The translations under genes and the position numbers were made by a program. A DNA stretch of 64,000 nt from the NCBI RefSeq assembly GCF_008367235.1, contig NZ_VTZS01000004.1, positions 248,001 through 312,000 of the forward strand, in the 5' to 3' direction. The DNA comes from Pareuzebyella sediminis. GTDB taxonomy: Bacteria; Bacteroidota; Bacteroidia; Flavobacteriales; Flavobacteriaceae. Positions 1 to 64,000 of the stretch are shown one piece after another. Position 1 is the stretch's first letter, and each line of letters opens with the position of its first letter. The notes beneath the pieces were generated by a model. That model made no database searches and was not told the DNA's origin. It worked only from the letters and a program-made list of their open reading frames with translations.

Positions 1-3000
1 AACTTGTTGCGCTTCCGCTTTCGCGAAAGCAAAAAAGAAACAGACCACCGCAGAAGCGGTTACGATTTTCGGATTGACCTTTATCTTGCGTTCCGAACGT
101 CTTTCTACCCATTGATAGAAAATGGGAAGAATGAATAGAGTCAACAAGGTGGATGTAATCAATCCACCGATAACGACCGTTGCCAACGGTCGCTGAACTT
201 CTGCCCCTGCCGATGCGGAAATTGCCATTGGCAGAAACCCAAGGATATCGGTAAAGGCCGTGAGCATAATGGGGCGTACCCTTCTTTTTGTTCCTTCAAC
301 GATTCGCTCTTTTAGGTTTATAACGCCTTCCTCTTTCAGTTCGTTGAATCCGCTAATCATTACCAATCCGTTCAGTACGGCAACCCCAAAAAGCACGATA
401 AAGCCAACCCCTGCGGAAATACTAAAGGGCATATCCCTAAGCCAGAGAGCGAACACGCCACCAATAGTCGCCATCGGTATGGCCAGATAAATCATCAACG
501 TCTGCGGAAAGGATTTTAATGCAAAATATATCAGGATGAATATGAGTAATAGCGCAATAGGAACCACGGTCTGCAATCGGTCGCTGGCCCTTTCCAGATT
601 TTCAAAGGCACCACCATAGCGGATAAAATAACCTGGGGGTAAATCGAGGTTTGCATCCAGCTTGTCCCTTATCTCATTGACCAGCGATTCCACATCGCGA
701 CCACGTACATTAACGCCTACATAGGTTCTGCGATTGGTATTGTCCCTGCTTATCTGCATCGGTCCCGGTGTGTATTCGATGGCCGCCAGTTCGTGAAGTG
801 GAATTTGTGAACCGTTCGGTAGATTGATATAGAGATTACGGATATCGTTGATATCGCTTCGGTTCTGCTCATCGAGCCTTACCACCAAATCAAAACGCTT
901 TTCACCTTCAAAAATGACCCCTGCGTACCCACCTGCAAAAGCGGATTGCACCATCATATTGAGTTGGTCGATGCTTACGCCGTATTGGGCCAGTTTGTTT
1001 CGATTGTACTTTATCGTCATCTGCGGTAAGCCCGATGTGGCTTCTGCCCGCATATCGCCTATACCTTCAGTACCTGCGATGATTTTGGTAATCTCGTCCG
1101 CTTTGGACGCAAGTACATCGATATCCTCACCGTATATCTTAATGGCAATATCCTCACGGATGCCTTCCAATAGTTCATTGAACCGCATTTCGATGGGTTG
1201 CGTAAATTCATAATTGACACCAGGGATAATGCTCACCGCATCCTTCATCTTGTCAATAAGTTCATCCTTGGATTCGGCAGAAACCCATTCGTCCTGCGGT
1301 TTCAGGATTACGAATACATCGGCAAAGTCCATAGGCATTGGGTCGGTAGGCACTTCCGCAACACCGATACGGCTAACTATTTTTTCCACTTCGGGAAATT
1401 CGGCCTTTACGATGCGTTCTATTTTTGTGGTGGTCTCGATGGTCTCGCTCAATGAGCTTCCGGGTTTCAAAATAGCGTGGAAAGCAATATCGCCCTCGTC
1501 CAATTGCGGTATGAACTCACCGCCCATTTTAGTGAACGTGAAGATAGCCACGGCAAAGATGGCCACCGCAATACTAACGACCCATTTTCCTTTTTCCAAG
1601 GCATTTAACAATAGGGGCTCATACTTGCGTTGTACCCAATGTACAAAACGGTCGCCCCACGATTTCTTTTCCTTTTTTGGCGGTTTCAGGAATAATGCGG
1701 ACATCATCGGCACATAGGTCAGACATAAAACCATTGCACCAATCATCGCAAAGATGAACGTAAGTGCCATAGGCTGGAACATCTTGCCCTCGACACCTTC
1801 CAATGCCAAGATGGGTAGGAAAACGATAAGGATTATCAGCTGTCCGAAGAAGGCTGCGTTCATCATTTTTTTGGATGCATCGGCTGCAATTTCGTCACGG
1901 TCTTTCTTATCCAAAGATTTCTTTTTAAGCACATAACTGGCCATAAGAAATACACTCGCTTCCACGATAATGACCGCCCCATCTACGATAATACCAAAGT
2001 CGATTGCACCCAAGCTCATCAGGTTCGCCCATACGTCAAAAACATTCATTAGGATAAAGGCAAACAATAGGGATAGGGGAATGGTCGATGCCACAATCAG
2101 TCCGCCACGCCAGTTCCCCAAAAGAAAGACGAGTACAAAAATCACGATGAGCGCGCCTTCCAGAAGATTGTTGCGTACCGTGCCCGTTGTCTCACTTATG
2201 AGTTTACTTCTATCCAACAAGGGTTCGATGACCACGCCTTCGGGAAGTGATTTCTGGATTTCCGCCATCCTATCCTTAACGCGGACAATGACCTCGTTTG
2301 AGTTTGCGCCTTTGAGCATCATCACCAGTCCACCGACGACCTCGCCTTCGCCATCCTGCGTTAATGCCCCATAGCGAACGGCGGAACTGAAGCGTACATC
2401 GGCCACATCGTTTACGGTGATGGGCACACCATTTTCATTTTTAATAACGATTTTCTTGATGTCATTGAGGTTGCGTACCAAACCTTCACCCCGAATGAAG
2501 TTGGCCTGGTGGTTCTTTTCGATGTAGGCACCACCCGTATTCCTATTGTTTGCTTCCAAAGCTTTAAATACATCGGTAATGGTAAGCCCGATAGCCTTCA
2601 ATTCGTTGGGGTCAACGGCCACTTCATATTGTTTAATCTTTCCACCTATCGCATTGATTTCAACGACGCCAGGCACCATCGCCATTTGTCGTTGTACAAT
2701 CCAATCCTGCATCGTGCGCAAGTCGGCAAGGGAATACTCGTCCTGAAACTCAGGCTTGACCTTTAAGGTGTATTGGTACACTTCGCCCAAACCAGTTGTA
2801 ATAGGTCCCATCGATGGCTGGCCCAATTCCTCTGGAATTTGCTCGCGTACCTCAGTCAGTTTTTCGGAAACGAGCTGGCGTGGCAAAAAGGTTCCCATAT
2901 CATCGTCAAAAACTACCGTTACCACCGATAGCCCGAATCGGGAAATCGAACGGATTTCCTTGACATCGGGAAGGTTGCTCATCGCCACTTCCACGGGATA

Positions 3001-3198
3001 GGTTACGAACTGTTCGATATCCTCTGTACCCAGATTGGGCGATTGCGTGATGACCTGTACCTGGTTGTTGGTTATATCCGGCACAGCATCTATGGGAACT
3101 TGGGTCATACTGTAGATACCGGCACCGATGAGTGCCAGTGTAAGCAGACCGATAATAAATTTGTTATTGATTGAAAAATCAATGATTCTGTTAATCAT
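1..3198 (-). CDS. Heavy-metal RND efflux pump, CusA/CzcA family (C-terminal part outside window)
   Basis: Inner-membrane proton-driven pump that moves metal ions through a tripartite complex out of the cell. The reading frame starts with ATG at 3198 (MINRIIDFSINNKF) and stays open to base 1, giving about 1066 residues. The TM4 signature DFGIIVDGAVIIVE lies near residues 399-412 and resembles the divalent-ion (CzcA/CnrA-like) subgroup, unlike the second pump at 13942-17739. After the last expected helix there is a further hydrophobic, signal-like segment (TASAVVCFFFAFAKAEA, about 1047-1063) running into the edge. This fits the Bacteroidota form that has a TolC-like domain fused at the C terminus, but that domain is not visible. 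It is the last visible gene of the island's minus-strand run, 145 bp after the DUF6660 gene. The family is certain; the metal is inferred. Confidence 0.93.
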   Translation of the reverse strand, partial: MINRIIDFSINNKFIIGLLTLALIGAGIYSMTQVPIDAVPDITNNQVQVITQSPNLGTEDIEQFVTYPVEVAMSNLPDVKEIRSISRFGLSVVTVVFDDDMGTFLPRQLVSEKLTEVREQIPEELGQPSMGPITTGLGEVYQYTLKVKPEFQDEYSLADLRTMQDWIVQRQMAMVPGVVEINAIGGKIKQYEVAVDPNELKAIGLTITDVFKALEANNRNTGGAYIEKNHQANFIRGEGLVRNLNDIKKIVIKNENGVPITVNDVADVRFSSAVRYGALTQDGEGEVVGGLVMMLKGANSNEVIVRVKDRMAEIQKSLPEGVVIEPLLDRSKLISETTGTVRNNLLEGALIVIFVLVFLLGNWRGGLIVASTIPLSLLFAFILMNVFDVWANLMSLGAIDFGIIVDGAVIIVEASVFLMASYVLKKKSLDKKDRDEIAADASKKMMNAAFFGQLIILIVFLPILALEGVEGKMFQPMALTFIFAMIGAMVLCLTYVPMMSALFLKPPKKEKKSWGDRFVHWVQRKYEPLLLNALEKGKWVVSIAVAIFAVAIFTFTKMGGEFIPQLDEGDIAFHAILKPGSSLSETIETTTKIERIVKAEFPEVEKIVSRIGVAEVPTDPMPMDFADVFVILKPQDEWVSAESKDELIDKMKDAVSIIPGVNYEFTQPIEMRFNELLEGIREDIAIKIYGEDIDVLASKADEITKIIAGTEGIGDMRAEATSGLPQMTIKYNRNKLAQYGVSIDQLNMMVQSAFAGGYAGVIFEGEKRFDLVVRLDEQNRSDINDIRNLYINLPNGSQIPLHELAAIEYTPGPMQISRDNTNRRTYVGVNVRGRDVESLVNEIRDKLDANLDLPPGYFIRYGGAFENLERASDRLQTVVPIALLLIFILIYFALKSFPQTLMIYLAIPMATIGGVFALWLRDMPFSISAGVGFIVLFGVAVLNGLVMISGFNELKEEGVINLKERIVEGTKRRVRPIMLTAFTDILGFLPMAISASAGAEVQRPLATVVIGGLITSTLLTLFILPIFYQWVERRSERKIKVNPKIVTASAVVCFFFAFAKAEAQQV
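17..30. repeat. Perfect palindrome GCTTTCGCGAAAGC inside pump gene
   Basis: A perfect 14-bp palindrome within the coding sequence of the RND pump, encoding part of AFAKAEA just before the window edge. The same core recurs at 12957-12970 and 15995-16006, also inside island efflux genes. Confidence 0.6.
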
Positions 3199-3240
3199 AG
3201 ATTTAGGTGTTAATTCAGTTAAAAATGAAATTGTGCTTTC

Positions 3241-3263
3241 CCTTCGACTGCGCTTTGGACAGG
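3241..3263. repeat. Flavobacterial CTTCGACTGCGCT-type extragenic repeat
   Basis: The segment beginning CCTTCGACTGCGCT and ending GGACAGG resembles a short repeat that is widespread between genes in Flavobacteriia (from general familiarity, not a search). It lies in the 145-bp gap between the DUF6660 gene and the RND pump. A related copy is inside copA at 8901-8920. Confidence 0.4.
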
Positions 3264-3343
3264 CGCGCAAGGCAAATACACCATTTGAAGTTTCCTAAAG
3301 CTGAAAACTTCAAAACTGGATATAGTAATCCTGTAAAACTGAA

Positions 3344-3652
3344 TTAAACCTGCGGGGGCTGAAAGAGAGAGAAAGTAATATCCTTACCGATACTGTCGAA
3401 GTGGGCAAAGTTATCCTGTGGAATGGTCGCTTGAAGCGGTTCGAAGTTAGCAATACCAAAGTGTATCGTGTGAACGTGACAGCAGTGGCACTGGCAGAAC
3501 GGTGAGCAAAGTTCGCAATCGTCACCGTGGTCACCATCAAAATCAACTACTGAAACGGTTTGGGAATCGTCGGCGACATCACCAACATCGCTACAAGGCA
3601 CCACATTGAGCGCCAAGAAGTAAATCGATAATATGATTGCCAAAACTTTCAC
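3344..3652 (-). CDS. DUF6660-type small Cys/His-rich secreted protein
   Basis: A 102-residue protein with an N-terminal signal segment (MKVLAIILSIYFLALNVVPC) and a cluster of metal-ligand residues, CELCSPFCQCHCCHVHTIHF, near residues 46-65. I recognise it as the DUF6660 type often found in Bacteroidota copper/cadmium efflux loci. Its function is unknown; a periplasmic or membrane-anchored metal-binding role is inferred from the Cys/His cluster and the neighbours. The start codon is GTG at 3652-3650; there is no upstream ATG in frame, and a TATCTTTG box ends 4 nt before it. It lies between the adaptor and the RND pump. Confidence 0.8.
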   Translation of the reverse strand: MKVLAIILSIYFLALNVVPCSDVGDVADDSQTVSVVDFDGDHGDDCELCSPFCQCHCCHVHTIHFGIANFEPLQATIPQDNFAHFDSIGKDITFSLFQPPQV

Positions 3653-3656
3653 GATG

Positions 3657-3664
3657 CAAAGATA
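3657..3664 (-). promoter_or_regulatory. TATCTTTG -7 element before DUF6660 gene
   Basis: On the minus strand this reads TATCTTTG, a perfect match to the Bacteroidota TAnnTTTG -7 box. It ends 4 nt before the GTG start, so transcription could begin at or next to the start codon. No TTTG at ideal distance was found, and the upstream gene is only 45 bp away, so this would be an internal promoter. Confidence 0.4.
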
Positions 3665-3696
3665 ACAGAATTTCGGTGCAACAGGGTTGCAAAGTC

Positions 3697-5406
3697 CTAT
3701 TTCAACGAATCAATCACACTACCGCACGTTAACATTGCATCACCATAATAAGGATTACGGATTTCTTCTTCGGTGCTCAACCAAACCGCACCTTTATTGT
3801 TGTTTGCCATTGGGCATTTTTGAACGTATAGGGGGTTGTCAATGCTTTCGAGATTCATTGCTATTGCAACCAAATTTTCATTGAGAATGACGAAATGACT
3901 ACGTTGGTTTTCTAAATTAGAATTACTTGCAATGGCATCCAGCATTTCAATACTTTTGGATAGATGGGTTTTGAGCATTTTGTCCAAATCTTTTTGTGAT
4001 ATCACCTTCATTTTTTCGGAAGATACTTTCGCAAAATCGGAAACTTTTTCTGCATTACTCGCTACCAAAGCATCTTTGAGTTCAAGGTATGACGGCAAAG
4101 CCTTCACAAACTGTTCTTGAAAAGAAGTTGAAAGTGACATTTCCATCGCCATCATTTCTTTCTCTTCTTCAGTACTTTGATTCATCATCGATTTCTTCCC
4201 CTGCAATTGCGCAGCTGCATCTACGGTAAAAGTGCCATTGGTCACAATCTCATCGCCATTTTTTAAACCGGATGTAACCGTAAACATATCGCCATTGCGA
4301 TTGCCAAGAGTAACTTCCCGCATTTCAAAAACAGGTTCGTTGGCGTTGGTTTTGATGTACACCAAAGACCGTTCACCCGTCCACATCACAGCACTTGCAG
4401 GTATGGTCAGGTTTGATTCCGTATTTACCGTTGTTCCTTCTACTTTGCCAGTTACGAACATTCCGGGTTTTAGCATTCCATCGCTATTTTTGAGATTGGC
4501 CCGAACGGTTACGGTGCGGGTTTGGGTATTCAGAACAGGGTCTATAAATGAGACCGTTGCATCAAATTCCTTATTTGGATAAGCATTTGTCGTTACTGAA
4601 ATTTTCTGCCCTTTTTTAAACTCTGAAATCTGGTTTTCGTAGGCATCAAATTCCGCCCATACAGAGTTTAGGTTACTCACCTTTACAATGGGCTGTCCCT
4701 GTTTTACATAGTCGCCTTCGGCAGCCATTTTTTCTGAAACCGTTCCGGATACGGTCGCATAAATCGGAAAGTTCTCTTTGACCTTGCCGGATTCCTCTAT
4801 GCTATTGATTTGGGCTTCCGAGAGTTTCCAAAGTTTCAGTTTGTTGCGTACCGCCTTGTATAGTGAGGGTTGCGATTCTTTTAGCGAAGCCGCAGTAATC
4901 AATTCTTGCTGAGCAGCTATCAGATTAGGTGCATAAATGGTTGCCAACAATTGCCCTTTTTGTACTTCCTGACCTTCAAAATTGACGTTGAGCCGTTCAA
5001 TTCTACCATCGAAATAACTGGCCTGCACCGCATTTTCTTCCTCGTTCATCTTGATTTTTCCCGAAAGGGAAATCATATTCTCATCATCTACAGAAGCATT
5101 TCCCACGATGGATGTTTGGATGTCCGCCAATGCCATCGCATTTTTGGTCATCTTTATTTCGTTCATTGCAAGTCCATCAGCACCTGATTCCGCAGGAATT
5201 AAATCCATTCCGCAAATGGGACAATCACCTGGTTCGGGTTGCATAATCTGGGGGTGCATCGAGCAGGTCCACATTTGACCTTCCGCTTCTGTGGAATGGT
5301 CGTGCTTATCTGTCATAGATTCTTCCGATGAGCCACCGAAAATGAGCCAACCACCAAGCAGTCCGACAACGACTGCAATAGCGATATATATGAAATTCTT
5401 GTTCAT
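3697..5406 (-). CDS. Efflux RND periplasmic adaptor with heavy-metal-binding domain and C-terminal DUF3347
   Basis: Membrane-fusion protein (CusB-like, 569 residues) that links the RND pump to the outer-membrane channel and hands over metal. In order: an N-terminal anchor helix (about 5-25), a Cys-rich heavy-metal-binding domain (WTCSMHPQI ... CPICGMDL, 46-70), the adaptor core with lipoyl-like and beta-barrel parts (about 90-405), then a DUF3347 domain (about 430-565) containing CPMANNNKG and WLSTEEEIRNPYYG. The DUF3347 part is clearly related to the free-standing protein at 9698-10294. It is the only adaptor in view for two pumps. The start at 5406 is 7 nt from the upstream DUF305 gene's stop, so co-transcription is likely. 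Confidence 0.93.
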   Translation of the reverse strand: MNKNFIYIAIAVVVGLLGGWLIFGGSSEESMTDKHDHSTEAEGQMWTCSMHPQIMQPEPGDCPICGMDLIPAESGADGLAMNEIKMTKNAMALADIQTSIVGNASVDDENMISLSGKIKMNEEENAVQASYFDGRIERLNVNFEGQEVQKGQLLATIYAPNLIAAQQELITAASLKESQPSLYKAVRNKLKLWKLSEAQINSIEESGKVKENFPIYATVSGTVSEKMAAEGDYVKQGQPIVKVSNLNSVWAEFDAYENQISEFKKGQKISVTTNAYPNKEFDATVSFIDPVLNTQTRTVTVRANLKNSDGMLKPGMFVTGKVEGTTVNTESNLTIPASAVMWTGERSLVYIKTNANEPVFEMREVTLGNRNGDMFTVTSGLKNGDEIVTNGTFTVDAAAQLQGKKSMMNQSTEEEKEMMAMEMSLSTSFQEQFVKALPSYLELKDALVASNAEKVSDFAKVSSEKMKVISQKDLDKMLKTHLSKSIEMLDAIASNSNLENQRSHFVILNENLVAIAMNLESIDNPLYVQKCPMANNNKGAVWLSTEEEIRNPYYGDAMLTCGSVIDSLK

Positions 5407-5412
5407 AGCTAT

Positions 5413-5892
5413 TTATTTTTCGTTCTGTAATCGTTCAATCATTTCTTTCATTTCGGCAATTTCCCTGCGCTGTGCCTTGATGATTTCTTCTGCCAGTTTC
5501 TTCACCTCTGGGTCTTTGATGTCCGCTCGTTCACTGGTCAATATAGCGATGGAATGATGCGGTATCATTGCTTTCATCCATAGTACGTCACCTACTGTGG
5601 ATTTTTGGTCGCGAACCAAAAACAATGCCCCAAAAAACAAGACCAAACTACCTAAAAGAATGGCAATATTCTTTTTCTTGTCGGTGTACATCTTCCGCAT
5701 AAAAAACCACATAATGACTGCCATTGCTGCTATGCCCAGACAGACCATATAGAAGCGCGTTAGGCTGAACCATACGTGGTCGAGTTCATAGGTGTTGAGA
5801 TACATTGTGATGTACATTGCTACAAATGAGCAAGCCAGCATCATAAAAAATGTTCTGTATTTTCCTTTGTTTGCGTGTTTTGAATGTTCCAT
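5413..5892 (-). CDS. DUF305 domain membrane protein
   Basis: A 159-residue protein with three predicted membrane helices (about 13-31, 44-65, 74-92) and a C-terminal DUF305 segment with the family's MIPHHSIAILTSERA motif (about 108-122) and a charged helix (EEIIKAQRREIAEMKEMI). The His pair in MIPHH is the family's likely metal or redox site. DUF305 proteins commonly accompany copper-resistance genes; their biochemical role is not established. The N-terminal MEHSKHANKGK is His-containing and cytoplasmic. It is 19 nt downstream of the PepSY gene and 6 nt upstream of the adaptor. Confidence 0.88.
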   Translation of the reverse strand: MEHSKHANKGKYRTFFMMLACSFVAMYITMYLNTYELDHVWFSLTRFYMVCLGIAAMAVIMWFFMRKMYTDKKKNIAILLGSLVLFFGALFLVRDQKSTVGDVLWMKAMIPHHSIAILTSERADIKDPEVKKLAEEIIKAQRREIAEMKEMIERLQNEK

Positions 5893-5911
5893 AGTTTTTG
5901 AATTTTTGGTG

Positions 5912-6619
5912 TTATTTGTTTCTCTTTTTTATTTTTCTGATTGTTGGTGAACTGATATACCATAACAAAAACCCGCTCAATACGGTAATCAATCCAAGTA
6001 GGGAAAAGGCACGTAGTACGGTTGTATTGAAATCGTCGCGACCTTCATAATCCATCGTATGGGTCATCCATAGAAAGTCGAACCAACGCCAATCCCGATG
6101 ACGTAGCGTTTGGAATGCGCCATCTTTTTCGGAAACGTAGGCCTTGATGTTTTTAGGTGTTTCATAGCTGATGACATAGGCCGGAAGCGGTCTGCCACGA
6201 TACTCGCTATGGCTGCCTACTTGCTCGATGCGCTCGATTCCTTTTACTTGAAGTTCCGGCAACATATTCCGTTCAGCGATTTTCAGAGCTTCACTTTCTG
6301 AGATTACTTTCTTTACTTTGCCTGTCTTGGCATCAAAGAGCTGTTTGTCATTAATCCAGTAAAAAGGTTTACCACCGATTTCCCGAAGTTCTACCGAGAC
6401 TATTGCTTCTTCAAGATTCACTTCGGATGGACTTATCAAACTTGTAAAAGCAGATGCCTTTACTGGGTCTTGCCGAAATTGGTCACCGTGTATTTCGTCA
6501 ATGTCTGTCCAACTAAAATACATCCCACTTATCGTCCACATCAAGAACTGGATGCCCAAGAAGATGCCCAAATAGCGGTGTACCTTTCTAATTTTTATCG
6601 CTGTTTTTCTTTTTACCAT
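5912..6619 (-). CDS. PepSY domain inner-membrane protein
   Basis: A 235-residue protein with a first membrane helix after a basic N terminus (KIRKVHRYLGIFLGIQFLMW, about 10-29), a periplasmic PepSY-like region (about 45-190) and a second helix near the C terminus (about 203-223) followed by a basic tail. The layout matches small PepSY-TM proteins, which occur with iron or copper uptake and efflux genes. No enzymatic motif is seen. It begins 5 nt after the end of the copA gene and is very probably in the same transcript. The exact role in metal handling is unknown. Confidence 0.85.
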   Translation of the reverse strand: MVKRKTAIKIRKVHRYLGIFLGIQFLMWTISGMYFSWTDIDEIHGDQFRQDPVKASAFTSLISPSEVNLEEAIVSVELREIGGKPFYWINDKQLFDAKTGKVKKVISESEALKIAERNMLPELQVKGIERIEQVGSHSEYRGRPLPAYVISYETPKNIKAYVSEKDGAFQTLRHRDWRWFDFLWMTHTMDYEGRDDFNTTVLRAFSLLGLITVLSGFLLWYISSPTIRKIKKRNK

Positions 6620-6624
6620 ATAAC

Positions 6625-9168
6625 TTAATCAATGTTTGAACCTTTAAGCCTAAGCGAATTGGCTATGACCGAAACCGAACTGAAACTCATCGCCAAAGCA
6701 GCTATCATTGGTGATAGTAAAATCCCAAAAAATGGATAGAGCAATCCCGCAGCAATGGGTATTCCCAAGGTGTTGTATATCATCGCAAAAAACAGATTCT
6801 GCTTAATGTTTCGCATTACCACATCGCTTAAATTTCTTGCCTTGACAATACCGTGTAGGTCGCCTTTGACCAAAGTAATGGCAGCACTTTCTATGGCCAC
6901 ATCAGTACCCGTTCCCATTGCGATGCCTACATCGCTTTTTGCCAAAGCAGGTGCATCATTGATACCGTCACCTGCCATCGCCACGACTTTTCCATTTTCT
7001 TGTAGTTTTTCAACTTCCTGCAATTTGTTTTCGGGAAGCATTCCCGCTTGAAAATCTGCAAGATTGAGTTCGTTGGCCACTGCCTGAGCTGTATCGTGGT
7101 TGTCGCCCGTGAGCATAATCACATCGATTCCCTTGTCCTGTAATTCCTTGATGGCCTTGGCACTCGTTTTCTTAATTTTATCACCAATTACTACATAACC
7201 GACAAGGTTTCCATCAATCGCGAGATAGGAAACGGTTTTGCCCTGCTTTTGGAAGAATTGGGCTTTTTCTTCCATTTCTTTGGAAAGCGTCGCCTTTGCA
7301 TATTCCATCATTTTGGCATTTCCTAAAGCCACCTTTTTACCGTTTACATTACCTTCAACACCTTTACCGGTTACGGCATTGAACCCGTCGGCTTTTAAGA
7401 AATCAGCTTTTTGTTCTTTGCCGTATTTGATGGTGGCTTCCGCAAGGGGATGCTCACTTTGATTATTCAGGGAAACAATGTATTGCAGTACTTCGCTATC
7501 GCTGAAACCGTTATCAAAAGACCCCATTTTTTCCACCGTGGGTTTTCCTTCGGTAATCGTTCCCGTTTTATCCACGATAAGGGTATCTACCTTATCCATT
7601 TTTTCAAGTGCCTCTGCATTCTTGATGAGCACCCCATTTTGTGCACCCTTACCCACACCGACCATCACGGACATCGGTGTTGCCAATCCCAATGCACAGG
7701 GACAGGCGATAATCAAAACGGCAATGGCATTGACCAAGGCATACACATAAGCTGGTTCTGGTCCCCAAATTGCCCAAATCCCAAAAGTGATTACGGCGAT
7801 GATGACCACGATGGGCACAAAGTAACCTGAAACGGTATCGGCCAGTTTTTGGATAGGCGCACGGCTACGACTGGCATCATTGACCATTTGGATGATTTGT
7901 GAAAGCAAAGTGTCGGAACCTACCTTTTCCGCTTTCATAAGGAAAGACTGGTTGCCGTTGATAGTTCCGCTACTGACTTTATCATCGGTTGACTTGTTGA
8001 CTGGAATGGGTTCGCCCGTTATCATCGATTCATCGATGGATGTTTCGCCTTCGGTGATAACACCATCAACGGGAATTTTATCGCCCGGTTTTACCCGAAG
8101 AATATCGCCCAATTCAATTTGGTCGATGGCCACTTCCTGTTCCTCACCATCCACGACTTTAACTGCCTTATTTGGCGCCAGTTTTAAAAGTTCCTTGACC
8201 GCGGAATTTGTCTTGCTATGGGCTCGGGCTTCCAATAGTTGGCCAAGTAAAACTAACGTGAGAATGACCGTGGCCGCTTCAAAATACACGTGTACGGTGC
8301 CCGCTTCGGTCTTGAACTGGTCTGGGAAAAAGTCCGGCATCAGCATCCCGAATACACTAAACAACCAAGCTACACCAGCACCGATGCCAATGAGCGTGAA
8401 CATATTGAGGTTCCACGTTTTTATGCTTCGATAAGCACGCTCGAAGAACATCCAAGTGGCATAGAACACCACGGGTAGGGAAAGTGCAAACTGAATCCAG
8501 TTCCAGTATTTCAGTTCCAAAATATCGTATAGCGGATTGTTGCTGACCATTTCGGACATCGCAATGATGAAAATAGGCAGTGTAAAGGCCGTGGCTATCC
8601 AGAACTTTTTGAGCAGTTTTTTATAGGTTTTTTCCTCTGCGGACAAATCTGGCTTCATCGGTACCAAGTCCATACCACAAATGGGGCAGCTTCCCGGTTC
8701 ATCCTTTACAATTTCAGGATGCATTGGGCACGTCCATTGTTCGCTGCGGGAACTGGCGGAAAAGCTTTGCTCTTCCACCAAATCCATTCCACAGACAGGG
8801 CAATCGCCTGGCTTGTCATAAGTATTATCGCCTTCACAGTGCATCGGGCAGTAGAACGTTCCGGTTCCCTTGCCTTTTGGTTTTTGCTTTTTCGCTTTCG
8901 TACTTCGACTATGCTCAGTATTAACTTTAGCCGAATCATCCTTGTGATGATGTTTGCCAGATTTGTGAATGCTATACGAACCACCATCTTGCTTTAGAGC
9001 TTCCTGAAATGATTCGATAGGAATATGCGATTCCATTTCAATGACCGCTTCAGATTTTTCCAAATCGACCAATACATCAATTACACCGTCCACTTTAGAG
9101 AGCGTTTTCTCGACGTGGGTTCTGCAACCGTTACAGGTCATTCCGTGTATGTGATAGGTGTGTTTCAT
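6625..9168 (-). CDS. copA: Copper-translocating P-type ATPase (CopA type)
   Basis: An 847-residue P1B ATPase that exports Cu(I) from the cytoplasm. In order: an HMA domain with MTCNGC (10-15); a Lys/His-rich linker (about 66-103); two Cys-rich heavy-metal-binding domains (106-131 and 145-170, both with C-P-x-C-G-M-D-L); membrane helices; the TGEP phosphatase motif; IIACPCALG near residue 489; phosphorylation site DKTGT near 533; GDGINDAPA near 736. The last helices carry YNTLGIPIAAG and AMSFSSVSV, the signature of Cu(I) (P1B-1) transporters. The ATG at 9168 places the HMA motif at residue 10 as expected. A flavobacterial repeat lies within the linker at 8901-8920. Confidence 0.96.
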   Translation of the reverse strand: MKHTYHIHGMTCNGCRTHVEKTLSKVDGVIDVLVDLEKSEAVIEMESHIPIESFQEALKQDGGSYSIHKSGKHHHKDDSAKVNTEHSRSTKAKKQKPKGKGTGTFYCPMHCEGDNTYDKPGDCPVCGMDLVEEQSFSASSRSEQWTCPMHPEIVKDEPGSCPICGMDLVPMKPDLSAEEKTYKKLLKKFWIATAFTLPIFIIAMSEMVSNNPLYDILELKYWNWIQFALSLPVVFYATWMFFERAYRSIKTWNLNMFTLIGIGAGVAWLFSVFGMLMPDFFPDQFKTEAGTVHVYFEAATVILTLVLLGQLLEARAHSKTNSAVKELLKLAPNKAVKVVDGEEQEVAIDQIELGDILRVKPGDKIPVDGVITEGETSIDESMITGEPIPVNKSTDDKVSSGTINGNQSFLMKAEKVGSDTLLSQIIQMVNDASRSRAPIQKLADTVSGYFVPIVVIIAVITFGIWAIWGPEPAYVYALVNAIAVLIIACPCALGLATPMSVMVGVGKGAQNGVLIKNAEALEKMDKVDTLIVDKTGTITEGKPTVEKMGSFDNGFSDSEVLQYIVSLNNQSEHPLAEATIKYGKEQKADFLKADGFNAVTGKGVEGNVNGKKVALGNAKMMEYAKATLSKEMEEKAQFFQKQGKTVSYLAIDGNLVGYVVIGDKIKKTSAKAIKELQDKGIDVIMLTGDNHDTAQAVANELNLADFQAGMLPENKLQEVEKLQENGKVVAMAGDGINDAPALAKSDVGIAMGTGTDVAIESAAITLVKGDLHGIVKARNLSDVVMRNIKQNLFFAMIYNTLGIPIAAGLLYPFFGILLSPMIAALAMSFSSVSVIANSLRLKGSNID
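8901..8920. repeat. CTTCGACTATGCTCAG repeat inside copA linker
   Basis: The sequence TACTTCGACTATGCTCAGTA sits in frame in copA and encodes about residues 83-90 (NTEHSRST) between the HMA domain and the first Cys-rich domain. It resembles the intergenic repeat at 3241-3263, suggesting that a mobile short repeat settled in a tolerant linker. Confidence 0.45.
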
Positions 9169-9241
9169 TACTTTACTAATTTGTGTCTGTTACGGAAAGG
9201 GTTACTACGAACCATCATACTACCCTTCCCGCAGCAGGACT

Positions 9242-9697
9242 TTATTCCAAGCTATCTTTTAGTTTATTCATATAGTCAATTACTGCTGTTTTGTTCGCCT
9301 CAGAAAAAATTGCATCCCGATGAATTAGCGTGTAACTATCCAAAGGCATTTCCCCATCCTCAATCTGGTTTATGATAGACCGTAATTTGCTATTTTTCCT
9401 TCGGTCGGAAAGGTTGCCCCATTCGTTGAAATTCAGCTCTGCCTTTCCTTCTTTGATATGATGTTCCAAGTACCAAGAAGAGGGTTGTACCTTGCTGTAC
9501 CAAGGATAATCGGTATTATTGCTATGGCAATCATAGCAGGAAACCTGCAACGATTGTTCTACCGTTGCAGGTACATTGTTCACGAGCATAAAATCGGTTT
9601 GTGGTACGGTTTCACTCTGGTTATAGTCCACAGGAAAAAACTGGATGACCACAAAGGCAACCAATGCTATCCACGCTATGATTTTTACTATTTTCAC
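9242..9697 (-). CDS. Haem-binding domain protein (single CxxCH)
   Basis: A 151-residue protein with an N-terminal membrane anchor or signal (KIVKIIAWIALVAFVVIQF, about 2-20) and one c-type haem motif, CYDCHSNNTDYPWYS (about 54-68), followed by a conserved WYLEHHIKEGK segment. This matches the small Haem_bd family of Bacteroidota, probably a periplasmic monohaem cytochrome. In a copper locus it could pass electrons to or from a metal oxidation step; that is inference only. It starts directly at the stop of the DUF3347 gene and is 73 bp upstream of copA. Confidence 0.87.
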   Translation of the reverse strand: MKIVKIIAWIALVAFVVIQFFPVDYNQSETVPQTDFMLVNNVPATVEQSLQVSCYDCHSNNTDYPWYSKVQPSSWYLEHHIKEGKAELNFNEWGNLSDRRKNSKLRSIINQIEDGEMPLDSYTLIHRDAIFSEANKTAVIDYMNKLKDSLE

Positions 9698-10294
9698 TTA
9701 GTTGATTTCACGTTGCACCTTACCACATTTTAGCATTTGGGCACCGAAATAGGGGTTTCTGATTTCTTCATTCATACTTAGCCAAGCACCGCCTTTATTG
9801 TTATCGTACATTGGGCAGTACTGCTCATAAATGGTCATTGAAGTTCCCGTTATCGCCACCATATCGGTCATATCCTTGCTAAGCGTTTTAAAATGCTCGC
9901 GTTGGTGGGCTATATCGCTCTCGCCAATATGCTCGGCGTGTTCGGTGGCATCCTCAATGATATCGTTTAGTTCGTTCTGCTCGCTGTCCGAGTAGCTCGA
10001 TGCATCAAAGGATTTGAGCGATTGTGCCAAGGTGTTGCCCAGTTCCTTTGCTTTGGAATTGTCATCGTTGACCAAAGCGTCCTTCAAGTTGAAATAGTCC
10101 TTCAATATCGCTTCTGCCTTGGCATCTTGGCTGTTATCCATAGCCATATCTTCCTTATCATCCATCTTTTCTTGATGTATTTCATTGCTCATTGGCTTGG
10201 CGGGTTCGTTCTTATTTCCGTCCTTGCAGGAAACTGTTACCATCACTACGGTAGCAAGTGCCATTGTACCTATCGTTCTCTTTACTGTTTTCAT
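9698..10294 (-). CDS. DUF3347 domain lipoprotein
   Basis: A 198-residue protein with a signal peptide ending in a lipobox-like VTVSCKDG (about 19-26), an acidic and Met-containing linker (MDDKEDMAMD) and a DUF3347 domain (about 60-198). The end of the domain has YCPMYDNNKGGAWLSMNEE and IRNPYFGAQMLKCG, nearly the same as the C terminus of the adaptor at 3697-5406. The conserved Cys and Met residues suggest Cu(I) binding, but that is inferred. It is probably anchored in the periplasm or outer membrane, and could act as a metal carrier similar in role to CusF. It lies 28 bp downstream of the multicopper oxidase gene. Confidence 0.87.
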   Translation of the reverse strand: MKTVKRTIGTMALATVVMVTVSCKDGNKNEPAKPMSNEIHQEKMDDKEDMAMDNSQDAKAEAILKDYFNLKDALVNDDNSKAKELGNTLAQSLKSFDASSYSDSEQNELNDIIEDATEHAEHIGESDIAHQREHFKTLSKDMTDMVAITGTSMTIYEQYCPMYDNNKGGAWLSMNEEIRNPYFGAQMLKCGKVQREIN

Positions 10295-10322
10295 TTTGTG
10301 TTTGTTTTAAATTGTTACTTTG

Positions 10323-12725
10323 TTAAAATCGGGCTAAAAGACCGCCACCCCAGCCATATCGGTTATTGTAATTTGCTTGTATTGAAAAATTTCGGGATAG
10401 GATATAAGAGGTTCCCACCAACCATTGCGTTTCGCCCTGATAGGATGTATCGCCTATATCGTTCACCCAACCAAAGTCTGCCCGGTATTCGTATTCCCCT
10501 TCAAGGAAAAAGCGTGGAAAAAGCAACAGTTCCCTATCGAGACGTATCCTTGGGCGCAGTTGATGGTCTACACTCACATCTACATTAAATCGGTAAGGCG
10601 TAAAGTATTTTACACCAATTAGACCTACTGTATTAAAGGTGTCATACGAGTCGGGTGTAGAAGTTTCGGTATTTACTCCTACATAGAGGCGCACCCAATC
10701 ATTGAGATACCTATTATAGTTTACTTCGGCTTCAAGGTTTTTGTTATAATCGAACTCTGCTCTTAAACCAAATTCATTCCGAATATTGCTTGACATCAGA
10801 AATAGTTCATTAAAGTTTGAGCCTGCACGCAACAATCCCCAAGAATAGTAATGGTCTGTTTCGTCAATCAGTTTTTGAACGGGAAAGTTTTTCATCCTTT
10901 CATCCCTTGGGGTATCATAGCTGAATACGCGAGCCATACCGCCCATCATATGGTACAGGATGTGGCAGTGAAAGAACCAATCGCCATACTCCTCGTTATA
11001 GAACTCGATAACCACTTTCTGCATCGGTGGCACATTGACGGTGTGTTTCAACGGCGAGCGCTCACCATTTTCATTGATTACCCTAAAATAATGCCCGTGA
11101 AGGTGCATCGGGTGGTGCATCATCGTTAGGTTGTTAAGGGTAATGCGGGTTACTTCACCACCCCTGATTTTAATCTTATCCGTTTCTGAAAGTGGCACAC
11201 CGTTAATACTCCACACATAGCGTTGCATATTTCCGGTCAGGTTTAATAGAATGTCGTTTACGGGCAAATCAGCCTTGTAGGTGGTATTTTCCTTCGCTTT
11301 TAAGAAATCATAGTTGAAATAGGTTTTACGGGTATCGTAATCAAAAGAGGAAGTGTCTTTTTGCATCATAGGCATATCGTGCCCCATATGGCCTCCCATC
11401 ATATGCGAAGGTTCGGTAGATTTCATTGGCATTGAATCTTTTTTCATTCCTGCCATACCGTCCATCTTTTTATCCATCTTCATTTGCTTATGGTCGTCCA
11501 TCTTCATATTGTCGCCCATTTCGCCTTTATTCATTGACATTTTGTCTTGCATTCCCATATTCATCTGGCCATCTTTCATATCCATTTTCATCCCGTAATT
11601 TTCCTTCAAAAACTCGGGTGTTTTTTTCTTTTTGTTACCCACCATTGCAGGGGCGCCCATCTTCATATCCATTTTGGCCATTTGTTTCATCATTGCAACC
11701 TTGTCCGGTCTCTCAATTCTTTTTGCTGGATACAGGCTTCCCTGTCCCAAGCGCAACGAGGTGCTACCAGAACCGTCTTGAGCGGTGGCGGTAACTTCCA
11801 AAGTACCTTCAGGGATGGTTACGATAACATCATAGGTTTCGGCAATACCAAAAAGGAAACGGCTTTTAGGTACAGGTTCCACATCAATACCATCGCCCGC
11901 AACGACCATAGGGTTGCCACCGCCAAAATCCATCCAGTAATAGGTAGAGGCGGATGCATTGATAAAGCGAAGCCGTACTTTTTCGCCTGTTTTGAATTCG
12001 GGATACTCGGCCAATGATTTTCCATTGGTCAGAAATGCCGGATAATAGATGTCGGCTATATCTGCTCCTTCCATACGGTCTCTCCAAAATTTCAGTTGTG
12101 CACCAAATGCGCCTTCCTTGATAACCCTGCCCAAAGGAACCGCCGTACCTTTTTTGACCTGATACCACTCGTTACCTCTTTTAAGGTTTCTCAAAACATT
12201 CATAGGATTTTCGTTGGTCCAATCAGAGAGTACCACAACCAAATCCTTGTCATATTCCAGAGTTTTTTCTTTTGGGTGAATAATAATAGACCCATAAACA
12301 CCGCTTTGCTCCTGTAGCATCGTGTGGGAATGGTACCAGTAGGTGCCTGATTGGTTGATTGGGATTCTGTATTGAAAAGTTGTTCCTGGTTTAATAGGTG
12401 GCGTGGTCAAATAGGGAACGCCATCGTAAAAATTGGGTAATATCAACCCGTGCCAATGTACAGAGGTTTCCACATCCATTTTATTGGTAACATTGATAAT
12501 GGCGAGGTCGCCCTCGGTGAATTCCAAGACTGGTCCAGGAATACTACCATTGATGGTCATTCCTTTTGCTGTTACACCAGCGAGCGTCATTTCATTTTCT
12601 TCAATGGTTAAGTTATACTCCTTGACAGGTCTACCTTCTTCATTTCTGTCCGCACCGTTTGTGCCTACTTGGGCAAATACAGTAGAAGAAAACAGCAATA
12701 GGGTGGTGATTTGTAATATTTTCAT
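10323..12725 (-). CDS. Multicopper oxidase (CopA/PcoA type) fused to a CopB-like outer-membrane barrel
   Basis: An 800-residue secreted protein. It has a signal peptide (1-18, ending VFAQ) and three cupredoxin domains with all four copper-ligand motifs: HWHGLILPN (90-), YHSHTMLQ (131-), HPMHLHGHYF (near 540) and FHCHILYHMM (near 590). Between about 345 and 455 is a very Met-rich insertion (repeated MKM, MNMGM, HMMGGHMGHDM) typical of PcoA-class cuprous oxidases. After the oxidase, from about 640 to 800, the sequence alternates like an outer-membrane beta-barrel (ending NRYGWGGGLLARF) and resembles copper resistance protein B. PcoA/CopA and PcoB/CopB are normally separate proteins. It starts 28 bp from the DUF3347 gene, and follows the tolC gene by 2 bp. 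Confidence 0.93.
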   Translation of the reverse strand: MKILQITTLLLFSSTVFAQVGTNGADRNEEGRPVKEYNLTIEENEMTLAGVTAKGMTINGSIPGPVLEFTEGDLAIINVTNKMDVETSVHWHGLILPNFYDGVPYLTTPPIKPGTTFQYRIPINQSGTYWYHSHTMLQEQSGVYGSIIIHPKEKTLEYDKDLVVVLSDWTNENPMNVLRNLKRGNEWYQVKKGTAVPLGRVIKEGAFGAQLKFWRDRMEGADIADIYYPAFLTNGKSLAEYPEFKTGEKVRLRFINASASTYYWMDFGGGNPMVVAGDGIDVEPVPKSRFLFGIAETYDVIVTIPEGTLEVTATAQDGSGSTSLRLGQGSLYPAKRIERPDKVAMMKQMAKMDMKMGAPAMVGNKKKKTPEFLKENYGMKMDMKDGQMNMGMQDKMSMNKGEMGDNMKMDDHKQMKMDKKMDGMAGMKKDSMPMKSTEPSHMMGGHMGHDMPMMQKDTSSFDYDTRKTYFNYDFLKAKENTTYKADLPVNDILLNLTGNMQRYVWSINGVPLSETDKIKIRGGEVTRITLNNLTMMHHPMHLHGHYFRVINENGERSPLKHTVNVPPMQKVVIEFYNEEYGDWFFHCHILYHMMGGMARVFSYDTPRDERMKNFPVQKLIDETDHYYSWGLLRAGSNFNELFLMSSNIRNEFGLRAEFDYNKNLEAEVNYNRYLNDWVRLYVGVNTETSTPDSYDTFNTVGLIGVKYFTPYRFNVDVSVDHQLRPRIRLDRELLLFPRFFLEGEYEYRADFGWVNDIGDTSYQGETQWLVGTSYILSRNFSIQANYNNRYGWGGGLLARF

Positions 12726-12727
12726 TT

Positions 12728-13945
12728 TTAATTTATTAAATAGTTTAAAAGTGCTGATTGCACGTAATACATCTTTATGGATTCGATTTGGTTCATCTGA
12801 AATTTCAGTTGCAATTCCTGAATGTCCAGCACATCGTTAAAATCGATGGTTCCCGTTTCATAATTCTTTATTAATATTTCCTCGGCATCGTTAGCCTGCA
12901 TTAAACTCTTTTCTTGGGTATTGAACTGAATACGGGCTTGATTGCGCTGTGATTTTGCTTTCGCGAAAGCGGTTTCAAGTACATTCAAACGCTCTGTTTT
13001 TTGTGATTCGATTTCCAGTTGTCTCAGTTCGTTCTGTTTGGAAACCGATGAATAGCGGTTGTTGAAAATAGGTATGGACAGCGATACCATTGGCATCACG
13101 ATATCCTTGCCGTTGTCGCTAAAGGTCATATCGGGACGTTCGGAAACGGGTACATAGTCCAATCCAAAACCGATGTTCGGGGCACTTTCCTTTTGGTTCA
13201 GCAATTCGGATTGTTCAATGGACTCGTAAAGTCTATCATATTTGAGCAGTTCGGGATTAAGCGCCAATCCTTCATCGCTGTATATCGGGTCTTCCGTTGG
13301 GATGGTCATTTCTGGGACGATTTCAACGGCAATGCTTTCCTTTCGGTTCAAAAGATTGTTGAAGCTGACCTGTTCCGCCAAATACTCCTCCTGCAAGACC
13401 TCTTTTTGTTGTTGCAGTTCGTTCTGGCGAATCTGCAACCGTAGAACATCAACTGCGGAAGCCTTGCCCACTTCCACAGAGGTCAATGCCAACCGTTCGT
13501 AAGTTTGTAGTAGTTGGATGTTTTCGTCCAGTACATCCTGTTTCGCATTGATGGCATATAGTTGATAGTAGGATTGGGCGACCGAAAGTGCCAGTTTTCG
13601 TTTGGCAATGGCAATTTCAACAAACTCGGTTTCCGCCATTGAGCTGGCATAGTTTTCCCGTGCCGTTATCGTACCGAACCACGGCAACATCTGCGAAATC
13701 GAAAATCGTGCCCGTTGCGCACCCGTTCGGGTTTCGGGTTCGCTTACAAAGTATCCTGCGCTTACCACAGTATTAGGTAGCGTATTGACTTCGTTCACTT
13801 TTTCTTCGGCGATATTGTACCGCAGCTCGTAAGCCTGAATATCTGGATTGTTCGCTTCTGCTTCCTGTATATAAGATTGAAGCTCTTGCGCTTCCGCGTA
13901 AAAAGAAACAAGCAATAATCCGATGATGATTTTTACATTTTTCAT
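12728..13945 (-). CDS. TolC-family outer-membrane efflux protein
   Basis: A 405-residue outer-membrane channel component. It has a signal peptide (MKNVKIIIGLLLVSFYAEA) and two repeats of long coiled helices with the family's pattern (EANNPDIQAYELRYNIAEEK near the start; NYETGTIDFNDVLDIQELQL near the C terminus). The start ATG overlaps the stop of the upstream RND pump gene (ATGA), indicating tight translational coupling, so it most likely serves the pump at 13942-17739. It is slightly short for the family but has both repeat halves. A GCTTTCGCGAAAGC palindrome lies in it at 12957-12970. Confidence 0.93.
   Translation of the reverse strand: MKNVKIIIGLLLVSFYAEAQELQSYIQEAEANNPDIQAYELRYNIAEEKVNEVNTLPNTVVSAGYFVSEPETRTGAQRARFSISQMLPWFGTITARENYASSMAETEFVEIAIAKRKLALSVAQSYYQLYAINAKQDVLDENIQLLQTYERLALTSVEVGKASAVDVLRLQIRQNELQQQKEVLQEEYLAEQVSFNNLLNRKESIAVEIVPEMTIPTEDPIYSDEGLALNPELLKYDRLYESIEQSELLNQKESAPNIGFGLDYVPVSERPDMTFSDNGKDIVMPMVSLSIPIFNNRYSSVSKQNELRQLEIESQKTERLNVLETAFAKAKSQRNQARIQFNTQEKSLMQANDAEEILIKNYETGTIDFNDVLDIQELQLKFQMNQIESIKMYYVQSALLNYLIN
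12957..12970. repeat. Perfect palindrome GCTTTCGCGAAAGC inside tolC-like gene
   Basis: Second copy of the 14-bp palindrome also seen at 17-30. It encodes AFAK in the C-terminal helical region of the TolC-type protein. Confidence 0.6.
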
Positions 13946-16900
13946 TTGCTCGCTCGTTTAAGTTGATTTTCTTCCCGCCAGCTATATAGTACGGGCAACA
14001 GGAAATATGAGGTTACATCAATGAGCATCCCACCCACAATGGGAATGGCCATTGGAATCATTATATCGCTTCCCTTTCCGGTGGATGTTAGCACTGGCAA
14101 CAAGGCAAGAACGGTCGTTACGGTCGTCATCAAACAGGGACGGATACGCTTGCCTGCCGCTTCACGGGTAGCTTGACGAATGCCCGGTTTGTCATTCGGT
14201 TTTTCCTTATCGAAAGATTGGTCGAGATAGGTTGCCATCACCACACCGTCATCGGTAGCAATACCAAAGAGTGCGATGAATCCGACCCAGACCGCAACGC
14301 TCAGGTTGATAGTTTTGATATTGAACAACTCGCGAAGGTTCTCACCGAACAAATTGAAATTGAGAAACCAGTCTTGTCCATAGAGCCAAATCATCACAAA
14401 GCCACCTGCAAATGCTACGGCAATGGCGGTAAATACCATCAATGAGGTGGTGACCGATTTAAACTGAAAGTATAGAATGAGAAATATGATAATCAAGCAT
14501 AGCGGAACCACGATGGACAGGGTTTTCTCTGCACGCAACTGGTTTTCATAGGTGCCCGTAAACTTGTAGCTGATGCCTTTGGGTACGGTCAGTTCGCCGC
14601 TGTCTATCTTTTCTTGAATCAAGGCCTGGGCATTTTCCACCACATCCACTTCGGCAAAGCCGTCCAGCTTGTCAAATAAAACATAGCCGACCAAGAAGGT
14701 GTCCTCACTTTTGATGACCTGCGGACCTTGCTCATACCGGATGTCCACGAGTTCGCCAAGGGGAACGGGGCTTCCTTTTTCCACGGGAACGTAGATATTC
14801 TTTAGGTCGGTCGGATTATCACGCAGCTCTCGTGGGTAGCGTACCCTAACGGCGTAGCGTTCCCTACCTTCGACTGTTTGGGTCAGGGGCATCCCACCTA
14901 CGGCCACTTGCAGGATTTCCTGTACGTCCATAATCGAAACCCCGTAACGCGCCAACTGTTCCCGTTTGATATCCACCAACAGATAGGGTTTGCCCACGAT
15001 ACGGTCGGCAAATACGGCCTGTTCTTTTACACCTTCGGCCTGTTTCAATATTTCTTCGAGTTCCAAGCCGAAAGCTTCGATTTCCCGTAAGTCCTGCCCC
15101 TTGACCTTAATGCCCATTGGCGCGCGCATACCCGTTTGCAGCATCACCAATCGGGTTTCGATAGGCTGTAACTTAGGGGCGGAAGTAATACCGGGCAGTT
15201 TAGTGACCCTGACGATTTCGTTCCAGATATCATCCGGGCTCTGGATTTCAGGTCGCCAGTTTCGGTAGTACTCGCCATCATCATCGGGAATCAATTCGTT
15301 TCTTGTGATGGTAGTTTGCAATTGGGATGCTTCATAACTGGCATCGTTTTCTACTTCGTTGTTCGGATTAATATGGAACCTATCATTTTTCAATACAAAA
15401 AGTCCGTCGTCGTTTACCCGATAGCGTTGCCGTTCCCCTGAAGCGTTGCGCATATATTCCGACTTGTACTGAATCACGTTCTCGTACATCGAAAGCGGTG
15501 CCGGGTCAAGCGCGGATTCGGTGCGGCCTGCCTTTCCGACCACGGTCTCGATTTCAGGGATGGTGGCCACCGCCATATCCAATTGTTGCAAGACCCGTTT
15601 ATTTTCGGCTACACCTGAGTGCGGTAGCGAGGTAGGCATCAACAGGAACGAACCCTCGTTGAGCGCTGGCATAAATTCCTTACCCGTGTTGCGCATTATG
15701 AAGAAACCGAGAACCAGCAATGTGGTGGGAATTATCAAGAACAGCAATCTGTTTTGCAATGCCCATCTTAAGATGCTATCGTAGTATTTTCTGAGTAGCG
15801 AAAAGATGCCCAGAACACCAAAACAGCTTACCGCTACAAAAATGAGGTTCATAATCAGGCTGCGGTCGAAGCCGAGCGGTCGCCAGTATTCAGCCAATAG
15901 GAATACAACTGCGATTGTGGCAATAGCCGTATTGATGAGATTTTTTTGCTTTACCGCTACGCTCTCCCTTTGGTCGTGAATCTCGCCAGCTCGATTTCGC
16001 GAAAGCGTAACACGCATCGATAAAATGGCTACCAAGCCAAAAGCGACAAGTACCAATCCTATCCAATACCCAAAAATCACTGCGGTGATTCCCAAAAGGA
16101 TTAAAAGCCCATTGATGGCATATTTGAGCCGTTCCCGCATTTCGGTCTTTCTAAAGAAAGTGGCTGCGAATGGCGGTATAAGGAATAGGGCAATAACGAG
16201 TGCAGCGGCCAATGCCATTGTTTTGGTAAATGCCAATGGTCGAAAGAGTTTCCCTTCAGCACCAATCATCGTAAACACCGGAAGGAAACTAATTATTGTA
16301 GTCATTACAGCAGTAACAATAGCGCCGGAAACTTCGGATGTGGCGTTGTAAACGATTTCGTTTGTTGTATAGGGTTGACCGTTTTTGTTTACCCGCAAGT
16401 CTTCATCTTCCAGATGTCGAATCATATTTTCGGCAAGGATGACCCCGACATCTACCATCGTACCAATAGCAATGGCGATACCCGAAAGTGCCACAATGTT
16501 CGCATCCACATTAAAGAGCTTCATCGTGATAAAGACCATCAACACCGCCACGGGCAATAATCCAGAAATCAATATGGATGCTCTGAGATTGAAAACCATT
16601 ATGATAATGACCAAAATGGTAATCAGGATTTCCAAGGTCAGGGCCTCGTTGAGCGTACCCAAGGTTTCTTGAATGAGTTCGGTACGGTCGTAAAAGGGGA
16701 CAATAGTGACTTGGGAGGTTCTACCGTCGGCCAGTTCTTTTGAAGGAAGCCCCGAGCTTACCTCGTCGATTTGGTCTTTGACATTATTGATGACTTCCAG
16801 CGGATTGGCACCGTAACGGGCAACTACCACACCGCCCACGACTTCGGCACCTTCCTTGTCCAAAATGCCGCGACGTGTAGCTGGTCCCAAGTGTACCTTG

Positions 16901-17739
16901 CCTACATCCTTTATCCTGATGGAAGTGAAATTCTCGGAATCGACTACCGCATTTTCTATATCGGCTATGGATTTTACGTACCCCAGACCGCGCACCAGGT
17001 ATTCGGCCTTGTTCATTTCCAAGGTTTGCGCACCGATGTCCTGATTACTTTCCCTAACGGCCTTTACAATATCCGCCAGACCGATGTTGTACTGCCGCAT
17101 CTTTTCGGGGTCAACATCCACTTGGTATTCCTGAACGTATCCGCCAATGGATGCCACTTCACTTACACCGCTTGCAGAAGAGAGCGCATATTTTACGTAG
17201 TAATCCTGTATGCTTCGTAGTTCCTGTAAATCCCATCCACCTGTAACGTTTCCCTCTTTGTCACGACCTTCCAGAGTGTACCAAAAAATCTGTCCCAATC
17301 CCGTGGCATCCGGGCCCAAGGCGGGATTGACACCATCGGGCAACAGACCGCTGGGTAGCGAATTGAGCTTTTCGAGGATGCGGCTACGCGACCAGTAGAA
17401 TTCGATGTCCTCTTCAAAAATGATGTAGATACTGGAAAACCCGAACATCGAAGAACTACGAATGGTCTTGACGCCAGGTATTCCGAGAAGGGAAGTGGTG
17501 AGCGGGTAGGTAATCTGGTCCTCGATATCCTGAGGAGAGCGCCCTTGCCACTTGGTGAAAACAATCTGTTGGTTTTCGCCAATATCGGGTATGGCATCTA
17601 CAGCCACAGGGTCATTGGGCAATATTCCGGTGTCCCAATTAAAGGGTCCGTTCACGATACCCCAACCCACGAAAAGGGCTAGCATCAGTACCGCAACGAG
17701 CTTATTTTCTATAAGGAATTTTATGCCTTTGTTCAGCAT
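13942..17739 (-). CDS. cusA: Heavy-metal RND pump, CusA-like (Cu/Ag), with extra membrane helices
   Basis: A 1265-residue pump, longer than the roughly 1050 residues usual for CusA. The TM4 region reads GIAIAIGTMVDVGVILAEN, matching the monovalent Cu(I)/Ag(I) subgroup rather than the DFG...DGA form of the first pump. Between TM6 (ending FAATFFRKTEMRERL) and the resumption of the conserved core (NTGKEFMPALNEGSF) there are about four added hydrophobic helices and a charged loop (LSRNRAGEIHDQR), which explains the length. Met-rich positions for copper relay could not be assigned with confidence. It overlaps the tolC gene by 4 nt. The upstream gap to the HYC_CC_PP gene holds a hairpin repeat at 17844-17863. 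Confidence 0.94.
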   Translation of the reverse strand: MLNKGIKFLIENKLVAVLMLALFVGWGIVNGPFNWDTGILPNDPVAVDAIPDIGENQQIVFTKWQGRSPQDIEDQITYPLTTSLLGIPGVKTIRSSSMFGFSSIYIIFEEDIEFYWSRSRILEKLNSLPSGLLPDGVNPALGPDATGLGQIFWYTLEGRDKEGNVTGGWDLQELRSIQDYYVKYALSSASGVSEVASIGGYVQEYQVDVDPEKMRQYNIGLADIVKAVRESNQDIGAQTLEMNKAEYLVRGLGYVKSIADIENAVVDSENFTSIRIKDVGKVHLGPATRRGILDKEGAEVVGGVVVARYGANPLEVINNVKDQIDEVSSGLPSKELADGRTSQVTIVPFYDRTELIQETLGTLNEALTLEILITILVIIIMVFNLRASILISGLLPVAVLMVFITMKLFNVDANIVALSGIAIAIGTMVDVGVILAENMIRHLEDEDLRVNKNGQPYTTNEIVYNATSEVSGAIVTAVMTTIISFLPVFTMIGAEGKLFRPLAFTKTMALAAALVIALFLIPPFAATFFRKTEMRERLKYAINGLLILLGITAVIFGYWIGLVLVAFGLVAILSMRVTLSRNRAGEIHDQRESVAVKQKNLINTAIATIAVVFLLAEYWRPLGFDRSLIMNLIFVAVSCFGVLGIFSLLRKYYDSILRWALQNRLLFLIIPTTLLVLGFFIMRNTGKEFMPALNEGSFLLMPTSLPHSGVAENKRVLQQLDMAVATIPEIETVVGKAGRTESALDPAPLSMYENVIQYKSEYMRNASGERQRYRVNDDGLFVLKNDRFHINPNNEVENDASYEASQLQTTITRNELIPDDDGEYYRNWRPEIQSPDDIWNEIVRVTKLPGITSAPKLQPIETRLVMLQTGMRAPMGIKVKGQDLREIEAFGLELEEILKQAEGVKEQAVFADRIVGKPYLLVDIKREQLARYGVSIMDVQEILQVAVGGMPLTQTVEGRERYAVRVRYPRELRDNPTDLKNIYVPVEKGSPVPLGELVDIRYEQGPQVIKSEDTFLVGYVLFDKLDGFAEVDVVENAQALIQEKIDSGELTVPKGISYKFTGTYENQLRAEKTLSIVVPLCLIIIFLILYFQFKSVTTSLMVFTAIAVAFAGGFVMIWLYGQDWFLNFNLFGENLRELFNIKTINLSVAVWVGFIALFGIATDDGVVMATYLDQSFDKEKPNDKPGIRQATREAAGKRIRPCLMTTVTTVLALLPVLTSTGKGSDIMIPMAIPIVGGMLIDVTSYFLLPVLYSWREENQLKRASK
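15995..16006. repeat. Third TTTCGCGAAAGC palindrome, inside cusA
   Basis: TTTCGCGAAAGC, a partial match to the 14-bp palindrome (left arm ends GA instead of GC). It encodes part of LSRNR in the charged loop between the extra helices of the pump. Confidence 0.5.
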
Positions 17740-17843
17740 ATAAAATGATAATTAGACAGTTATACAATTGTGGCTTGTTGCAATTCTAAAAGTTGAATAC
17801 AACAAAACGTGCCCAGAACGGGATAACCGTTGGGCTTAGTGCC

Positions 17844-17863
17844 GTTCCGATGGGTATCGGAAT
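17844..17863. repeat. Hairpin repeat TTCCGAT-GGGT-ATCGGAA
   Basis: A 7-bp perfect stem with a 4-nt loop, in the 142-bp gap between the HYC_CC_PP gene and cusA. It resembles the short inverted repeats of TCCCGAT...ATCGGGA type common between flavobacterial genes. It has no T-run on either side, so it is not a clear terminator. Confidence 0.45.
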
Positions 17864-17881
17864 CGGGCTACTGTCTAAAAA

Positions 17882-18301
17882 TCAAATTAAATAAGTCTCG
17901 TAGAGTATCTGAACGTCCCGTTCAATAAAGGGGGGCGAGTAATCCTTGAAGGGAACGATATTTTCATCAAGTCCCTCGAAAAGATTGATATAGGTGTAGA
18001 AAAATGTGGCAACGAAGGTTTGTTGCTCAAAAGTAAGTTTGTTGAATGATGTTTTAAGGTCGTCGCTACCTTCCTTCACGATTTTTTGGTCTGAGCAACA
18101 CGATTTATTGCTCATTGAAGGATTTTCACAACCCGTGGTTGGTTGTGCCTTTTCCATTCCGCAGGTTTCTGCCTTTGTGAAGAAACTAAAATCGACCAAA
18201 GAGTCCCCGCAGTAGTGTATATCAACCGTGAATGACATCGTAGTGAACATCACTACAAATGCCATTAAAACAGATAATATTTTATGGAAAACCTTTTTCA
18301 T
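17882..18301 (-). CDS. HYC_CC_PP family small secreted protein
   Basis: A 139-residue protein with a signal peptide (MKKVFHKILSVLMAFVVMFT) followed by the diagnostic HYCG (31-34), CC in NKSCCSDQK, and PP in KDYSPPFIE. These three landmarks define the HYC_CC_PP family, found beside metal genes in Bacteroidota. Its function is unknown; a periplasmic metal-binding role is inferred from the Cys/His residues and the context. A TAATTTTG box ends 5 nt before the ATG, so it may have its own promoter. It lies between cusA (142 bp downstream) and the GDCCVxC gene (74 bp upstream). Confidence 0.83.
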   Translation of the reverse strand: MKKVFHKILSVLMAFVVMFTTMSFTVDIHYCGDSLVDFSFFTKAETCGMEKAQPTTGCENPSMSNKSCCSDQKIVKEGSDDLKTSFNKLTFEQQTFVATFFYTYINLFEGLDENIVPFKDYSPPFIERDVQILYETYLI

Positions 18302-18306
18302 CGATG

Positions 18307-18314
18307 CAAAATTA
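18307..18314 (-). promoter_or_regulatory. TAATTTTG -7 element before HYC_CC_PP gene
   Basis: Minus-strand TAATTTTG matches TAnnTTTG exactly and ends 5 nt before the ATG at 18301. No properly spaced TTTG was found. This is the same close arrangement as at 3657-3664 and 52475-52482. Confidence 0.4.
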
Positions 18315-18375
18315 CAAAATTTTAACAGTTTTTAATGGGTTTAACGAAATTTTAATTTGACTCATTCACAACATT

Positions 18376-18573
18376 TTACATCATTTGAACGGGTGGACAA
18401 GCCTTAGTGCCATATGAACAATACACACAACAATCGCCTTCCTTTGGTCGAATTACTTCCTTACAGTTTTTACACTCATAAAAAAACTGACAAGCATCGG
18501 TAGGCATTTGTTCTTCTTCTTGATGCCCACACTTGGGACAAGTAATGGTGGATTTTATTATAGTATTTTTCAT
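18376..18573 (-). CDS. GDCCVxC domain small zinc-ribbon-like protein
   Basis: A 65-residue protein with three Cys-rich motifs: CPKCGHQ (13-19), CKNCKE (34-39) and the diagnostic GDCCVYCSYG (46-55). This is the GDCCVxC family, which in other bacteria sits in mercury-resistance operons and sometimes contains selenocysteine. Here all Cys codons in the motif are TGT, so it is the ordinary Cys form. It starts 1 nt from the MerTP stop, so it is in the same operon. A metal- or thiol-handling role is inferred. Confidence 0.85.
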   Translation of the reverse strand: MKNTIIKSTITCPKCGHQEEEQMPTDACQFFYECKNCKEVIRPKEGDCCVYCSYGTKACPPVQMM

Positions 18574-18574
18574 A

Positions 18575-19198
18575 TTATTCAGAAACTTTATAACCTGTAC
18601 TGTTGATAGCCTTTATAATTTGTTCCTCAGTTACTTTGGTGCGGTCGTATTTGACGCTTGTATTGCCCTCTTCATAGCTGGCCTCCACGGAAATTATACC
18701 GTCCAACTTGTTGACCTCTCTCTCAATGTGGTTTTCGCAACCCGTACAGGTCATTCTTTCGACGGTAAAGGTTTTTTCAACAATATTATCATATTGCACA
18801 TATACAATTTCCTTGGTTGGTTGGGCATAAAAAATTCCGGAATAATAGGGAAATGCCAACATCAGTCCAGCAAAGAGGGTCACAATAAGCAGAAATGTTT
18901 TTGATTGTAGAAAGGAAGGTTTCCCTGCCTTGCCGACAGGCAGGTCATCATCTTCACAGGCACAATCAATTTCGTGCTGTGATTTTGGCTTTAGCTTCTG
19001 GTACCAAGCAAATGCAATTACCAATAAGGTCAGGCCTATGAGATAGGGTCTAAAAGGCTCTACCCAAGAAAAGGTAAATGCAATCCCGCTTGTTCCTGCC
19101 AATAGTGCAAGCACTGGTGTGATGCAACAGACTGAGGCAGCGACCGCTGTGAAAATTCCGGTGTACGCTGCTGTATTTGATGATTTGGATGTGTTCAT
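18575..19198 (-). CDS. merTP: Mercuric transport fusion protein MerTP
   Basis: A 207-residue inner-membrane protein. The N-terminal MerT part has vicinal cysteines in the first helix (AASVCCITPVLALL, C24-C25) and further helices at about 51-68 and 102-120. The C-terminal MerP-like HMA domain carries MTCTGCENH (150-158). The family takes Hg(II) into the cell for reduction by MerA, yet no merA is present in the window, so the substrate may be another soft metal or merA may be elsewhere. A palindromic repeat is inserted in the loop between helices 2 and 3 (residues about 87-93). It starts 1 nt after the ArsR gene's stop. Confidence 0.9.
   Translation of the reverse strand: MNTSKSSNTAAYTGIFTAVAASVCCITPVLALLAGTSGIAFTFSWVEPFRPYLIGLTLLVIAFAWYQKLKPKSQHEIDCACEDDDLPVGKAGKPSFLQSKTFLLIVTLFAGLMLAFPYYSGIFYAQPTKEIVYVQYDNIVEKTFTVERMTCTGCENHIEREVNKLDGIISVEASYEEGNTSVKYDRTKVTEEQIIKAINSTGYKVSE
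18924..18944. repeat. CCTGCCT-N7-AGGCAGG inverted repeat inside merTP
   Basis: A 7-bp perfect inverted repeat, of the CCTGCC...GGCAGG type common in flavobacterial intergenic regions. It is in frame and encodes the DLPVGKAG segment of the MerT cytoplasmic loop, which is not expected in MerT. Confidence 0.5.
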
Positions 19199-19199
19199 T

Positions 19200-19571
19200 C
19201 TATGCTACTTTTTTGTTTTCTTTAAGCTTGCCGAATATCCCTTCCAACACATTGCTTGAATCCTTGACCAAGGAGTAGTACAACGTTTGGCCATCACGTC
19301 TCGAAGTTATCAATCCTGCATCCTTCATTTTACGGATATGCTGCGAAATTGCGGGTACGCTCATTTCCAGTATATCCGAGAAATCACAAGGACAAAGTTC
19401 ACCTTCCTCGTTCAAGAGGAAAAGTATCTTCAGTCTGGTCTCATTACCTGTCAGGGCGAGTACCTTGCCAATACTGTTGATTGATTCTGAACTTGTTTTC
19501 AACGTCTCACGACAGCGCATCAATTGCTTCTGGTCTGCCTCGGCACGGGTGCAACTTAATTCAAGAGACAT
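19200..19571 (-). CDS. ArsR/SmtB-family metal-responsive repressor
   Basis: A 123-residue winged-helix repressor. The core has NETRLKILFLLNEEGELCPCDF, with candidate metal ligands C60 and C62 at the ArsR-type alpha-3 position, then the recognition helix SVPAISQHIRKMKDAGLI (71-88) and the wing RRDGQTLYYSL. Two more cysteines near the N terminus (C7, C20) could complete a thiolate site for a soft metal such as Hg(II), Cd(II) or Pb(II). It heads the merTP-GDCCVxC module and is likely autoregulated: a 9-2-9 inverted repeat lies on its promoter (19608-19627). It may govern part or all of the downstream run, but no copper-specific regulator is visible. Confidence 0.92.
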   Translation of the reverse strand: MSLELSCTRAEADQKQLMRCRETLKTSSESINSIGKVLALTGNETRLKILFLLNEEGELCPCDFSDILEMSVPAISQHIRKMKDAGLITSRRDGQTLYYSLVKDSSNVLEGIFGKLKENKKVA

Positions 19572-19586
19572 AATTACAATTTTGAG

Positions 19587-19627
19587 TAAAGCTACAATTA
19601 TATAATTATTTAAGCAAATGCTTAAAT
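19587..19627 (-). promoter_or_regulatory. arsR promoter with overlapping ArsR-type operator
   Basis: On the minus strand TTTG (19618-19615) and TAGCTTTA (19594-19587) are 20 nt apart, a good Bacteroidota -33/-7 pair 16 nt from the arsR start. A perfect 9-bp inverted repeat, ATTTAAGCA-AA-TGCTTAAAT (19608-19627), is centred on the -33 box. ArsR-family operators are typically such A/T-rich repeats with a 2-nt centre. Binding would block the -33 contact. Confidence 0.65.
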
Positions 19628-19677
19628 ATATTTATTTTGTTTTTCTAATAGGTTAGAGTTTTTAAGAAAATATGTTA

Positions 19678-20895
19678 TTATAAAAAATTTACCACACTGT
19701 CCAAAGCATCGTCAGCATCTTTATGAATAAAATTAGCTTGATAGTTAATGGTGGTTTTCAAATCCGTATGGCGATATAATTTTTGAAGCATTAGTGGATG
19801 AATGTTGTCGCCTGCAATATTGCCAAAAGAATGTCGAGCAATGTGCATCGTAACTTTTTTCTGGATGCCTGCTCTTTTTGCAATCTTTTTGAGGTGGTCA
19901 TTGAATTTTTTGTTTGCTACTTTTTTCTTTCGATATATGTCTTTCGCATCAGATAAGTCGGCTTTTTTCATTTCTGGGAAAACAAAGTCATCATCATTTA
20001 CTCTGTCCTCAATGTACTGTAGCAAGATTTTTTCAACCTTAGCTGGAATTTTAAGGGACAGTAACTTTGAATTTTTTCCCATTCTATAATGCAATCGCCC
20101 ATCATAAATCTGGGACCATCTTATAAACAACACATCCGAAACACGCATTCCAGCAAAATAGAAACTGAACAACCAAACGTTCAATGAATGTCTTTCCATA
20201 TTAGTTAGTTCAGCAACACTTTCAAGGGCTTTTATTTCTTTACCTGTAAGCCCTGTTTTTGTGGTTTCGGGAAATTTGATTTTAAACTTACCCTTGCCAA
20301 AGGGGTATATTTCCTTGCTAACAACTTTATCCCGAATGGCTCTATTAAACAGTAGCCTTATCAAGACCATTACATTCATTGCAGTAGTTTCAGTTAATGA
20401 ACAAGAACCTTTTAAATAAATCTTGAATTTTTTGAGAAAGCGCTCATCGATTTCTTGGAAAGTCAAATGTCGGCCAGAGCAGTATTTTTCTATATAACTC
20501 ACCCAAGCTGAATCTGTAGAATGGCGATTGATTTTCTTTTCAGCTTCTAAGGCTTCAAGATGCTCGTCAGCAAAATCAAAAAAAGTTAAGCTCGAAGTTG
20601 GCTTATATATTTCTTTTTTGATTTGTCGAGCAGTAGCAGCTTTATTATCCGTCTGTAATGCAATAAGCCCTTTTCTGGCTTCGGATAGTTTGGAAGCTAT
20701 CAAATTGTTCAGGCTTTCAGCTTCAGAATGCGATTTTTTTACCTTTAGGTTTTTAGAGTCCCAATCCTCTAATTCAATGTAATGGCCTATGTGTTTGTAA
20801 GTTGAACGACGGTCTTTGGTTATCCTAATTGCAAGCGGATACAGCCCTGTTGCGTTAGGCTTTTTGCGAAGAATTATTTTTGCACTTGTTGACAT
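19678..20895 (-). CDS. int: Tyrosine recombinase / integrase of the island
   Basis: A 405-residue site-specific integrase of the Bacteroidota mobile-element type. It has an N-terminal arm-binding-like domain (about 1-85), a SAM-like core-binding domain (about 100-200) and a catalytic domain with Arg in AGMRVSDVLFIRW (near 252), HIARHSFGN (near 350), HTDLKTTINYQ with the nucleophilic Tyr (near 383). All the expected catalytic residues are visible, so the enzyme is probably active. It reads away from the attachment site at 21105-21159, with direct repeats between. Composition is more A/T-rich than the metal genes to its left, perhaps a different ancestry within the island. Confidence 0.93.
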   Translation of the reverse strand: MSTSAKIILRKKPNATGLYPLAIRITKDRRSTYKHIGHYIELEDWDSKNLKVKKSHSEAESLNNLIASKLSEARKGLIALQTDNKAATARQIKKEIYKPTSSLTFFDFADEHLEALEAEKKINRHSTDSAWVSYIEKYCSGRHLTFQEIDERFLKKFKIYLKGSCSLTETTAMNVMVLIRLLFNRAIRDKVVSKEIYPFGKGKFKIKFPETTKTGLTGKEIKALESVAELTNMERHSLNVWLFSFYFAGMRVSDVLFIRWSQIYDGRLHYRMGKNSKLLSLKIPAKVEKILLQYIEDRVNDDDFVFPEMKKADLSDAKDIYRKKKVANKKFNDHLKKIAKRAGIQKKVTMHIARHSFGNIAGDNIHPLMLQKLYRHTDLKTTINYQANFIHKDADDALDSVVNFL

Positions 20896-20928
20896 TTTGA
20901 ACCTGGTTTAGAGACGAAAGCCAAATCA

Positions 20929-21028
20929 GGTACAACATCTTGTCAAAAATTCATTCTAAAGATACGTCTTTATTAGGAATTTTGGGTACAACATAGGTAC
21001 AACAAATGTTGATATTAACTGATATTAA
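20929..21028. repeat. Short direct repeats between int and att (candidate integrase arm sites)
   Basis: GGTACAACA occurs at 20929-20937, 20985-20993 and 20996-21004; the last two are 11 bp apart, one helical turn. TGATATTAA occurs at 21010-21018 and 21020-21028, 10 bp apart. Tyrosine recombinases and their excision factors use such arm-type sites beside the core site. The role is inferred from position and spacing. Confidence 0.5.
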
Positions 21029-21104
21029 TTGACTTTAAATAAAATGAGCAAAAACATAAGTCATTGAAAATGAATTAATTTATGTTTTATTGGTGCAATA
21101 TATA

Positions 21105-21159
21105 CCAGACTTAGGATCTAGTGCCGAGAGGTGTGAGAGTTCGAGTCTCTCCGCCCGTA
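21105..21159 (+). other. Attachment site: 3' half of tRNA-Leu(UAG)
   Basis: The segment starts at a tRNA anticodon arm (CCAGA, loop CTTAGGA with anticodon TAG, then TCTAG with one mismatch), continues with a long class-II variable arm, a perfect T arm (GAGAG-TTCGAGT-CTCTC, 21135-21151), the acceptor 3' strand CGCCCGT and discriminator A (21159). The D arm and acceptor 5' strand are missing; the bases before are unrelated A/T-rich sequence. This is what remains when an element integrates in the 3' part of a tRNA gene, so the intact tRNA-Leu should lie at the other island end. A terminator follows at once, as for a real tRNA gene. Confidence 0.82.
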
Positions 21160-21186
21160 CTTTTTCAACTGCAGATATGCAGTGCT

Positions 21187-21217
21187 AAAACCTCTCAAAA
21201 ACTGAGAGGTTTTTTTG
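21187..21217 (+). terminator. Intrinsic terminator after the tRNA-Leu fragment
   Basis: AACCTCTC (21189-21196), loop AAAAACT, GAGAGGTT (21204-21211), then a T-run. It is probably the native terminator of the original tRNA-Leu gene and marks the start of resident chromosome sequence. Confidence 0.8.
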
Positions 21218-21520
21218 TTATAGTACTATACGGGTGCGAAATTTTGATGATCGTATTCGTTTTGCCAGATATTGGATGCTTCGATTTGATTTAAAGAATA
21301 ATCTGAAATTTGAAATATCGGTTTTAGCAATTTTTCCTTCCTTTTTCTTCTATTGAGCGTTTATTTTTTTATTAACTATTTGAAATAGAGATTCTTATAT
21401 TGAATATCGGGAATTGGGCCACAGCTTTAGTCCTTCCTAATTATTCCTCTTCAAAGGTATTTTTCATAACTGAAAATTGAGAGCATAGGATAAAATCAAT
21501 ACCGCTTAATGTCTAAAATA

Positions 21521-21537
21521 TTTTACATTATGTAAAA
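21521..21537. promoter_or_regulatory. Palindrome TTTTACAT-T-ATGTAAAA, candidate XRE operator
   Basis: A perfect 8-bp inverted repeat with one central base, 28 bp upstream of the membrane protein gene whose operon encodes an XRE-type regulator. A partial extra half-site (TACAT, 21555-21560 region) follows. It is a good candidate for autoregulation. The rest of 21218-21565 shows no gene. Confidence 0.5.
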
Positions 21538-21565
21538 AATAGTATACATTTAGGAAAAGGTTAAA

Positions 21566-22051
21566 TTGATGCAGCTACTCTTTCCACATAAGTATAAAAG
21601 ATTTTCTGGTTGGATTTTTTATTTGACCTTACCGATTGCCATCTACACGTTCTTAACTGAATCTAAGGGAGGTTTTTTCGTTTTTAAGGTTTATTCGTTG
21701 TTTTCTATTAAAAGAACGGTTATCACGGAATACACCGAGAATGTGTACGGATCGGATGGTTTTCGATGGATAGAAAATGACCTGCTTAACGAAGTTTTGA
21801 TTGCAGTCATTATCGTTTCCGGAATTATCAACTCCTTTTCCAAAGAGAAACTTGAAGATGAACTGATTGCCAAATTACGAACGGAAAGTTTAACACTTTC
21901 GCTCTATCTGAATTACCTGCTCGTGCTTATGGCCAACTTTTTGATTTATGAGTTGACCTTTTCGTATGTATTGGTTTTTAATCTTTTCGCTATTCTAGTA
22001 CTCTTTAACTTGATATTCAAGTACAGATTGTATACACATTATCAAAGCTAG
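21566..22051 (+). CDS. Four-helix membrane protein paired with XRE regulator, function unknown
   Basis: A 161-residue protein with about four membrane helices (12-30, 72-89, 113-131, 134-152) and a charged loop (SKEKLEDELIAKLRTES, about 92-108). I do not recognise a named domain with certainty; its size and arrangement resemble the small membrane proteins (such as DUF2975-like) that are encoded directly upstream of short YozG-type HTH regulators. The stop is 2 nt before the HTH start, so they are translated together. The membrane protein may influence the regulator's activity; this is inference. It is the first resident gene right of the island. Confidence 0.75.
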   Translation: MMQLLFPHKYKRFSGWIFYLTLPIAIYTFLTESKGGFFVFKVYSLFSIKRTVITEYTENVYGSDGFRWIENDLLNEVLIAVIIVSGIINSFSKEKLEDELIAKLRTESLTLSLYLNYLLVLMANFLIYELTFSYVLVFNLFAILVLFNLIFKYRLYTHYQS

Positions 22052-22053
22052 GC

Positions 22054-22245
22054 GTGAAGAATAATCTAAAAGTATATCGCGTAAAATTCGGATTTACCCA
22101 AGAGCAAATTTCAAAAGAACTGAATGTTTCAAGGCAGACCATTAACGCCATTGAGAACAACAAATATTTCCCCTCATTGGAACTAGGACTAAAATTGGCC
22201 AAAATACTTCAATGTAAGGTTGATGATCTTTTTAGCCTGGATTAA
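22054..22245 (+). CDS. Short XRE/Cro-CI family transcriptional regulator (YozG-like)
   Basis: A 63-residue protein that is almost only an HTH domain: LKVYRVKFGFTQEQISKELN followed by VSRQTINAIENNKYFPSLEL (recognition helix about 27-37) and KLAKILQCKVDDLFSLD. This pattern is typical of small Cro/CI regulators that accompany small membrane proteins. The start codon is GTG at 22054, 2 nt after the upstream stop. It probably binds the palindrome at 21521-21537 and controls this operon, including the serine hydrolase that begins 11 nt downstream. Confidence 0.88.
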   Translation: MKNNLKVYRVKFGFTQEQISKELNVSRQTINAIENNKYFPSLELGLKLAKILQCKVDDLFSLD

Positions 22246-22255
22246 AATAAAAGTA

Positions 22256-24010
22256 ATGAGCGTACCAAAAATTTTACTATCTCTCGTGTTATGTTTTGGC
22301 CTTGGGGTCTCTAAAAATGTGACGTACTTGGCTAGGGCGCAAAACACGGAAGCTGTTCCCATTGGTATGGGAAAGAGTATTGATAATTACTTATCAAGGA
22401 TAGAGGCCTTGGGCTTTTCGGGTGCCATTGTTGTAAGTAAAAAGGATAAAATAATTTTAAGCAAGGGGTATGGTTATGCGGACCGGGAAAACCGAATAAT
22501 CTTTACTCCCCAAACGGTTCAATCCAATGGGTCGAATACAAAGCAATTTACGGGGGCAGCAATACTTCTGTTGCAAAGTCGTCATCAATTGTCGGTAAAT
22601 GATAGCCTACCTCTTTATTTTGATAATGTGCCAAAAGACAAACAACAAATAACCTTGCATCAACTTTTGACCCATTCTTCTGGATTGGTTTCGGGAGTGG
22701 GACCTGACGATGAGGCTATAACGTTTGAAACATTTTTTAAAAGAATAATGAAAGAACCATTGAAATTTGAATCAGGTACCGCTTATAATTACTCGAATGC
22801 CGGTTATTCTATATTGGGCAAAGTCATAGAAAAAGCAGCCGGAGTGAATTACGAAACCTTTTTAAATGAAAATTTGCTTGCACCGATGGAAATGGAGAAC
22901 ACGGGTTATGTGATTCCTAAGTGGGTTGAGGAAAATATGGCGATTGGATATAGAAAAGGGCAAAAATGGGGGAAGGTTTTCAAAAAGGGCTGGATAAGAG
23001 ACGGACCAAATTGGCATCTGCGGGCAAACGGAGGGCTGCATACTACCACCGAGGATATGTTGAGGTGGTCAAGAATGCTAGCCGGTCAGGGTGTTTTAGA
23101 TGAAAAAGATATTGAAATATGGACCACAGGTTATGTTCCCGAGAGCAATGGGTATTCAAAATATGGTTACGGTTTGGTAACTTATGATGATCCCAAATGG
23201 GGGAAAGTGGTTACCCATAGCGGGAGTAATGGTATTTTCACCTCAGAGTTTTTTTGGTTGCCCGAAAAGGATTTTTTTTTCTACATTCATGGTAATAGCT
23301 CCATAGTTCCAGTGTATACACTACAAGACAATATTCTGAAGGCCGCCTTTGAAGGGAGCTTCAAGTTTCCCCGAAAAATTGGTTCTGATCTTTCTATTAT
23401 GCCGGTAACTGTAAGGAAAAAGGAGGGTAGGTACTATAATGAAACAGGTTCAATTGAATTGATGGCCGACGACATTAGATTAATTGGAAAATTATATGGG
23501 CAAAGTACGTTCGATTTATTGTTGGAGCATAGTACTGAACAAAAAGCTGAATTTGAAAATTTGAATAGTACCACCAGAGAAGTTATGAAAAGACTGGAAT
23601 TGGGTGATGAAAATGCTTTTGAAAATCTGGTACCTAATAACGTTGACTCCAGAGACTTCACTGGTTTATTTCTTGATCGCATACAAAGGATGGGCGATTT
23701 ACAGTCGCTCACTGTCATAGGGACTTTTGAGAATACGTATGGTTCAAAATTCTATGAGTATGGTCCATATACCACATTTGTATATGCTAAATTTAAACAT
23801 TGGAACCAATACTGGAATTTAGTTTGGAACGAAGATGGAAAATACAAAGGGAACTATAGTGGTCCTTGGCCAGAGTTTACTTTTATACCTGTTGGAAATG
23901 GGAAATTTATAGGAATGAGAGGAGTGTATCCGTGGAATACTATAAATGCCCAATTTCATAGAGAGTGCCTTTTTATAAAACAGGCGAGTTTTTGTTTAAG
24001 AGAGTATTGA
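22256..24010 (+). CDS. Serine hydrolase, class C beta-lactamase-like family
   Basis: A 584-residue exported protein. The chosen ATG at 22256 gives a signal peptide (MSVPKILLSLVLCFGLGVSK ... LARAQ) and lies after the HTH gene; an earlier in-frame ATG (22220) would overlap the regulator and spoil the signal. The penicillin-binding-like domain (about 35-370) shows SNTK (SxxK nucleophile and base), YSN in YNYSNAGYSILG, and HSGSNG as the third motif, together with the TLHQLLTHSSGL hallmark. A C-terminal region of about 200 residues has no recognised motif. Such proteins are peptidases, esterases or D-Ala-D-Ala-type enzymes; true beta-lactamase activity is not implied. Confidence 0.9.
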   Translation: MSVPKILLSLVLCFGLGVSKNVTYLARAQNTEAVPIGMGKSIDNYLSRIEALGFSGAIVVSKKDKIILSKGYGYADRENRIIFTPQTVQSNGSNTKQFTGAAILLLQSRHQLSVNDSLPLYFDNVPKDKQQITLHQLLTHSSGLVSGVGPDDEAITFETFFKRIMKEPLKFESGTAYNYSNAGYSILGKVIEKAAGVNYETFLNENLLAPMEMENTGYVIPKWVEENMAIGYRKGQKWGKVFKKGWIRDGPNWHLRANGGLHTTTEDMLRWSRMLAGQGVLDEKDIEIWTTGYVPESNGYSKYGYGLVTYDDPKWGKVVTHSGSNGIFTSEFFWLPEKDFFFYIHGNSSIVPVYTLQDNILKAAFEGSFKFPRKIGSDLSIMPVTVRKKEGRYYNETGSIELMADDIRLIGKLYGQSTFDLLLEHSTEQKAEFENLNSTTREVMKRLELGDENAFENLVPNNVDSRDFTGLFLDRIQRMGDLQSLTVIGTFENTYGSKFYEYGPYTTFVYAKFKHWNQYWNLVWNEDGKYKGNYSGPWPEFTFIPVGNGKFIGMRGVYPWNTINAQFHRECLFIKQASFCLREY

Positions 24011-25143
24011 CCGAACGAAGTAAGACATTCTAGGTAATAGCGATTCGTTATCGACAAAGACTATAAGGAAAACAGTGCTAATTTAAAATATAGGGAATGT
24101 GAGCTTCCTTTGCCAGTATAAAGTCGTATGAGAGTGCTGACAACGAGGAAACTTAAAAAGTGATTAGAACTCTATGCTCCTTAATTTGAAGGACATATAC
24201 CCAATCATTTGGTTGCGCCTCCTATTAGGCTGATCAACGATGTTTATGTATTCGAGTATCTCCATTTTCCCTAAGGCCTATATCATGCTATTAGGATAAG
24301 ATCTTTTATACCTGTAGCAATGTAGCCTTGAATTTTTGGAAGGTACTTATACCTTACTTTTATCCTCACACAAAAAAAGAGGGTCGGGATTAAGTATGGC
24401 CGGAAACTGTATAGAATACATGCGCGCCAAATTATATGGCGAGCACCTTCGATATGATTCTAAAAAATATAGATAAAAAGAGTGACCACTATAGAGGTCC
24501 ACACCAATAAAAAGGCTGATAATCGGCTACTAAAGGTCAAAACGGGTTTACTATTGTTCATGTCAAAATATTTGGGGTATATCCGAAAATGAGGCCGGAT
24601 ATTCTTAGTTTATAGTGATTATGGATTTGCGGTTTTTACTATAACGTAATTTTGCAGAATATGTTACAAATTTCGATTCTCTGTAGTATTATACAAAAAA
24701 ATACGGTAGCTATTACCTTACAAATCGGCTAATTTAAGAATTTTGAAATATAATTTATGGAAATCGGTAGTAAAAGGACTCCAAAAAGGATGACCCGATT
24801 GCTGGCCCTTGAAGCCTTGGTATTTTTTGGGGGATTTTCATTTTAATTGATTTTAGGGGTTCTTGTTCAGGGTTTTATAAAAGCATAAACTACACACCTT
24901 GGTTATATTTCAGTTCTACGTTTATTTTCTCAAGCTATTACTAGCGTAAAGGGTGATTTTGGTTATGCGGTTATTTATTGGTTCAAATTACTTCGGTTAA
25001 TAAGATTTATATAATTGGAATTTCCCAAAAATAAATATGAAAAATTAAATTTCACAAATTATTTTCTTAAATATTTACGAATTGTTGAAAAGTTTTTAAT
25101 CCTAACACAGATTATATGAAAATATTTTAAGAAAAGGGAAGTT
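24011..25143. other. 1.1-kb stretch without an intact gene
   Basis: No credible open frame on either strand. From 24757 to 25014 one plus-strand frame reads as a hydrophobic protein of about 85 codons broken by two TAA codons (24844 and 24886), which might be a decayed membrane-protein gene, but in A/T-rich DNA this can arise by chance. No tRNA, terminator or clear inverted repeat was found. The stretch is between the serine hydrolase operon and the convergent ablB-proline cluster. Confidence 0.45.
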
Positions 25144-25986
25144 TTAATTGAGGTACCAAACGTTCATATTTTCCAGGGTATTTCCTACAACGGTGTTGTT
25201 GAGTAAGGTGCCCGCCAATATAAACCCAAGTTTGCTAAGGGTTATGTTGAAGCCATACGAACTGGCCCTAACCAATGTATAGATTGTTTTATAGCCCAAG
25301 ATGGAGGTACTTCGCTTAATTTCCGGTACGAGATAGTATGACAGGTTCTCGCCGCAATAACTGGGATGCGTGGCAAAATCAAGTATTTCTACATTCGATT
25401 CGTCTTCATCAAGTTTGACCAAGGCTGTCACCACGAGCTCGTCTTGGCGAAATAGACCATAGAACAGATGATTCTGATTAAACAACTGGAGTAGGTTTTC
25501 AGGCTCGTATACGGGTGATGACGATGGCGAGAAAGCCTTCCTGTGCAGTTTGCCGATTTGAACTATATCACCTGTATTCAATTCTTGAATCGATAGATTG
25601 CTCGGCAAACGTTCAGATATATTTTCTCCGGAGCCTTGGGCTGCTTTTGCCATGGCTCTGATTGACTCCGATTTTTTAAGTTGAGACTTGTCAAGGAACA
25701 TGCGGTCTTTGTTCAAATAGTCTGCCAAGAAATAGCCCGTGGTATGGCCATTATATAGCCCTGGTATTTTCGCTTCGATGCGATACCCATTCAATTGAAA
25801 AGTCTTTATGGCACCTTCCGGAACACGTCCCACGATTTTACCAAATTTATTTTCATACGCCATCTTTTTGACTTTGGGAAGAAGGGATTCCCAGTTACTT
25901 TCAGGAGTCTGGGTCAGCACTAAACGGCTATTTCTTTTTTCTTGATGTATCAAAGTGCCATCGATTTTTACTGTCTTATCGAGCAT
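25144..25986 (-). CDS. ablB: Putative beta-lysine N-acetyltransferase (AblB-like GNAT)
   Basis: A 280-residue protein. The N-terminal half contains KIVGRVPEGAIKTFQLNGYR and YNGHTTGYFLADYLN, and the C-terminal half is a GNAT domain with LDFATHPSYCGENLSYYLVP and a final RASSYGFN ... NNTVVG ... MNVWYLN. These are landmarks of AblB, which acetylates beta-lysine to the compatible solute N-epsilon-acetyl-beta-lysine. The partner lysine 2,3-aminomutase (AblA) is not in the window. It is the last gene after proC-proB-proA, 30 bp from proA, so proline and this acetyltransferase appear to be made together. An osmolyte role is inferred; another acyl acceptor is possible. Confidence 0.82.
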   Translation of the reverse strand: MLDKTVKIDGTLIHQEKRNSRLVLTQTPESNWESLLPKVKKMAYENKFGKIVGRVPEGAIKTFQLNGYRIEAKIPGLYNGHTTGYFLADYLNKDRMFLDKSQLKKSESIRAMAKAAQGSGENISERLPSNLSIQELNTGDIVQIGKLHRKAFSPSSSPVYEPENLLQLFNQNHLFYGLFRQDELVVTALVKLDEDESNVEILDFATHPSYCGENLSYYLVPEIKRSTSILGYKTIYTLVRASSYGFNITLSKLGFILAGTLLNNTVVGNTLENMNVWYLN

Positions 25987-26016
25987 GTGGCCATTTAATT
26001 TTAATAGTTCTACTTG

Positions 26017-27216
26017 CTAATCGCGAATTTGACCATCACCATATACATAATATTTATTGGTTACGAGTTGTTTAAGGCCCAATGGCCCCCGATGATGTAG
26101 CTTGTCCGTACTAATAGCGAGTTCTGCACCAACCCCCATTTGCCCTCCATCAGTGAATCGGGTAGAAGCATTCTGGTACACCGCGGCACAATCTACTTGG
26201 TCCATGAATTCTTGTGCTGTACCCTTATTCTCGGTCATGATGGTGGCAGAGTGACCTCCCGAATATCTGTTTATTTTCTCCACAGCTTCTTCTAACGAAT
26301 CCACCGAGCCAATGCAACACTTCATGGCCAAAAATTCCTCTTCCCAAATCGTCTCATCTGTAATGACCGGTTCGTCCGTTAAGACTTCTTTTACCTCTTC
26401 GTCGACCAGAACTTCAATGCCTTTACTTTTAAGGATAACTCCTAAATCAGATAGTCTTTTCTCGTAGTCGATCATATCTGGGTTGATCAAAATTTTATCT
26501 AAAGCGTTGCAGGCAGAAATTTTATGGGTTTTTGCATTGAGAATTATCTCGATGCTTTTTCCCCAATCTGCCTGCGGGTCTAGGTAGAGAAAGTTATTGC
26601 CCCTACCGCTAACCAGCACGGCACATTGCGCATGTTCTTTGACAAAAGCAATGAGACGTTCACCACCTCTTGGAACTATCAGGTCTAGCTTCTCGGTCGG
26701 ATTTTTAAGAAATTCTTGTGTCTCTGCTCTGTTCATAACGAGCATTTGAATATAATCCACAGGCAGATTGTTTTCTTTCAGTGCCCGATGCCAAAATTTG
26801 ACCAAGACCGTATTGCTATGAAAAGCTTCCTTTCCTCCTTTGAGTAAAATTTTATTGTTGGCCTTAAAGGCAATTACGGCGGCTTCTATGGTCACGTCGG
26901 GTCGTGACTCGTAAATAATCATGATGGTTCCAAAGGGAGCCGTTTTATTGATAATATCTAGACCATTGCTCAATTTGAGGCCAGAAATCGTTTTGTTCAC
27001 GGGGTCTTCCTGAGAAAGTATCTCATTGACCGCGGTGATCATCCCGTCGATTTTCTTATCGGTAACGACCAACCGATCATATAGGGCCTGATCTTCAAGT
27101 TTAAATAAATCAAGATCCTTTTGGTTTGCTTCAAGCAAGGGCGCACGGTTTTCTTCCAAAATACGTGCCATTGACTTTAAGACGTTATTCTTTGTTTCTG
27201 TTGATAATATTTTCAT
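26017..27216 (-). CDS. proA: Glutamate-5-semialdehyde dehydrogenase (gamma-glutamyl phosphate reductase)
   Basis: A 399-residue enzyme for the second step of proline synthesis, NADPH reduction of glutamyl phosphate. It shows the ALDH-like fold motifs TAPFGTIMIIYESRPDVT (about 95-112), LLKGGKEAFHSN, LIVPRGGERLI (about 184-194) and the catalytic Cys region KISACNALDKIL (about 236-247); the C-terminal FTDGGQMGVGAELAISTDKL is typical. Length is normal for the family. It begins 1 nt after proB ends, in the order proC-proB-proA-ablB on the minus strand. Confidence 0.95.
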   Translation of the reverse strand: MKILSTETKNNVLKSMARILEENRAPLLEANQKDLDLFKLEDQALYDRLVVTDKKIDGMITAVNEILSQEDPVNKTISGLKLSNGLDIINKTAPFGTIMIIYESRPDVTIEAAVIAFKANNKILLKGGKEAFHSNTVLVKFWHRALKENNLPVDYIQMLVMNRAETQEFLKNPTEKLDLIVPRGGERLIAFVKEHAQCAVLVSGRGNNFLYLDPQADWGKSIEIILNAKTHKISACNALDKILINPDMIDYEKRLSDLGVILKSKGIEVLVDEEVKEVLTDEPVITDETIWEEEFLAMKCCIGSVDSLEEAVEKINRYSGGHSATIMTENKGTAQEFMDQVDCAAVYQNASTRFTDGGQMGVGAELAISTDKLHHRGPLGLKQLVTNKYYVYGDGQIRD

Positions 27217-27217
27217 G

Positions 27218-28003
27218 CTAAATCTCCGTTTGTTCTAGGGTTACTCGGGTGCCCACATTTTTTCCTTCTATAATATCAATGATCGTACGGTCTTTTTTAC
27301 CATTGGCTATGTAGGTCGAAATACCTTTGGAAGCTGCGCACTGGGCAAAGTCGAGTTTAGAGCCCATTCCACCTCTTCCTTCTTCTTCCTTTTTATTGCT
27401 GTCTTTAATGTATTTTTCCAGATTATCATCTGGGTTTACGTGCTCAATTAGGTTACTATTTTCAGAATGGGGGTGCCCTGTATACAATCCATCGATATCG
27501 GTCAGGATTATAAGTCTATCGGCATTCATCAATTGGGCAATCAAACTGGCAAGTTCATCATTATCTGAGAACATCGACATCGTGACGGATACGGCATCAT
27601 CTTCATTGGCTATTGGAATGACCCCTTCTGATAGTAGGCCTTCGCAGCAATTGATCATGTTTTCGCGATGTATCCCGGGGCTAAAATCGCGTTTTGTGGG
27701 TAATACTTGCGCACATTTCATCCCGTAATCATGAAAAATATTATAGTACAATCGCATCATTCTGGGTTGTCCGATAGCGGAATATACCTGTCTTTTTTGG
27801 GTCTTATCCTTAATATTAGAGTTTCCCAGTACCTCTTTTCCAGCGATAACCGATCCCGAAGAAACCAATATGGTGAGTATGTCGCGCTCGTACAACTCTG
27901 CGATTTGCTCTACCAACCTACGAAGTACGGGTCTTACTATTCTATTATCTTTATTGGTCATGACGTTGGTGCCGACCTTAACTACGATTAGTTCTTTATA
28001 CAT
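27218..28003 (-). CDS. proB: Glutamate 5-kinase
   Basis: A 261-residue amino-acid kinase that phosphorylates glutamate, the first and usually feedback-controlled step of proline synthesis. Motifs: VVKVGTNVMTNKD at the N terminus, ILVSSGSVIAG, FSDNDELASLIAQLMNADRLIILTD split around the ATP site, and GRGGMGSKLDFAQCAASKGI. It lacks the C-terminal PUA domain of the longer E. coli enzyme, as in many Bacteroidota. The start at 28003 is chosen because it gives MYKELIVVKVG, the conserved N terminus; the longer frame to 28048 would extend far into proC. The 8-bp overlap with proC suggests coupling. Confidence 0.94.
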   Translation of the reverse strand: MYKELIVVKVGTNVMTNKDNRIVRPVLRRLVEQIAELYERDILTILVSSGSVIAGKEVLGNSNIKDKTQKRQVYSAIGQPRMMRLYYNIFHDYGMKCAQVLPTKRDFSPGIHRENMINCCEGLLSEGVIPIANEDDAVSVTMSMFSDNDELASLIAQLMNADRLIILTDIDGLYTGHPHSENSNLIEHVNPDDNLEKYIKDSNKKEEEGRGGMGSKLDFAQCAASKGISTYIANGKKDRTIIDIIEGKNVGTRVTLEQTEI

Positions 28004-28811
28004 GGTGCTTTTCTTTTCCGAGTTCAACAGCCCTGTCAAAGGCGGCAAAAGCAGCTTCTTTGATTAATTCACCAACCTTATTGCCCTGCATTGAATCTAA
28101 GGCTGCCCGGGTAGTACCTCCCTTACTGGCTACTTTTTCCATCCATGAATTTGGGGATAGATTATTTTGGTTGAATAATTCTACGGCACCTGTAAAAGTT
28201 TGGCTTACCAAAATCTTTGAGACGTTTTCGGAAAAACCCATTTGCAAGGCCGCCTCCATCATGCTCTGCATGAAGTAAAATACATAAGCTGGACCGCTCC
28301 CTGAAATTCCGGTAGACGCGTCGATAAAATTTTCATCACTCACCTGAATAGAGCGACCTGTAGTATCGAGAAGACTTTCTACAGTTAACAGTTCGATTCT
28401 TGACACTTCCGAAGAAGCCACATAAGAAGTCAATCCCTTGCCTATTTGAGCGGGTAAATTTGGCATCGCCCTTACGATTTTAGTCAAGCCTGTCGCTCTT
28501 TTAATAGTATCGATGGTGGTACCAGCCATGATTGAAATTAATAGCTGTCCCGGCTTCACCAAAGGTTTGACCTTGTGAAACAACTTTTCGGCATGATACG
28601 GTTTTACTGCAATAAAAATGATATCTGCCTCGGGAACACAATCCTCCAAGGTATCATAGGCATCAAAATGTGAAATCTGATGAAGCTCTTTCAGTTTCTC
28701 TTCGGAACTGTCGAGCACCATAATGTTTTTTTTCTTGAGCAGTCTAGATTTCGACATGCCTTCGGCATAGGTGAGCCCCATGTTTCCTGCTCCTATTACT
28801 AGCACTTTCAT
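27996..28811 (-). CDS. proC: Pyrroline-5-carboxylate reductase
   Basis: A 271-residue NAD(P)H-dependent reductase for the last step of proline synthesis. The N-terminal Rossmann motif is VIGAGNMGLTYAEG (4-17); the substrate region has IFIAVKP (about 71-77) and RAMPNLPAQIGKG (about 115-127); the C-terminal helical part has GISGSGPAYVFYFMQ (about 168-182) and VASKGGTTRAALDSM, diagnostic for ProC. It is the first gene of the cluster, so all three proline enzymes and the acetyltransferase are probably one transcript. No perfect TAnnTTTG box was seen upstream. Confidence 0.95.
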   Translation of the reverse strand: MKVLVIGAGNMGLTYAEGMSKSRLLKKKNIMVLDSSEEKLKELHQISHFDAYDTLEDCVPEADIIFIAVKPYHAEKLFHKVKPLVKPGQLLISIMAGTTIDTIKRATGLTKIVRAMPNLPAQIGKGLTSYVASSEVSRIELLTVESLLDTTGRSIQVSDENFIDASTGISGSGPAYVFYFMQSMMEAALQMGFSENVSKILVSQTFTGAVELFNQNNLSPNSWMEKVASKGGTTRAALDSMQGNKVGELIKEAAFAAFDRAVELGKEKHHV

Positions 28812-28844
28812 AAATGAATTTTTAGTTGATTATCGGTGGGTCAT

Positions 28845-29036
28845 TTAGACAAAAAGAAGACAGTCGTCGCAATTTTTGATTTGACCGTAGTAGGTTTGGC
28901 GGTATTTATACAAGGTCTTTATAGGTAGTCCAAAAATGTACTTTTTAACATAGATGACCTTGGTGGTCAACATACCCATTTGAGCCGTATAGCGTTTTTC
29001 TGTTCTGGTTTTTCTTTTGACGTACAAAAATTTCAT
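28845..29036 (-). CDS. Small basic protein, unknown
   Basis: A 63-residue, Lys/Tyr-rich predicted protein (MKFLYVKRKTRTEKRYTA ... LYKYRQTYYGQ) ending with CDDCLLFV. No domain is recognised. The amino-acid composition and the CxxC near the C terminus look like a real small flavobacterial protein rather than noise, but there is no independent support. It lies in its own 430-bp gap between rpsU and proC, reading in the same direction as both. The 239 bp between it and rpsU contain nothing I can assign. Confidence 0.45.
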   Translation of the reverse strand: MKFLYVKRKTRTEKRYTAQMGMLTTKVIYVKKYIFGLPIKTLYKYRQTYYGQIKNCDDCLLFV

Positions 29037-29275
29037 TTGTTAATTATTGGTTCCGGCCCTAACCTAAAAGTTTGGCCTTTGTATACAAGTTATTCGTGTT
29101 AAGATTTTGTTATTTGACTAAGGCCATATGTTTATCACCTAAAAGATAGAAGTACTCATCCTTTCTTTCGACCCATACGTAGGGCTACAAAACTATCAGA
29201 TAGCTTCGGTGGTTTGTAGATTTATGGCGCTCAGCTAGCTCTTTTCAGTAAATATGCCGGTACACCTTTATGTAG

Positions 29276-29470
29276 CTATTCTTCATTTTCAAGCTCATAT
29301 TTCTGTCGATAAGCTGCTTTTTTTATCATCTCCCGATTTTGGGTAGATTGTTTGACATAATGTTCCCTTTGCTTGATGTTTTGAAGCACTTGGGTTTTTC
29401 TATATTTTCTTTTGTACCGCTTTAGTGCCCTATCGATGCTTTCTCCTTCTTTCAATTCTATCTTCAACAT
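29276..29470 (-). CDS. rpsU: 30S ribosomal protein bS21
   Basis: A 64-residue, highly basic ribosomal protein with the family's N terminus (MLKIELKEGESIDRALKRYK) and basic C-terminal helix (KAAYRQKYELENEE). bS21 sits near the anti-Shine-Dalgarno end of 16S rRNA and affects initiation. The gene follows rpoD by 17 nt, recalling the rpsU-dnaG-rpoD operon of other bacteria, but reversed in order and without dnaG. The bases before its ATG (AAAAACAAGCAAT) show no strong Shine-Dalgarno sequence. Confidence 0.95.
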   Translation of the reverse strand: MLKIELKEGESIDRALKRYKRKYRKTQVLQNIKQREHYVKQSTQNREMIKKAAYRQKYELENEE

Positions 29471-29487
29471 ATTGCTTGTTTTTATTT

Positions 29488-30348
29488 TTATAAATATGAC
29501 CTAAGTACTTTGTTGCGTGATTTATGGCGCAAAAGCCTTATGCCTTTTTCTTTAATTTGTCTTATGCGTTCTCGTGAGATATCGAAAATCTCTCCAATTT
29601 CGACCAGACCCATCGGATTTCCCTCCCCGATACCATAATAAAGCCTGATAATATCGCTTTCCTTTTGTGGTAACGTATTAAGTGCTTCATCAATGTCGGT
29701 CAAAAGAGAGTCTTTCATCACTTTTTTGTCTGGGTTTATCGCTTCTTTCGAAGCCACCACATCATAAAGATTCGATGTCTCCCCTTCCTTGAAAGAAGCG
29801 TCCATAGACAGCTGCTTGCCCGAATTCTTTATGGCACTTTTGACCTGACTCGCGCTCATATCGATTTCATGGGCTATTTCTTGTGCGCTGGGGGGGCGTT
29901 CTAGCGTTTGCTCGAGGTTGGAGTAGACTTTATAAATTTTACGAATGGTACCAAGTTTGTTTGATGGTAATCGAATAACCCTTGATTGTTGGGAGATGGC
30001 CTGAAGGATGGATTGGCGAATCCACCAAACGGCATAGGAGATAAATTTGAAACCTCTGGTTTCATCAAAGCGTTTGGCGGCTTTGACCAGTCCGATATTC
30101 CCCTCGTTGATCAGATCGGAAAGTCTAAGACCCCTATTTTGATATTGTTTGGCAGCCGAAACCACAAAACGGAGGTTGGCATTCACCAATTTTTCAAGGG
30201 CGGCTTGATCCCCATTGCGTATTCTTCTCGCAAGTTCAACTTCTTCCTCTGCGCTTATGAGCTCGATTTTACTTATTTCCTGAAAATATTTTTCCAGTGA
30301 TTTAGAGTCTCTACTTGTTATTTGTTTTGTAATCTTTAGTTGACGCAT
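29488..30348 (-). CDS. rpoD: Primary RNA polymerase sigma factor (sigma-70, Bacteroidota type)
   Basis: A 286-residue sigma factor, the short form found in Bacteroidota. Region 1.2 starts DSKSLEKYFQEISKIELISA; region 2 has NLRFVVSAAKQYQNRGL and FKFISYAVWWIRQSILQAIS (about 100-125), the core- and -10-binding parts; region 3 has PPSAQEIAHEIDMS; region 4 has the HTH GLVEIGEIFDISRERIRQIK (about 250-269). It directs transcription from TTTG/TAnnTTTG promoters. It begins about 52 nt downstream of a TAAATTTG box and is followed by rpsU after 17 nt. Confidence 0.96.
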   Translation of the reverse strand: MRQLKITKQITSRDSKSLEKYFQEISKIELISAEEEVELARRIRNGDQAALEKLVNANLRFVVSAAKQYQNRGLRLSDLINEGNIGLVKAAKRFDETRGFKFISYAVWWIRQSILQAISQQSRVIRLPSNKLGTIRKIYKVYSNLEQTLERPPSAQEIAHEIDMSASQVKSAIKNSGKQLSMDASFKEGETSNLYDVVASKEAINPDKKVMKDSLLTDIDEALNTLPQKESDIIRLYYGIGEGNPMGLVEIGEIFDISRERIRQIKEKGIRLLRHKSRNKVLRSYL

Positions 30349-30399
30349 AGATGTCTTTAGATTCTACATCTAGTAACGTACGATTTTCAGGCAGAAATC

Positions 30400-30407
30400 C
30401 AAATTTA
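30400..30407 (-). promoter_or_regulatory. TAAATTTG -7 element upstream of rpoD
   Basis: A perfect TAnnTTTG match on the minus strand, 51 nt before the rpoD ATG. A TTTG lies further upstream but 27 nt away, longer than ideal, so the -33 contact is uncertain. The remaining bases 30408-30888 of the gap towards susC show no gene. Confidence 0.4.
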
Positions 30408-30888
30408 GTGAGGCTTTTCTTTGGCTTTGCCATTCAAATAATGGCAAACGCAGGTTTTTGTTACCTAAAAAGATATTGGGTCTCGTAAAACAATAGTGTA
30501 CTAGCTGTTATCAGAATATTCTTCAAACCGATGAATAGGGTGCGTTCCCGAATTGTCTTCGAGCAAATGCATTTGGGCTATAAACTAATGCCACATAGGG
30601 ATTAGGTGGTTTTTTCTTAAAAAATTTAACACAAGGCCAATTGTCAAAATTTATCAATATTCATTGTTGAATTGCTAATTGAAAATGTTTTTTTTGTAAA
30701 CATTCGTAATTTTATAGCCTTAAAATTTTATTTTTACTTGTGTAATTGAAATGGGAAACCTATTTTCGCTCATAGTAAGTGTGTTTTTAACACTATTTTA
30801 TGATAAAAGGATTCGTAATCGAATTTGAAAAAGAACCAAATAATAACTAAAAAAATAGGCTATGATTAAAAAATGATATTATATGACG

Positions 30889-30906
30889 ATTTCGTGAAAA
30901 CGAAAT
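30889..30906 (+). promoter_or_regulatory. GAAA-tetraloop hairpin in susC leader
   Basis: ATTTCGT-GAAA-ACGAAAT: a 7-bp perfect stem capped by a GNRA tetraloop, 52 nt before the susC ATG and probably in its 5' untranslated region. No T-run follows, so it is not a terminator. It could stabilise the leader or bind a protein or small RNA; that is a guess. Confidence 0.4.
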
Positions 30907-30958
30907 GTAATGACTCTTTGGAAATTTCTTTATTCAACTAACATTTAACTAACTTTTT

Positions 30959-33900
30959 ATGAAAAATTCCACAAGTAGGGGGAATGTTTTGTGCTGTGAG
31001 CTAAAAATCAACTTTCACAGTGTACTACTGCTATTTTTAGTGACACTTCCCTTTTCATCTGTGCAATCGAATACACTGAATGCGGATGAAAGAATTATTT
31101 ACGAGACAAATTCATTAAATCCTTATCAAACTACCGTAACCGGAACGGTTACGGATGCCTCTGGAATTCCATTGGCCGGAGCCAGTGTAGTGGTCAAAGG
31201 AACTACACGGGGAACGACTACCGATTTCGATGGTAACTATTCCATATCGGCAGAAGCTAACGCGACACTTATTTTCAGTTACATTGGTTTCAAAAGAATG
31301 GAGGTTGTGATCAACAATCGATCAACGGTCAATGTTTCAATGGAAGAAGACTCTGCCCTCCTTGATGAGGTGGTAGTGGTCGGTTATGGTACCCAGAAAA
31401 AAGGGGAGGTAACCGCGGCCATTGCATCGGTTGATGCCGAGCAAATCGGAATTGTTCAGACCTCTAGTACTATCGATGCCGTAAAAGGGCAGATCTCTGG
31501 GGTCGATATTCAAGCTGGCGGTGGTAGACCAGGTCAAACGTCGACCGTACGTATAAGAGGTCGACGATCGGTAACGGCTTCCAACGACCCCTTATATGTG
31601 GTAGATGGTATTCCGTTGATCGATGGTTCTGAATCGATGTCGGATATTAACCCACAGGATATTGCCTCCATGCAGGTGCTTAAAGATGCCGCCGCAACGG
31701 CGGTATATGGTTCGCGGGGTGCGAACGGGGTTATTTTGGTAACTACCAACCGTGGAAAGGTCGGTAAGACCCAAGTACGGTATAGCAGCCAGTACGGAAT
31801 TACTTCGGCATCACGTTTAGTAGATATGATGAACGGTGAGGAATACGCGGCCATGAAACGGGAAGCCCGACGTTCTTCGTGGGATGGAACCATTCCTCCT
31901 GATACCGATGTATTTTTTGATCCAATTGAATTGGAGTCGCTAGAGCAAGGTCGCTCTACCGACTATCTTGATTTGGTCTTGGGCTCAGGCTATCAGACCA
32001 ATCATCAGCTTGGAGTAAGTGGCGGTTCTGAAAATACTACCTTTAATTCTTCCATTGGCTATTTCAAAGAGCAGGGTATTATTAGCAATATGGATTATGA
32101 GCGTTTTTCAGGTCGACTTAATGTAGATCATCGAATCAATGATATCTTCAAAATTGGAGCTTCTTTCCTCATCGCTCATTCTATTCAGAATTGGGGGTCG
32201 AATGCAACCATGGGTGAAGCCTTGGCCAACAACCCCTTGGGTGTACCCTATGATGAAGATGGCGAACTTCGATTTTTACCGACGAACGATGGTATTCGAA
32301 CCAATCCCTTGAATGAATTGGTGCCCGGAGCCTACATCGATGAACGAAAGTGGACACGAATTTTCGCTCCTATCTCTTTGGATATCCATATCGCGGACGG
32401 CCTAGACTGGAAGACGCTTTTTGGTCCTGATATTCGTTTGGGCCGTAGAGGTCAGTTCCGAGGTAGTTTGACCAACGATAACCGTGGTGGACCAGGGGAT
32501 GCCTCTGTGACCCACTCCGATAACTTTGCCTATACGATCGAAAACTTGTTGACTTTTGATAAAGAAATATTTACAGATCAAAACCTTAAGGTAACGTTAC
32601 TGCAGAGTGTTCAGAGTTCGCGAACAGAAATAACCGATGCTTCTGTAACGGGTATTCCTTATGAATCCCAAAAGTTTTTTAATCTAGGTTCCGCTGCCAA
32701 TAGAAACGTAGCCTCAAGATTAACCGAATGGACACTAGCTTCGTTCATGGGACGATTGAATTACGATATTGGAGGTAAGTATTTATTCCAAGCCTCTTTA
32801 AGGGCGGATGGATCGTCAAGGTTGGCGGAGGGCAATAAATGGAATTATTTCCCAGGGGCTTCCGTCGGATGGAGGATTTCGGAAGAGCCTTTCTTAGCCG
32901 ATACATCGGTGACCCAATTGATGTTAAGAGGTTCGTATGGGGAGGTAGGTAACACCTCGGTAAATCCATATCAGACTGCGGGAAGGTTAGGAAGTAGGCC
33001 TTATGCCTGGGGAGAGGAAGGAGTTCTCGGCTTTGCCCTATCTGAAATACCAAATAGCAGTTTAGGTTGGGAAGTATCCAAAACTGTAGACATAGGTTTG
33101 GATTTCGGCCTTTTCAATGGTCGTGTGAGCGGTACCGTCGATTGGTTCCGTACGAACACGGTAGATATTCTGTTGAACAGAAGTTTACCACCAACTTCGG
33201 GATACAACAGTATCTTGCAGAACATCGGGTCAACGCGTACTCAAGGGCTAGAATTTGCGGTCAGTACGAAAATCTTTGATAACCCCGATGCGTTTTCTTG
33301 GAAACTCGATTTCAATATAGCCGGGTATCGTGAAGAGATTACCGAATTGGCGTTGAAGGATGAAAATGGCAACCCTATCGACGATGTTGGTAACGCTTGG
33401 TTTATCGGTGAGCCTATTCAGGTATTCTATGATTATGAGAAAGTGGGAATCTATCAAGCCGACGAGGTGGCTCTGGCCAACTCACAGGAGCAAAAGGTAC
33501 CTGGGGAAATCCGTTTGAGGGATGTAGATGGAGATGGTTTAATCACTCCGGATGACCGCCAGATTCTAGGCACCGATACTCCAGATTACTATGGTGGTTT
33601 GACCAACAGATTTTCGTATAAAGGCTTGGAATTGGGCTTGTTCTTCTATTTTCGTCAAGGCCAAACCATTCAATCCGGTTTCCATGCGGGCAACAACTCG
33701 TTATTTGCGCGATACAATAACTTGGATGTCGATTATTGGACCATCGATAACCCGACCAATGCCAATCCAAGGCCGAACGAAAATCAGGAAAGCCCTAGAA
33801 ACGGTTCAACACTTACCTATTTTGATGGGAGCTTTATTAAGTTAAGGAATATTTCACTGGCCTATTCGTTACCGAGTTCGATTACCGATAAATTGGGTAT

Positions 33901-34108
33901 GGAGAGTTTGAAATTCACCCTGTCCGGACAGAACCTGTGGTTTATAACCGACTACGAGACGTTCGATCCAGAGGTTGGAGAATCAGACAATAACGCAGGA
34001 CCATTCAGTATAGGTGTTCCTACTGAAGCCAATGGTGCCAGTTCTTTGGGATCTGGTATTATTCCAAGTAATAAGATGTATTCGTTAACCTTAAGCGCTA
34101 CATTTTAA
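30959..34108 (+). CDS. SusC/RagA-family TonB-dependent outer-membrane transporter
   Basis: A 1049-residue outer-membrane receptor that imports oligosaccharides or glycosides with energy from TonB/ExbBD. In order: a signal-type segment (about 15-38), an N-terminal carboxypeptidase-D-like domain (VTGTVTDASGIPLAGASVVV near 60-79, to about 135), the plug (LLDEVVVVGYGTQKKGEVTA, then VRIRGRRSVTASNDPLYVVD), and a 22-strand barrel ending in SLTLSATF with the final aromatic residue. SusD follows after 2 nt. No sigma/anti-sigma or hybrid two-component regulator gene is next to it. The substrate is not readable from the sequence; see the enzymes downstream. Confidence 0.96.
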   Translation: MKNSTSRGNVLCCELKINFHSVLLLFLVTLPFSSVQSNTLNADERIIYETNSLNPYQTTVTGTVTDASGIPLAGASVVVKGTTRGTTTDFDGNYSISAEANATLIFSYIGFKRMEVVINNRSTVNVSMEEDSALLDEVVVVGYGTQKKGEVTAAIASVDAEQIGIVQTSSTIDAVKGQISGVDIQAGGGRPGQTSTVRIRGRRSVTASNDPLYVVDGIPLIDGSESMSDINPQDIASMQVLKDAAATAVYGSRGANGVILVTTNRGKVGKTQVRYSSQYGITSASRLVDMMNGEEYAAMKREARRSSWDGTIPPDTDVFFDPIELESLEQGRSTDYLDLVLGSGYQTNHQLGVSGGSENTTFNSSIGYFKEQGIISNMDYERFSGRLNVDHRINDIFKIGASFLIAHSIQNWGSNATMGEALANNPLGVPYDEDGELRFLPTNDGIRTNPLNELVPGAYIDERKWTRIFAPISLDIHIADGLDWKTLFGPDIRLGRRGQFRGSLTNDNRGGPGDASVTHSDNFAYTIENLLTFDKEIFTDQNLKVTLLQSVQSSRTEITDASVTGIPYESQKFFNLGSAANRNVASRLTEWTLASFMGRLNYDIGGKYLFQASLRADGSSRLAEGNKWNYFPGASVGWRISEEPFLADTSVTQLMLRGSYGEVGNTSVNPYQTAGRLGSRPYAWGEEGVLGFALSEIPNSSLGWEVSKTVDIGLDFGLFNGRVSGTVDWFRTNTVDILLNRSLPPTSGYNSILQNIGSTRTQGLEFAVSTKIFDNPDAFSWKLDFNIAGYREEITELALKDENGNPIDDVGNAWFIGEPIQVFYDYEKVGIYQADEVALANSQEQKVPGEIRLRDVDGDGLITPDDRQILGTDTPDYYGGLTNRFSYKGLELGLFFYFRQGQTIQSGFHAGNNSLFARYNNLDVDYWTIDNPTNANPRPNENQESPRNGSTLTYFDGSFIKLRNISLAYSLPSSITDKLGMESLKFTLSGQNLWFITDYETFDPEVGESDNNAGPFSIGVPTEANGASSLGSGIIPSNKMYSLTLSATF

Positions 34109-34143
34109 TCATGGAGAGATTTAAAAAAAATAATATCAATATT

Positions 34144-35808
34144 ATGAAAAGAAGAATATATTATGTGTGGTTGTTGGCCTTTGGGCTACTGACCAGCGCT
34201 TGTGAGGACTACTTAGAGGAAGAACTGGTGACCGATGTTTCCGCTGCTTCTTACTACACGACGGAAGATGGACTAAACGATGCAGTTACTGCGACCTACT
34301 CTTTCTTAAAGCCCTTTTATGGGCAAGAGATGGGGGCGGCCATGACCACCTTTGGTACGGATATTTGGACCAATGGGGCTGATGGAGGTCATAAGTACTT
34401 TAACTTTTACGATACGAGTTTGAATTCTGCTTCTTCCTACATAAGGGATTCCTGGGCGACTTGGTATCAAGGTATCAACCAGGCCAATGGCGTGATTAAT
34501 CGTGCTACCGAGGTGGAAATGGATGAGGCGCAAAAGACCGTTCTTTTGGCTGAGGTACGCTTTTTAAGGGCATTGTACTATTTTAATATTGTGACCACTT
34601 ATGGAGATGCACATCTTAGCCTTGAGGAAACTACAGGTATTGAAGTGGAGGCGAATAAGACTTCCCAGGCCGAAATCTATGCGCAGGCCATCATACCTGA
34701 TTTAGAATTTGCCATAGCCAATTTGGGTGCGGAGCCATTAAACGGTGATTACGGAAGAGCTGTAAAACCAGCTGCCGAGTTTTTATTGGGTAAGGTCTTG
34801 TTAACACGCAGCTATACTGCCTTTTCCGAAGGTAGTGATGCCTCAAGGGCAGAGACTCTGTTCAGTAATGTCATCAACAATTACGGCTTTGCCTTGTTGG
34901 ACGATTTTGCAGACTTGTGGGATATAGGTAACCAAGAAAACAGTGAGATGGTTTTTGTGATTCCCAATTCGAAGGCTCAGGTCGATAGTGGTATCGATGA
35001 CTTTGGTAACCGATGGCATCTTTATTTCCTGATGGAATATGATGTGCGTCGCGGGATGACCCGGGATATTGCGAACGGAAGACCGTGGAAGAGACACCGG
35101 CCCACAGAGTTTATGTTGTCGTTATGGGACAGGGATCTTGACTCACGATATGACAAATCTTTCAAACATGTATTTTATGCGAATAAAGATGAGCCCGCTA
35201 CGGATGCTGTCGGTAGCGAGCCCGCAAGGGCAGCCTTGTCGATTGGTGATACGGCTATTTATATACCCGGGCCACAGCGAAACGATTTATGGCCACAATC
35301 GCGCCAAGATCAGGTACCTTATATCGTGATTACCGATGATGAATATTCCGAAAGGTTGTTTCCACCCATGAACAAATGGATCGACGATACAAGGCCAGAT
35401 CGTCAAAAGACACAAGGTCAGCGTGATTTTATCTTGATGCGATTGGCCGATGCCTATTTATTGCGTGCCGAGGCCCGATTGCAGCAAAACGATGCTGCCG
35501 GTGCCGCTGCTGATATCAACGTTATAAGAACCAGAGCTGCTTGGCCCGGACAGGAGGCTGCCGTACAAGTTTCTGCGGGTGAAGTTGATTTAGACTTCCT
35601 TTTGGATGAAAGAGCCCGCGAATTGGTAGGAGAAGGACATCGTTGGTGGGACTTAGCTAGAACCGGCACTTTGGTTGAGCGAGTACGTCAGTACAATCCT
35701 GAGGGTGCTCCCAATATTCAGGACTATCATGTAGTGCGACCGATTCCGCAAAACCAAATAGATAGAACCTTGGGTGGTTACCCGCAAAATCCGGGCTATC
35801 CACAATAA
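34144..35808 (+). CDS. SusD/RagB-family surface glycan-binding lipoprotein
   Basis: A 554-residue lipoprotein (from ATG 34144) that caps the SusC barrel and binds substrate at the cell surface. The start was chosen because MKRRIYYVWLLAFGLLTSAC gives a normal lipoprotein signal; an ATG at 34111 adds 11 residues and cannot be excluded. Family features include EDYLEEE after the Cys, EVRFLRALYYFNIVTTYGD (TPR region), and the C-terminal RDFILMRLADAYLLRAEARL and FLLDERARELVGEGHRWWDL. It pairs with the transporter just upstream. A strong terminator follows at 35831. Confidence 0.95.
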   Translation: MKRRIYYVWLLAFGLLTSACEDYLEEELVTDVSAASYYTTEDGLNDAVTATYSFLKPFYGQEMGAAMTTFGTDIWTNGADGGHKYFNFYDTSLNSASSYIRDSWATWYQGINQANGVINRATEVEMDEAQKTVLLAEVRFLRALYYFNIVTTYGDAHLSLEETTGIEVEANKTSQAEIYAQAIIPDLEFAIANLGAEPLNGDYGRAVKPAAEFLLGKVLLTRSYTAFSEGSDASRAETLFSNVINNYGFALLDDFADLWDIGNQENSEMVFVIPNSKAQVDSGIDDFGNRWHLYFLMEYDVRRGMTRDIANGRPWKRHRPTEFMLSLWDRDLDSRYDKSFKHVFYANKDEPATDAVGSEPARAALSIGDTAIYIPGPQRNDLWPQSRQDQVPYIVITDDEYSERLFPPMNKWIDDTRPDRQKTQGQRDFILMRLADAYLLRAEARLQQNDAAGAAADINVIRTRAAWPGQEAAVQVSAGEVDLDFLLDERARELVGEGHRWWDLARTGTLVERVRQYNPEGAPNIQDYHVVRPIPQNQIDRTLGGYPQNPGYPQ

Positions 35809-35830
35809 TTATTTGAATACCTAGCTAACA

Positions 35831-35868
35831 AAGCCGGTACTTGGGTACCGGCTTTTGTTATTTTTTTA
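35831..35868 (+). terminator. Intrinsic terminator after susD
   Basis: AAGCCGGTAC (35831-35840), loop TTGG, GTACCGGCTT (35845-35854), then T-rich sequence with seven T at about 35861. It separates susCD from the enzyme genes, so these have their own promoter or depend on read-through. Confidence 0.85.
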
Positions 35869-35974
35869 AGTCGATTAAAGATTGTAACAAAACTTGGGTT
35901 TTCTTCAAAAGCCTGATTAAAATTCATATCTTGAAAAACAATCCAAAGTAAACCTAAAAGTGATATCAAAAATT

Positions 35975-37366
35975 ATGAAATTAAACAAGTTAACGCTATG
36001 GAATGCCCTTTCAATTGGGGCTTTAGTTCTTTTTTCTGCATGTAATGAAACCCCAAAGGACAATACTCCCTGGGTCGATCTCTTCGATGGAAAAACACTG
36101 AACGGTTGGAATCAAAAAGGGGGTGATGCCAAGTATGAAGTCAGAGACGGTATGATAGTCGGCAGTACGGTACACGATACCCCTAATTCTTTTATGACGA
36201 CCGATAAGATGTATGATGATTTTATTCTCGAACTGGACTATAAGGTAGATTCTTCCATGAATTCCGGAATTCAGATACGAAGCAATAGTTTTCCCTACTA
36301 TCGCGATGGAAGAGTACACGGCTACCAAATTGAAATAGACCCTTCAGAAAGGGCATGGAGCGCCGGAATATATGATGAGGCAAGAAGAGGGTGGCTAAAT
36401 CCGATGACCGACAATCCCGAGGCACAGAAGGCCTTTAAACAAAATGATTGGAACCATTATCGAATAGAGGCTATAGGAGATACGATTCAAACATGGATCA
36501 ATGGTGTGCCCGCGGCCAACTTGGTCGATGATAAAACGTCAAGTGGTTTTATTGCATTACAGGTGCATTCGATCGGTGACGATAAGCAAGAAGGTACCGA
36601 AATTATCTGGAAAAATGTGAAAATATTAACCGATAGTCTTGAAAAGTACAATAAGCCCTCTCCTGTAAAACCTATAGTCACAAAAAATAATCTGACGACA
36701 TCTGAGCAGAAAGATGGTTGGAAGTTACTTTGGGACGGTCAGACGACCGATGGTTGGCGAGGTGCCCGTTTGGATGAATTTCCCGAGAAGGGCTGGAAGA
36801 TTGAAGATGGGGTATTGAGTGTGCTTTCTTCAGGAGGTGAAGAATCGGCCGCTGGCGGAGATATCGTGACCAAAGATTTGTATGGCAATTTTGAGTTAAA
36901 AGTCGATTTCAAACTGACCGAGGGGGCGAATAGCGGTATCAAGTATTTTGTAGATACCGATATCAACAAGGGACCGGGTTCTTCTATTGGTCTAGAATAT
37001 CAGATTTTAGATGACCAGCGTCATCCCGATGCGAAATTAGGCAATCATGAGGGTAGTCGTACCGTGGCTTCACTTTATGATTTGATCCAGGCGGACCCAG
37101 ACAAGCCGATTAACCCTATCGGAGAGTGGAATACAGCTCGAATCGTATCGGATGGAAATCATGTTGAGCATTGGCTGAACGGGGTCAAAGTATTGGAATA
37201 CGAAAGAAAGAGTGACGCCTATAAAAAACTGGTGTCTGAGAGCAAATACAAGAAATGGCCTAATTTCGGGGAATCGGACAAGGGGCATATTCTATTGCAA
37301 GATCATGGAGATTTAGTTTCATTTCGAAACATTAAGATCCGTGAAATTAATGAAGAAAATAAGTAA
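35975..37366 (+). CDS. Lipoprotein with two DUF1080 (3-keto-disaccharide hydrolase) domains
   Basis: A 463-residue lipoprotein (signal ending [10 protein letters not shown]) with two tandem DUF1080 domains, about 22-210 and 235-460. Each starts with the same kind of motif: [19 protein letters not shown] and [20 protein letters not shown]; each has N-S-G-I near the middle ([10 protein letters not shown] and [10 protein letters not shown]) and a late WNHYRIEA / [10 protein letters not shown] plus [13 protein letters not shown]1080 proteins have a jellyroll fold and include 3-keto-glycoside hydrolases or lyases. The start at 35975 is preferred to 35960, as it gives a normal signal. It overlaps the next gene by 17 nt. 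Confidence 0.92.
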
Positions 37367-38228
37367 AGCGGTGGAATTGAACCAAAGAAGAAATTTCATC
37401 AAAAGGGGGCTGTCGGCATGTCTTGGTTTGACAGCTGTCTCCGTACCTGGCTCACTTTTCGCTTCCGAGATGGGTAAGGAGCAAATGCCCTATGTCAAAA
37501 CCAGCGTAAAACTTGGTGTGGCTTCTTATACCCTCCGAAAATTTTCGCTCTCCGAGGCGCTTGATATGACCCTAAGATGCGGTTTGGAACGAATCACCCT
37601 AAAAAGTATGCATCTTCCTTTGGATGCTAATTCGGAAACTATAGAAATGGCCGTTGCCCAATGTAATGAGAAAGGAGTTGATTTATATGGTGCAGGCGTT
37701 ATCTATATGAAAACTGAAGCTGAAGTCGATCAGGCCTTTGAATATGCAAAGACGGCAGCATTGGATATGATTATAGGAGTTCCGGAGCATCAATTACTCG
37801 ATTATGTAGAGAATAAGGTCAAGGCCTATAATATTAAATTGGCGATTCACAACCATGGCCCAGGGGATGATCTGTATCCGAGTGCGGAAAGTGCCTATGC
37901 AAAAATTAGAAATAGGGATAAACGTATGGGGCTTTGTCTTGATATCGGCCATACGCAGCGCATCAAAAGAGATCCGGTGCAGGATCTTACTAAATATTTC
38001 GATCGTGTTTATGACATTCACTTGAAAGATGTAACTGCTTCCGAGGCCGATGGTGAGACCTGTATTATAGGCCGGGGCGTTATAGATTTTCCCGCATTTT
38101 TGAAAACGGTATCAAAATTGCAATATCAAGGTACGTTGGCTTTGGAATACGAAGCCGAAGAGAACGACCCCCTTCCTGGAATGATGGAATCTATTGGATA
38201 TGTAAAAGGTATTTTAGCAACAGTATAA
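37350..38228 (+). CDS. Sugar phosphate isomerase/epimerase-like TIM barrel, exported
   Basis: A 292-residue protein of the xylose-isomerase-like TIM-barrel family. A twin-arginine-type leader is seen ([20 protein letters not shown]), so it probably works in the periplasm. Barrel motifs include [26 protein letters not shown] (metal-binding His/Glu region), [20 protein letters not shown] and [13 protein letters not shown]; the His, Asp and Glu residues fit the usual divalent metal site. Related proteins act as epimerases, isomerases or 3-keto-sugar lyases/hydratases. The start at 37350 is preferred, though 37341 is possible. It lies between the DUF1080 and Gfo/Idh genes, clearly co-transcribed. 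Confidence 0.9.
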
Positions 38229-38238
38229 ATAAATCATT

Positions 38239-39585
38239 ATGAGTTCGAACAGAAGACATTTTATAAAAAAAGCATCGGCTGGTGCAGCAGGTATCGCTTT
38301 CAGTGGCAGTATCAATGCCATGACCGCGTCCGGTTATTCCCGTATACTTGGGGCCAATGATCAAATTAATTGTGCGGTCATTGGGGTGCGCAGTAGGGCA
38401 AAGGCCCATTTCAAGGCAATCCACCAAGATACGAACGCGAAAATCTTGTACAGTTGCGATGTAGATGACAAGATTATTGAAGAACACAATGCATGGTGCC
38501 AAGAAAATATTGGGTATGTCCCCAAAGTAGAAAAAGACTTTCGAAAGGTACTCGAAGATAAAAAGGTAGATGCTATTTTTATTGCCACCCCGGAACATTG
38601 GCACGCGCCGATGGCCATTATGGGGTTGCAAGCGGGTAAACACGTCTATGTTGAAAAACCATGTAGCCATAACCCCCATGAGAACCAATTGTTGGTCGAA
38701 GCACAGAAAAAGTACGGTAAAAAAGTGCAGATGGGTAACCAACAGCGTTCGGCAAATACTTCGATTTTGGCCGTTAAGGAAATTGGTGAAGGGATTATTG
38801 GAGACGTATATAAAGGCGAAGCCTACTATTCAAACAATCGGGGTTCGATAGGTACAGGAAAGAAGATTCCGGTACCCGCCGGCTTGGATTGGGAAATGTG
38901 GCAAGGTCCTGCGATTCGGGAAGATTATCGTGACAATATTCACCCTTACAATTGGCACTGGTTCAAAAATTGGGGAACTGGTGAAATCCATAATAACGGG
39001 ACCCACGAAATTGATATTTGTAGGTGGGCATTGGGAGTAGATTTACCCGATAGCGTAACTTCTTTTGGAGGGAAGTATACCTATGAAGATGACTGGGAGT
39101 TTGTCGATAACCAACAGGTGACCTATAAGTTTGGCGATGATAAGTTTATCACATGGACTGGGCATAGCCGTGGTTTGATACAACCTGATCAACCAGGAAG
39201 GGGAACCACGATTTATGGAAGCAAAGGTGCTATTACGTTGAGCCGTGGGGGTTACAAGCTCTACGGTCTAGACGGAAAACTTATCAAGGAGGAGAAGGAG
39301 AAAGGAAGCCAAAGTGCAGGCACCAATACGCGCGGCGAGGGCGGTCTCGATGTAAACCATATCAGTAATTTTTTCGAGGCCATACGGCAAGATAAATCCC
39401 TACATTCCGATATCAAAGATGCGAGTACGACTACTATGCTTTGTCATTTGGGCAACATGGCCCAAGATGCAGGAGAGACTTTGATGGTCGATAAATCTAC
39501 CGGTAAGGTCTTAAATAACGACAAGGTCATGCAAGATTGGTGGAAAAGGGAATATGCTGAAGGCTGGGAACCCAAGCTTTCTTAG
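38239..39585 (+). CDS. Gfo/Idh/MocA-family oxidoreductase, exported
   Basis: A 448-residue NAD(P)-dependent sugar oxidoreductase. The N-terminal twin-arginine leader (SSNRRHFIKKASAGAAGIAF) points to export with bound cofactor. The Rossmann domain follows (INCAVIGVRSRAKAHFKAI), then FIATPEHWHAPMAIMGLQAG and the family's EKP motif (HVYVEKPCSHN). The C-terminal domain has NWHWFKNWGTGEIHNNGTHEIDICRWAL, with the catalytic His candidates. Tat-exported members include glycosidases and 3-position sugar dehydrogenases. With DUF1080 and the isomerase-like protein it suggests oxidation at C3 followed by glycosidic cleavage; this is inferred from context. Confidence 0.93.
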   Translation: MSSNRRHFIKKASAGAAGIAFSGSINAMTASGYSRILGANDQINCAVIGVRSRAKAHFKAIHQDTNAKILYSCDVDDKIIEEHNAWCQENIGYVPKVEKDFRKVLEDKKVDAIFIATPEHWHAPMAIMGLQAGKHVYVEKPCSHNPHENQLLVEAQKKYGKKVQMGNQQRSANTSILAVKEIGEGIIGDVYKGEAYYSNNRGSIGTGKKIPVPAGLDWEMWQGPAIREDYRDNIHPYNWHWFKNWGTGEIHNNGTHEIDICRWALGVDLPDSVTSFGGKYTYEDDWEFVDNQQVTYKFGDDKFITWTGHSRGLIQPDQPGRGTTIYGSKGAITLSRGGYKLYGLDGKLIKEEKEKGSQSAGTNTRGEGGLDVNHISNFFEAIRQDKSLHSDIKDASTTTMLCHLGNMAQDAGETLMVDKSTGKVLNNDKVMQDWWKREYAEGWEPKLS

Positions 39586-39602
39586 AGCAACAAGTTTCAG
39601 AG

Positions 39603-39640
39603 GAAAAAAAAGACCCGATTATCGGGTCTTTTTTGTTTTT
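39603..39640. terminator. Bidirectional intrinsic terminator
   Basis: AGACCCGA-TTA-TCGGGTCT (39611-39629), with an A-run before and a T-run after, so it can stop transcripts from both sides: the carbohydrate operon (+) and the small membrane protein / MFS unit (-). Confidence 0.88.
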
Positions 39641-39697
39641 TACTTCCAAGGAATTTAGCTGAGCTAAAAAATGCCTCAGTTCGTTCAGCGAATATGA

Positions 39698-39826
39698 TTA
39701 TAGTATTCCAATCAAATCTAGAATGAAAGCAATGGGTATGGCAATTAAAATCAGTACCAGACAAGCTATCATTATTCGAAGAAATCCATTTAGAATCTTT
39801 ACGCCAGAGCTAACCTCTCTTTCCAT
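39698..39826 (-). CDS. Predicted 42-residue single-helix membrane protein
   Basis: An open frame from ATG at 39826 to TAA at 39698, giving MEREVSSGVKILNGFLRIMI and then a strongly hydrophobic stretch (ACLVLILIAIPIAFILDLIG). The charged N terminus followed by one clean transmembrane helix looks like a small membrane protein rather than random sequence. It has no known domain and is below the size most gene finders report. It lies 133 bp after the MFS transporter gene on the same strand and ends before the bidirectional terminator. Confidence 0.45.
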   Translation of the reverse strand: MEREVSSGVKILNGFLRIMIACLVLILIAIPIAFILDLIGIL

Positions 39827-39959
39827 TATATTAAGGTTTTCTTAAAGTTAAGCAATAATAATTAATGAATTCTCGTTTTGACACATTTTTTCGATTAAAA
39901 TACTCATTCTAAGTATATTCCATAGATGAATGGCCGCTAAATTCGACAAGATGTAAAGT

Positions 39960-41291
39960 CTAAGGAGTTTTACGATTCATGCTCAACGTGTTGCTCAGCT
40001 CTTCCAAAGTTACTCCTTTAGTCTCCGGCATAAGGAACCGTACAAACAAGAGTTGTAAGAACATCATAAAGGCAAAGAAGGCGAACACGGGCCCTGGCCC
40101 GATTTCAGTAAAAAGGAAGGGAACCAAAGAAGGTATTATCGCCGCCAGAACCCAATGGGTCGAACTGCCAAAAGATTGACCTGAGCCTCTGAGGTGATTA
40201 GGGAATACCTCCGAAATAAAGACCCATATCACCGCACCTTGGCCAATGGCATGTGAGGCAATAAAAAGGAAAAGGAAAATAGGAACAGCCATGCCCTCCC
40301 ATTTAAGTATAAACGCCGCTGCGACCAAAGAAAGTGAAATAATATATCCAATAGACCCGATATACATTAACTGTCTGCGGCCCAAACGGTCGATAAGAAA
40401 AATCCCGACCAAGGTGAAAATCAAATTGGTCACCCCAATTCCGATGCTGCTCAAAAGTGCGGTACTCTCTCCGAGTCCTGCGGCCTCAAAAATTCGTGGG
40501 GCATAGTACAGAAAGGCATTAATTCCCGAAAACTGGTTAAAGAAAGCTATAAGAAAAGCCAACATCAAGGGGAACCTGTATTTTTTCATGAAAATAGTTT
40601 CGGAGATTCCTCTTTCATTGGCCCCGGCATTCATGTCAGCTTCAAGTTGGTCAATACTCAATTCCGGATTTATCGAGCCAAGAATTTGTTCCGCCTCCTT
40701 CTTTCTGCCTTTCGTCAATAGCCATCTCGGGCTTTTAGGTACGGTAATGACAAAGAGGGTATAGATGATGGCCGGAAACGCTTCGACACCTACCATCCAG
40801 CGCCAATCGTTATCGCCTACATTACTCAAGGCAGCATTGGAAACGAAGGCTAGGAGTATCCCGAAAACCAGCATGAACTGATAAAGACCGACCAATCGAC
40901 CTCGGTCTTTTGCCGGTGCTATCTCAGAAATATAAGCGGGTGCGGCAACCGTGGAAGCACCCACACCAAGACCACCAATGAAGCGTGCTACGGCAAAGGT
41001 AATGGGATCATTGGCGAAGGCGGAACCTATAGCCGAAACCGAATAAAGCACCCCGATCCAAATCAAGGTGTTTTTTCTTCCTATTTTGTTCGTAGGAATT
41101 CCTCCGAAAATGGCACCAACGACCGTACCCCAAAGCGCCATACCGATAACTACCGATCCGTGAAAGGCATCCGAAGAATTCCATAAGAGTTGTAGCTTCT
41201 TTTCGGCTCCCGAAATTACTACGGTATCAAAGCCAAATAGAAATCCGGCAAGGGCTGCTATCAAAGAGATTCGTAAGACTTTTGAATTCAT
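39960..41291 (-). CDS. Sugar porter, major facilitator superfamily (XylE/GLUT type)
   Basis: A 443-residue inner-membrane sugar/H+ symporter with 12 helices. It has the sugar-porter motifs: AGFLFGFDTVVISG at TM1, NKIGRKNTL (loop 2-3), ARFIGGLGVGASTVAAPAYISEIAPAKDRGRL (TM4-5, split here only by description), QFSGINAFLYYAPRIF (TM7), DRLGRRQLM (loop 8-9) and PETKGVTLEEL at the C terminus. It probably takes up the monosaccharide released by the locus at 30959-39585, which converges on it from the other side of a shared terminator; the exact sugar is unknown. Confidence 0.94.
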   Translation of the reverse strand: MNSKVLRISLIAALAGFLFGFDTVVISGAEKKLQLLWNSSDAFHGSVVIGMALWGTVVGAIFGGIPTNKIGRKNTLIWIGVLYSVSAIGSAFANDPITFAVARFIGGLGVGASTVAAPAYISEIAPAKDRGRLVGLYQFMLVFGILLAFVSNAALSNVGDNDWRWMVGVEAFPAIIYTLFVITVPKSPRWLLTKGRKKEAEQILGSINPELSIDQLEADMNAGANERGISETIFMKKYRFPLMLAFLIAFFNQFSGINAFLYYAPRIFEAAGLGESTALLSSIGIGVTNLIFTLVGIFLIDRLGRRQLMYIGSIGYIISLSLVAAAFILKWEGMAVPIFLFLFIASHAIGQGAVIWVFISEVFPNHLRGSGQSFGSSTHWVLAAIIPSLVPFLFTEIGPGPVFAFFAFMMFLQLLFVRFLMPETKGVTLEELSNTLSMNRKTP

Positions 41292-41349
41292 GGTCGGTTG
41301 AGGTTTTTTGTAAAACTAGCAAAAAAACCGACATCACTTTGCAATATTG

Positions 41350-41574
41350 TTAGTACAAGGCTATTTTGGGCCTTAAACTGTCACCGCTTTTCGTTTCCTT
41401 CTTCTTTTTTAGTTTTTTTAAGGAGTCTAGCGGCGAGTCTTGCTCTTGACGCCATTTGATTTCCTCGTCTTTAAAGGTGGGATTTTTAGGATGGGAGCTG
41501 TTCTTGTCCTCGGTAGTCTCATTACATGCCAAGGCCATGAACAGTGAGCAAATAAGGACGAGATATTTTGACAT
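41350..41574 (-). CDS. Small Lys-rich lipoprotein, unknown
   Basis: A 74-residue predicted lipoprotein: the signal MSKYLVLICSLFMALAC ends in a good lipobox with Cys17, followed by a charged, probably disordered tail (DSLKKLKKKKETKSGDSL). There is no domain and no clue to function beyond its probable membrane anchoring. It lies 23 bp after the waaA gene in the same direction, so it may be co-transcribed with it. Confidence 0.62.
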   Translation of the reverse strand: MSKYLVLICSLFMALACNETTEDKNSSHPKNPTFKDEEIKWRQEQDSPLDSLKKLKKKKETKSGDSLRPKIALY

Positions 41575-41597
41575 AAATTTCCGATCGCTAAGGAATA

Positions 41598-42833
41598 TCA
41601 GAAATATGTACGTATGTAATTCATGATTTGGACGCTAGCTCCCTTGTTCCTTGCGATATATTGGGAGTTTATTCTTCCCATTTTTTTGCGAAGCTCAGGG
41701 TCTTCTACTAGTTTCTTCATAAGCTCACTAAATCCCCAGGCATCCGAAATGGATACTATTCCTTTTTGTGCTACCAATTCTTCCGCTTCCTTGAAACCCT
41801 TGTAGTTCGGACCGATAATTACCGGAACACCAAAAACAGCCGGTTCTAGGGTATTGTGAAGTCCTGTTTTGAAGCCTCCGCCGACATATGCGATATCGGC
41901 GTAGCTATAAATTTTGGTGAGCAGGCCGATGGTATCTACGATAAGTACTTCGCAATCGCCCACATTTACATCGGCAAAGTTGGAGAATAGCGCTTTCTTT
42001 TTTGTTATGGAGCCGGCAAGGCCAAGTATCTGCTCTTTTTTAATATTGTGCGGCGCAAGTACATATTTGATCCCTTTTGGAGAACTATTGATATAATCGA
42101 TCAATAAGGCCTCGTCTTGGGGCCATGTGCTTCCGGCAACAAAACAAGTTTTATTTTTTTTGAAGGTTTCCATGAAATCCAAGGCATTGTCACGGTCCAA
42201 TATTTCGGACACCCTGTCAAGCCGTGTATCTCCGCAAACGGATACCTCCTTTATTTGAATGGTTGCTAAAAGTTGCTTTGAGGCTTCGTCCTGCACAAAA
42301 TAATGGTCGAATTGCCGAAGGGCTTGCCTTAAAAAATGACCATACCATTTAAAATATATTTGATCTTTTTTAAAAATGGCGGAAACCAATAAGGTGGGGA
42401 TATGTCTGTTCCTAAGAGCCTTCATATAATTAGGCCAGATCTCGTATTTCACGAAAATAGCCACTTTCGGTTGTACGATATCAAGAAACAGTGCCACGTT
42501 TTTTTTACTATCGATAGGTAAATAGGCGACCGCATCCGCAGAGGTAGTATCTTTTTTGATCTCATACCCCGATGGAGAAAAAAAGGTGACGACTATCTTG
42601 TAGGAGGGGTATGTCGACCGGAGTTTTTCAATGATGGGAAGCCCTTGTTCGAATTCTCCCAATGAAGCCACATGCACCCAAAAGGTGCTATCGTCTTTTG
42701 AAAGACGATTTCTTAAAATAGTAAAGGACTGTTTTCTTCCCTTGACAAATAGTTTGATTTTTGAATTGAAAATGGCGATAATCTGAAGGAAGAACCAAGA
42801 AACCTTGGTCACTAGGTTGTAAATGACGCCCAC
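41598..42833 (-). CDS. waaA: 3-deoxy-D-manno-octulosonic acid (Kdo) transferase
   Basis: A 411-residue glycosyltransferase (GT30) that attaches Kdo from CMP-Kdo to lipid A precursor on the cytoplasmic face of the inner membrane. Motifs: the N-terminal membrane-associated helix, WVHVASLGEFEQGLPIIEKL with the conserved active-site Glu (about 53-72), VTFFSPSGYE, AIFVKYEIWPNYMKAL, FVAGSTWPQDE, and YVGGGFKTGLHNTLEPAVFG in the nucleotide-binding half. Length is normal. It is divergent from the aminotransferase at 42929, sharing a 95-bp intergenic region. Confidence 0.93.
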   Translation of the reverse strand: MGVIYNLVTKVSWFFLQIIAIFNSKIKLFVKGRKQSFTILRNRLSKDDSTFWVHVASLGEFEQGLPIIEKLRSTYPSYKIVVTFFSPSGYEIKKDTTSADAVAYLPIDSKKNVALFLDIVQPKVAIFVKYEIWPNYMKALRNRHIPTLLVSAIFKKDQIYFKWYGHFLRQALRQFDHYFVQDEASKQLLATIQIKEVSVCGDTRLDRVSEILDRDNALDFMETFKKNKTCFVAGSTWPQDEALLIDYINSSPKGIKYVLAPHNIKKEQILGLAGSITKKKALFSNFADVNVGDCEVLIVDTIGLLTKIYSYADIAYVGGGFKTGLHNTLEPAVFGVPVIIGPNYKGFKEAEELVAQKGIVSISDAWGFSELMKKLVEDPELRKKMGRINSQYIARNKGASVQIMNYIRTYF

Positions 42834-42894
42834 AGGTACATAAATTTTGAGCTAAATTAAGCTTCTTTACAGAAAATCATAGCTGTTGGTTTCG

Positions 42895-42902
42895 TATTTT
42901 TG
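42895..42902 (+). promoter_or_regulatory. TATTTTTG -7 element before DegT-type gene
   Basis: Perfect TAnnTTTG match, 26 nt before the ATG at 42929. No well-placed TTTG is seen upstream. It lies in the divergent region shared with waaA. Confidence 0.45.
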
Positions 42903-42928
42903 CGTAGACTCAAAAATATTCATGTCAA

Positions 42929-44083
42929 ATGAAGAAAATTCAAATGGTCGATCTCGATGGCCAATATCAAGGTATTAAAGAGCAGGTGAATTCGGCCATT
43001 GCTTCGATCCTTGAAAACTCTACTTTTATTAATGGTCCTGAGGTTAAAGCTTTTCAGGGTGATTTGGAAGAATATCTTGGTGTAAAACATGTTATTCCTT
43101 GCGGTAATGGCACAGATGCTCTTCAAATAGCCATGATGGGGTTGGGGTTGAAGCCCGGTGATGAAGTCATTACCGCCGATTTTACCTTTGCCGCAACCGT
43201 GGAGGTCATAGCGCTGCTGCAGTTGACCCCGGTTTTGGTCGATGTATACCCTGATAATTTTAATATTGATATTGCAGCCATAGAAAGGGCCATTACCCCT
43301 AAGACAAGAGCCATCGTTCCCGTACATTTGTTTGGGCAGTGTGCAAATATGGAAGCTATCTTGGCCTTGGCCGAAAAGCATAACCTTTTTGTGATAGAAG
43401 ATAATGCCCAAGCCATTGGGGCAAACTACACCTTTAGCGACGGTAAAAAGCAAAAAGCAGGTACCATCGGCCACGTTGGTGCAACTTCATTTTTCCCCTC
43501 TAAAAACCTAGGAGCCTATGGTGATGGGGGAGCGATCTTTACCAATGACGATGCGTTGGCGCATACCTTAAAGGGTATCGTCAATCACGGTATGTACGAA
43601 CGATACCATCACGATGTGGTCGGGGTGAATTCCAGGTTAGATTCTATTCAAGCGGCCGTATTGAGGGCCAAGTTGCCCAAGTTAGATGAGTATTGCGGTA
43701 AGCGAAGAGATGCAGCTCGAAAGTATTCCAAAGCTTTTAAAGGGCAAGAAAATATCGTTGTTCCTAAAACGGTCAATGACTGTGAAGGAATTTGCGACAC
43801 CTGTGATTGTCATGTATTTCATCAATACACGTTAAAGATTACTAACGGCAAACGCGATGGTCTCGTCAAACATTTCGCAGAAAAAGGAATTCCGTGTGGC
43901 GTATATTACCCTATTCCATTACACAAGCAAAAAGCATACGCCGATAGTAGGTACAGGGAAGAAGATTTTCCGGTGACGAATCAACTGGTACAACAGGTTA
44001 TCTCCTTACCTATGCACACAGAGCTTGAAGATGATCAGATCGAGTACATAACCAAAACGGTCATTGATTTTGTAAATGGATAG
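42929..44083 (+). CDS. DegT/DnrJ/EryC1/StrS-family sugar aminotransferase
   Basis: A 384-residue PLP enzyme that puts an amino group on a nucleotide keto-sugar for surface polysaccharide or LPS. Motifs: VIPCGNGTDALQIAMMGLGL (about 52-71), RAIVPVHLFGQCANMEAI, VIEDNAQAIGA (Asp that contacts PLP), and TSFFPSKNLGAYGDGGAI with the PLP-binding Lys near residue 192; then GVNSRLDSIQAAVLRAKL. A Cys-rich insert, CEGICDTCDCHVFHQY (about 285-300), is a little unusual and could bind a metal. It is followed by galE after 131 bp. The sugar substrate is unknown. Confidence 0.93.
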   Translation: MKKIQMVDLDGQYQGIKEQVNSAIASILENSTFINGPEVKAFQGDLEEYLGVKHVIPCGNGTDALQIAMMGLGLKPGDEVITADFTFAATVEVIALLQLTPVLVDVYPDNFNIDIAAIERAITPKTRAIVPVHLFGQCANMEAILALAEKHNLFVIEDNAQAIGANYTFSDGKKQKAGTIGHVGATSFFPSKNLGAYGDGGAIFTNDDALAHTLKGIVNHGMYERYHHDVVGVNSRLDSIQAAVLRAKLPKLDEYCGKRRDAARKYSKAFKGQENIVVPKTVNDCEGICDTCDCHVFHQYTLKITNGKRDGLVKHFAEKGIPCGVYYPIPLHKQKAYADSRYREEDFPVTNQLVQQVISLPMHTELEDDQIEYITKTVIDFVNG

Positions 44084-44214
44084 TGATGAAGCTATTTCTT
44101 CAATTCAGTGCAAATCACTTGGAACCTTGTTTTTTAAGTATTAATGGGTGTGCTAGTGTGATAATAGGTGTAGCTCCATAGGAGTGAAAACGGAAAGTTA
44201 AAGTTGTTATATAA

Positions 44215-45231
44215 ATGAAAATACTTGTTACTGGAGGTCTTGGATTTATTGGGTCTCACACTGTCGTAGAGTTGCAAAAAAAGGGATTTGAGGTTGTCAT
44301 TATAGACGACTGTTCGAATGCCTCTGAAAATGTGCTGAAAGGAATCACGGCCATTACCGGTATAACGCCGCACTTTGAAAAAATTGATTTAAAAGAGAGG
44401 GAAAAGGTTCAATCTTTCTTTAAAAAGTACAAAGATATAGCGGGGGTCATTCATTTTGCGGCTTCCAAGGCGGTGGGAGAAAGTGTCGAGAAACCTTTGC
44501 TTTATTATGAGAATAATATTGGTACGCTAGTATATCTTTTGAAAGAGCTTTCTCACCAACAGCGATCTTGTTTTATTTTCAGCTCTTCCTGTACTGTTTA
44601 TGGGCAGGCCGATAATATGCCGATTACCGAGGATGCTCCGGTCAAACCTGCCGAATCACCATATGGTAATACCAAACAGATTGGGGAAGAAATTATCAGG
44701 GATACCTGTCGGGTCACCCCAAATTTGAATGCCATCGCCTTGCGTTATTTTAACCCGATGGGGGCACATCCCAGTACTGAAATCGGGGAATTGCCTATAG
44801 GTGTACCCCAGAATCTAGTGCCTTTTATCACTCAAACGGGGGTTGGCCTGCGTGAGCAGCTTTCCGTTTTTGGAGACGACTACCCCACGGAAGATGGTAC
44901 TTGTATAAGAGACTACATTTATGTCGTAGATTTGGCCATAGCCCATGTAAAGGCGCTGCAGCGCTTACTGAAAGGCGAGAATACCGATAATTATGAAGTC
45001 TTTAATCTAGGTACGGGCAAAGGCAGTTCGGTACTCGAAGTAATAGAGAGTTTTGAAAGGGTCTCTGGTCAGAAATTAAACTATAAGATAGTGGATAGAA
45101 GGCCTGGTGATATCGTAAAGGCCTACGCCGATACGACTAGGGCCAATGAAGTATTAGGCTGGAAGTCCCAATATACTTTAGATCAGGCGATGAAATCTGC
45201 TTGGGATTGGGAGCGTAAGATTAGAAACTAA
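44215..45231 (+). CDS. galE: UDP-glucose 4-epimerase
   Basis: A 338-residue extended SDR enzyme interconverting UDP-glucose and UDP-galactose. It shows the NAD-binding GGLGFIGSHTVVELQKKGF (6-24), IIDDCSNA, VIHFAASKAVGESVEKPL, the catalytic FSSSCTVYGQ and SPYGNTK (Tyr/Lys pair near 149-153), and the GalE-specific ALRYFNPMGAHPS and EDGTCIRDYIYVVDLA. Length is normal. It supplies activated galactose for surface glycans, consistent with the neighbouring aminotransferase and Kdo transferase. Confidence 0.95.
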   Translation: MKILVTGGLGFIGSHTVVELQKKGFEVVIIDDCSNASENVLKGITAITGITPHFEKIDLKEREKVQSFFKKYKDIAGVIHFAASKAVGESVEKPLLYYENNIGTLVYLLKELSHQQRSCFIFSSSCTVYGQADNMPITEDAPVKPAESPYGNTKQIGEEIIRDTCRVTPNLNAIALRYFNPMGAHPSTEIGELPIGVPQNLVPFITQTGVGLREQLSVFGDDYPTEDGTCIRDYIYVVDLAIAHVKALQRLLKGENTDNYEVFNLGTGKGSSVLEVIESFERVSGQKLNYKIVDRRPGDIVKAYADTTRANEVLGWKSQYTLDQAMKSAWDWERKIRN

Positions 45232-45284
45232 TTTTTTTGGGCCAAATGGACAACCAAGGCTTACCAAGTTCTCGTAAATAGCGT

Positions 45285-45644
45285 ATGGTTTTGAAATTTT
45301 CCGATACGAGCCACCTCCTTAAAACTGCACAAGAAAATAGACTGTATGCCAAACTTGTCGCACAACTAGAAAAGGATTTTGGTCTTGCCAATATTTACAT
45401 CGATCTGAAAGAAGGCATAAGTCCCGACGGACTAAAAAGTCTCTTGTACGAAAAGATTTATGTATTGATTATGGAGCGCTTTTCAGAATACCTGAATCTA
45501 CTTTATGTAATCGATGTGCCCGAAAAGGCGTTTAAGGAAATCAAGGTGACCGATGTGGTAGAGGTAGCCGAACAGGTATCTTTTCTTATACTACTAAGGG
45601 AAATGCAAAAGATTTTCCTGAAGGAAAAATATTCCGAACATTAG
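45285..45644 (+). CDS. Hypothetical protein, 119 residues
   Basis: A soluble, probably mostly helical protein with no signal or membrane helix: MVLKFSDTSHLLKTAQENRL at the start and VVEVAEQVSFLILLREMQKIF near the end. I recognise no domain. It ends overlapping by 4 bp the convergent outer-membrane protein gene at 45641. Amino-acid composition and length look normal for a real cytoplasmic protein. It starts 53 bp after galE in the same direction but any link is unknown. Confidence 0.7.
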   Translation: MVLKFSDTSHLLKTAQENRLYAKLVAQLEKDFGLANIYIDLKEGISPDGLKSLLYEKIYVLIMERFSEYLNLLYVIDVPEKAFKEIKVTDVVEVAEQVSFLILLREMQKIFLKEKYSEH

Positions 45645-46171
45645 AAATAGACCCGTACAAAGGGCATCCAAGCGTTAGCATATATGCTTTTGGCGTCATC
45701 GTACAAAATATCATATCGAATTCCCAAGGTGAAATTTCGATCCGTATAACCGATTCCAAGGAATAGGGCAGGGGACCAATAATTATTTTCAAGGTCAGCC
45801 CCGTTCAATACGAGTGTTCTGTTGATTCTTAATTGTTCGAGTTCAGCGGAAAGCTGTAAAAATTGCAAGGGGTTGTAGAGTGAAAGAATACTTCCGCCAT
45901 AGGCGACCAACTTACTATCATTATATTTGGCATAGGTAAAACTGAGGCTGGCTCCTGCTGCGAATTGGTCGTTTAACTGATAGATTGCGCTAGGAGAAAT
46001 AGATCCGTTGAATCCACCGTTAGTAAAGCCTAAACCGATACCGCCACCGAAACGCACCTTGCTCCAAAAATCGTTGCCTTGTAATGGGTTTTGTCCCCAG
46101 CAGATGGTAAAAAGAAACAGAAAAAGCACGGTAAATGCCGATTTGTTGCATAGGGTACATTTTTTAATCAT
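45641..46171 (-). CDS. Outer-membrane beta-barrel-like protein next to sucA
   Basis: A 176-residue exported protein (from ATG 46171) with a signal peptide (AFTVLFLFLFTICWGQ) followed by alternating amphipathic strands rich in Gly and aromatic residues (VRFGGGIGLGFTNGGF, ASLSFTYAKYND, PALFLGIGYTDRN) and a terminal phenylalanine (FVRVYF), as in small 8-stranded barrels. The ATG at 46171 is preferred to 46210, which would put extra residues before the signal. It is divergent from sucA (101 bp apart). No function is known; no enzymatic motif is present. Confidence 0.8.
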   Translation of the reverse strand: MIKKCTLCNKSAFTVLFLFLFTICWGQNPLQGNDFWSKVRFGGGIGLGFTNGGFNGSISPSAIYQLNDQFAAGASLSFTYAKYNDSKLVAYGGSILSLYNPLQFLQLSAELEQLRINRTLVLNGADLENNYWSPALFLGIGYTDRNFTLGIRYDILYDDAKSIYANAWMPFVRVYF

Positions 46172-46230
46172 TATTTTTGCTTTTTTCCAATATTGCATAC
46201 TAAGATACATTCCAGAAATGGTAAATGTTG

Positions 46231-46238
46231 TATTTTTG
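46231..46238 (+). promoter_or_regulatory. TATTTTTG -7 element of sucA
   Basis: Perfect TAnnTTTG match 34 nt before the sucA ATG at 46273. It argues against the earlier in-frame ATG at 46225, which would lie upstream of the transcription start. Confidence 0.5.
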
Positions 46239-46272
46239 TGTCTATTTCATTTGTAAGATAGCGAAACCCTTT

Positions 46273-49095
46273 ATGGATAAATATTCTTTTCTAAACGCCG
46301 CACATACCTCATTTTTTGCGGAACTCTACGATAAATATCTTAAAAGTCCGGATAGTATAGAGCCTAGCTGGCGTGCTTTTTTCCAAGGTTTTGATTTTGG
46401 CTCCGAACTCGCCCTTGATGAACTCGACGTTCAAACCATGATTCATGCTCCTGGCATCAACAATGGTCAAGACCTACAGATGCCGCAATCGTTACAAAAG
46501 GAATTTCAGGTTATCCGACTGATCGATGGGTATCGAAATCGGGGGCATTTGTTCACTAAAACCAACCCGGTTCGTGATCGAAGAAAATACAGTCCGACGC
46601 TGGATATTGAAAATTTCGGGCTGTCACAGAACGATTTGGATACGGTGTTTAATGCCGGTGAGATTATCGGAATAGGTGCGAGTACCTTAAGTGAGATTAT
46701 TAAACACCTTAAACGTATTTATTGCGATGCGATAGGTGTAGAGTACATGTATATACGTAAGCCCGAGCGAATCGAATGGATACAGAATTGGTTGAATGTC
46801 AATGACAACCATCCTGACTACAAAGTGGAACATAAAAAGCGTATTCTTAAGAAGCTGAATCAGGCTGTTTCTTTCGAAGGTTTTCTCCACACGAAATATG
46901 TCGGTCAAAAGAGATTTTCCCTCGAAGGCAACGAGTCGCTCATACCAGCTCTTGATGCGGTCGTTGAAAGAGCTGCTGAATTGGGTGTTAAACAATTTGT
47001 CATGGGAATGGCCCACAGGGGAAGGTTGAATGTATTGACCAATATATTCGGAAAGGCGGCGAAAGATATTTTTAGTGAGTTTGATGGAAAGGACTACGAA
47101 CAGGAGATTTTCGATGGGGATGTGAAATATCATTTAGGCTGGACCTCGGAACGCAAGACCGACAACGGCAATATGATTAAAATGAACATTGCTCCTAACC
47201 CCTCGCACCTAGAGACAGTGGGTGCGGTAGTGGAAGGAATTGCAAGGGCAAAACAAGACACCCATTTTCCTGATGATTTTTCCAAGGTGCTTCCCATCGT
47301 GGTACATGGTGATGCGGCCATTGCCGGCCAAGGCGTTGTTTATGAAGTGGTACAGATGGCGGACTTAGATGGTTATCGCACCAATGGTACCATACATATG
47401 GTGGTAAACAATCAAATAGGTTTTACCACTAATTATTTGGATGCACGTTCATCAACGTACTGCACCGATGTAGGCAAGGTTACCTTAAGTCCTGTACTCC
47501 ATGTAAATGCCGACGATGCGGAGGCGGTAGTTCATGCTTCCCTTTTTGCGCTGGAATACCGTATGCGATTCAATAGCGATGTCTTTATCGATCTGTTAGG
47601 TTATAGAAAATATGGGCATAATGAGGGCGATGAGCCAAGGTTTACCCAACCCAAGCTTTATAAGGCCATTGCCAAGCATCCGAACCCTAGGGATATTTAT
47701 GCCGAAAAATTGATAAATGAGGGTGTGATTGAAAAGGAATTCGTAAAAGAGCTTGAAGAAGAGTACAAAGCCTCTTTAGAAGAAGAGCTTGAAGACTCTA
47801 GAAGGGAAGATAAGACCGAGATTACCCCTTTTATGGCCGACGAATGGAAGGGCTTTGTCAATGTCAGGGAGTGGGAGATGATGGAGTCCGTCGATACCAC
47901 TTTTGAGCGAAAGAGCTTAGACGCTATCGCCAAGGTGATCACTGAGTTGCCACAAGACAAGAAGTTCTTGCGTAAGGTAGATAAGTTGATCAAGGAGCGT
48001 AAAAAAACGTATTTCGAAACCGACAGACTCGATTGGGCCATGGGAGAATTATTGGCCTATGGTACCCTGTTAAAAGAAGGCTTCGGGGTACGTATGTCGG
48101 GACAAGATGTAGAGCGCGGTACTTTTTCGCATCGTCATGCGGTATTGAAGGTGGAGGAAAGCGAGGAAGAGATATTGCTTTTAAATCACCTTTCTAAAGA
48201 TCAAGGACGATTTCAGATATACAATTCTTTATTGTCGGAATACGGTGTCGTAGGGTTCGATTATGGCTATGCCATGGCTAGCCCCAATACATTGACTATT
48301 TGGGAAGCACAGTTTGGCGATTTCAGTAATGGTGCTCAGATTATGATAGACCAATATATATCGGCTGCCGAAGATAAATGGAAGTTGCAGAATGGTTTGG
48401 TCATGTTGTTGCCCCATGGCTATGAAGGACAAGGTGCAGAGCATTCTTCCGCACGAATGGAACGCTATCTACAGCTCTGTGCCCGTGACAACATGTACAT
48501 CGCTGATGTGACTACCCCAGCTCAGATGTTCCATATCTTACGCAGACAGATGAAAGTGAATTTTAGAAAACCTCTGATCATATTTACACCTAAAAGTCTG
48601 TTGCGACATCCCAAAGCAGTATCGTCGATCGATGAACTTGCTTCCGGAAGTTTTCAGGTAATTTTAGATGACCCTGATGCAGATGTGAAAAAGGTCAAAA
48701 CCCTAGTTTTTTGTACGGGCAAGTTTTACTATGACCTATTGGCCGCAAAAGAAGAAAAGGGTAGGGAGGATGTTGCCTTGGTGCGGATTGAACAACTGTT
48801 CCCTTTGCCTGCTGAAGAAATGAAGGGGATAATCGAGAAGTATAAAAAGGCCGACGATCTAGTATGGGCACAGGAAGAACCACGTAATATGGGTGCTTGG
48901 AGTCATATGATGATGCATTTTAGCGATTCGAATAAATTTCGTGTAGCTTCAAGAAGATTTTATGCTTCACCAGCTGCCGGTAGCGCCGTACGTTCAAAAA
49001 TGCGTCATCAACAGGTCATCGATTACGTTTATGATAAGGATAAAGACAATATGTCCAAACCCGTACCAAGACCTAAGAAAGAGGAGAAGGCTTAA
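46273..49095 (+). CDS. sucA: 2-oxoglutarate dehydrogenase E1 component
   Basis: A 940-residue thiamine-diphosphate enzyme of the TCA cycle; E1 decarboxylates 2-oxoglutarate and loads succinyl groups on E2. The N terminus MDKYSFLNAAHTSFFAELYD and the PDSIEPSWRAFFQGF segment are typical for OdhA/SucA. Further motifs: FVMGMAHRGRLNVLTNIFGK, VHGDAAIAGQGVVYEV (TPP Asp), GYRKYGHNEGDEPRFTQP, RHAVLKVEESEEEIL and LLPHGYEGQGAEHSSARMER. The first residues after ATG 46273 match the family start. sucB follows after 69 bp as one operon, closed by a terminator at 50462. Confidence 0.96.
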   Translation: MDKYSFLNAAHTSFFAELYDKYLKSPDSIEPSWRAFFQGFDFGSELALDELDVQTMIHAPGINNGQDLQMPQSLQKEFQVIRLIDGYRNRGHLFTKTNPVRDRRKYSPTLDIENFGLSQNDLDTVFNAGEIIGIGASTLSEIIKHLKRIYCDAIGVEYMYIRKPERIEWIQNWLNVNDNHPDYKVEHKKRILKKLNQAVSFEGFLHTKYVGQKRFSLEGNESLIPALDAVVERAAELGVKQFVMGMAHRGRLNVLTNIFGKAAKDIFSEFDGKDYEQEIFDGDVKYHLGWTSERKTDNGNMIKMNIAPNPSHLETVGAVVEGIARAKQDTHFPDDFSKVLPIVVHGDAAIAGQGVVYEVVQMADLDGYRTNGTIHMVVNNQIGFTTNYLDARSSTYCTDVGKVTLSPVLHVNADDAEAVVHASLFALEYRMRFNSDVFIDLLGYRKYGHNEGDEPRFTQPKLYKAIAKHPNPRDIYAEKLINEGVIEKEFVKELEEEYKASLEEELEDSRREDKTEITPFMADEWKGFVNVREWEMMESVDTTFERKSLDAIAKVITELPQDKKFLRKVDKLIKERKKTYFETDRLDWAMGELLAYGTLLKEGFGVRMSGQDVERGTFSHRHAVLKVEESEEEILLLNHLSKDQGRFQIYNSLLSEYGVVGFDYGYAMASPNTLTIWEAQFGDFSNGAQIMIDQYISAAEDKWKLQNGLVMLLPHGYEGQGAEHSSARMERYLQLCARDNMYIADVTTPAQMFHILRRQMKVNFRKPLIIFTPKSLLRHPKAVSSIDELASGSFQVILDDPDADVKKVKTLVFCTGKFYYDLLAAKEEKGREDVALVRIEQLFPLPAEEMKGIIEKYKKADDLVWAQEEPRNMGAWSHMMMHFSDSNKFRVASRRFYASPAAGSAVRSKMRHQQVIDYVYDKDKDNMSKPVPRPKKEEKA

Positions 49096-49164
49096 TAAAG
49101 GTTATTACCGAGTAAAAAAGGCCGATTTTAGTCAAGAAAATATAATACAGCAAATAGTAACGAC

Positions 49165-50442
49165 ATGATATTAGAAATGAAAGTCCCTTCCCCGGGCGAA
49201 TCCATAAGCGAAGTCGAGATAGCGGAGTGGTTGGTAGAAGATGGTGATTATGTAGAGAAAGATCAAGCCATTGCCGAGGTTGATTCGGACAAGGCTACTT
49301 TAGAACTTCCAGCAGAAGCAAGCGGTACCATTACCTTGAAAGCCGAGGTGGGGGATGCCGTTGCCGTAGGAGAAGTGGTCTGTCTTATCGATACTGACGG
49401 GGCCAAACCTGACAATGGAGGTGGTTCCGAAGACAAGGAAACAAAAAAGGAAAGCGAAAGCTCCAGTGATTCTCCTGAGAAGGATTTGGCCAAGGAACAA
49501 AAAAATGAAAAGAACGAGCAAGACAAAGCGCCTCAACCTGCCCAAGCCAAAGAAACTTATGCATCCGGGGTACCTTCACCTGCAGCTAAAAAGATATTAA
49601 ATGAAAAAGGGATTGACGCCTCGAGTGTGAAGGGGAGCGGTCGAGACGGAAGAATTACTAAAGATGATGCGGTGAACGCGGTGCCTTCAATGGGGACCCC
49701 TACTGGTGGAAGTCGTGGAGAGTCGCGGTCGAAACTTTCGATGTTACGCAGAAAAGTGGCCGAACGTTTGGTGGCTGCAAAGAACGAAACCGCCATGTTG
49801 ACTACCTTCAATGAAGTCGATATGTCTTCTATCTTTGAATTGCGTAAGAAATATAAAGAAGATTTTAAGGAGAAGCATGGTGTAAGTTTAGGTTTCATGT
49901 CTTTCTTTACGAAGGCGGTCGTAAGGGCACTTAGTGAATATCCATCTGTCAACTCTATGATCGATGGCAAGGATATGATCTCCTACGATTTTTGTGACAT
50001 CAGTATTGCAGTATCGGGCCCAAAGGGCCTTATGGTTCCTGTGATTCGAAATGCAGAAAATTTATCCTTTAGGGGTATTGAGTCTGAGGTTAAAAGATTG
50101 GCCATTCGGGCCCGTGAGGGTGAAATTACGGTCGATGAGATGACCGGGGGTACTTTTACCATAACCAATGGAGGGGTTTTCGGATCGATGTTATCCACTC
50201 CCATCATTAATCCACCTCAAAGTGCCATTTTAGGAATGCATAATATCGTTGAAAGACCTATTGTTAGGGATGGGGCCATAGCCATTGCTCCGGTTATGTA
50301 TGTAGCGCTTTCTTACGACCATCGTATTATCGATGGCAAGGAATCCGTAGGGTTCTTAGTAGCCGTCAAGGAGGCCTTGGAAAGTCCGGAAGAGTTATTG
50401 ATGGACGGTAATGTTGAAAAAGCGTTGGAAATGCAATTTTAA
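49165..50442 (+). CDS. sucB: 2-oxoglutarate dehydrogenase E2, dihydrolipoyllysine succinyltransferase
   Basis: A 425-residue E2 protein. In order: a lipoyl domain (1-75) with the lipoylated Lys in EVDSDKATLELPAE (about 38-51); a charged Glu/Lys/Pro linker (about 82-132); a peripheral-subunit-binding domain (PSPAAKKILNEKGI ... GRDGRITKDD, about 137-170); and the catalytic domain with LGFMSFFTKAVVRAL, TGGTFTITNGGVFGSMLSTP and the active-site SYDHRIIDGKESVGFL (about 393-408). It transfers succinyl groups to CoA. It is encoded directly after sucA; E3 is not in the window. Confidence 0.96.
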   Translation: MILEMKVPSPGESISEVEIAEWLVEDGDYVEKDQAIAEVDSDKATLELPAEASGTITLKAEVGDAVAVGEVVCLIDTDGAKPDNGGGSEDKETKKESESSSDSPEKDLAKEQKNEKNEQDKAPQPAQAKETYASGVPSPAAKKILNEKGIDASSVKGSGRDGRITKDDAVNAVPSMGTPTGGSRGESRSKLSMLRRKVAERLVAAKNETAMLTTFNEVDMSSIFELRKKYKEDFKEKHGVSLGFMSFFTKAVVRALSEYPSVNSMIDGKDMISYDFCDISIAVSGPKGLMVPVIRNAENLSFRGIESEVKRLAIRAREGEITVDEMTGGTFTITNGGVFGSMLSTPIINPPQSAILGMHNIVERPIVRDGAIAIAPVMYVALSYDHRIIDGKESVGFLVAVKEALESPEELLMDGNVEKALEMQF

Positions 50443-50461
50443 ACGCGATTGAGCAATATGG

Positions 50462-50500
50462 AACGAGGGTTTAGATCTATCATCTAGGCCCTCGTTTTTT
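50462..50500 (+). terminator. Intrinsic terminator after sucB
   Basis: AACGAGGG (50462-50469) pairs with CCCTCGTT (50489-50496), with an inner TAGAT/ATCTA stem and a T-run after. It closes the sucAB operon and also faces the convergent peroxidase gene. Confidence 0.88.
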
Positions 50501-50552
50501 ATTACCTTCACAAGGATCCCACAATTCTATTGTGACGTAGTCACGGGGCCAT

Positions 50553-51893
50553 TCACTTACATCCAAGGTCTTGACTTGCTTTTTCATCAGCATCGGGGAA
50601 ACAATTTCCCGTGGGAAGGCTTTCAGGAACATAGCGTGCCAAGTTGTTATCGTAAAGACCGTTCTCTATAAAGGCCGTGAGCTGGGCTATTTCATTTTCT
50701 TCCAAATTTAGAGGATGGAATAGGTCGGAAATCCTTTCATCGGGTACATTGGTATTCTGGCTCTTAGCCAAATTCTTGTATCTAATGACCTCTTCAATGG
50801 AAGAAAAGCTTCCGCCATGACCTAAAAAATGTACTTGTTTTAAGTTATAGAGCGTGGGAGTTTTAAATTTATAGTTGTCGGCCGGGTCGTTCGTAAATCC
50901 GCCACGGCCTTTTTTTGTGGCTTCGTCTACTAGGCCCAGGACTTGATTCTCTTCAAAATCGTTCATCCCAAGGGCGTGAAAAGCCATACCGTTAAGGCCA
51001 GGCCCTGAATGACACAAATAACACTCTCCCTTGCCGAAGAAAATTAAGGCACCTTGTTTTTCCTCTTCGGTGAGCGCGCTTTCCATACCCCTTAACCATC
51101 TTTGAAAGGGAGCCTGATTGGCCAAAACGGTACGTTCGAAAGCCGCAATGGCCAAGCCGGCATATATTTTGGTGTATCTGCTATCAGTGGGAATATTTGG
51201 AAAGGCCTTGTCAAAAAGTGATTTGTAAGGACCGCTCAGAATCATCTCCGGGTCACATTTCAGCCGATGGACATCCATTCCGGCAATAGCCTGCGTTTCA
51301 AGTCCTTCGTAACCTAGGGCATTACTTTCTTTGGGAGTGCCCACGGTCCATGAACCCTCGGTGCCCTCGTTTGTTTTTGTTGCTCCGAACTGGCCGTTCC
51401 AAAGCATGACATCTTGATACGCCGTATTCAAAATAGAAGGAGAACGGATAGGCTGTACGTCGACCGTGCTGTCAGTATATATGGGTGACATTGCCCTTCC
51501 TTCACCGAAGGTTCCAAAACCTACTCCTCCTTCACCGATACCTTGCTTTAATCCGCTTTGAAATCCGGCCCGAGCCTGATGACAGCTGGCGCATGAAAAA
51601 GTATTCGTACCCTCGGCCTTTTTAGGGTTCAATGAGATTCCGGTTTCATGAAAGAGAAATTTTCCCAAAAAGACCTTCTCTGGCGTTATTGCATTTTTGG
51701 GATCGGCAGGTATCTCTTCCAGGGCGCTGCCGTCTGGAAATTGCAATTCGTTTAAGGAACCATATAATTGTATAAGACGTGTTTCAAGTTCGTTTTCTAC
51801 TATTGGATGGCTAAAATCGTTTTCGGTTTTCGAGCAGGAAGTAAGAGCGGTAAGCCATACTAACAGGCCCAAAGTGGTCTTTTTGTAGTTCAT
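50553..51893 (-). CDS. Di-haem cytochrome c peroxidase family lipoprotein
   Basis: A 446-residue exported di-haem protein of the CcpA/MauG family. The ATG at 51893 gives a lipoprotein signal (LLVWLTALTSC); the earlier ATG at 51911 adds only six residues. Two CxxCH sites are seen: FSCASCHQARAGF (N-terminal domain, after GKFLFHETGIS) and CYLCHSGPGLNG (second domain). GLNGMAFHALGMND and KTPTLYNLKQVHFLGHGGSF follow, the latter typical for distal residues. It probably detoxifies peroxide or oxidises a protein partner in the periplasm. It is single-gene, divergent to nothing, with a terminator from sucAB on its far side. Confidence 0.92.
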   Translation of the reverse strand: MNYKKTTLGLLVWLTALTSCSKTENDFSHPIVENELETRLIQLYGSLNELQFPDGSALEEIPADPKNAITPEKVFLGKFLFHETGISLNPKKAEGTNTFSCASCHQARAGFQSGLKQGIGEGGVGFGTFGEGRAMSPIYTDSTVDVQPIRSPSILNTAYQDVMLWNGQFGATKTNEGTEGSWTVGTPKESNALGYEGLETQAIAGMDVHRLKCDPEMILSGPYKSLFDKAFPNIPTDSRYTKIYAGLAIAAFERTVLANQAPFQRWLRGMESALTEEEKQGALIFFGKGECYLCHSGPGLNGMAFHALGMNDFEENQVLGLVDEATKKGRGGFTNDPADNYKFKTPTLYNLKQVHFLGHGGSFSSIEEVIRYKNLAKSQNTNVPDERISDLFHPLNLEENEIAQLTAFIENGLYDNNLARYVPESLPTGNCFPDADEKASQDLGCK

Positions 51894-52010
51894 AGTGATT
51901 GGGATGAGCAAAGCACAAAGGGAATACTTTTAATAGAAACCCATAATATTTTTTCGTCGAAAAAAATAAAAAGGCGATAAATAACAGATGAAAAGGTCCT
52001 TAAAAAATTT

Positions 52011-52448
52011 TTATCTTAAATAGAGATGGGATTTATGATAGTCGATAATGGCTTGGGCCTGCTGTAGAACATCGGCGCCGATAATACCATCTACCGGTAA
52101 GGCCTCATGGGCTATCAAGGCCTCGTTTACGTGAACAAGGTCAAAAAGAACGATTTTGAGTTTTTTTATTTTCCAAGGGCCGATTTCGAGCCTATTCTTG
52201 GTTGACATTAGTGTTTCCATATTGGTGGCTCCGGCTCCGGCTGCCTTGATTTTCGACTCCTTCGAGTTGAGGTGAAAAAACTCAATTTTATCGAAACCGA
52301 CACAGGTATTCGATGCTCCTGTATCTATAATGAATCTTCCAATTACTCCGTTCAATCTAGCGGATACGGCGATATGGTTGGTTTCGGTTACTATTATTGG
52401 AATCTCCGTATATCTCTTTTTCCTCAATAATTTCTTCAGGGAGGCCAT
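52011..52448 (-). CDS. Retropepsin-like aspartic protease
   Basis: A 145-residue soluble protein of the clan AA single-domain aspartic protease family. The active site GRFIIDTGASNTCVGFDK (about 36-53) carries D-T-G-A, and the second conserved turn is in LPVDGIIGADVLQQAQAII (about 117-135). Active members need a homodimer, as each chain supplies one Asp. The N terminus has no signal peptide, so it is probably cytoplasmic. A TATCTTTG box lies 14 nt before the ATG; the promoter region is shared with tatD. Confidence 0.87.
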   Translation of the reverse strand: MASLKKLLRKKRYTEIPIIVTETNHIAVSARLNGVIGRFIIDTGASNTCVGFDKIEFFHLNSKESKIKAAGAGATNMETLMSTKNRLEIGPWKIKKLKIVLFDLVHVNEALIAHEALPVDGIIGADVLQQAQAIIDYHKSHLYLR

Positions 52449-52456
52449 GTATTCTT

Positions 52457-52482
52457 TTTGTTCAAAGATAAGCCTATTTTTG
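52457..52482. promoter_or_regulatory. Back-to-back -7 elements for the protease gene and tatD
   Basis: TATCTTTG on the minus strand (52470-52463) serves the protease gene; TATTTTTG on the plus strand (52475-52482) ends 4 nt before the tatD ATG. A TTTG at 52457-52460 is only 14 nt before the latter, shorter than usual. Both elements fit in the 38-bp gap, so the two promoters probably compete. Confidence 0.5.
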
Positions 52483-52486
52483 CACC

Positions 52487-53254
52487 ATGATTATAACCGA
52501 TACACATACACACCTCTATAGTGAAGCTTTTGATGATGATAGAACCGATATGATTGAAAGGGCCTTGAAAGAGGGGGTGGAGCGCTTTTTTATTCCCGCC
52601 ATAGATTCCACGTATACCGATGCCATGTTCGAATTGGAAAGGCAATTTCCAGGGCATATTTTTTTGATGACCGGTTTGCACCCTACTCATGTAAAGGAAA
52701 ATTATCACGAAGAATTGGCTCATGTCGACGATTTACTCACCCAGCGAAAGTTTTATGCAGTAGGTGAAATCGGGATGGACCTATATTGGGACAAAACTTT
52801 TATCGAAGAGCAGCGAGAGGCCTTTAGGTACCAGATTCGACTGGCCAAAAAATATAATTTACCTATTGTTATCCATTGTCGCGATGCTTTTAATGAAGTT
52901 TTTGAAATACTCGAAAGCGAGAATGATGGCGGTCTTTTTGGTGTTTTTCATTGTTTTACCGGAACATTGGCCGAGGCACGAAAAGCAATTTCCCTGAATA
53001 TGAAATTGGGCATAGGGGGAGTGGTAACCTTCAAGAATGGCAAAATCGATACATTCTTAGATCAAATACCACTCAGTCATATTGTTTTGGAAACAGACTC
53101 CCCCTACCTTGCCCCTGTTCCCTTTCGTGGAAAACGGAATGAAAGTTCATATATAATCCATGTTTTACAAAAGTTGGCCTTGCTTTACGGTATAAGTTGT
53201 GAAGAAATTGCCGAGATTACCACCGCCAATTCCAAAGCAGTTTTTGGGGTCTAA
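52487..53254 (+). CDS. tatD: TatD-family metal-dependent hydrolase (DNase)
   Basis: A 255-residue TIM-barrel hydrolase with all metal-site motifs: TDTHTHLYSEAF (H-x-H), AVGEIGMDLYWDK (Glu), LPIVIHCRDAFNEV (His), VFHCFTGTLAEA (His) and VLETDSPYLAPVPFRGKRNE (Asp). TatD proteins are 3'-5' exonucleases acting on single-stranded DNA and some RNA in repair. It starts 4 nt after a TATTTTTG box, so its message may have almost no leader. It is followed by the asparaginase gene 45 bp downstream. Confidence 0.94.
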   Translation: MIITDTHTHLYSEAFDDDRTDMIERALKEGVERFFIPAIDSTYTDAMFELERQFPGHIFLMTGLHPTHVKENYHEELAHVDDLLTQRKFYAVGEIGMDLYWDKTFIEEQREAFRYQIRLAKKYNLPIVIHCRDAFNEVFEILESENDGGLFGVFHCFTGTLAEARKAISLNMKLGIGGVVTFKNGKIDTFLDQIPLSHIVLETDSPYLAPVPFRGKRNESSYIIHVLQKLALLYGISCEEIAEITTANSKAVFGV

Positions 53255-53299
53255 CCTATTGAAGGGTTTATGGGATAGGGTTTCACTTTAAATCGAGTT

Positions 53300-54328
53300 T
53301 TGAAGAATAGAACGAAAATACTACTGATTTATACGGGGGGGACTATCGGAATGATGAAGGACTACGGATCTGGTGCCTTAAAAGCTTTTGATTTTGACAA
53401 GTTGGTCAAGAATATTCCGGAGCTGAGCCAATTGGATTGTGATATCGACGCGATTTCTTTCGATAACCCTATAGATTCATCGAATATGAACCCCGAGTAT
53501 TGGGGAACCATGGCTTCTTTAATAGAAGGTAATTATGAGAGTCACGACGGCTTTGTGGTATTGCATGGCAGTGATACGATGAGCTATAGCGCTTCGGCGC
53601 TGAGCTTTATGTTGGAGCATCTTGCCAAGCCGGTGATATTTACCGGTTCTCAATTGCCAATAGGTGATCTGCGAACCGATGCCAAAGAAAATCTGATTAC
53701 TTCTATTCAGATAGCTGCATTAAAGAAGAAAGGTGTTCCCCTTGTTCAAGAGGTAGGGCTGTATTTTGAGTACAAGCTTTATCGGGCAAATCGTACGACC
53801 AAAATAAATGCCGAACATTTTCAGGCTTTCGTGTCGCCCAATTATCCGCCATTGGTTGAATCCGGGGTTTTTCTAAAGGTTTATGAGGAAAATTTACTTC
53901 CGAGGAGAGGCGGAAAACAGTTTAAAGTACATAAGAATATGAATAGCAATGTGGCCATACTTAAATTGTTTCCGGGCATTGGCCCCAACGTTTTAGACAG
54001 TATATTGAAAATCGAAGGCCTCAAAGGGCTCATCCTTGAAACCTACGGGGCGGGTAATGCACCTACGGAAAATTGGTTGGTCGATAGTTTAAAGAAAGCC
54101 ATTTCAGACGGATTGCACGTAGTCAATGTCACTCAATGCTCAGGGGGAAGCGTTTCTATCGGCCGATATGAAACAAGTCAGCATCTCGAAAAGCTCCAAA
54201 TAATTAATGGTAAGGACATTACCACGGAGGCCGCCGTTACCAAATTGATGTATCTCTTAGGAAATGGCCTATCACCTAAATTGTTCAAAACCATTTTTGA
54301 AACTCCCCTAAGAGGTGAAGTGGGGTAA
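53300..54328 (+). CDS. ansA: Type I L-asparaginase (cytoplasmic)
   Basis: A 342-residue asparaginase. It has KILLIYTGGTIGMMKDYGSG with the first catalytic Thr (about 6-25), DGFVVLHGSDTMSYSASALS with the second catalytic Thr/Asp pair (about 82-101), and PVIFTGSQLPIGDLRTDAKE. No signal peptide is seen, so it is the cytoplasmic type. The start codon is TTG at 53300; the next in-frame ATG lies inside the TGGTIG motif region and would remove the active site, which makes TTG the likely start. It follows tatD by 45 bp. Confidence 0.93.
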   Translation: MKNRTKILLIYTGGTIGMMKDYGSGALKAFDFDKLVKNIPELSQLDCDIDAISFDNPIDSSNMNPEYWGTMASLIEGNYESHDGFVVLHGSDTMSYSASALSFMLEHLAKPVIFTGSQLPIGDLRTDAKENLITSIQIAALKKKGVPLVQEVGLYFEYKLYRANRTTKINAEHFQAFVSPNYPPLVESGVFLKVYEENLLPRRGGKQFKVHKNMNSNVAILKLFPGIGPNVLDSILKIEGLKGLILETYGAGNAPTENWLVDSLKKAISDGLHVVNVTQCSGGSVSIGRYETSQHLEKLQIINGKDITTEAAVTKLMYLLGNGLSPKLFKTIFETPLRGEVG

Positions 54329-54399
54329 AATTAGCGGTATAAATTTCATGGACTAATATTTTTTTCGTTATTTGGCCAACCCTTTTGCAAGGTCAAACT

Positions 54400-54487
54400 A
54401 GAGAGGTGGCCGAGTGGTCGAAGGCGCACGCCTGGAAAGTGTGTATACACCAAAAGTGTATCGAGGGTTCGAATCCCTTCCTCTCTG
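54400..54487 (+). tRNA. tRNA-Ser (anticodon GGA)
   Basis: A complete class-II tRNA of 88 nt: acceptor AGAGAGG (54400-54406) pairs perfectly with CCTCTCT (54480-54486), discriminator G; anticodon stem CACGC/GTGTG with loop CTGGAAA (anticodon GGA); long variable arm (TATACACCAAAAGTGTAT); T arm GAGGG-TTCGAAT-CCCTT. CCA is not encoded. It reads serine codons TCC/TCT. Confidence 0.96.
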
Positions 54488-54730
54488 CAACAAAAAATAT
54501 TTTTCAGTAGAAATTATTATTATCTGAAAATTATTGATAAGTTTAATTTTGCTAAAATGATGGGAGTTTAAATCAGTGGTAAAGGATTGGTGGTGTAAAT
54601 GTGGAACAAGGTTTCGGCACTTCATCCTATCTTAGGCTATCACGACCCGTCAGCTACGAAGTTTTACTTTTTTTATTGTGATTTTTTTTTATCTTTAACC
54701 CTATTAACTAACTAATTTAAGTTTGAAAAA

Positions 54731-55477
54731 ATGAAAAAATTATTCTCTATCCTTGCCATGGGCGGATTGTTCGTATTGAGCACGAATACTGTAAATGCAA
54801 TGGCTACAGCCGCAACAATGATTCAAGATGCTCCGGCGGAAGCTGAAAAAGGTTTCACCCAAGTGCTGAAGGAAATGTTCATACAAGGTGGTGCCGGCTT
54901 CATGGGTATTGTACTTTTGTGTTTGATTCTTGGTCTGGCAGTGGCAATTGAGCGTATTATTTATTTGAATATGGCCACTACGAACACAGCTAAATTAAAG
55001 CAGCAAGTAGAAGATGCACTGGCATCGGGTGGTGTTGAAGCAGCAAAAGAAGTATGCCGAAATACAAAGGGCCCCGTGGCTTCTATTTATTACCAAGGTT
55101 TGGATAGAGCGGGAGAAAGTGTAGAATCTGCTGAGAAGGCTGTTGTTGCCTATGGTGGTGTTCAGATGGGCCAATTAGAGAAGAATGTTTCTTGGTTGAC
55201 CCTATTTATCGCTATTGCACCTATGCTTGGATTCATGGGTACGGTTATCGGTATGATTCAGGCTTTCCAAAAGATTAGTGCGGTAGGTAACTTGAGTGCA
55301 TCACTTATTGCAGGTGATATTCAGGTGGCGTTATTGACTACGGTTTTCGGTCTTATCACGGCGATTATCCTTCAGATTTTTTACAACTATATCATTGCAA
55401 AAATTGATAGTATCGTAAACGATATGGAAGATTCTTCTATCGTTTTGATAGACATGCTTGTAGACCACAAAAAATAA
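54731..55477 (+). CDS. exbB: MotA/TolQ/ExbB proton channel protein
   Basis: A 248-residue inner-membrane protein with an N-terminal hydrophobic segment (KLFSILAMGGLFVLSTNTVN) and three further helices. Typical motifs: GAGFMGIVLLCLILGLAVAI (about 56-75), the long cytoplasmic part, and LFIAIAPMLGFMGTVIGMIQAF and LLTTVFGLITAIILQIFYNY near the C terminus. ExbB with two ExbD partners forms the proton-motive motor for TonB; the SusC-type transporters are likely clients. A T-rich stretch precedes it, but no clear TAnnTTTG. It heads a four-gene cluster. Confidence 0.94.
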   Translation: MKKLFSILAMGGLFVLSTNTVNAMATAATMIQDAPAEAEKGFTQVLKEMFIQGGAGFMGIVLLCLILGLAVAIERIIYLNMATTNTAKLKQQVEDALASGGVEAAKEVCRNTKGPVASIYYQGLDRAGESVESAEKAVVAYGGVQMGQLEKNVSWLTLFIAIAPMLGFMGTVIGMIQAFQKISAVGNLSASLIAGDIQVALLTTVFGLITAIILQIFYNYIIAKIDSIVNDMEDSSIVLIDMLVDHKK

Positions 55478-55502
55478 GTCGCACTTTTAATACCTTAAGA
55501 TT

Positions 55503-55949
55503 ATGCACAAAGTTGTAAAGATTATTTTAGTAGTTGTAGGATTGATAGGTGCTGGTTTGTGGTTTATGCTTCCAGAGTCGGAAATGCCCGCATCTCAGGC
55601 TGCAAATAACGGGGCGCTCAACGCTATGTTCTGGATTACCTATATACTTTTAGGTATTGCCGTGGTGTTCAGTCTTGTGTTTGCCCTTAAGAATCTTTTT
55701 TCCAATCCCGCGAGCATTAAGAAGACCCTTTTTGTTATAGGCGGATTCTTATTAGTTGTTGCTATAGGCTATGTGTTAGCTGATGGAACCGATGTGAGCA
55801 TTGATGAAATGGCAGAGCGCGGTATAGAAACATCCGAAACTACCATTAAAAGAATTGGGACGGGTATCAATGTATTCTTTATATTGACTATCATCGCCGT
55901 CGGAGCCATGTTGTGGGGCGGCGCGAGAAAAACGATTATTAAAAAATAA
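55503..55949 (+). CDS. Conserved membrane protein within exb cluster
   Basis: A 148-residue protein with about four predicted membrane helices (5-20, 42-60, 76-93, 125-140) and a Ser/Glu-rich loop (DEMAERGIETSETTIKR). I recognise no named domain. Position between exbB (25 bp upstream) and exbD (5 bp downstream) suggests that it belongs to the TonB motor complex or its regulation; the function is unknown. This arrangement is common in Flavobacteriia from general familiarity. Confidence 0.8.
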   Translation: MHKVVKIILVVVGLIGAGLWFMLPESEMPASQAANNGALNAMFWITYILLGIAVVFSLVFALKNLFSNPASIKKTLFVIGGFLLVVAIGYVLADGTDVSIDEMAERGIETSETTIKRIGTGINVFFILTIIAVGAMLWGGARKTIIKK

Positions 55950-55954
55950 AAGTT

Positions 55955-56581
55955 ATGCCAAAAAGAGGAGCACCACCAGAAGTAAATGCAGGATCGATGG
56001 CAGACATTGCGTTCTTGCTGCTGATATTTTTCTTGGTTACCACGACCATAGAAACCGATGCAGGTCTTGACCGTATGTTGCCTCCAATTGAACCGCCTAA
56101 CGAAGAACCTCCTATAATCAAGGAAAAGAATATCTTCACGGTAAATATCAACCGCAACGGACAACTCTTGGTAGAAGATGAACTTACCGATATAAAGAGT
56201 TTACGGGAGAAAGCAAAGGCTTTTTTAGATAATGGAGGGGCACCTCAAGGAAGTCCGGAATATTGTAGTTATTGTAAAGGAAAAAGAAATCCTGAATCTT
56301 CGGATAACCCTGCAAAGGCCATTATTTCTTTGAAGAACGATAGGGAAACCAAGTATAGTACGTATATAACGGTTCAAAATGAACTCGTCGGGGCGTACAA
56401 TGAACTGAGGAATCGAGAGGCCCAAAGATTGTACAAAAGAGATTTCACCGATATGGAGGCCGACTATCTCAACCCTGAGACCGATTCGGGTACCAAGGAA
56501 GATTTGAAAGAAAAGGTGAAAAGAATCCAAGATCTTTTTCCACAGAAACTGTCGGAGGCCGAAACGGAGTCGACCAATTAA
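55955..56581 (+). CDS. exbD: ExbD/TolR biopolymer transport protein, CxxC-bearing
   Basis: A 208-residue ExbD. The N terminus has the proline-rich entry and single helix (GSMADIAFLLLIFFLVTTTI, about 13-32, with the essential Asp), then the periplasmic domain. A segment EYCSYCKGKRNPESSDNP (about 105-122) contains a CxxC pair, which is unusual for ExbD and could be a disulfide or metal site. The C-terminal KEKVKRIQDLFPQKLSEAE is helical. It overlaps no gene but is 5 nt from its predecessor and 21 nt from the second ExbD. Confidence 0.93.
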   Translation: MPKRGAPPEVNAGSMADIAFLLLIFFLVTTTIETDAGLDRMLPPIEPPNEEPPIIKEKNIFTVNINRNGQLLVEDELTDIKSLREKAKAFLDNGGAPQGSPEYCSYCKGKRNPESSDNPAKAIISLKNDRETKYSTYITVQNELVGAYNELRNREAQRLYKRDFTDMEADYLNPETDSGTKEDLKEKVKRIQDLFPQKLSEAETESTN

Positions 56582-56602
56582 TTAGCGCATAAAAAGTTAG
56601 AT

Positions 56603-57085
56603 ATGTCAAAGTTTACAAAGAAAAAAGATGCAGGGTTACCACCTGTAAATACCGCATCTCTACCAGATATTGTTTTTATGCTGTTGTTCTTTTTTATGAC
56701 AGTTACCGTGATGAAGGATAGCTCGTTGAAAGTAGAAAACGTATTGCCCAACGCAAGCGAAACTAAAAAACTTGAAAAGAAAGACAGGGTCATTTATATA
56801 TATGTTGGAGCTCCTACATCACAATATAAGTCTCAATTTGGCGAGGAGCCCAAAATCCAGCTGAACGATAAGTTTGCGGATCCTTCTCAAGTGGGCGACT
56901 ACATTTTGCAAGAGCGGGCCAAGAAGCCTCAGGAACTCCAGAATGTACTTACCACAGCTTTGAAGGTAGATAAGAATGCCAATATGGGATTGATTTCAGA
57001 TATTAAGCAGGAACTACGCAAAGTAAATGCGCTGAAAGTCAATTACACGACCTATGATGGAGATGCATTTAATAATTTGCAGTAG
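56603..57085 (+). CDS. exbD: Second ExbD/TolR biopolymer transport protein
   Basis: A 160-residue ExbD paralogue with the same layout as the protein before it: DAGLPPVNTASLPDIVFMLLFFFM near the N terminus with the membrane Asp (about 8-31), a Lys/Glu-rich connector (SETKKLEKKDRVIYIYVG) and a periplasmic domain (GLISDIKQELRKVNALKVNY). It lacks the CxxC of the first. Two different ExbD proteins may form a heteromer in the motor. A terminator follows at 57121. Confidence 0.93.
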   Translation: MSKFTKKKDAGLPPVNTASLPDIVFMLLFFFMTVTVMKDSSLKVENVLPNASETKKLEKKDRVIYIYVGAPTSQYKSQFGEEPKIQLNDKFADPSQVGDYILQERAKKPQELQNVLTTALKVDKNANMGLISDIKQELRKVNALKVNYTTYDGDAFNNLQ

Positions 57086-57120
57086 AAGGTACTAGTTTTT
57101 ACGACGTAAAGAAATTATAG

Positions 57121-57160
57121 AAACGCTTTGAACATTCGATTTGAAGCGTTTTTTATTTGT
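57121..57160 (+). terminator. Intrinsic terminator after second exbD
   Basis: AAACGCTT (57121-57128) pairs with AAGCGTTT (57144-57151), followed by a T-rich run. It separates the exb cluster from the PorT-like gene. Confidence 0.75.
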
Positions 57161-57174
57161 TTATTTTTACAATT

Positions 57175-57858
57175 ATGGCCCGTATCATAATTATTTTCGT
57201 CTTGCTATCTATGCGATTAAGTGCGCAGGTTTACCCAGATTCGGTTTTACAAGATACGAAGTATCTCGAAGACCAGTTTTATTTGGGAGTCACCTATAAC
57301 ATTTTACTGAATAAGCCGGAAAATGTAAGCCAGCGGAACCTTTCGTATGGTCTTCAAGCTGGTTTTCTTAAAGATATTCCTTTAAATGCGACGCGCACCA
57401 CAGCTTTTGCACTAGGTTTAGGATATGGATTATACTCTTACTATTCCACTCTTGACATTACAGAAACCCCAGATGGCTTGGAATATGATATTTTAGAGAA
57501 TACGAATGATTTCAAAAGAAACAAGGTCGAGACCCACATGGCCGAAATACCTATTCAGTTTCGATGGCGAAATTCGACCGCGACGGAATATAAATTTTGG
57601 CGTATTTATGCGGGTCTGAAGATGGGTTATCTTGTAGGTGGGCGCTCTAAGTTTGTGGGAAACGATGATAAGGACTCTTTTTATAATACGGATATTCAGA
57701 AGTTTCAGTATGGATTAACTTTTGATTTTGGCTATAATACGTTCAATCTTCATGCCTATTATGCCTTAAACAATATGTTTTCCGATAATGTACTGCTCAA
57801 CGGCCAAGCGATTGAAATGAAACCCCTTCGAATAGGCCTCATCTTCTATATTCTTTGA
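57175..57858 (+). CDS. PorT-like outer-membrane beta-barrel protein
   Basis: A 227-residue exported protein (ATG 57175) with a short signal (MARIIIIFVLLSMRLSAQ) and barrel-like strands: DQFYLGVTYNILLNKPENVS, YGLQAGFLKDIPLN, FALGLGYGLYSYYS, HMAEIPIQFRWRNS, RIYAGLKMGYLVGGRSK and a final LRIGLIFYIL. It resembles the PorT family, some members of which are needed for type IX secretion and gliding in Bacteroidota; whether this one is the secretion component is not certain. A TATTTTTA box lies 5 nt before the ATG. It converges on the gene at 57941. Confidence 0.8.
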   Translation: MARIIIIFVLLSMRLSAQVYPDSVLQDTKYLEDQFYLGVTYNILLNKPENVSQRNLSYGLQAGFLKDIPLNATRTTAFALGLGYGLYSYYSTLDITETPDGLEYDILENTNDFKRNKVETHMAEIPIQFRWRNSTATEYKFWRIYAGLKMGYLVGGRSKFVGNDDKDSFYNTDIQKFQYGLTFDFGYNTFNLHAYYALNNMFSDNVLLNGQAIEMKPLRIGLIFYIL

Positions 57859-57940
57859 TTAAGCAGCTTAGTAAGCGAAGCTCACCAATATACATTTTTT
57901 TACGATTGGCTTTCATTCTATCTAGACTGGCAATTCTAAC

Positions 57941-58546
57941 TCATAACCAATAAGGAACCATAAGCAGTTGTGAAAGAATCCCTATGCTAAATCCGATGAA
58001 TAGTTCAGGTTTGCTATGGGCATGCAAATATAACCGAGAGGTCGCCACTACGCCTGTGGCTAGCGTTAGGAGACTAACGGCTATCGTGATGTTTATTTTG
58101 AAATGGATGCTTAGGCAAACCAAGAAGGTAAACAGACTTCCCATACCCATAAGGTGCATACTTATTTTGAGTTTTAAGAATAGTAGTAATAAGGCAGACA
58201 TGGCTGCTACAATAAGGCCTAAAAAGTAGAAGTGTAACTCTATGGTATAACCGTTAGGAATCACCTTGTAAATCACCATAAAAAGCAAAATAATATGAAT
58301 GTACAGGGGATATCGACGTTCTCGAGGATTAGGCATAAAAATGGTACTGACCAACCCTAAATTTCGCAAAATCAGGTAGGTTATAATCGGAATTATTATG
58401 GTTAGAATAAAAATTGGAAGCAAGTTACCTACTTGAAGTTCTGCAGGGCTGTACTTCGGAGTAACAAGAAAATAGGCCAAGGTACCTGCCATCGGAATTA
58501 ACAAGGGATGGAAGATGTAAGATATGGCCCTTAGGAAAAATCTCAT
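57941..58546 (-). CDS. Membrane protein with PAP2-like C terminus
   Basis: A 201-residue protein with about six membrane helices. The C-terminal SRLYLHAHSKPELFIGFSIG (about 168-187) is similar to the last conserved motif of PAP2 phosphatases (His followed by GxxxG), while the first halves of the PAP2 motif (KxxxxxxRP) are not visible, although NPRERRYPLY (about 73-82) offers basic residues. It may be a degenerate or divergent lipid phosphatase. Its ATG overlaps the rpoN stop (TAATG), so translation is coupled to rpoN. Confidence 0.75.
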   Translation of the reverse strand: MRFFLRAISYIFHPLLIPMAGTLAYFLVTPKYSPAELQVGNLLPIFILTIIIPIITYLILRNLGLVSTIFMPNPRERRYPLYIHIILLFMVIYKVIPNGYTIELHFYFLGLIVAAMSALLLLFLKLKISMHLMGMGSLFTFLVCLSIHFKINITIAVSLLTLATGVVATSRLYLHAHSKPELFIGFSIGILSQLLMVPYWL

Positions 58547-60006
58547 TAAATCTGTTTTCGCAATCGTGCGACGGGAATATCCAGTTGTTCCCTGTATTTG
58601 GCGACTGTCCGCCGAGCTATCGGGTAGCCCTTTTCCTTTAAAATGGAGGCCAACTTATCGTCCGTCAATGGTTTTTTCTTTGGTTCATCACGGATGACCG
58701 TTTCTAGTATCTTTTTTATTTCTTTTGTTGAAACATCTTCGCCTTGGTCATTTTTCATAGATTCTGAGAAGTAATCCTTGATAAGTTTAGTGCCATATGG
58801 GGTATCGACATATTTACTGTTGGCTACTCGCGACACTGTTGATACATCCATATCGATCTCATCGGCGATGTCTTTAAGAATCATGGGGCGAAGGTTACGC
58901 TCATCTCCCGTTAAAAAATATTCTTTTTGATAATTCATAATGGCGTTCATCGTGATAAAAAGCGTTTGCTGACGTTGCCGTATGGCATCGATAAACCATT
59001 TCGCGGCATCGAGTTTCTGCTTTATGAAAAGCACGGTATCCTTCTGGGATTTCGATTTGTTCTTAGCGTCTTTATAGCCCTTCAGCATATTGCTATACTC
59101 TTTCGAAACATGCAATTCTGGCGCATTTCTGCCATTGAGACTGAGTTCTAAATCGCCTTCGACAATTCGAATCGAAAAATCGGGTACCACGTGTTCAATA
59201 ATGCGGTTGTTTCCCGAATATGAACCACCTGGTTTCGGATTGAGTCTTTCTATTTCCGAAATGGCGGCCTTAAGCTCCTCTTCGGAAATATTGTGTTTTT
59301 GAATAAGTTTTTTGTAGTGCTTTTTGGTAAACTGGTCAAATGATTTCTCCAAAATAGCGATCGCAAGTTCAACTTTTGGGGAGGCTTCTTTTCGTTTAAG
59401 CTGAATAAGAAGACACTCTTCCAGAGAACGGGCCGCAACACCAGGTGGATCTAATTTCTGGACTATTTTTAAGACTCTCTCGATCGTTTCCTCATCCGTA
59501 TAGATGTTCTGGGTAAATGCCAAATCGTCCAATATGTCTGAAATCGGTCTTCGAATATATCCACTTTCATCTACGCTCCCGACCAAAAATTCTGCGATAC
59601 TCCACTCTTCATCGCTAAGGTAAACCGTGTTGAGTTGGTTCAGCAAATATTGATTAAATGAGATGCCGGCGGCATAAGGCACATTTTTTTCTTCATCATC
59701 GGTACTATAATTATTGGCCTTAGTGCGGTAATCCGGAATTTCATCATCACTGAGATAATCATCTATATTTATGTCTTCGGCACTGATGCTTTCACTGTCG
59801 GTTTCTTCGTTTTCATAAAGATTATCAAATTCGTCATCGAAGTTTTCTGCCTCTTCCTTTCCTCCTTCTAAAGCAGGGTTTTCTTCCAGTTCTTGTTTCA
59901 GTCGCTGTTCAAAAGCCTGAGTAGGCAGCTGAATCAGTTTCATCAACTGTATCTGCTGAGGAGATAACTTTTGTGATAATTTGAACTGTAAGTGTTGTTT
60001 TAGCAT
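58546..60006 (-). CDS. rpoN: RNA polymerase sigma-54 factor
   Basis: A 486-residue sigma-54. Region I is Gln/Leu-rich (HLQFKLSQKLSPQQIQLMKL, residues 4-23), followed by an acidic region II (DEFDNLYENEETDSES); the core-binding part has QYLLNQLNTVYLSDEEW and LDPPGVAARSLEECLLIQL; the C-terminal RpoN box is ARRTVAKYREQL (about 467-478), which contacts the -24 element. It needs AAA+ activators, none of which is in view. It follows asnS by 44 bp on the same strand and overlaps the PAP2-like gene by 1 bp. Confidence 0.96.
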   Translation of the reverse strand: MLKQHLQFKLSQKLSPQQIQLMKLIQLPTQAFEQRLKQELEENPALEGGKEEAENFDDEFDNLYENEETDSESISAEDINIDDYLSDDEIPDYRTKANNYSTDDEEKNVPYAAGISFNQYLLNQLNTVYLSDEEWSIAEFLVGSVDESGYIRRPISDILDDLAFTQNIYTDEETIERVLKIVQKLDPPGVAARSLEECLLIQLKRKEASPKVELAIAILEKSFDQFTKKHYKKLIQKHNISEEELKAAISEIERLNPKPGGSYSGNNRIIEHVVPDFSIRIVEGDLELSLNGRNAPELHVSKEYSNMLKGYKDAKNKSKSQKDTVLFIKQKLDAAKWFIDAIRQRQQTLFITMNAIMNYQKEYFLTGDERNLRPMILKDIADEIDMDVSTVSRVANSKYVDTPYGTKLIKDYFSESMKNDQGEDVSTKEIKKILETVIRDEPKKKPLTDDKLASILKEKGYPIARRTVAKYREQLDIPVARLRKQI

Positions 60007-60050
60007 TGCCGTGAGATTCTGCTTGCCTTATAAAGTTAACGAATTTGCGA

Positions 60051-61484
60051 TTAAAACTCCGCATTTTGGGGAGTTCTGGGGAAAGGAATCACATCTCTTA
60101 TATTTCCCATTCCAGTGGCGAAAAGTACTAATCTTTCAAATCCCAGGCCAAACCCGCTGTGAACGGCAGACCCGAATTTTCTCAAATCAAGATACCACCA
60201 CAGTTCTTCTTCTGGAATGCCTAAAGCCGCCATTTTTTCTTTTAATACATCCAAGCGTTCCTCGCGCTGTGAGCCCCCCACGATTTCTCCGATACCCGGA
60301 AAAAGAATGTCCATGGCCCGGACCGTTTTTCCATCTTCGTTCAAACGCATATAAAATGCTTTTATTTTGGCGGGATAATCAAATAGAATCACAGGGCATT
60401 TAAAATGTTTTTCAACCAAAAACCGTTCGTGCTCGCTTTGAAGATCAGCACCCCATTCGTCAATTAAATATTGAAACTTCTTTTTCTTATTAGGCTTGCT
60501 GTTTCGGAGAATATCGATAGCCTCGGTATATGAAACGCGTTTAAAACTGTTGTCGGTTACGAATTTCAATTTTTCAATAAGTGGCATTGGACTGCGATCG
60601 GTCTGTGGTTTGGATTTTTCCTCGTCTAAAAGTCTCTTTTCCAAGAAGTGAAGGTCATCTTGGCAGTTTTCCAAAATATAAGCGATGACATTTTTAATAA
60701 AATCTTCGGCCAGATCCATATTGGCATCCAGGTCATAAAAGGCCATTTCGGGCTCTATCATCCAAAATTCAGCCAAGTGTCTTGAGGTATTTGAGTTCTC
60801 AGCCCGAAATGTGGGTCCGAACGTATACACCTTGCCTAGGGCCATAGCGTAGGTTTCAGCCTCTAGCTGACCGGAAACGGTAAGGTTGGTCTCTTTTCCA
60901 AAGAAGTCTTCCTTATAGTCTACCTCGCCGGCATCAGTCAAAGGCGGTTTCTTATCGCTCAATGCGGTCACGCGAAACATTTCACCTGCACCCTCTGCAT
61001 CGGATCCCGTAATAATCGGGGCATGAAAGTTATAGAAACCATTTTGCTGAAAATATTGGTGGATGGCAAACGACAAGGCCGAACGTACCCTCATCACGGC
61101 CGAGAATGTATTGGTGCGAATACGAAGATGTGCCTTTTCTCGTAAAAATTCCAGTGAGTGTCGTTTGGGCTGAATGGGATAGGTCTCGGGATCGGCACCA
61201 CCATGGACAATTATTTCTTTGACCTGAATCTCTACATTTTGCCCTTTACCTTGACTTTCAACTAGCGTACCGATAATGCGCAGGGCCGCTCCTGTATTGA
61301 TTTGTTTAAGAATACCTTCTTCAAGGGATTCAAAGTCGACTACACATTGAATGTTGTTAATGGTAGAACCATCATTAAGGGCAATGAACCGATTGCTCCG
61401 AAAGGTCTTTACCCATCCGTTTACCGTTACTTCCTGTAATAATAGATTACCTTTGAGCAATTCTTTTACGTTAGTCGATGTCAT
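60051..61484 (-). CDS. asnS: Asparagine--tRNA ligase
   Basis: A 477-residue class II synthetase. The N-terminal OB-fold anticodon-binding domain (VTVNGWVKTFRSNRFIALND, about 18-37) is followed by the catalytic domain with motif 1 (LRIRTNTFSAVMRVRSALSF), motif 2 (GPTFRAENSNTSRHLAEFWM, about 225-244) and motif 3 (GFGLGFERLVLFATGMGNIR near the C terminus). It charges tRNA-Asn. A TATCTTTG box lies 26 nt upstream of the ATG. It precedes rpoN and the two genes are likely one transcript, an arrangement also common in other Flavobacteriia. Confidence 0.96.
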   Translation of the reverse strand: MTSTNVKELLKGNLLLQEVTVNGWVKTFRSNRFIALNDGSTINNIQCVVDFESLEEGILKQINTGAALRIIGTLVESQGKGQNVEIQVKEIIVHGGADPETYPIQPKRHSLEFLREKAHLRIRTNTFSAVMRVRSALSFAIHQYFQQNGFYNFHAPIITGSDAEGAGEMFRVTALSDKKPPLTDAGEVDYKEDFFGKETNLTVSGQLEAETYAMALGKVYTFGPTFRAENSNTSRHLAEFWMIEPEMAFYDLDANMDLAEDFIKNVIAYILENCQDDLHFLEKRLLDEEKSKPQTDRSPMPLIEKLKFVTDNSFKRVSYTEAIDILRNSKPNKKKKFQYLIDEWGADLQSEHERFLVEKHFKCPVILFDYPAKIKAFYMRLNEDGKTVRAMDILFPGIGEIVGGSQREERLDVLKEKMAALGIPEEELWWYLDLRKFGSAVHSGFGLGFERLVLFATGMGNIRDVIPFPRTPQNAEF

Positions 61485-61509
61485 ATTAAAACACTTGAAA
61501 ATTGAAGGG

Positions 61510-61517
61510 CAAAGATA
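61510..61517 (-). promoter_or_regulatory. TATCTTTG -7 element of asnS
   Basis: Perfect TAnnTTTG match on the minus strand, 25 nt before the asnS ATG at 61484, in the 78-bp gap after the RND exporter. It probably drives asnS-rpoN. Confidence 0.5.
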
Positions 61518-61562
61518 AGTTTTTGATAAAAAGAAAGGGTGTTCGAACGGTTTAAATCCGTC

Positions 61563-63965
61563 TCATTTATCATCTCGTTTGTCTTCGTCGGCTAGAGGAA
61601 GGATATCGATTTGGGGCTTTTTCAATATTTCTTTGCGAGCAATGTTACGCTCAAGAGACAATAATAAAGAGGGCAACACAATGAGGTTGGCCAACATGGC
61701 AAACATAAGGGTGGCCGATACGAGTGCCCCAAGGGCTACCGTACCTCCAAAGTTTGAAATTATAAATACCGAAAAGCCAAAAAATAGAACGATTGAAGTG
61801 TAAAACATACTAACACCTGTTTCCCGCAGAGCGGCATAGACCGATTTTTTAATCTGCCATTTATTAGCCGTCAACTCTTGACGATACTTGGCCAAAAAAT
61901 GAATGGTGTCGTCAACAGAAATACCAAAGGCGATACTAAATACCAAGATGGTAGAAGGTTTTATAGGTACCCCAACAAAACCCATTACGCCAGCGGTTAT
62001 GACCAAGGGCAAGAGATTTGGTATCAACGAAATTATAATCATTCGGAAAGAACGGAACAAATACGCCATAAACAGCGCGATTAAAAATATAGCGAACGCC
62101 AGGGACAATACCAGGTTTTTAACCAAGTACTTGGTGCCCTTTAGAAAGATAAGCGCACTTCCGGTCATATAAACATCGTAACGATCTGGTGGAAAAAACT
62201 TGGCAACATTCTCTAACAGCCGTGCTTCGATTTCCTCCATACGATCGGTCTTCACATCTTGCATAAAAGTGGTCATGCGTGCTGTTTGTCCGGTACTATC
62301 CACGAAGTTTTTGAGCAGGTTCCCGTTGCCTGATGAATTTTGTACAACTTTCATTATAAAGTTGTTCTCCTGCGAAGTAGGCAACTGATAATATTTAGGT
62401 ATTCCGTTGTAAAATGCCTGTTTAGAATATTTGACGAGGTTTACTACAGAAATAGGTCTTGATAATTCAGGAATTTCTGTTACAACCTCGCTCAATTGAT
62501 CCATGCGCTTTAAGGTAGTTGGCTTGAGTACACCTTTGGGTCTTTTGGTATCGATTACTATTTCTACGGGCATAATGCCGTCAAATTCCCTCTCGAAAAA
62601 ACGAATATCTTGGAAGAACTCTGCTTTTTTGGGCATGTCTTCTATAGGGCTTCCGGAAATATCGATTTGATAAATCCCGATAATACTGGTGACTAATAAA
62701 ACAAGAGAGGTGACATAGACCGTTATGCGCCGGTTTCGTACCACATGCTCCATCCAATTGACGAAGCCATCGATCCAACGTTGGTTCAAATGCTTTAAAT
62801 GCCTGTTTTTCGGAAGGGATAAAAAACTGTAAACAATAGGTATGATAAGGAGCGAGAGAATAAAGATGCCAATGATGTTGATGGAAGCAACTATACCGAA
62901 TTCTTTCAGCAACTTGCTATCCGTGATTATAAACGTAGCGAAACCGGAGGCCGTGGTAATATTGGTCATCAAGGTGGCATTACCGATTTTCGATATGACG
63001 CGCTGTAATGAAAGAGCCTGATTGCCGTGCTTTTTAACTTCTTGTTGGTACTTGTTGATTAAGAATATACAATTCGGAATACCGATTACGATAATAAGTG
63101 GGGGAATCAATGCGGTTAACACCGTAATCTCGTACTGCAATAATCCCAGCCATCCAAAGGCCCACATTACCCCTATAATTACAACACACATTGAAATTAA
63201 CGTGGCTCGAAAGCTTCTGAAGAAGAGGAAAAAAATAAAAGAGGTTACCCCCAAAGCTGCCAGAATGAACTTCCCGATTTCATCAATGATATTTTGAGAG
63301 TTCATTGTTCGAATGTAGGGCATTCCAGACACATGAACATTCATGCCGGTTTCTTCTTCGAAGTCTTCGACCAGACGGGTGAGGTCTTGTAAAATAAAAT
63401 CTTTTCGAACCGTGGTGTTGACAATATCCTTGTCAAGGTTAACAATAGTTCTTACCGTACCACTTTCCTTATTGAAAAGTAGCTTGTCATAAAAAGGGAG
63501 CTCATTAAAAAGGTGATCTATAATACTATCAACTTCTTTTTTGGTTCTTAGCTCAGATTGGATAAGAGGTTGGAGCTCAAATTTTTCTGCTTCGTTATCC
63601 TTTTTGAGTTCTTGAAGGTTGTCTAGTGATATAACGAAATCTACTTCTGGAAAAGCCGTCAATTGTTTACTGAACTTGTTCCACCGATTCAATTTGGCAG
63701 GTGTAAACAACGTGCTATCCCTTATCGCGAACACGATGGCATTTCCTTCTTCACCAAATTGTTTTAAGAATGTTTGGTACTCTAGGTTGATGGGGTGATC
63801 GTCGGGCAATAAGTTGGCTTGCGAGTTGCTGAAGCGCATATTTTGCCATTGTAGTCCAAGAAAAACGGTAAATCCTGCAATCAGAATCAGGATTAAAATA
63901 CGATTTCGAAGAATAATTCTAGCCGTTTTTTCCCAAAAGCCTTGTGTATACTTTTTTGCCATCAT
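61563..63965 (-). CDS. MMPL/RND-superfamily exporter
   Basis: An 800-residue inner-membrane protein of the RND superfamily with the two-fold layout of MMPL or hopanoid/lipid exporters: a first helix (IILRNRILILILIAGFTVFL, about 16-35), a periplasmic domain (about 40-215), helices with ALIPPLIIVIGIPNCIFLIN and TNITTASGFATFIITDSKLL (about 285-350), a second periplasmic domain (about 430-610), and a second helix bundle with VFSIAFGISVDDTIHFLAKY (about 690-709), the conserved Asp pair. Start is ATG at 63965 or the adjacent ATG at 63962. It is distinct from the metal pumps of the island. The substrate is unknown; lipids are likely. A TACCTTTG promoter element precedes it. Confidence 0.92.
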   Translation of the reverse strand: MMAKKYTQGFWEKTARIILRNRILILILIAGFTVFLGLQWQNMRFSNSQANLLPDDHPINLEYQTFLKQFGEEGNAIVFAIRDSTLFTPAKLNRWNKFSKQLTAFPEVDFVISLDNLQELKKDNEAEKFELQPLIQSELRTKKEVDSIIDHLFNELPFYDKLLFNKESGTVRTIVNLDKDIVNTTVRKDFILQDLTRLVEDFEEETGMNVHVSGMPYIRTMNSQNIIDEIGKFILAALGVTSFIFFLFFRSFRATLISMCVVIIGVMWAFGWLGLLQYEITVLTALIPPLIIVIGIPNCIFLINKYQQEVKKHGNQALSLQRVISKIGNATLMTNITTASGFATFIITDSKLLKEFGIVASINIIGIFILSLLIIPIVYSFLSLPKNRHLKHLNQRWIDGFVNWMEHVVRNRRITVYVTSLVLLVTSIIGIYQIDISGSPIEDMPKKAEFFQDIRFFEREFDGIMPVEIVIDTKRPKGVLKPTTLKRMDQLSEVVTEIPELSRPISVVNLVKYSKQAFYNGIPKYYQLPTSQENNFIMKVVQNSSGNGNLLKNFVDSTGQTARMTTFMQDVKTDRMEEIEARLLENVAKFFPPDRYDVYMTGSALIFLKGTKYLVKNLVLSLAFAIFLIALFMAYLFRSFRMIIISLIPNLLPLVITAGVMGFVGVPIKPSTILVFSIAFGISVDDTIHFLAKYRQELTANKWQIKKSVYAALRETGVSMFYTSIVLFFGFSVFIISNFGGTVALGALVSATLMFAMLANLIVLPSLLLSLERNIARKEILKKPQIDILPLADEDKRDDK

Positions 63966-63982
63966 AGGGTTTTTACCGAGCG

Positions 63983-63990
63983 CAAAGGTA
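63983..63990 (-). promoter_or_regulatory. TACCTTTG -7 element of the MMPL exporter
   Basis: Perfect TAnnTTTG match on the minus strand, 17 nt before the ATG at 63965. The -33 element would lie beyond the window's right end. Confidence 0.5.
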
Positions 63991-64000
63991 TTGAATGATT

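Follow-up and report, generated by a model that had tools for sequence, protein, structure and literature searches.

We found a gene for a CopA/PcoA-type multicopper oxidase that continues into a predicted C-terminal barrel on one contig of Pareuzebyella sediminis, in a stretch of 64,000 nucleotides that was analysed as a whole (hereafter, the window). The reading frame starts with ATG, encodes 800 residues followed by a stop codon, and has no internal stops (Table 1). As the initial annotation had noticed, this gene is probably a natural one-chain fusion of the PcoA–PcoB (CopA–CopB) type. The gene shares 99.9% DNA identity with Maribacter flavus KCTC 42508.

Table 1. Features of the fused gene and of the surrounding operon, in window positions
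Feature	Position	Strand	Basis
Whole fused gene: CopA/PcoA-type multicopper oxidase with C-terminal 12-stranded barrel, 800 aa	10323..12725	-	ORF, TIGR01480, full-length model
Signal peptide of Sec type (residues 1-19, MKILQITTLLLFSSTVFAQ) without a twin-arginine motif	12669..12725	-	Sequence reading
Three cupredoxin domains, residues about 40-603	10917..12608	-	Pfam Cu-oxidase_3, Cu-oxidase, Cu-oxidase_2
Met-rich disordered insert, residues 345-465	11331..11693	-	Composition count; low pLDDT
Short linker with short helix, residues 604-625	10851..10916	-	Full-length model, sequence
Barrel domain, residues 626-800, 12 predicted strands	10326..10850	-	AlphaFold2 models, fold search, CopB-like by profile
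TolC/CusC-like outer-membrane efflux gene, immediately upstream with a gap of 2 bases	12728..13945	-	Named from sequence, no family search
CusA-like RND pump gene	13942..17739	-	Named from sequence, no family search
DUF3347 protein, downstream	9698..10294	-	Pfam
Copper-type P-type ATPase with HMA and HMBD domains	6625..9168	-	Pfam
CusB-like membrane fusion protein with HMBD and DUF3347 domains	3697..5406	-	Pfam

The setting of the fused gene is a copper efflux operon. CusA-like and TolC-like genes accompany the fused gene in 71 of the 72 longer related loci, and a DUF3347 gene is present in 70 of them. In the operon of the window, DUF3347 occurs twice, once as a protein of its own and once at the C-terminus of the CusB-like protein. 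Unlike in the Pco systems, no PcoC, PcoD or PcoE genes were noticed in this operon. The cusA gene is preceded by a gene (17882-18301) for a Cys-containing protein of 139 residues with a signal-like N-terminus and no Pfam family; genes similar to it are found in 52 of the 72 related loci, with a median identity of 54%. Further upstream of the copper operon, a MerT-HMA gene (mercuric transport type) and an ArsR regulator gene (18575-20895) lie beside a tyrosine recombinase gene. Among the 72 related loci, which reach only 6 kb each way, a MerT-like gene was found once and an ArsR gene never, and this rarity together with the adjacent recombinase hints at a mobile island.

The oxidase carries all four copper motifs intact, as had been claimed for it: HWHG at residue 90, HSH at 132-134, HPMHLHGH at 538 and HCHxxxH from 586. 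The TIGR01480 model (CopA copper-resistance oxidase) matched residues 24-600 with 408.8 bits (E 3.5e-122), the curated cut-off being 478.95 bits. A Met-rich region between oxidase domains 2 and 3, which is expected of CopA/PcoA proteins under TIGR01480, is present. It had been described as a Met/His-rich insert, and only the first half of that description stands, as 31 Met and 4 His were counted in the 121 residues from 345 to 465. The insert is predicted to be disordered, with pLDDT below 50 across residues 354-468 of the full-length model. In one related locus (L181 of G332), the fused oxidase frame has 940 residues, with an extra heavy-metal-binding motif (CPMHPEI...CPKCGMDL) ahead of the oxidase.

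Beyond the last copper motif, the chain continues for about 195 residues (604-800), rather than the roughly 160 first estimated, and ends in NNRYGWGGGLLARF, as initially read. Barrel-like strands had been suspected in this tail, and structure prediction returned a full barrel. The AlphaFold2 model of the tail, built from an alignment of 50 tails, is a complete barrel of exactly 12 strands with a mean pLDDT of 87.2, and the full-length model repeats the 12 strands at 627-799 with the same boundaries. The 12 predicted strands rule out a half-barrel. When the tail model was compared with the whole PDB (350,542 chains), the top match was PcoB (7PGE; E 3.9e-7, probability 1.00, with a TM-score of only 0.55). 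NanC followed with an E-value of 7.3e-5, and then other barrels, which places PcoB ahead of the next fold by about two orders of magnitude. Counted from the HCH motif, the chain runs on for a nearly constant 215-217 residues up to the stop codon in all 87 oxidase loci of the first search rounds, indicating that the tail is not a read-through, annotation or assembly artefact.

The sequence kinship of the tail to CopB is more distant. As a single sequence, the tail scored 19.8 bits against the Pfam CopB family (PF05275), which does not reach the gathering cut-off of 27, and a generic barrel model scored about equally in HMMER. Because these single-sequence matches are weak, we built one profile from the 50 tails and another from 15 CopB proteins of other Bacteroidota, and ran each against the other set together with decoys. 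With the CopB profile, 50/50 tails were matched, at a median of 9.9 bits and a maximum of 21.5; the tail profile in turn matched 15/15 CopB proteins (median 14.1 bits). The decoys stayed lower: reversed tails reached at most 0.4 bits, 1000 shuffled tails at most 6.6, and 16 other outer-membrane proteins at most 5.0 in either direction. Successive deepening of the alignments took the hhalign probability for tail against CopB from 29% through 55% to 79% (73-79% for the deepest ones). OmpLA, the fold relative named for PcoB (PMC9210255), gave 2.6% and was rejected as an alternative parent of the tail. The tail and CopB align strand for strand, in order, from strand 4, and share a YxR motif in strand 4 and a PYxF motif after strand 6. 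Sequence searches of the PDB, by phmmer with the whole protein and by hmmsearch with the tail profile, returned only oxidases and a designed barrel, and no PcoB; PcoB appears to be too distant from the tail for detection through sequence alone. The proposed resemblance to CopB/PcoB thus holds in that the profiles link both ways and are specific against the decoys and OmpLA, and fails at the curated Pfam cut-off. Neither of the two outcomes named beforehand as refuting it, a predicted fold that is no barrel and a lack of CopB similarity in sensitive profile searches, was observed. The likeliest reading is that the tail and CopB share distant ancestry. Since the Pfam score is under the cut-off, we do not claim strict CopB membership; the tail looks like CopB and probably works like CopB.

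We compared the paired acidic pore residues of PcoB (D97-E207 and E130-E223) with the tail. E223 and E207 have aligned candidate counterparts in E746 and E732, and E657 is a candidate counterpart of E130 on a strand register set by hand, which departs from where hhalign puts the gaps. No clear counterpart of D97 could be placed in the tail/CopB alignments. Nearly all members of one half of the fused family retain E657 and E746, and those of the other half do not. The members of this second half, which end in HYDSDMG, differ in their charged barrel residues (R at positions 657 and 687, E at position 655) and are gapped around E746, which suggests a different pore. The N-terminal domain of PcoB stabilises PcoA and may dock it (PMC12509749). 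The disordered His/Met-rich N-terminal tail that PcoB and most of its homologues have is missing ahead of the barrel in the fused protein, where there is only the linker of residues 604-625 with one Met and one His. We infer that the covalent joint would make such a tail unnecessary.

The distribution of the fusion was investigated in a draw of 296 Bacteroidota genomes, with the tail, CopB and oxidase searches matched per genome. The tail was found in 51 of the 296 genomes, nearly all matches lying within frames of at least 700 residues. Essentially all of these matches carry the same tail at nearly the same length, and those that do not are visibly broken or lie at contig edges; at every inspected locus the tail stands behind an oxidase, with a few frame-broken copies. 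A separate CopB was found in 22/296 genomes, and no genome has both the tail and a separate CopB. This zero overlap has a chance of 0.013 if the two are independent, a figure that is indicative only because of shared ancestry. The 72 genomes with a strong CopA-type oxidase divide into 51 with the fused form and 21 with a separate CopB, leaving none with both and none with neither. In the unfused loci, the oxidase gene is directly upstream of copB, which starts at the oxidase stop codon or within about 60 bases of it, often overlapping. Marine flavobacteria and their relatives join in one chain what others make as two neighbouring proteins, and the fused tail appears to replace the separate CopB throughout the clade.

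Fused and unfused oxidases also differ in their export signals, which were assigned as Tat or Sec by the RR motif and not by a signal-peptide program. A twin-arginine (Tat) signal is present in 12/12 unfused Bacteroidota oxidases examined, as in Escherichia coli PcoA. Among the 101 fused oxidases examined, the RR motif is found in none of 93 flavobacterial loci and in none of eight more distant ones. A Tat signal belongs to the definition of CopA/PcoA in TIGR01480, and the fused oxidase, judged by its N-terminal motif, is without one; we have therefore filed it as a variant rather than as a standard CopA/PcoA member. Barrel proteins must pass the inner membrane unfolded via Sec, whereas Tat exports folded enzymes, and a switch from Tat to Sec makes sense for this reason. 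A tree built from 50 oxidase domains splits the fused oxidases from the unfused ones on one branch with 100/100 support, with a warning from the tool about long branches, and it requires only one change between the two forms. Given this single-branch split, the fusion and the export switch look like one old, shared event and not like repeated coincidences. The association of the fusion with the switch accordingly comes from a single transition.

As a whole, the best explanation, which we regard as quite probable, is a fusion of the PcoA–PcoB type that is exported via Sec, anchored by its outer-membrane barrel, and that oxidises Cu(I) in the periplasm beside its own pore. The analysis itself shows the anatomy, with both domains on one chain, a predicted 12-strand fold nearest to PcoB, a separate CopB replaced, and a change from Tat to Sec as judged by motif; insertion, topology, enzymatic activity, and ion conduction with its direction are what we infer. 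The chain would leave the cytoplasm unfolded through Sec, and the BAM machinery would insert the C-terminal 12-stranded barrel into the outer membrane so that both of its ends point to the periplasm. PcoB (7PGE) is a 12-stranded barrel with both ends periplasmic (PMC9210255); in this orientation the oxidase would stay in the periplasm. There it may fold, load its four coppers and work at the mouth of its own barrel. The Met-rich insert would capture Cu(I), the oxidase would turn it into Cu(II), and the barrel would give Cu(II) a way through the outer membrane, in parallel with the Cus-type pump encoded next to it. A more far-reaching joint reading, which in our judgement could equally well prove right or wrong, is that one chain replaces PcoA and PcoB throughout the clade, and that the fusion forced the change from Tat (folded) to Sec (unfolded) export, with copper loading in the periplasm and a direct hand-off of Cu(II) to the protein's own pore.

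Alternatively, the barrel might be an outer-membrane anchor only, possibly of unrelated origin and PcoB-like by chance, which holds the oxidase and conducts no copper. The sub-threshold Pfam match, the equal score of the generic barrel model, the PcoB D97 site that is not clearly kept, and the lack of the E657/E746 pair in the second half of the family would all fit such an anchor. We nevertheless consider it unlikely, because PcoB was the best of all PDB chains by so wide a margin in E-value, the reciprocal CopB profiles beat every decoy, and the tail and CopB never co-occur while together they cover every sampled genome with a CopA-type oxidase. The order of an N-terminal passenger and a C-terminal 12-stranded barrel is also the classical layout of autotransporters, and intimin, NalP and EstA are among the weaker fold matches, so the barrel might instead export the oxidase and display it on the cell surface, and not hold it in the periplasm. 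That is very improbable in view of the short linker and helix ahead of the barrel and of the unfused counterparts, in which a PcoA-type oxidase carries a Tat signal and the pore is a separate protein of the PcoB type. No Pfam autotransporter domain matched the fused protein at E-values up to 10, and membership in the type V autotransporters was rejected on this ground. Least probable of all is a cleavage of the tail after export that leaves the oxidase as a soluble periplasmic enzyme: the length and sequence of the tail are conserved over the clade, and none of these fused genomes has a separate CopB.

The PcoA–PcoB type fusion has the same oxidase family with a Met-rich insert, the 12-stranded PcoB-fold barrel and the copper-resistance setting in common with PcoA–PcoB of Escherichia coli, CopA–CopB of Pseudomonas and PcoAB of Caulobacter. 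Those systems consist of two proteins, the oxidase having a Tat signal, whereas here there is one chain with a Sec-type signal. The same architecture (signal peptide, oxidase and porin-like region) is found in the multicopper oxidase G2EDV6 of Bizionia argentinensis, of which residues 611-809 were called porin-like with some similarity to PcoB (PMC11213822). This was a single sentence, without a structure or an analysis of distribution, replacement or export, and it means that the fusion itself is not new. Beyond this sentence, we found nothing in the open-access literature on a CopA–CopB fusion or on outer-membrane proteomics of such oxidases. The completeness of the fusion, the replacement of CopB and the Tat-to-Sec switch appear to be new here. 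The Cyc2-type fused porin-cytochrome likewise joins an outer-membrane barrel to a redox domain in a single polypeptide (PMC5566968), but it is a heme protein from a different family, and its proposed role is iron oxidation at the cell surface and not the handling of copper.

The role of PcoB and the direction of copper through it are disputed, with inward conduction of Cu(II), and thus import, reported on one side (PMC9210255) and a function in efflux on the other (PMC12509749). The occurrence of the oxidase and the pore as a natural fusion gives strong genomic evidence for their working side by side, and it fixes their ratio at one to one. Direct contact between PcoA and PcoB has so far been a proposal only; the fused protein offers a single chain in which the hand-off from oxidase to pore is testable. 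The coupled change of the export signal is also a clean example of a membrane domain that appears to determine both the export route of a metalloenzyme and the way in which it is loaded.
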